Program-made: the position numbers and the translations under genes | Source of the DNA: Thiobacillus sp. | GTDB taxonomy: Bacteria > Pseudomonadota > Gammaproteobacteria > Burkholderiales > Thiobacillaceae | Assembly (NCBI GenBank): GCA_020217265.1 | Contig: JAIWOS010000078.1 | Location: 1-10,208, forward strand | Reading direction: 5' to 3' | Length of the DNA stretch: 10,208 nucleotides | Notes under the pieces: model-generated | Database searches by the model: none | Seen by the model: only the letters and a program-made list of their open reading frames with translations | Told to the model about the DNA's origin: nothing | Shown here: one piece after another, positions 1 through 10,208 of the stretch | How positions within the stretch are numbered: position 1 is the stretch's first letter | Layout: every line of letters starts with the position of its first letter

Positions 1-700
1 CGTCGAGGAAAAGGGTGCCGCCGTCGGCCAGTTCGAACAGTCCGCGCTTGGCGCGCTGGCCGCCGGTGAAGGCGCCCTTTTCATACCCGAACAGCTCGCT
101 TTCGCACAGGCTCTCGGGGATCGACGCGCAGTTGAGCTCGACGTAGGCCTTGCCCGCCCGGCCGGAATGTTCGTGCAGGAAACGCGCGGCAAGCTCCTTG
201 CCCACGCCGCTCTCGCCATACAGCCAGACCGGCGCGACGGTGCGCGCAGCCGTCGACAGTTCCTCGAAAAACCGCAAGAAGGCCGGGCTCTTGCCGGCCA
301 TGCGCATTTCCTCGCAGTTGATGTCCAGCCGCGGCGCCAGCCGGTGGATCGATTCCATCAGATACATCTGGCCGTCGGCATCGTGGATGGGGTGCGCCAG
401 GATGCGAACATGATCCGGCCGCCCCTCGAAATCGATGTGGGTGTGCAGCGCCTCGCAGGGCGCCGCCGTCGAAAAAACCTCCTGGTGCGGACATTGCTCG
501 CCGTTCAGATGACACGGGCGATCCGAGCGGTGGGATACCTGGTGACACGCCTTGCCGATGATTTCGTCCGGCGGTATGCCGTACGAGGTGCAGTAGGCCT
601 TGTTGGCAGCGACGATGCGGTAGTTCTTGTCGACCAGCACGGTCGGGTTGTCGCGCGTTTCCAGCAGGGAATACAAGGGCACAACGATGCGCCTGTCCAT
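1..700 (-). CDS. Sigma-54-dependent transcriptional activator with N-terminal PAS-like sensor (3' part off the window)
   Basis: The 233 codons present give the N-terminal half of a bacterial enhancer-binding protein, a cytoplasmic ATPase that remodels sigma-54 RNA polymerase. Residues 1-120 look like a PAS-type sensor and hold a Cys/His cluster (C52, H57, C63, C70, with C37 and C82 nearby). The AAA+ domain starts near residue 135: Walker A GESGVGKE at 162-169, the sigma-54 contact loop as GAFTGG at 209-214 (the usual form is GAFTGA), and the beginning of Walker B, LFLD, at 230-233. There is no receiver domain at the N-terminus, so it is probably not a classical two-component regulator. The ATG at 700-698 follows a strong GGAGGAG ribosome site. 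The gene is divergent from a sigma-54 promoter at 980-995 and a half-site array, so it most likely controls the operon starting at 1112. The rest of the ATPase and the HTH domain lie beyond base 1. The signal is unknown; the Cys/His cluster suggests redox or metal sensing. Confidence 0.93.
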   Translation of the reverse strand, partial: MDRRIVVPLYSLLETRDNPTVLVDKNYRIVAANKAYCTSYGIPPDEIIGKACHQVSHRSDRPCHLNGEQCPHQEVFSTAAPCEALHTHIDFEGRPDHVRILAHPIHDADGQMYLMESIHRLAPRLDINCEEMRMAGKSPAFLRFFEELSTAARTVAPVWLYGESGVGKELAARFLHEHSGRAGKAYVELNCASIPESLCESELFGYEKGAFTGGQRAKRGLFELADGGTLFLD

Positions 701-769
701 GTTTGTCTCCTCCTCCGCAATGCAAAAGCATTTGTCTTGTTTTTATGGGTTATCAGCAATAAGCGTGCT

Positions 770-932
770 TGTCAGGCATGTCAGCACTGCCATGACGGAT
801 TGTCATGGATCGCGCCCCTTGCGCTCCAGAAGGGCCACACCTGGTCATGACAATTTGTCGCGGGAATTTGTCAGGCTGACAGTCCCGGTGGCCGCGGCCA
901 TGACAAAGTGTCAGCCTGTTCGCGGCATGTCA
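770..932. promoter_or_regulatory. Array of TGTCA/TGACA half-sites, probable activator binding region (UAS)
   Basis: Nine exact copies of TGTCA or its complement TGACA start at 770, 779, 801, 848, 869, 877, 901, 909 and 928, and two one-mismatch copies start at 793 and 856. Three 13-bp inverted repeats of the form TGACA-N3-TGTCA stand at 793-805 (one mismatch), 848-860 (one mismatch) and 901-913 (exact), with centres 55 and 53 bp apart. A reversed pair, TGTCA-N3-TGACA, is at 869-881. The first inverted repeat extends to 7-bp arms at 790-808. The exact pair nearest the promoter is centred about 75 bp upstream of the -24 element. This is where sigma-54 activators normally bind, so the divergent activator at 1-700 is the likely ligand. 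The array also covers the region where that gene's own promoter should lie, which would allow autoregulation. Confidence 0.75.
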
Positions 933-953
933 AGCAAGACTTTTCGCTCCCCC

Positions 954-969
954 CGGATTTCCCCTTGCA
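954..969 (+). promoter_or_regulatory. Possible second, weaker sigma-54-like element
   Basis: CGGATTTCCCCTTGCA has GG (955-956), a 10-base gap and GC (967-968) inside TTGCA, so the -12 half is good, but the -24 half matches only at GG. It lies 26 bp upstream of the better promoter. It could be a second start, a non-productive polymerase site or chance. Confidence 0.25.
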
Positions 970-979
970 AATCAAGGCA

Positions 980-995
980 TGGCCTGTTCCTTGCT
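980..995 (+). promoter_or_regulatory. Sigma-54 (-24/-12) promoter of the 1112-6472 operon
   Basis: The sequence TGGCCTGTTCCTTGCT matches the sigma-54 consensus TGGCACG-N4-TTGCW, with GG at 981-982 and GC at 993-994 separated by exactly 10 bases. Transcription would start near 1006, giving a leader of about 106 nt before the ATG at 1112. The placement downstream of the half-site array and divergent from a sigma-54 activator gene supports the call. Confidence 0.82.
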
Positions 996-1111
996 AACTG
1001 ACGGTACAAACCGCCATGCGACAACTTGCCGCAGAGCGGGAAAGAAGACGCTCGCTCAAGAGCGCACCGCAGTTCTAATCCACATCAATAATTTAGGAGG
1101 AGTAAGCCAAG

Positions 1112-1777
1112 ATGAAATCCCCATTCCCGGGCCCCGTGCTCGCACGCAAGACGTTCGTCGCCACCCTCTTGACCGCCGGCACCCTGTTTGCCTCCAGCGC
1201 CATGGCGTTGACGATCGCCGAAACGGAAACCAACGATCCCTCGGGCACCCCCGGCGCATTGTCGTTTGCCAATGCCGATCAGGTGAGCAGCGGCAGCCAC
1301 ACCCTCACGGGCAGCACCAACCCCAACCAGGATGTGGACCTGTTTGCCTTCAATCTGGCCGCAGGCTCCACGTTTGTCGCCGACCTGGTCTCCATGACCC
1401 AGACCAGCATCGACGGCTACCAGACCCACTTCTACCTGTTCGACTCGAACCTGGTGGGCGTCGATTTCGACATCGATCCCAGTGACTTGAACGGCACCCT
1501 GGGGATCAAGCTCCAGACGAGCATCACCAACGCGGGCACCTACTACCTTGCCGTGGCCGGCCTGAACAACCACCCGATCTGCAATGCGAGCGGAACGTGC
1601 ATGGTCTACGACTTTATCGGCTCGCAACCGGTGTATCAGTGGAACAACCTGGGGCAGGGAACGGGCGATTACCAGATCAACGTGACCTCGGTACCGGAAG
1701 CCGACACCTACGCCATGCTGCTGGCGGGCCTGGGTCTGGTGGGCTTTGCCGTGCGTCGCCGCGCCCGGCAGGTCTGA
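1112..1777 (+). CDS. PEP-CTERM-type sorted protein with pre-peptidase C-terminal (PPC)-like domain
   Basis: This is a 221-residue exported protein. Residues 1-32 form a signal peptide with likely cleavage after AMA. Residues 34-193 resemble the bacterial PPC beta-sandwich, with the typical ETETND opening, DVDLFAFNL and the closing GDYQINV. The tail (194-221) is a PEP-CTERM-type sorting signal: VPEAD, a hydrophobic stretch and RRRAR. The motif reads PEA instead of PEP. Such tails are handled by an exosortase, which is not in this window, and the mature protein is expected at the cell surface or in the matrix. It is the first gene after the sigma-54 promoter. The start follows AGGAGGAG at 1095-1102. 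The second gene begins 31 bases after its stop. C157 and C163 could form a disulfide. Binding partner unknown. Confidence 0.9.
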   Translation: MKSPFPGPVLARKTFVATLLTAGTLFASSAMALTIAETETNDPSGTPGALSFANADQVSSGSHTLTGSTNPNQDVDLFAFNLAAGSTFVADLVSMTQTSIDGYQTHFYLFDSNLVGVDFDIDPSDLNGTLGIKLQTSITNAGTYYLAVAGLNNHPICNASGTCMVYDFIGSQPVYQWNNLGQGTGDYQINVTSVPEADTYAMLLAGLGLVGFAVRRRARQV

Positions 1778-1808
1778 ATCGAACAGTCAAAAAACAAGGA
1801 GACAACAC

Positions 1809-3533
1809 ATGAAACGACACTCGCACGCCGGGATCGCAGCCGGCATGAAAAAGCTTGCCCTGGCCAGCGCCCTGAGCCTGGGCATGACCTCGCTGGCGCA
1901 CGCCATCGCCTTCGAGGTCTGGATGAGCGACCAGGGCACGACGCACGACTCGGTCGCGCCTGCCAACTCCGTCACCAACCTGAATTCGCCGACCACCACC
2001 AGTGGGGGTTATTTGCGTATTTATCAGGGTGCCATTCTGCAATTCAACGCTGCTTCGGCCACCCCCGAGAACTATCACATCAACGGTGAGGGTGTGGTCG
2101 CAGGCGATAAGAAGTTGATGGATTACACCCAGTTCGGCGCACCCGCCAACTGGGGCAATCCGGCCATCCATGGCGCGAGCGTGCCCAAGCTGCGCGGCCT
2201 GCACGGCTGTCTGCCCTCGCCCAACCATCGCTACATGGCCTGCTCGATCCTGAACGGCTTTGTCGCGATCATCAGCGACGGAAGAACGCCGGTCGCGCTG
2301 TTCCGCGTTACGGGCACCAACACCGCAACCGGCGGCAATCCCCACATGTCGTTCTTCTCGAACGACGGCAAATATCTGCTGGTGGCCAACCAGAATGCGC
2401 GCATGCTGGAGCGTATCGACCTGACCTGGGACTCGGCAGGGGTCACCTTGGTCAGCGCCAATTACAACAAATCCGCCTCGCTCGATCTGGTCGGCGGTTC
2501 CAACGTGGTCGGCGGTGGCCGTCTCACCCGCGAGGCTGACACCCTGGCTGCTGCCACGATCAGCGCCACCAACCCGGGAACGAACATCGGCTCCGTGAGC
2601 GGCAGCTACGACGCCAGCGCGTTCTCCACCACCCTGCCCGACGGCTCGCTGAAGCAGACCGGCACCTCGGGTTCGCGCCCGAACAACAGCGTGATCTGCC
2701 CGCTTGCCATGGACAACAACCAGCACACGGTCGTGACCATGGCCGGTGGCGGCGCGTTCATCGTCGACCACACCACCACGCCGATGAAGATCGTGGCAGC
2801 CTACGACAAGACCCAGATTGCCGATGCCGGCTGCGGCGGCCTGGAAAACGCGGGTTACATGTACCTCGACCAGGGCACCTCGGTGGCGCCGACCAGCGCG
2901 CCGTGGAGCTGTCCTGCGGGCCAGGCGACCGACCGCTTCAGCGTCTACCGCCTGCCTTCGACCGGCTGGCCCAGCGGCGGCAGCTATCTCGCCACTCCGC
3001 CCAAGCCCTTTGTCATGCAGGATTTGGGCGCGAGCATGTGCACCACGACCGCGCTGGCCCGCGACGCGCACGGCATGACCTGGGGCGATTACGCGCGCAA
3101 CTACCTGCACGTCTGGGACCGCTTCCAGAACCAGATTCGCGTGTACAAGATGCCGGTCGGTACCCTGCAGGGCATCATCAACATCGGCGGCGGCGCAGTC
3201 TGCACCGACCCGACGCCCGACCTGGGGGATTATGTCTTCGTGCCGGCGCCCAATGCCACCTACACCAGCCTGAAGCCGCGCACCTACATGGCGCATCGCG
3301 GCAGCGGCCCGCTGTCGTTTGGCCACGCGGCCAGCGGCAATTGCGGCGGCCTGGGTATCTACGCGATCGATAACGGCGGCACCTCGGCCACGCTGGAGTT
3401 CGCCAACACGACCACCATCCCGGTAGTAGCCACCGACGTGAACGGCAATCCGACAAATCGCGGCGCCTACACCGGCCCCGCCACCAACACCACCGATCCG
3501 CATGCGGTCGCGGTGCGCATCAAGAGCTTCTAA
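1809..3533 (+). CDS. Exported beta-propeller-like protein (YVTN/YncE-like), function unknown
   Basis: The 574-residue product carries a signal peptide ending at AHA (residue 32). ATG 1809 is chosen because AAGGAG lies 7 bases upstream; the internal ATG at 1845 (residue 13, MKKLALAS) would give an even more typical signal peptide. The mature part has repeated beta-rich blade-like stretches, such as SPNHRYMACSILNGFVAII (136-154), SFFSNDGKYLLVANQN (181-196), TVVTMAGGGAFIVD (307-320) and YLHVWDRFQNQIRVYK (432-447). This pattern suggests a beta-propeller. Eight cysteines (134, 145, 297, 342, 368, 411, 465, 512) could pair in the periplasm or outside the cell. There is no PEP-CTERM tail. No catalytic motif is recognised. 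Being encoded two genes before a MauG-like enzyme, it is a candidate partner or substrate of that enzyme (inference). Confidence 0.85.
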   Translation: MKRHSHAGIAAGMKKLALASALSLGMTSLAHAIAFEVWMSDQGTTHDSVAPANSVTNLNSPTTTSGGYLRIYQGAILQFNAASATPENYHINGEGVVAGDKKLMDYTQFGAPANWGNPAIHGASVPKLRGLHGCLPSPNHRYMACSILNGFVAIISDGRTPVALFRVTGTNTATGGNPHMSFFSNDGKYLLVANQNARMLERIDLTWDSAGVTLVSANYNKSASLDLVGGSNVVGGGRLTREADTLAAATISATNPGTNIGSVSGSYDASAFSTTLPDGSLKQTGTSGSRPNNSVICPLAMDNNQHTVVTMAGGGAFIVDHTTTPMKIVAAYDKTQIADAGCGGLENAGYMYLDQGTSVAPTSAPWSCPAGQATDRFSVYRLPSTGWPSGGSYLATPPKPFVMQDLGASMCTTTALARDAHGMTWGDYARNYLHVWDRFQNQIRVYKMPVGTLQGIINIGGGAVCTDPTPDLGDYVFVPAPNATYTSLKPRTYMAHRGSGPLSFGHAASGNCGGLGIYAIDNGGTSATLEFANTTTIPVVATDVNGNPTNRGAYTGPATNTTDPHAVAVRIKSF

Positions 3534-3549
3534 TCCGGAAGCCTGACCC

Positions 3550-3578
3550 AAGCCGGGCGGCCACCCGCTGTCCGGCTT
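3550..3578 (+). other. Intergenic stem-loop, possible processing or attenuation hairpin
   Basis: AAGCCGG (3550-3556) pairs with CCGGCTT (3572-3578), and inside it GCGG (3557-3560) pairs with CCGC (3565-3568), leaving a CCAC loop and a 3-base bulge. It sits in the 76-base gap between the beta-propeller gene and the next gene. No T-run follows, so it is not a classical terminator. It could protect the upstream mRNA or dampen read-through. Confidence 0.5.
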
Positions 3579-3609
3579 CATTCAGTCCTCCAGACACGTG
3601 CAGAGCCTC

Positions 3610-4065
3610 ATGAAACACCCTTACCTGTTCAGCTTCTTCCTGGCAGCCAGCGCAGCGCTGCTGCCTGCCGCCAGCACGCTCGCGCAAACTCCCGGAACCG
3701 TCGAAAACACGCCCTTCGACAACATCCGTTCCGCCACCTGGGACACCGACGACGGACGCTACAGCGTACATCTGGACGAGGTGCCTGCCGTATTGAAATC
3801 GGGCGAGCTGCAAAGCTGGTGCGTGCGCGTGACCGATGCCCGGGGAAAGCCCGCACGCAACATCAAGCTGCGCTTTACCGGCGGCATGCCCCAGCATGGC
3901 CACGGCCTGCCTTCGGTTCCCGCCACCTCGGCAGGCAAGGGGAAATGCCCCTACCGCATCGACGGCATCGAATTCCATATGCCCGGCGTCTGGCAGATCG
4001 GCTTCGACATCGTGGGCCGGGATGGCAGGCGCCAGGAAATCAGGCGTTTCGTGAATGTGAACTGA
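3610..4065 (+). CDS. YtkA/FixH-like exported protein, possible metal binder
   Basis: The 151-residue product has a signal peptide (about 1-25, ending STLA). Its mature part resembles the YtkA-like/FixH-like beta-sandwich family: WCVRVTDARGKP (70-81), MPQHGHGLP (93-101) and FHMPGVWQIGFDI (122-134) are the family's recognisable blocks. Met93, His96, His98, His123 and Met124 form a His/Met-rich set that could bind copper (inference). C71 and C113 may form a disulfide. ATG 3610 is preferred; an in-frame GTG at 3598 would add four residues, and neither has a good ribosome site. The gene lies 8 bases before the di-heme cytochrome gene, so the two are probably translated from one message and may work together. 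Confidence 0.82.
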   Translation: MKHPYLFSFFLAASAALLPAASTLAQTPGTVENTPFDNIRSATWDTDDGRYSVHLDEVPAVLKSGELQSWCVRVTDARGKPARNIKLRFTGGMPQHGHGLPSVPATSAGKGKCPYRIDGIEFHMPGVWQIGFDIVGRDGRRQEIRRFVNVN

Positions 4066-4072
4066 GTTCGTC

Positions 4073-5323
4073 ATGGGCCGCCTCGCCACCCTGCTGCTCG
4101 TTGCCGCCCTGGCAGGACTGACCAGCGGCTACGGAACGCCGGAGCTTGCGCAAACGGCGCCGCGGTTCGCGCCCGACGAAATTGCACTCGCCGCCTCGCT
4201 AAAGTTGCCCGAACCGCTGGTCGCTCCGGCCGACCCCAGCAACCGGTACGCGGACAACCCCCGGGCCGCAGACCTCGGCAAGGCGCTGTTCTTCGATGTG
4301 CGCCTGTCGGCGAACGGTTCGACCTCGTGTGCGAGCTGCCATCGCCCGGAACTGGCTTTCAGCGACGCCGCGCGCTTTTCAAAAGGCCTGGGCACGGCGC
4401 AGCGCAACACCCCGACGCTGGTGGGCAGCGCCTGGTCGCGCTGGTATTTCTGGGACGGGCGTAGCGATTCCCACTGGGGACAGGCCCTGGGGCCCCTGCT
4501 TCATCCGGACGAACAGGGCCTGACACGCACCGCACTGGCACACCGGATACGCACACACTACCGCCAGCAATACGAATCCCTGTTCGGCCCGTTTCCCCGG
4601 CTGGGCATGAACCTTCACGCCGGCCCCGAAAGCGGTGACGCCGCTGAGGCCACCTGGAGGCGCATGCCCGCCGTCCAGCGCCAGGCCGTCGAGCGGATAC
4701 TGGCCAATGTCGCCAAGGCGATTGCAGCCTACGAGCGGACCCTGGTGCCTGAACCCACGCGCTTCGACCGGTTCGCGGCGGCGCTTGCGGCCGGCCGGCA
4801 ACAGGAAGCCCGCAGCCTGCTGTCCCGCGACGAGATTCAGGGGTTCCGCCTCTTTGTCGGCAGCGCGCGCTGTATCCAGTGCCACAACGGCCCCATGCTG
4901 AGCAATTACCAGTTCCACAACACCGGCCTGCACGAAGCGGATCGCCCCTCGCACATGGGGCACCGCGCCGGCGTGCAGCTCGCGCGGGCCAGCGATTTCA
5001 GCTGCCTCGGCCGTCACAGCGACGACACGCGCCACTGTCCCTCGCGCTTTGTCGGCCTGCTGCAGGACATGAACGCAGGCACCTTCAAGACCCCCACCCT
5101 GCGCAATCTCGCCCTGACCGCGCCCTACATGCACACCGGCGAATTTTCCACGCTGGACGAAGTCATCGCGCACTACGACCAGGGCGGGCGCAGCAACGGC
5201 AGGCCCGGCGTCATCGGCAACGAACTCGTCCGGCTCGGGTTGAGCGAACTGGAGCGCCGTCAGCTCAAGGCCTTCCTGCTCACCCTGTCGCCGCCGCAGC
5301 CGGAGGCAGGAGGCGGCACGTGA
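4073..5323 (+). CDS. MauG-like di-heme cytochrome c peroxidase-family protein
   Basis: This 416-residue exported protein has two c-heme sites: C86-A-S-C89-H90 and C267-I-Q-C270-H271. A signal peptide covers about residues 1-26. FWDGR at 126-130 carries the Trp (W127) that lies between the hemes in this family. The region TPTLRNLALTAPYMHTGEF is the usual C-terminal block, followed by TLDEVIAHYDQGG. There Tyr368 falls where bacterial cytochrome c peroxidases have the Met ligand of the second heme. A Tyr ligand is the hallmark of MauG-type enzymes, which use peroxide to oxidise residues in a partner protein. C311 and C322 may form a disulfide. No good ribosome site precedes ATG 4073, 8 bases after the previous stop, so translational coupling is likely. 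A plain peroxidase remains possible. Confidence 0.92.
   Translation: MGRLATLLLVAALAGLTSGYGTPELAQTAPRFAPDEIALAASLKLPEPLVAPADPSNRYADNPRAADLGKALFFDVRLSANGSTSCASCHRPELAFSDAARFSKGLGTAQRNTPTLVGSAWSRWYFWDGRSDSHWGQALGPLLHPDEQGLTRTALAHRIRTHYRQQYESLFGPFPRLGMNLHAGPESGDAAEATWRRMPAVQRQAVERILANVAKAIAAYERTLVPEPTRFDRFAAALAAGRQQEARSLLSRDEIQGFRLFVGSARCIQCHNGPMLSNYQFHNTGLHEADRPSHMGHRAGVQLARASDFSCLGRHSDDTRHCPSRFVGLLQDMNAGTFKTPTLRNLALTAPYMHTGEFSTLDEVIAHYDQGGRSNGRPGVIGNELVRLGLSELERRQLKAFLLTLSPPQPEAGGGT
5308..5313 (+). promoter_or_regulatory. Ribosome binding site fixing a GTG start
   Basis: AGGAGG lies 6 bases before the GTG at 5320, inside the end of the di-heme cytochrome gene. It decides in favour of GTG 5320; the upstream part of the same open frame is only a shadow of the cytochrome gene. 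Confidence 0.75.
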
Positions 5324-5841
5324 AAACCGTCCTTGCCTTCGTGCTGGTCATTGCGGGCGTGCTGCCCCTGCCATCGCATGCGGACGGCGGCGCCATGCTG
5401 CTGGAACACCATCTGGAACTGGACACCACGACCCCCGCCGTGACGGACTACCGGGTCGACGGCATGTATACACTTCACGAAAGCCTGCGCAACGCCACCG
5501 GCAAAGCCTGGAGCGGCTTGCACATCGAACTGGTCCGTCAGCGGGGCACCCATTTCGTTCCGGTCTCCGCCAGCGATGGCGTCAGCTTCATGCGCGCGGA
5601 GCCGACGCTCGCCTGGCGTCCCACGGTCGAAGTTCGCATCGACGGCCATTACCTCGGGCTGGCCGGCGGCGGCTGGCAACTGCAACGCAGTGAAGCCGCC
5701 ACAGCATTGGAGATGCGTTTCGAGGAAATCCCGGTCGCGCCCGGCGCCCTGGTTCAGCTCAGATTACGCGTACTGAACACCCACGACACCACCTGGCGGC
5801 TGCGCTACACCCCCAAGCTTGCGCCCGGAGAGTCCGGCTGA
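5320..5841 (+). CDS. Exported protein of unknown function
   Basis: The 173-residue product starts at GTG 5320, overlapping the cytochrome stop by 4 bases (GTGA), with AGGAGG 6 bases upstream. The N-terminus MKTVLAFVLVIAGVLPLPSHA is a clear signal peptide. The mature part has alternating beta-strand character (GLHIELVRQRG, VEVRIDGHYLGL, ALVQLRLRVLN), suggesting a beta-sandwich, and has no cysteines, heme motif or sorting tail. I do not recognise the family. The tight overlap implies coupled translation with the MauG-like enzyme, so a structural partner or substrate role is plausible. Four tryptophans (in AWSGL, AWRPT, GWQLQ and TWRLR) are possible targets of oxidation if it is the substrate (inference). 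Confidence 0.82.
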   Translation: MKTVLAFVLVIAGVLPLPSHADGGAMLLEHHLELDTTTPAVTDYRVDGMYTLHESLRNATGKAWSGLHIELVRQRGTHFVPVSASDGVSFMRAEPTLAWRPTVEVRIDGHYLGLAGGGWQLQRSEAATALEMRFEEIPVAPGALVQLRLRVLNTHDTTWRLRYTPKLAPGESG

Positions 5842-5887
5842 CCCGATTTTTCCTCTGGCACAAACCACACTCGCTATCGGAGACAAC

Positions 5888-6472
5888 ATGCCCCCCCTCA
5901 GAATGCTCATCCTGGCCACACTGACGATCGCCGCCCCGCTGGCGAATGCCGACACAGGTCCCACCGCGACAACCGTCGCCAAACCCGATATCGCCATCGA
6001 GGGCAGCCTCAACGAAATCATGATCGGCGGCGGTACCGGCCTGGCTGCCCGACGGATCACCTGGCGCCACCGCCAGCTCACCATGTATCCGGACTGGGCC
6101 GTGGGCGGCACCCAAAAGGGCGAATGCAAAATCCAGCTCATGTACAAGCTCAGCAATCTCGGCGACGCGCCCACCGGCCGTCCCTTCAAGGTGCAACTGC
6201 TCAACAACGACAAAGTGGTGGGTGAGGACCGCATCGAGCCGCTGGGGCCGAAGGAAAGCAGGGTCATCGTCACGCATGGCCTCTTCACCCGCGGACAACA
6301 CTGGTTCACCCTGCGCATCGACCCCGACAATGCGGTCAGCGAATCGCTCGAGGACAACAACGAACACAAGTTCGATTACACGCTCAACGGAAAATGCCCC
6401 GCCAGCCACAAGCCTGGCAGCAAACAGTCTGGCCCCGTCCAGCCCACCGGCATCACGCGCCCGGCGGGCTGA
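5888..6472 (+). CDS. Exported CARDB-like domain protein
   Basis: The 194-residue product begins at ATG 5888 with GGAG 5 bases upstream; the open frame extends 69 bases further up but without a supported start. A signal peptide ends near residue 21 (LANA). Residues 81-167 resemble a CARDB (cell-adhesion-related, Ig-like) domain: IQLMYKLSNLGDAPTG, PFKVQLLNNDKVVGEDRI and the closing RIDPDNAVSESLEDNNEHKF, the typical D-x-x-N-x-V-x-E-x-x-E-x-N-N pattern. C80 and C170 flank the domain and could pair. The last 24 residues are low-complexity Pro/Gly/Ser. CARDB modules usually mediate binding to other proteins or surfaces, so a scaffold role is reasonable. It is the last gene of the putative sigma-54 operon. 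Confidence 0.83.
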   Translation: MPPLRMLILATLTIAAPLANADTGPTATTVAKPDIAIEGSLNEIMIGGGTGLAARRITWRHRQLTMYPDWAVGGTQKGECKIQLMYKLSNLGDAPTGRPFKVQLLNNDKVVGEDRIEPLGPKESRVIVTHGLFTRGQHWFTLRIDPDNAVSESLEDNNEHKFDYTLNGKCPASHKPGSKQSGPVQPTGITRPAG

Positions 6473-6714
6473 ACAGGATTACCCAGGAAGCCGGAAGGCA
6501 CGCTTGAGGGGTGCCACGGAGGAGAGTAGAGTCGTAACACAAAAATCAAGGATGAAGTAGAACACCAACAAGAAGCTCCGATACAACAGCACATACAAAT
6601 CGAAGGAGCCTCATATAAAAGCCTGACGGGCGAAGCGGCGCACCGGACTGGCGAACCTGGATATGCCCATGATCCGCGGGCATCGTCATGGAACACACAG
6701 GCAAGGAGGAGTAC
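6473..6714 (+). other. Intergenic region, A-rich leader of the FxDxF PEP-CTERM gene
   Basis: This 242-base gap is visibly richer in A than its surroundings around 6535-6620. It contains a weak hairpin (GGCAC 6497-6501 with GTGCC near 6511-6515, no T-run), a possible -10 box TATAAA at 6614-6619 without a convincing -35, and a short hairpin ATGCCC/GGGCAT at 6663-6668 and 6678-6683 just before the ribosome site. I found no sigma-54 promoter here and none of the TGACA-N3-TGTCA sites seen upstream of 1112. Whether the next gene has its own promoter or is read from upstream is open. Confidence 0.4.
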
Positions 6715-7251
6715 ATGAATACCGGCAACACACTTCAACGCAGTCTGGCAATGGCGTCGCTGCTCGCCATGAGCGGTTCGGCGTTCGCACTGGACGTCAC
6801 GACCAATGTCGGCCTTTTGCAGAATTACGCAAACGACACCTACATCGGCATCATCAATCACCTCGCGCCCGGCGAACCTTCGGGCACCACATTCACAGAC
6901 TATTTCAACTTCAGCACGTCCGGGGTTGGTGGCTCCAGCGTCGCAACGCAACTCGTGCTGGGCAATTTCCTGGACATCAGCAACCTCCAGGTCAGCCTGT
7001 TCAACGGGACCGCACCCGTCGTGGGCACGCTGGTTGCCGGACCCGTCGGCTCAGGGGTCACCCTGAACGCCATCCTGACCGCCAACGCGCCGTATACCCT
7101 GCAGGTCACGGGCACGACGAGCGGCGTATTCGGGGGCTCGTATTCGGCCGCAATCAGTGCTGTTCCCGAGGCCGACAGCTACGCCATGATGCTCGCCGGT
7201 CTGGGACTGATCGGCTACACCATTGCACGGCGCAAGCAGCATTCAGCCTGA
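6715..7251 (+). CDS. FxDxF-type PEP-CTERM sorted protein
   Basis: The product has 178 residues from ATG 6715, which follows AAGGAGG (6703-6709) by 5 bases; an in-frame ATG at 6688 lies before the ribosome site and is rejected. The signal peptide ends near AFA (residues 22-24). The block GTTFTDYFNFS fits the FxDxF family of PEP-CTERM proteins, small exported beta-rich proteins of unknown role. The tail from residue 150, VPEADSYAMMLAG with a hydrophobic stretch and ARRK, is an exosortase-type sorting signal, again with PEA instead of PEP and nearly the same as the tail of the 1112 gene product. No cysteines. It is isolated between a 242-base leader and a strong terminator, so it can form its own unit. 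Confidence 0.88.
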   Translation: MNTGNTLQRSLAMASLLAMSGSAFALDVTTNVGLLQNYANDTYIGIINHLAPGEPSGTTFTDYFNFSTSGVGGSSVATQLVLGNFLDISNLQVSLFNGTAPVVGTLVAGPVGSGVTLNAILTANAPYTLQVTGTTSGVFGGSYSAAISAVPEADSYAMMLAGLGLIGYTIARRKQHSA

Positions 7252-7258
7252 CCCGATC

Positions 7259-7292
7259 TCCCCCTCGTGCCACAGTGCGAGGGGGATTTTTT
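7259..7292 (+). terminator. Rho-independent terminator
   Basis: CCCCCTCG (7260-7267) pairs perfectly with CGAGGGGG (7278-7285) across a 10-base loop; T7259-A7286 extends it, and six T follow (7287-7292). It starts 7 bases after the stop of the FxDxF PEP-CTERM gene and separates it from the secretion operon. Confidence 0.92.
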
Positions 7293-7375
7293 CGCCTATC
7301 GCCCTGACGGGGCTTTCGGGAAATCCCGGATGTTCAAGATGCGGGTGCAGGTTTTTTGTAACAATAACTTGATGT

Positions 7376-7391
7376 AATGTTCCGGAACGTT
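7376..7391. repeat. Palindrome in the promoter region of the type II secretion operon
   Basis: GTTCCGGAAC (7379-7388) is a perfect 10-bp palindrome. It extends to AATGTTCCGGAACGTT (7376-7391) with a single mismatched position per arm. It overlaps or directly follows a possible -10 box TGTAAT (7373-7378) and lies about 70 bases before the gspG start, a position suited to an operator. No regulator is identified. Confidence 0.45.
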
Positions 7392-7450
7392 TTCGTCGTC
7401 TGCAGGCGCGGCTAACCAGGCCCGCCCCCTCGATATCGAACCCCCAGGCT

Positions 7451-7455
7451 GAGGA
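7451..7455 (+). promoter_or_regulatory. Ribosome binding site fixing a TTG start for gspG
   Basis: GAGGA lies 7 bases before TTG 7463. No in-frame ATG or GTG lies between this site and the prepilin cleavage motif, so TTG is the likely start. Confidence 0.6.
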
Positions 7456-7462
7456 CAGCAGA

Positions 7463-7894
7463 TTGCATACTCATATTTGTATCCGCCATTTCCGGCAAAC
7501 CGGCTTCACGCTGCTCGAGCTTCTGGTCGTGCTGGTGATTCTTGGCTTGCTCGCCGGCTATGTCGCGCCCAAATACTTCTCGCAGGTTGGAAAATCCGAG
7601 GTCAAAACCGCGCGCGCGCAGATCGAAGCGCTGGAAAAGGCGCTCGACCAGTACCGCATCGACACCGGACACTATCCCAGCACCGAACAGGGACTGGCCG
7701 CCCTCAACAGCAAACCGGCCGACGAAGCGCGCTGGGACGGCCCCTACCTGAAAAAAGCCGTCCCCAACGACCCCTGGGGAAAACCCTACCAGTACCGGAT
7801 GCCCGGCGAGAAATCCGAAGTGGACATCTATTCCTTTGGCCGCGACGGCCAGCCGGGCGGAACCGGTGAAAACGCGGATATCGGCAACTGGTAA
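7463..7894 (+). CDS. gspG: Type II secretion major pseudopilin GspG
   Basis: The 143-residue product has a prepilin leader cleaved after G14: G-FTLLELLVVLVILGLLAG, with Phe at +1 and the conserved Glu (E19) at +5, followed by the long N-terminal helix. YVAPKYFSQVGKSEVKTA, TGHYPSTEQGLAAL, DPWGKPYQY and the ending SFGRDGQPGGTGENADIGNW-type block are diagnostic of GspG, including the Asp-rich calcium-site region. Its subunits assemble into the periplasmic pseudopilus of the type II secretion system after processing by a prepilin peptidase (not in the window). The start is TTG 7463 with GAGGA upstream. It opens a gene run in the order gspG - protease - gspF - gspE; a terminator lies upstream. Confidence 0.95.
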   Translation: MHTHICIRHFRQTGFTLLELLVVLVILGLLAGYVAPKYFSQVGKSEVKTARAQIEALEKALDQYRIDTGHYPSTEQGLAALNSKPADEARWDGPYLKKAVPNDPWGKPYQYRMPGEKSEVDIYSFGRDGQPGGTGENADIGNW

Positions 7895-7923
7895 TTGCCC
7901 GAGACAACAAAAAGAGGCGCCGC

Positions 7924-8874
7924 ATGAAAAGCAACACCCCCGGCATCGTTCTGCTCTGCTGCCTGCCGTTTGCCGCACAGGCCAACGTCGACATCGTGTT
8001 CGATTACACCTATGACAACGGCTTTCTCTCCGGCGCCAACGCCGGGCGTCGCGCGCTCCTCGACGCCGCGGCCGAGGTCTACGAGTACCGCCTGCAGGAC
8101 TCGCTGACGCCCATCGTTTCCGGGGGCGGCAATTCCGCCGATTTCGCTTTCCTGAATCCGAACACCCCGGTGGATGCCCTGCCGGAATGGATCTACGGCG
8201 CCAGCATCGGCGCCAACGAGATTCGCATCTACGTGAGCGGCTCCCACGACCTGAACTCCGGCATCGGCTACATTCGAGGCGACAACGGCAGCATCCTCGG
8301 CACCGCCAGCCTCGGCAGCACGTTCGCCACGGGCACCGGCAGCTACGTCGAAAACGCCCTAAGCCGCGGCCAGGCGGGCGCGCTCGGCCCGAATGCCAGC
8401 CAGACCGACTGGGGGGGCTGGGGCGGTTCCATCTCCTTCGACGCCCTCGCCGACTGGTACTTCGACAGCGATCCGAGCACGCCGGAATCCCATGCTGGCT
8501 ACGATTTCTATTCCGTCGCCCTGCACGAAATCGGCCATATCCTCGGCTTTGGCAAAGCCCCGTCGTATTTCAACCTGGTTTCGGGCGGCACCTTCAACGG
8601 CGCAGCCGTGACCGCACTGACCGGAACGCCGCAGCCGGTGAACGGCGCGGATACCGCACACTGGCAGAACGGGCTGCTTTTCGCCGGACAACTCAACGCC
8701 ATGAACCCGGTCATCGCCCCCGGTCAGCGCCTCGCCGTGACCGAGCTCGACTTCGCAGCGCTCGACGACCTGGGCTGGGAGGTGTCCGCGGTTCCGGAAG
8801 CCTCGCACGCCGCGATGCTGCTGTCCGGGCTGGCCTTGCTCGGCTGGCGCCTGCGCAGTCAGCGCCGCACCTGA
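7924..8874 (+). CDS. PEP-CTERM-tailed metzincin-like zinc metalloprotease
   Basis: The 316-residue product has a signal peptide ending near AQA (about residue 19). The zinc motif H201-E202-I-G-H205-I-L-G is clear, with E202 as catalytic base. Position 11 of the metzincin motif HExxHxxGxxH is Lys (K211), so the third ligand must come from elsewhere; H246 in TAHW is the best candidate. NAMNPV (M260) resembles the metzincin Met-turn, followed by TELDFAALDDLGW, common in matrixin-like proteins. The C-terminal tail from residue 290, VPEAS, a hydrophobic stretch and RSQRR, is a PEP-CTERM-type signal with PEA in place of PEP. A modest AGAGG site precedes ATG 7924. The gene sits between gspG and gspF, so it may be a cargo of this system or process cargo. 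Confidence 0.87.
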   Translation: MKSNTPGIVLLCCLPFAAQANVDIVFDYTYDNGFLSGANAGRRALLDAAAEVYEYRLQDSLTPIVSGGGNSADFAFLNPNTPVDALPEWIYGASIGANEIRIYVSGSHDLNSGIGYIRGDNGSILGTASLGSTFATGTGSYVENALSRGQAGALGPNASQTDWGGWGGSISFDALADWYFDSDPSTPESHAGYDFYSVALHEIGHILGFGKAPSYFNLVSGGTFNGAAVTALTGTPQPVNGADTAHWQNGLLFAGQLNAMNPVIAPGQRLAVTELDFAALDDLGWEVSAVPEASHAAMLLSGLALLGWRLRSQRRT

Positions 8875-8886
8875 TCACGTTTCATC

Positions 8887-10071
8887 ATGCGTTATCGCGT
8901 CAAGGCGCTTGCCCCCGGCAAAGGCATCACGGCATTCACGCTCGATGCGATCGACGAAGCCGATGCCCTCGCGCGGCTGCGGCGCGACGGCACCCGGGTG
9001 CTCTCGCTCAGCGCCGAGCGCGGCGGACTGCTGGCGGCGCGGCGCGCGCGTTTTCCCCTGTCGCTTTTCACCCAGGAACTCATCGCCCTGCTCGACGCCG
9101 GTCTCACGCTCACCGAGGCGCTCGAAACGCTGGCCGAAAAGGACAGTCGCGCCGAATCGCGCCAGCTGATCGAACGCCTGCTTGCCACCATGCGCGACGG
9201 CAAGCCGTTTTCCGCCGCACTGGCCGCGCAGGGCGCGACCTTCCCGCCGCTGTATGCCGCCACGGTGAGGGCCGCCGAAAGCACGGGCGACCTGTCGCCT
9301 GCGCTCGCCCGCTACGTCGCCTACCAGAACCAGATCGACACCGTGAAAAAGAAGGTCGTCTCGGCGTCGGTCTACCCGGCGCTACTGATCGGCGTCGGCA
9401 CGCTGGTGATCGCCTTCCTGCTCGGCTACGTGGTGCCGCGCTTCGCCTCGGTCTACGCTGATGCGGGCCGCGACCTGCCCTGGATGTCCCGCATGCTGCT
9501 GGCCTGGGGCGAAACCGTGTCCGCACACGGCGGCTGGATCGCGGCGGGCGCCCTGCTCCTCATCGCCACGGTGGCCGCCGCCCTCATCCGGCCGGCCACG
9601 CGCGCCGCGCTGACGCGCCTTGCCTGGCGCACACCCGCCATCGGCACGCACCTGCGCACCTTCGAGCTTGCCCGGTTCTACCGCAGCCTGGGCATGCTGC
9701 TCACCGGCGGCATACCGATCGTGCAGGCGCTCGGCATGGTGTCGGACCTGCTCTCGGCGCACCTGCGGCAAGGTGCTGCCACCGCGATCGAAGCGATGCG
9801 GCGCGGCGAGTCGATATCCGCCGCCTTCGACCGCGGCGCGCTGACCACGCCGGTGGCCGCCCGGCTCTTGCGCGTGGGCGAAAAGAGCGGCCGCATGGGC
9901 GAGATGATGGAGCGCATCGCGATCTTCCACGACGAGGAAATGGCGCGCTGGGTCGACTGGTTCACGCGGCTGTTCGAACCGCTCCTGATGGTGATCATCG
10001 GGCTGACCATCGGACTGATCGTGGTGCTGCTCTACATGCCGATTTTCGAACTCGCGGGGTCGATCCAGTGA
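8887..10071 (+). CDS. gspF: Type II secretion inner-membrane platform protein GspF
   Basis: The 394-residue length is normal for GspF. Two homologous T2SSF repeats are visible: FTQELIALLDAGLTLTEAL (61-79) and ARFYRSLGMLLTGGIPIVQAL (262-282), each followed by the ESTGDL / GEKSGRMGEM motif (131-136; 331-340). Three membrane segments lie near 164-184, 214-234 and 364-386. The protein forms the inner-membrane platform that links the GspE ATPase to pseudopilus growth. ATG 8887 lies 12 bases after the protease stop without a good ribosome site, so coupling is likely. PilC of type IV pili is related, but the neighbouring gspG favours secretion. Confidence 0.94.
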   Translation: MRYRVKALAPGKGITAFTLDAIDEADALARLRRDGTRVLSLSAERGGLLAARRARFPLSLFTQELIALLDAGLTLTEALETLAEKDSRAESRQLIERLLATMRDGKPFSAALAAQGATFPPLYAATVRAAESTGDLSPALARYVAYQNQIDTVKKKVVSASVYPALLIGVGTLVIAFLLGYVVPRFASVYADAGRDLPWMSRMLLAWGETVSAHGGWIAAGALLLIATVAAALIRPATRAALTRLAWRTPAIGTHLRTFELARFYRSLGMLLTGGIPIVQALGMVSDLLSAHLRQGAATAIEAMRRGESISAAFDRGALTTPVAARLLRVGEKSGRMGEMMERIAIFHDEEMARWVDWFTRLFEPLLMVIIGLTIGLIVVLLYMPIFELAGSIQ

Positions 10072-10208
10072 ACGCTGCCCAGCCGGTGCTCACGGAAGAC
10101 ACGTTGGCCGAGCTGCGCAGCGAAGCGCGCGCCGCCGGGCAACAGCTGCTGCCGCGCCTGCAGGAACGCCTGGGGCTCGACGCCGACGCCGCCCTGGCCG
10201 CGCTGGCG
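10068..10208 (+). CDS. gspE: Probable type II secretion ATPase GspE, N-terminal fragment
   Basis: Only 47 codons are present before the window ends. The GTG at 10068 overlaps the gspF stop by 4 bases (GTGA). The visible sequence, with AGQQLLPRLQERLGLDADAALAALA, is helical and Leu/Ala-rich, as in the N-terminal domain of GspE/PilB ATPases. The assignment rests mainly on position after gspF; no Walker motif is reached. Upstream ribosome site is weak. Confidence 0.55.
   Translation, partial: MNAAQPVLTEDTLAELRSEARAAGQQLLPRLQERLGLDADAALAALA

Follow-up and report, generated by a model that had tools for sequence, protein, structure and literature searches.

A YtkA-like protein is the almost constant gene neighbour of a clade of MauG-family di-haem enzymes, pointing to a possible copper-linked unit in Thiobacillus

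The window analysed here, the whole stretch of 10,208 nt from a Thiobacillus sp. contig, carries a co-directional run of genes on the forward strand, and those that the initial annotation had placed at 1112..6472 proved to be real, with coordinates that hold. First in the run is a gene for an FxDxF-type PEP-CTERM protein with a PPC domain (1112..1777, +; PF07589, PF04151, NF038126), which shows no sign of membership in the unit discussed below. It is followed by an exported beta-propeller (1809..3533, +), described from an alignment of 51 sequences, a predicted model, a fold match and its neighbours; a YtkA-like exported protein (3598..4065, +); a di-haem MauG-family enzyme (4073..5323, +), assigned from its Pfam match, alignments, a tree and a model; an exported protein of 173 aa (5320..5841, +), whose gene overlaps that of the enzyme by 4 bases; and an exported CARDB-domain protein (5888..6472, +; PF07705, 39.7 bits). 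Genes for the type II secretion pseudopilin GspG (7463..7894, +; TIGR01710, 191.4 bits) and for GspF (8887..10071, +; phmmer 5.1e-209 to a PF00482 protein of locus L130) lie near the unit.

Upstream of the run, a sigma-54-like -24/-12 element (980..994, +; TGGC-N7-TTGC) was assigned by what we take to be the consensus for such promoters; it is the single match in the window, where a mean of 0.85 would be expected by chance. Three tandem GCCATGAC-N4-TGTCA-like repeats (789..913, +), with copies starting at 789, 844 and 897 (spacing 55 and 53; identities 100, 71 and 82%), are candidate activator sites. Divergent from the run, and truncated by the contig end, is a gene for an activator with PAS and sigma-54 activator domains (2..700, -; PF08448, 53 bits, and PF00158, 120.5 bits).

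The enzyme belongs to the CCP_MauG family (PF03150, 136.9 bits against a gathering cut-off of 25.6), and its predicted model has a pLDDT of 88.9. The two CxxCH haem sites (C86, C89, H90 and C267, C270, H271) are invariant in 59 sequences, the window included, and His90, His271 and Tyr368 would make up a ligand set of the MauG type. Tyr368, the expected haem ligand, aligns with the Tyr of an annotated MauG (comparison locus L186, where mauA and amicyanin adjoin mauG). The initial annotation had reported a Tyr at the Met-ligand position, and rightly so: the Met sixth ligand of classical bacterial cytochrome c peroxidases is not found there. The position is Tyr in 39 of the 40 members of the clade described below, window included, the one gap being the split L130 gene, represented by its first piece only. 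As a mark of protein modification, Tyr368 was rejected as a discriminator, since Tyr also occurs in 16 of 29 controls. The case for W127 as a key residue is weakened as well (Trp in 38 of 40, His in the MTO-linked enzyme), and the position that we take to be that of MauG Trp199, aligned here with Ala265, is uninformative because the annotated MauG also has Ala there. The enzyme misses the equivalog cut-offs both for MauG (TIGR03791, 164.5 versus 443.85 bits) and for MbnH (TIGR04039, 150.2 versus 362.85 bits). The earlier claim that the known partners of such enzymes are absent stands for MbnP and for mau (methylamine dehydrogenase) genes among the ten window proteins scanned; a search of the enzyme's own genome for MbnP (PF20243), an 85% complete assembly searched with no positive control, returned none.

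How much of the gene run is kept with the enzyme? In our sample of the subfamily (40 enzyme loci, window included, with related loci counted individually), a YtkA-like gene lies on the same strand, upstream of or overlapping the enzyme gene, at 39 loci, and at the remaining one a degenerate YtkA copy seems to be fused. The YtkA ORF overlap amounts to exactly 4 bases at five of the 39. Beside distant PF03150 control enzymes, no YtkA gene was found (0/28 loci). By eye, no other gene was seen to recur beside the pair across loci, leaving YtkA as the one observed partner whose constancy would suit a general substrate. The proposal of a module of five genes kept together between 1809 and 6472 is consequently rejected, the 173-aa and CARDB genes being found at 0/39 other enzyme loci (the latter with a one-sequence profile); what survives of it is the idea that the enzyme has a constant encoded partner, namely YtkA. 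In the tree, the YtkA-linked enzymes group as a single clade (support 0.992) that holds all 40 and nothing else; its marks are Trp135 (40/40 versus 0/29 controls) as well as Cys311 and Cys322 (each 37/40 versus 0/29). In this sample the pair occurs in Pseudomonadota, with a plasmid of Polaromonas naphthalenivorans (L127) as one instance, on a Gemmatirosa plasmid and in a Caldilineaceae MAG. A limited literature search found no published report of a YtkA/MauG-type pair.

The YtkA-like protein lies above the PF13115 gathering cut-off (31.3 versus 25.9 bits). With residues numbered from the GTG at 3598 (an in-frame ATG is present at 3610), Met97, His100, His102, Met128 and Trp132 are invariant in the partners (39/39), and Trp74 is found in 34 of them. 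An MxxHxH motif is present in all seven MauG-linked YtkA domains checked, as opposed to none of 23 other YtkA domains; in the linked proteins it reads MxxHxHG, and the distal Met and Trp are retained. Searched against the PDB up to E=1, the YtkA profile gave a sole match, the copper resistance protein 9ll2 (E 0.0044). Scans of viral contigs confirmed no relatives of the protein. These residues suggest that the protein holds copper at a candidate site formed by Met97, His100, His102 and Met128. In B. subtilis, YtkA domains act in CuA assembly, according to the available parts of two reports (PMC13344008; PMC9145763), and because YtkA domains thus handle copper elsewhere, the constant unit looks like a pair of copper protein and di-haem enzyme. 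CtaK, the B. subtilis YtkA protein with this role, shares with the window protein its PF13115 type, its export and its conserved His and Met, but the accessible text on CtaK mentions no MauG-family gene.

What might such a pair do? Judged from sequence, it is suggestive of a unit for copper-linked maturation or redox chemistry, and protein modification by the enzyme is plausible. Our main reading, to which we assign a probability of about 0.5, is an exported unit of two proteins, in which a di-haem enzyme of the MauG family is devoted to a copper-binding YtkA-fold protein. Using H2O2 and its two haems, the enzyme would draw electrons out of the YtkA protein by way of surface residues, with Trp135 as a candidate relay. 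MbnH is proposed to play such a part for the copper site of MbnP. By this electron withdrawal the window enzyme may oxidise or assemble the copper site of YtkA, much as proposed for CorB and CorA in the portion of that study available (PMC3912023). Given that a five-His propeller and type II secretion genes adjoin the unit here and in a small number of other lineages, the pair may serve the propeller as a client, supplying it with copper or maturing it before secretion. If true, this would connect the oxidation of proteins by di-haem enzymes with copper delivery beyond methanotrophs. To our knowledge, targets have been identified for few enzymes of the MauG family; here, a subfamily whose role is unknown gains a constant partner with its own motif and so becomes a two-protein system open to test.

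A constant encoded partner is a feature that the window enzyme shares with MauG, MbnH and CorB. Structure 6e1c, whose title describes a MauG-like protein tied to microbial copper homeostasis and which we presume to be MbnH, has Glu at position 135 where the window enzyme has Trp, and the window partner is YtkA-like instead of MbnP. In the CorB-CorA and SACCP-MopE systems, too, a di-haem enzyme adjoins a secreted copper protein; CorA, which has a MauG-like partner gene, binds Cu via two His with a kynurenine adjacent (PMC3912023, available part), whereas the window partner is, by its family match, a PF13115 protein. Beyond the window, we see it as a tentative though reasonable possibility that such pairs constitute a separate, widespread class, in which enzymes of the Trp135/Cys311-Cys322 clade would modify their YtkA-fold partner and so create an MxxHxH...M...W copper site that would supply metal to clients, the five-His propeller for instance.

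Alternatively, nothing would be modified if the enzyme were an ordinary periplasmic H2O2 peroxidase, with YtkA as a companion that donates copper or electrons or protects copper. In line with this, a Tyr ligand and a bis-Fe(IV) state do not keep BthA from turning over H2O2, as stated in the accessible part of its description (PMC6405878), and the aligned residues Gln137, Pro141 and Glu147 of the window enzyme, along with its fold, are common to other family members. We judge this rather unlikely, as it leaves unexplained both the distinct YtkA motif beside the enzyme clade and the clade-specific Trp135.

The pair might instead mature a third protein, with YtkA delivering copper and the enzyme oxidising residues of the five-His propeller, a scheme put forward for MtoX, SCO1 and MauG. 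There, a copper propeller enzyme, a copper chaperone and a MauG-type enzyme are encoded in a row (PMC5739008, available part), a layout seen at the Ruegeria locus L187 as mtoX-SCO-peroxidase and resembled by the three parts in the window, albeit with YtkA in the place of SCO, a family absent from the ten window proteins scanned. The MTO-linked enzyme, however, has Glu at 135 and lacks Cys311 and Cys322, and no similarity between the window propeller and MtoX was detected: comparison with R. pomeroyi MtoX by hhalign gave a probability of 0.3%, so that an SBP56 identity was not found, and SBP56 is absent from the Foldseek matches listed. Five His (132, 179, 421, 506 and 565) are invariant in the 51 aligned propellers, window included, as would suit a client, and the same alignment displays Cys297 and Cys342. 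The propeller is a recurrent, not a constant, neighbour of the pair. It adjoins the pair in the window and at three of the 39 other enzyme loci (L130, L133 and L136), and of 248 genomes no more than 2 have the L133-type propeller, namely that of the query and one other, with the pair adjoining in both; the remaining 36 enzyme loci are without it. Among genomes with a propeller relative, 37 of 42 had no enzyme at E<=1e-40 (42 of 80 loci queried). The same-genus genome G381 encodes a 91% identical propeller with no pair nearby (best enzyme match 2.3e-12), and genome G362 has an open propeller frame but a split one for the enzyme. On balance, maturation of the propeller as the purpose of the pair seems unlikely to us. 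No Pfam family matched the propeller at E<=1, and nitrous oxide reductase 7aq7 was set aside as a fold match too weak to use (rank 37, TMq 0.40).

The 173-aa protein has 12 relatives plus a weak one in L020 and is seen in close relatives only; W64, W119 and W159 are conserved without exception in 14 sequences, those of the window and of L020 among them. Six of the 12 are apparently co-located with an enzyme relative, an indirect count with chance uncontrolled, which suggests that close relatives keep the gene together with that of the enzyme. That this protein is the enzyme's substrate in the window lineage, as its gene overlap, co-location and invariant Trp residues might be taken to indicate, is very improbable given its absence from the other enzyme loci and the weak L020 relative, whose neighbour is a propeller and whose genome gave no enzyme match at E<=1e-40. 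At another locus, L138, the genes beside the YtkA-enzyme pair encode a tyrosinase and two proteins with copper amine oxidase domains, in keeping with a copper role for the unit.

Which neighbour does the di-haem PF03150 enzyme (4073-5323, + strand) keep? We compared 40 loci of its subfamily, the window and 39 further ones. At E<=1e-60, the class search gave 14 non-own places in 13 genomes (14/274 genomes, own included), the phylum search 13 (14/398, likewise), and the family search one contributing genome, G362, of the same genus. Six of seven places came from 42 propeller-carrying genomes searched at E<=1e-40 (the truncated piece L151 was left out), and the plasmid loci are those of the five top-ranked records among 300 from plasmids. 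In 39 of the 40 loci, a YtkA-like ORF (PF13115; 3598-4065 in the window) lies on the same strand, upstream of or overlapping the enzyme; large overlaps at L142, L156, L176, L180 and L183 arise because enzyme ORFs were drawn from the first possible start. At the remaining locus, L144, a YtkA domain without the HxH motif appears, by eye, to be fused to the enzyme N-terminus. Flanks of up to 1.5 kb on each side of 28 PF03150 loci, distant ones within the same family of organisms, contained no YtkA-like gene. Nine of the 13 phylum loci come from one family; the loci are non-independent, and we therefore give counts, not probabilities. The genes for the 173-aa protein (5320-5841) and the CARDB protein (5888-6472) were each present at none of the 39 other enzyme loci. 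Thus, of the initial proposal that five genes at 1809-6472 are kept together, the YtkA part holds and the 173-aa and CARDB parts fall away. The safest statement is of a constant pairing: a YtkA protein of the copper type with a di-haem enzyme from a distinct clade.

In a tree of 71 sequences, all 40 YtkA-linked enzymes fall together, without outsiders among them (support 0.992). Trp135 is present in 40/40 clade enzymes versus 0/29 controls, and Cys311 and Cys322 in 37/40 each versus 0/29; none of the three varies among 59 sequences, window included, chosen from the 120 best database matches. In the predicted model, Trp135 opens helix 134-143, two residues ahead of Gln137, and from this placement it is a candidate for relaying electrons. 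In G362, the enzyme frame is split in two (L130, 8965-10198) while the propeller frame is open, reflecting decay or an assembly error. Giant proteins of 2486 and 2728 aa, with weak MauG-profile matches of their own, adjoin the pair at L140 (1523-8983) and L183 (25-8211).

Met97, His100, His102, Gly103, Met128 and Trp132 are invariant across 39 YtkA sequences (window in, L144 out), and Trp74 occurs in 34. Among 30 fetched PF13115 loci, MxxHxH was found in all seven with a MauG-profile match in their flanks, from genomes already represented among the 40 loci, and in none of the 23 without; seven of these 23 carry MPxM instead. In B. subtilis, YtkA domains act in delivering copper to cytochrome oxidase (PMC13344008, PMC9145763). 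The sole PDB match to a YtkA profile, up to E=1, is the copper resistance protein 9ll2 (E 0.0044). At L138 (7924-14154), the pair has a tyrosinase (PF00264) and two proteins with a copper amine oxidase domain (PF01179) in its flanks.

MbnP is associated with kynurenine chemistry. We put the probability that the enzyme modifies the YtkA protein at roughly one half. That it is instead a peroxidase seems doubtful, and that it matures a third protein slightly more so. The pair would work most like CorA/CorB (PMC3912023) and MbnP/MbnH (PMC3621798), and loci that include the propeller resemble mtoX-SCO1-mauG in layout (PMC5739008; locus L187). The tests run gave no membership of the MauG family, the MbnH family or the mtoX system.

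The exported propeller (1809-3533) belongs to a rare family of at least 65 proteins, itself included, and was found in one of 300 genomes of the order, its own. Its predicted model is a confident propeller fold, and five His and two Cys are invariant in 51 sequences. At four loci (the window, L130, L133 and L136; 4-19 kb of sequence per locus, with unequal flanks) it lies close to the pair. These loci fall in separate parts of the clade, in a tree whose deep nodes have weak support. Of 248 genomes, two have an L133-type propeller, that of the query and one other, each with the pair. Type II secretion genes are also near at the window (gspG and gspF, downstream of the run), L130 and L133. Against an obligate link, 37 of the 42 propeller genomes asked had no enzyme at E<=1e-40, the propeller occurs in the absence of the pair in the same-genus genome G381, and of 80 propeller loci kept from 127 in other species only L043 has a PF03150 enzyme in its flanks, outside the clade. 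There (9881-13446), the enzyme follows the propeller relative and carries an invasin-type domain. A different propeller-type protein, with LVIVD repeat matches near the cut-off, stands beside the pair at L143 (3883-5406) and L174 (6370-7764).

The window (10,208 bases) is contig 16 of an assembly with 85% completeness, whose one PF03150 match is the enzyme. Its same-direction genes (1112-6472) encode, in order, a PEP-CTERM protein, the 574-aa propeller, the YtkA-like protein, the enzyme, the 173-aa protein, whose gene overlaps that of the enzyme by 4 bases, and the CARDB protein. Of the 12 close relatives in the 173-aa family, six are on contigs equal in size to those of enzyme relatives, which indirectly suggests linkage of the two genes in close relatives; a further equal-size match, P0016/P0069, is probably chance. 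Methylobacter sp. BlB1, a genome without an enzyme match at E<=1e-40, has a weak 173-aa relative (L020, 11851-12519; E 1.9e-4) next to a propeller relative. Divergent from the run, in the 2-1111 region, is a PAS/sigma-54 activator gene. Together with three tandem GCCATGAC-N4-TGTCA-like repeats (789, 844, 897) and a -24/-12-like element (980-994; chance expectation of the promoter pattern alone ~0.85), it suggests that the run may be under sigma-54 control. Among the 80 propeller loci, only L019, from another MAG, also has a relative of this activator (3795-5240, E 1.3e-29), adjoining its propeller relative.
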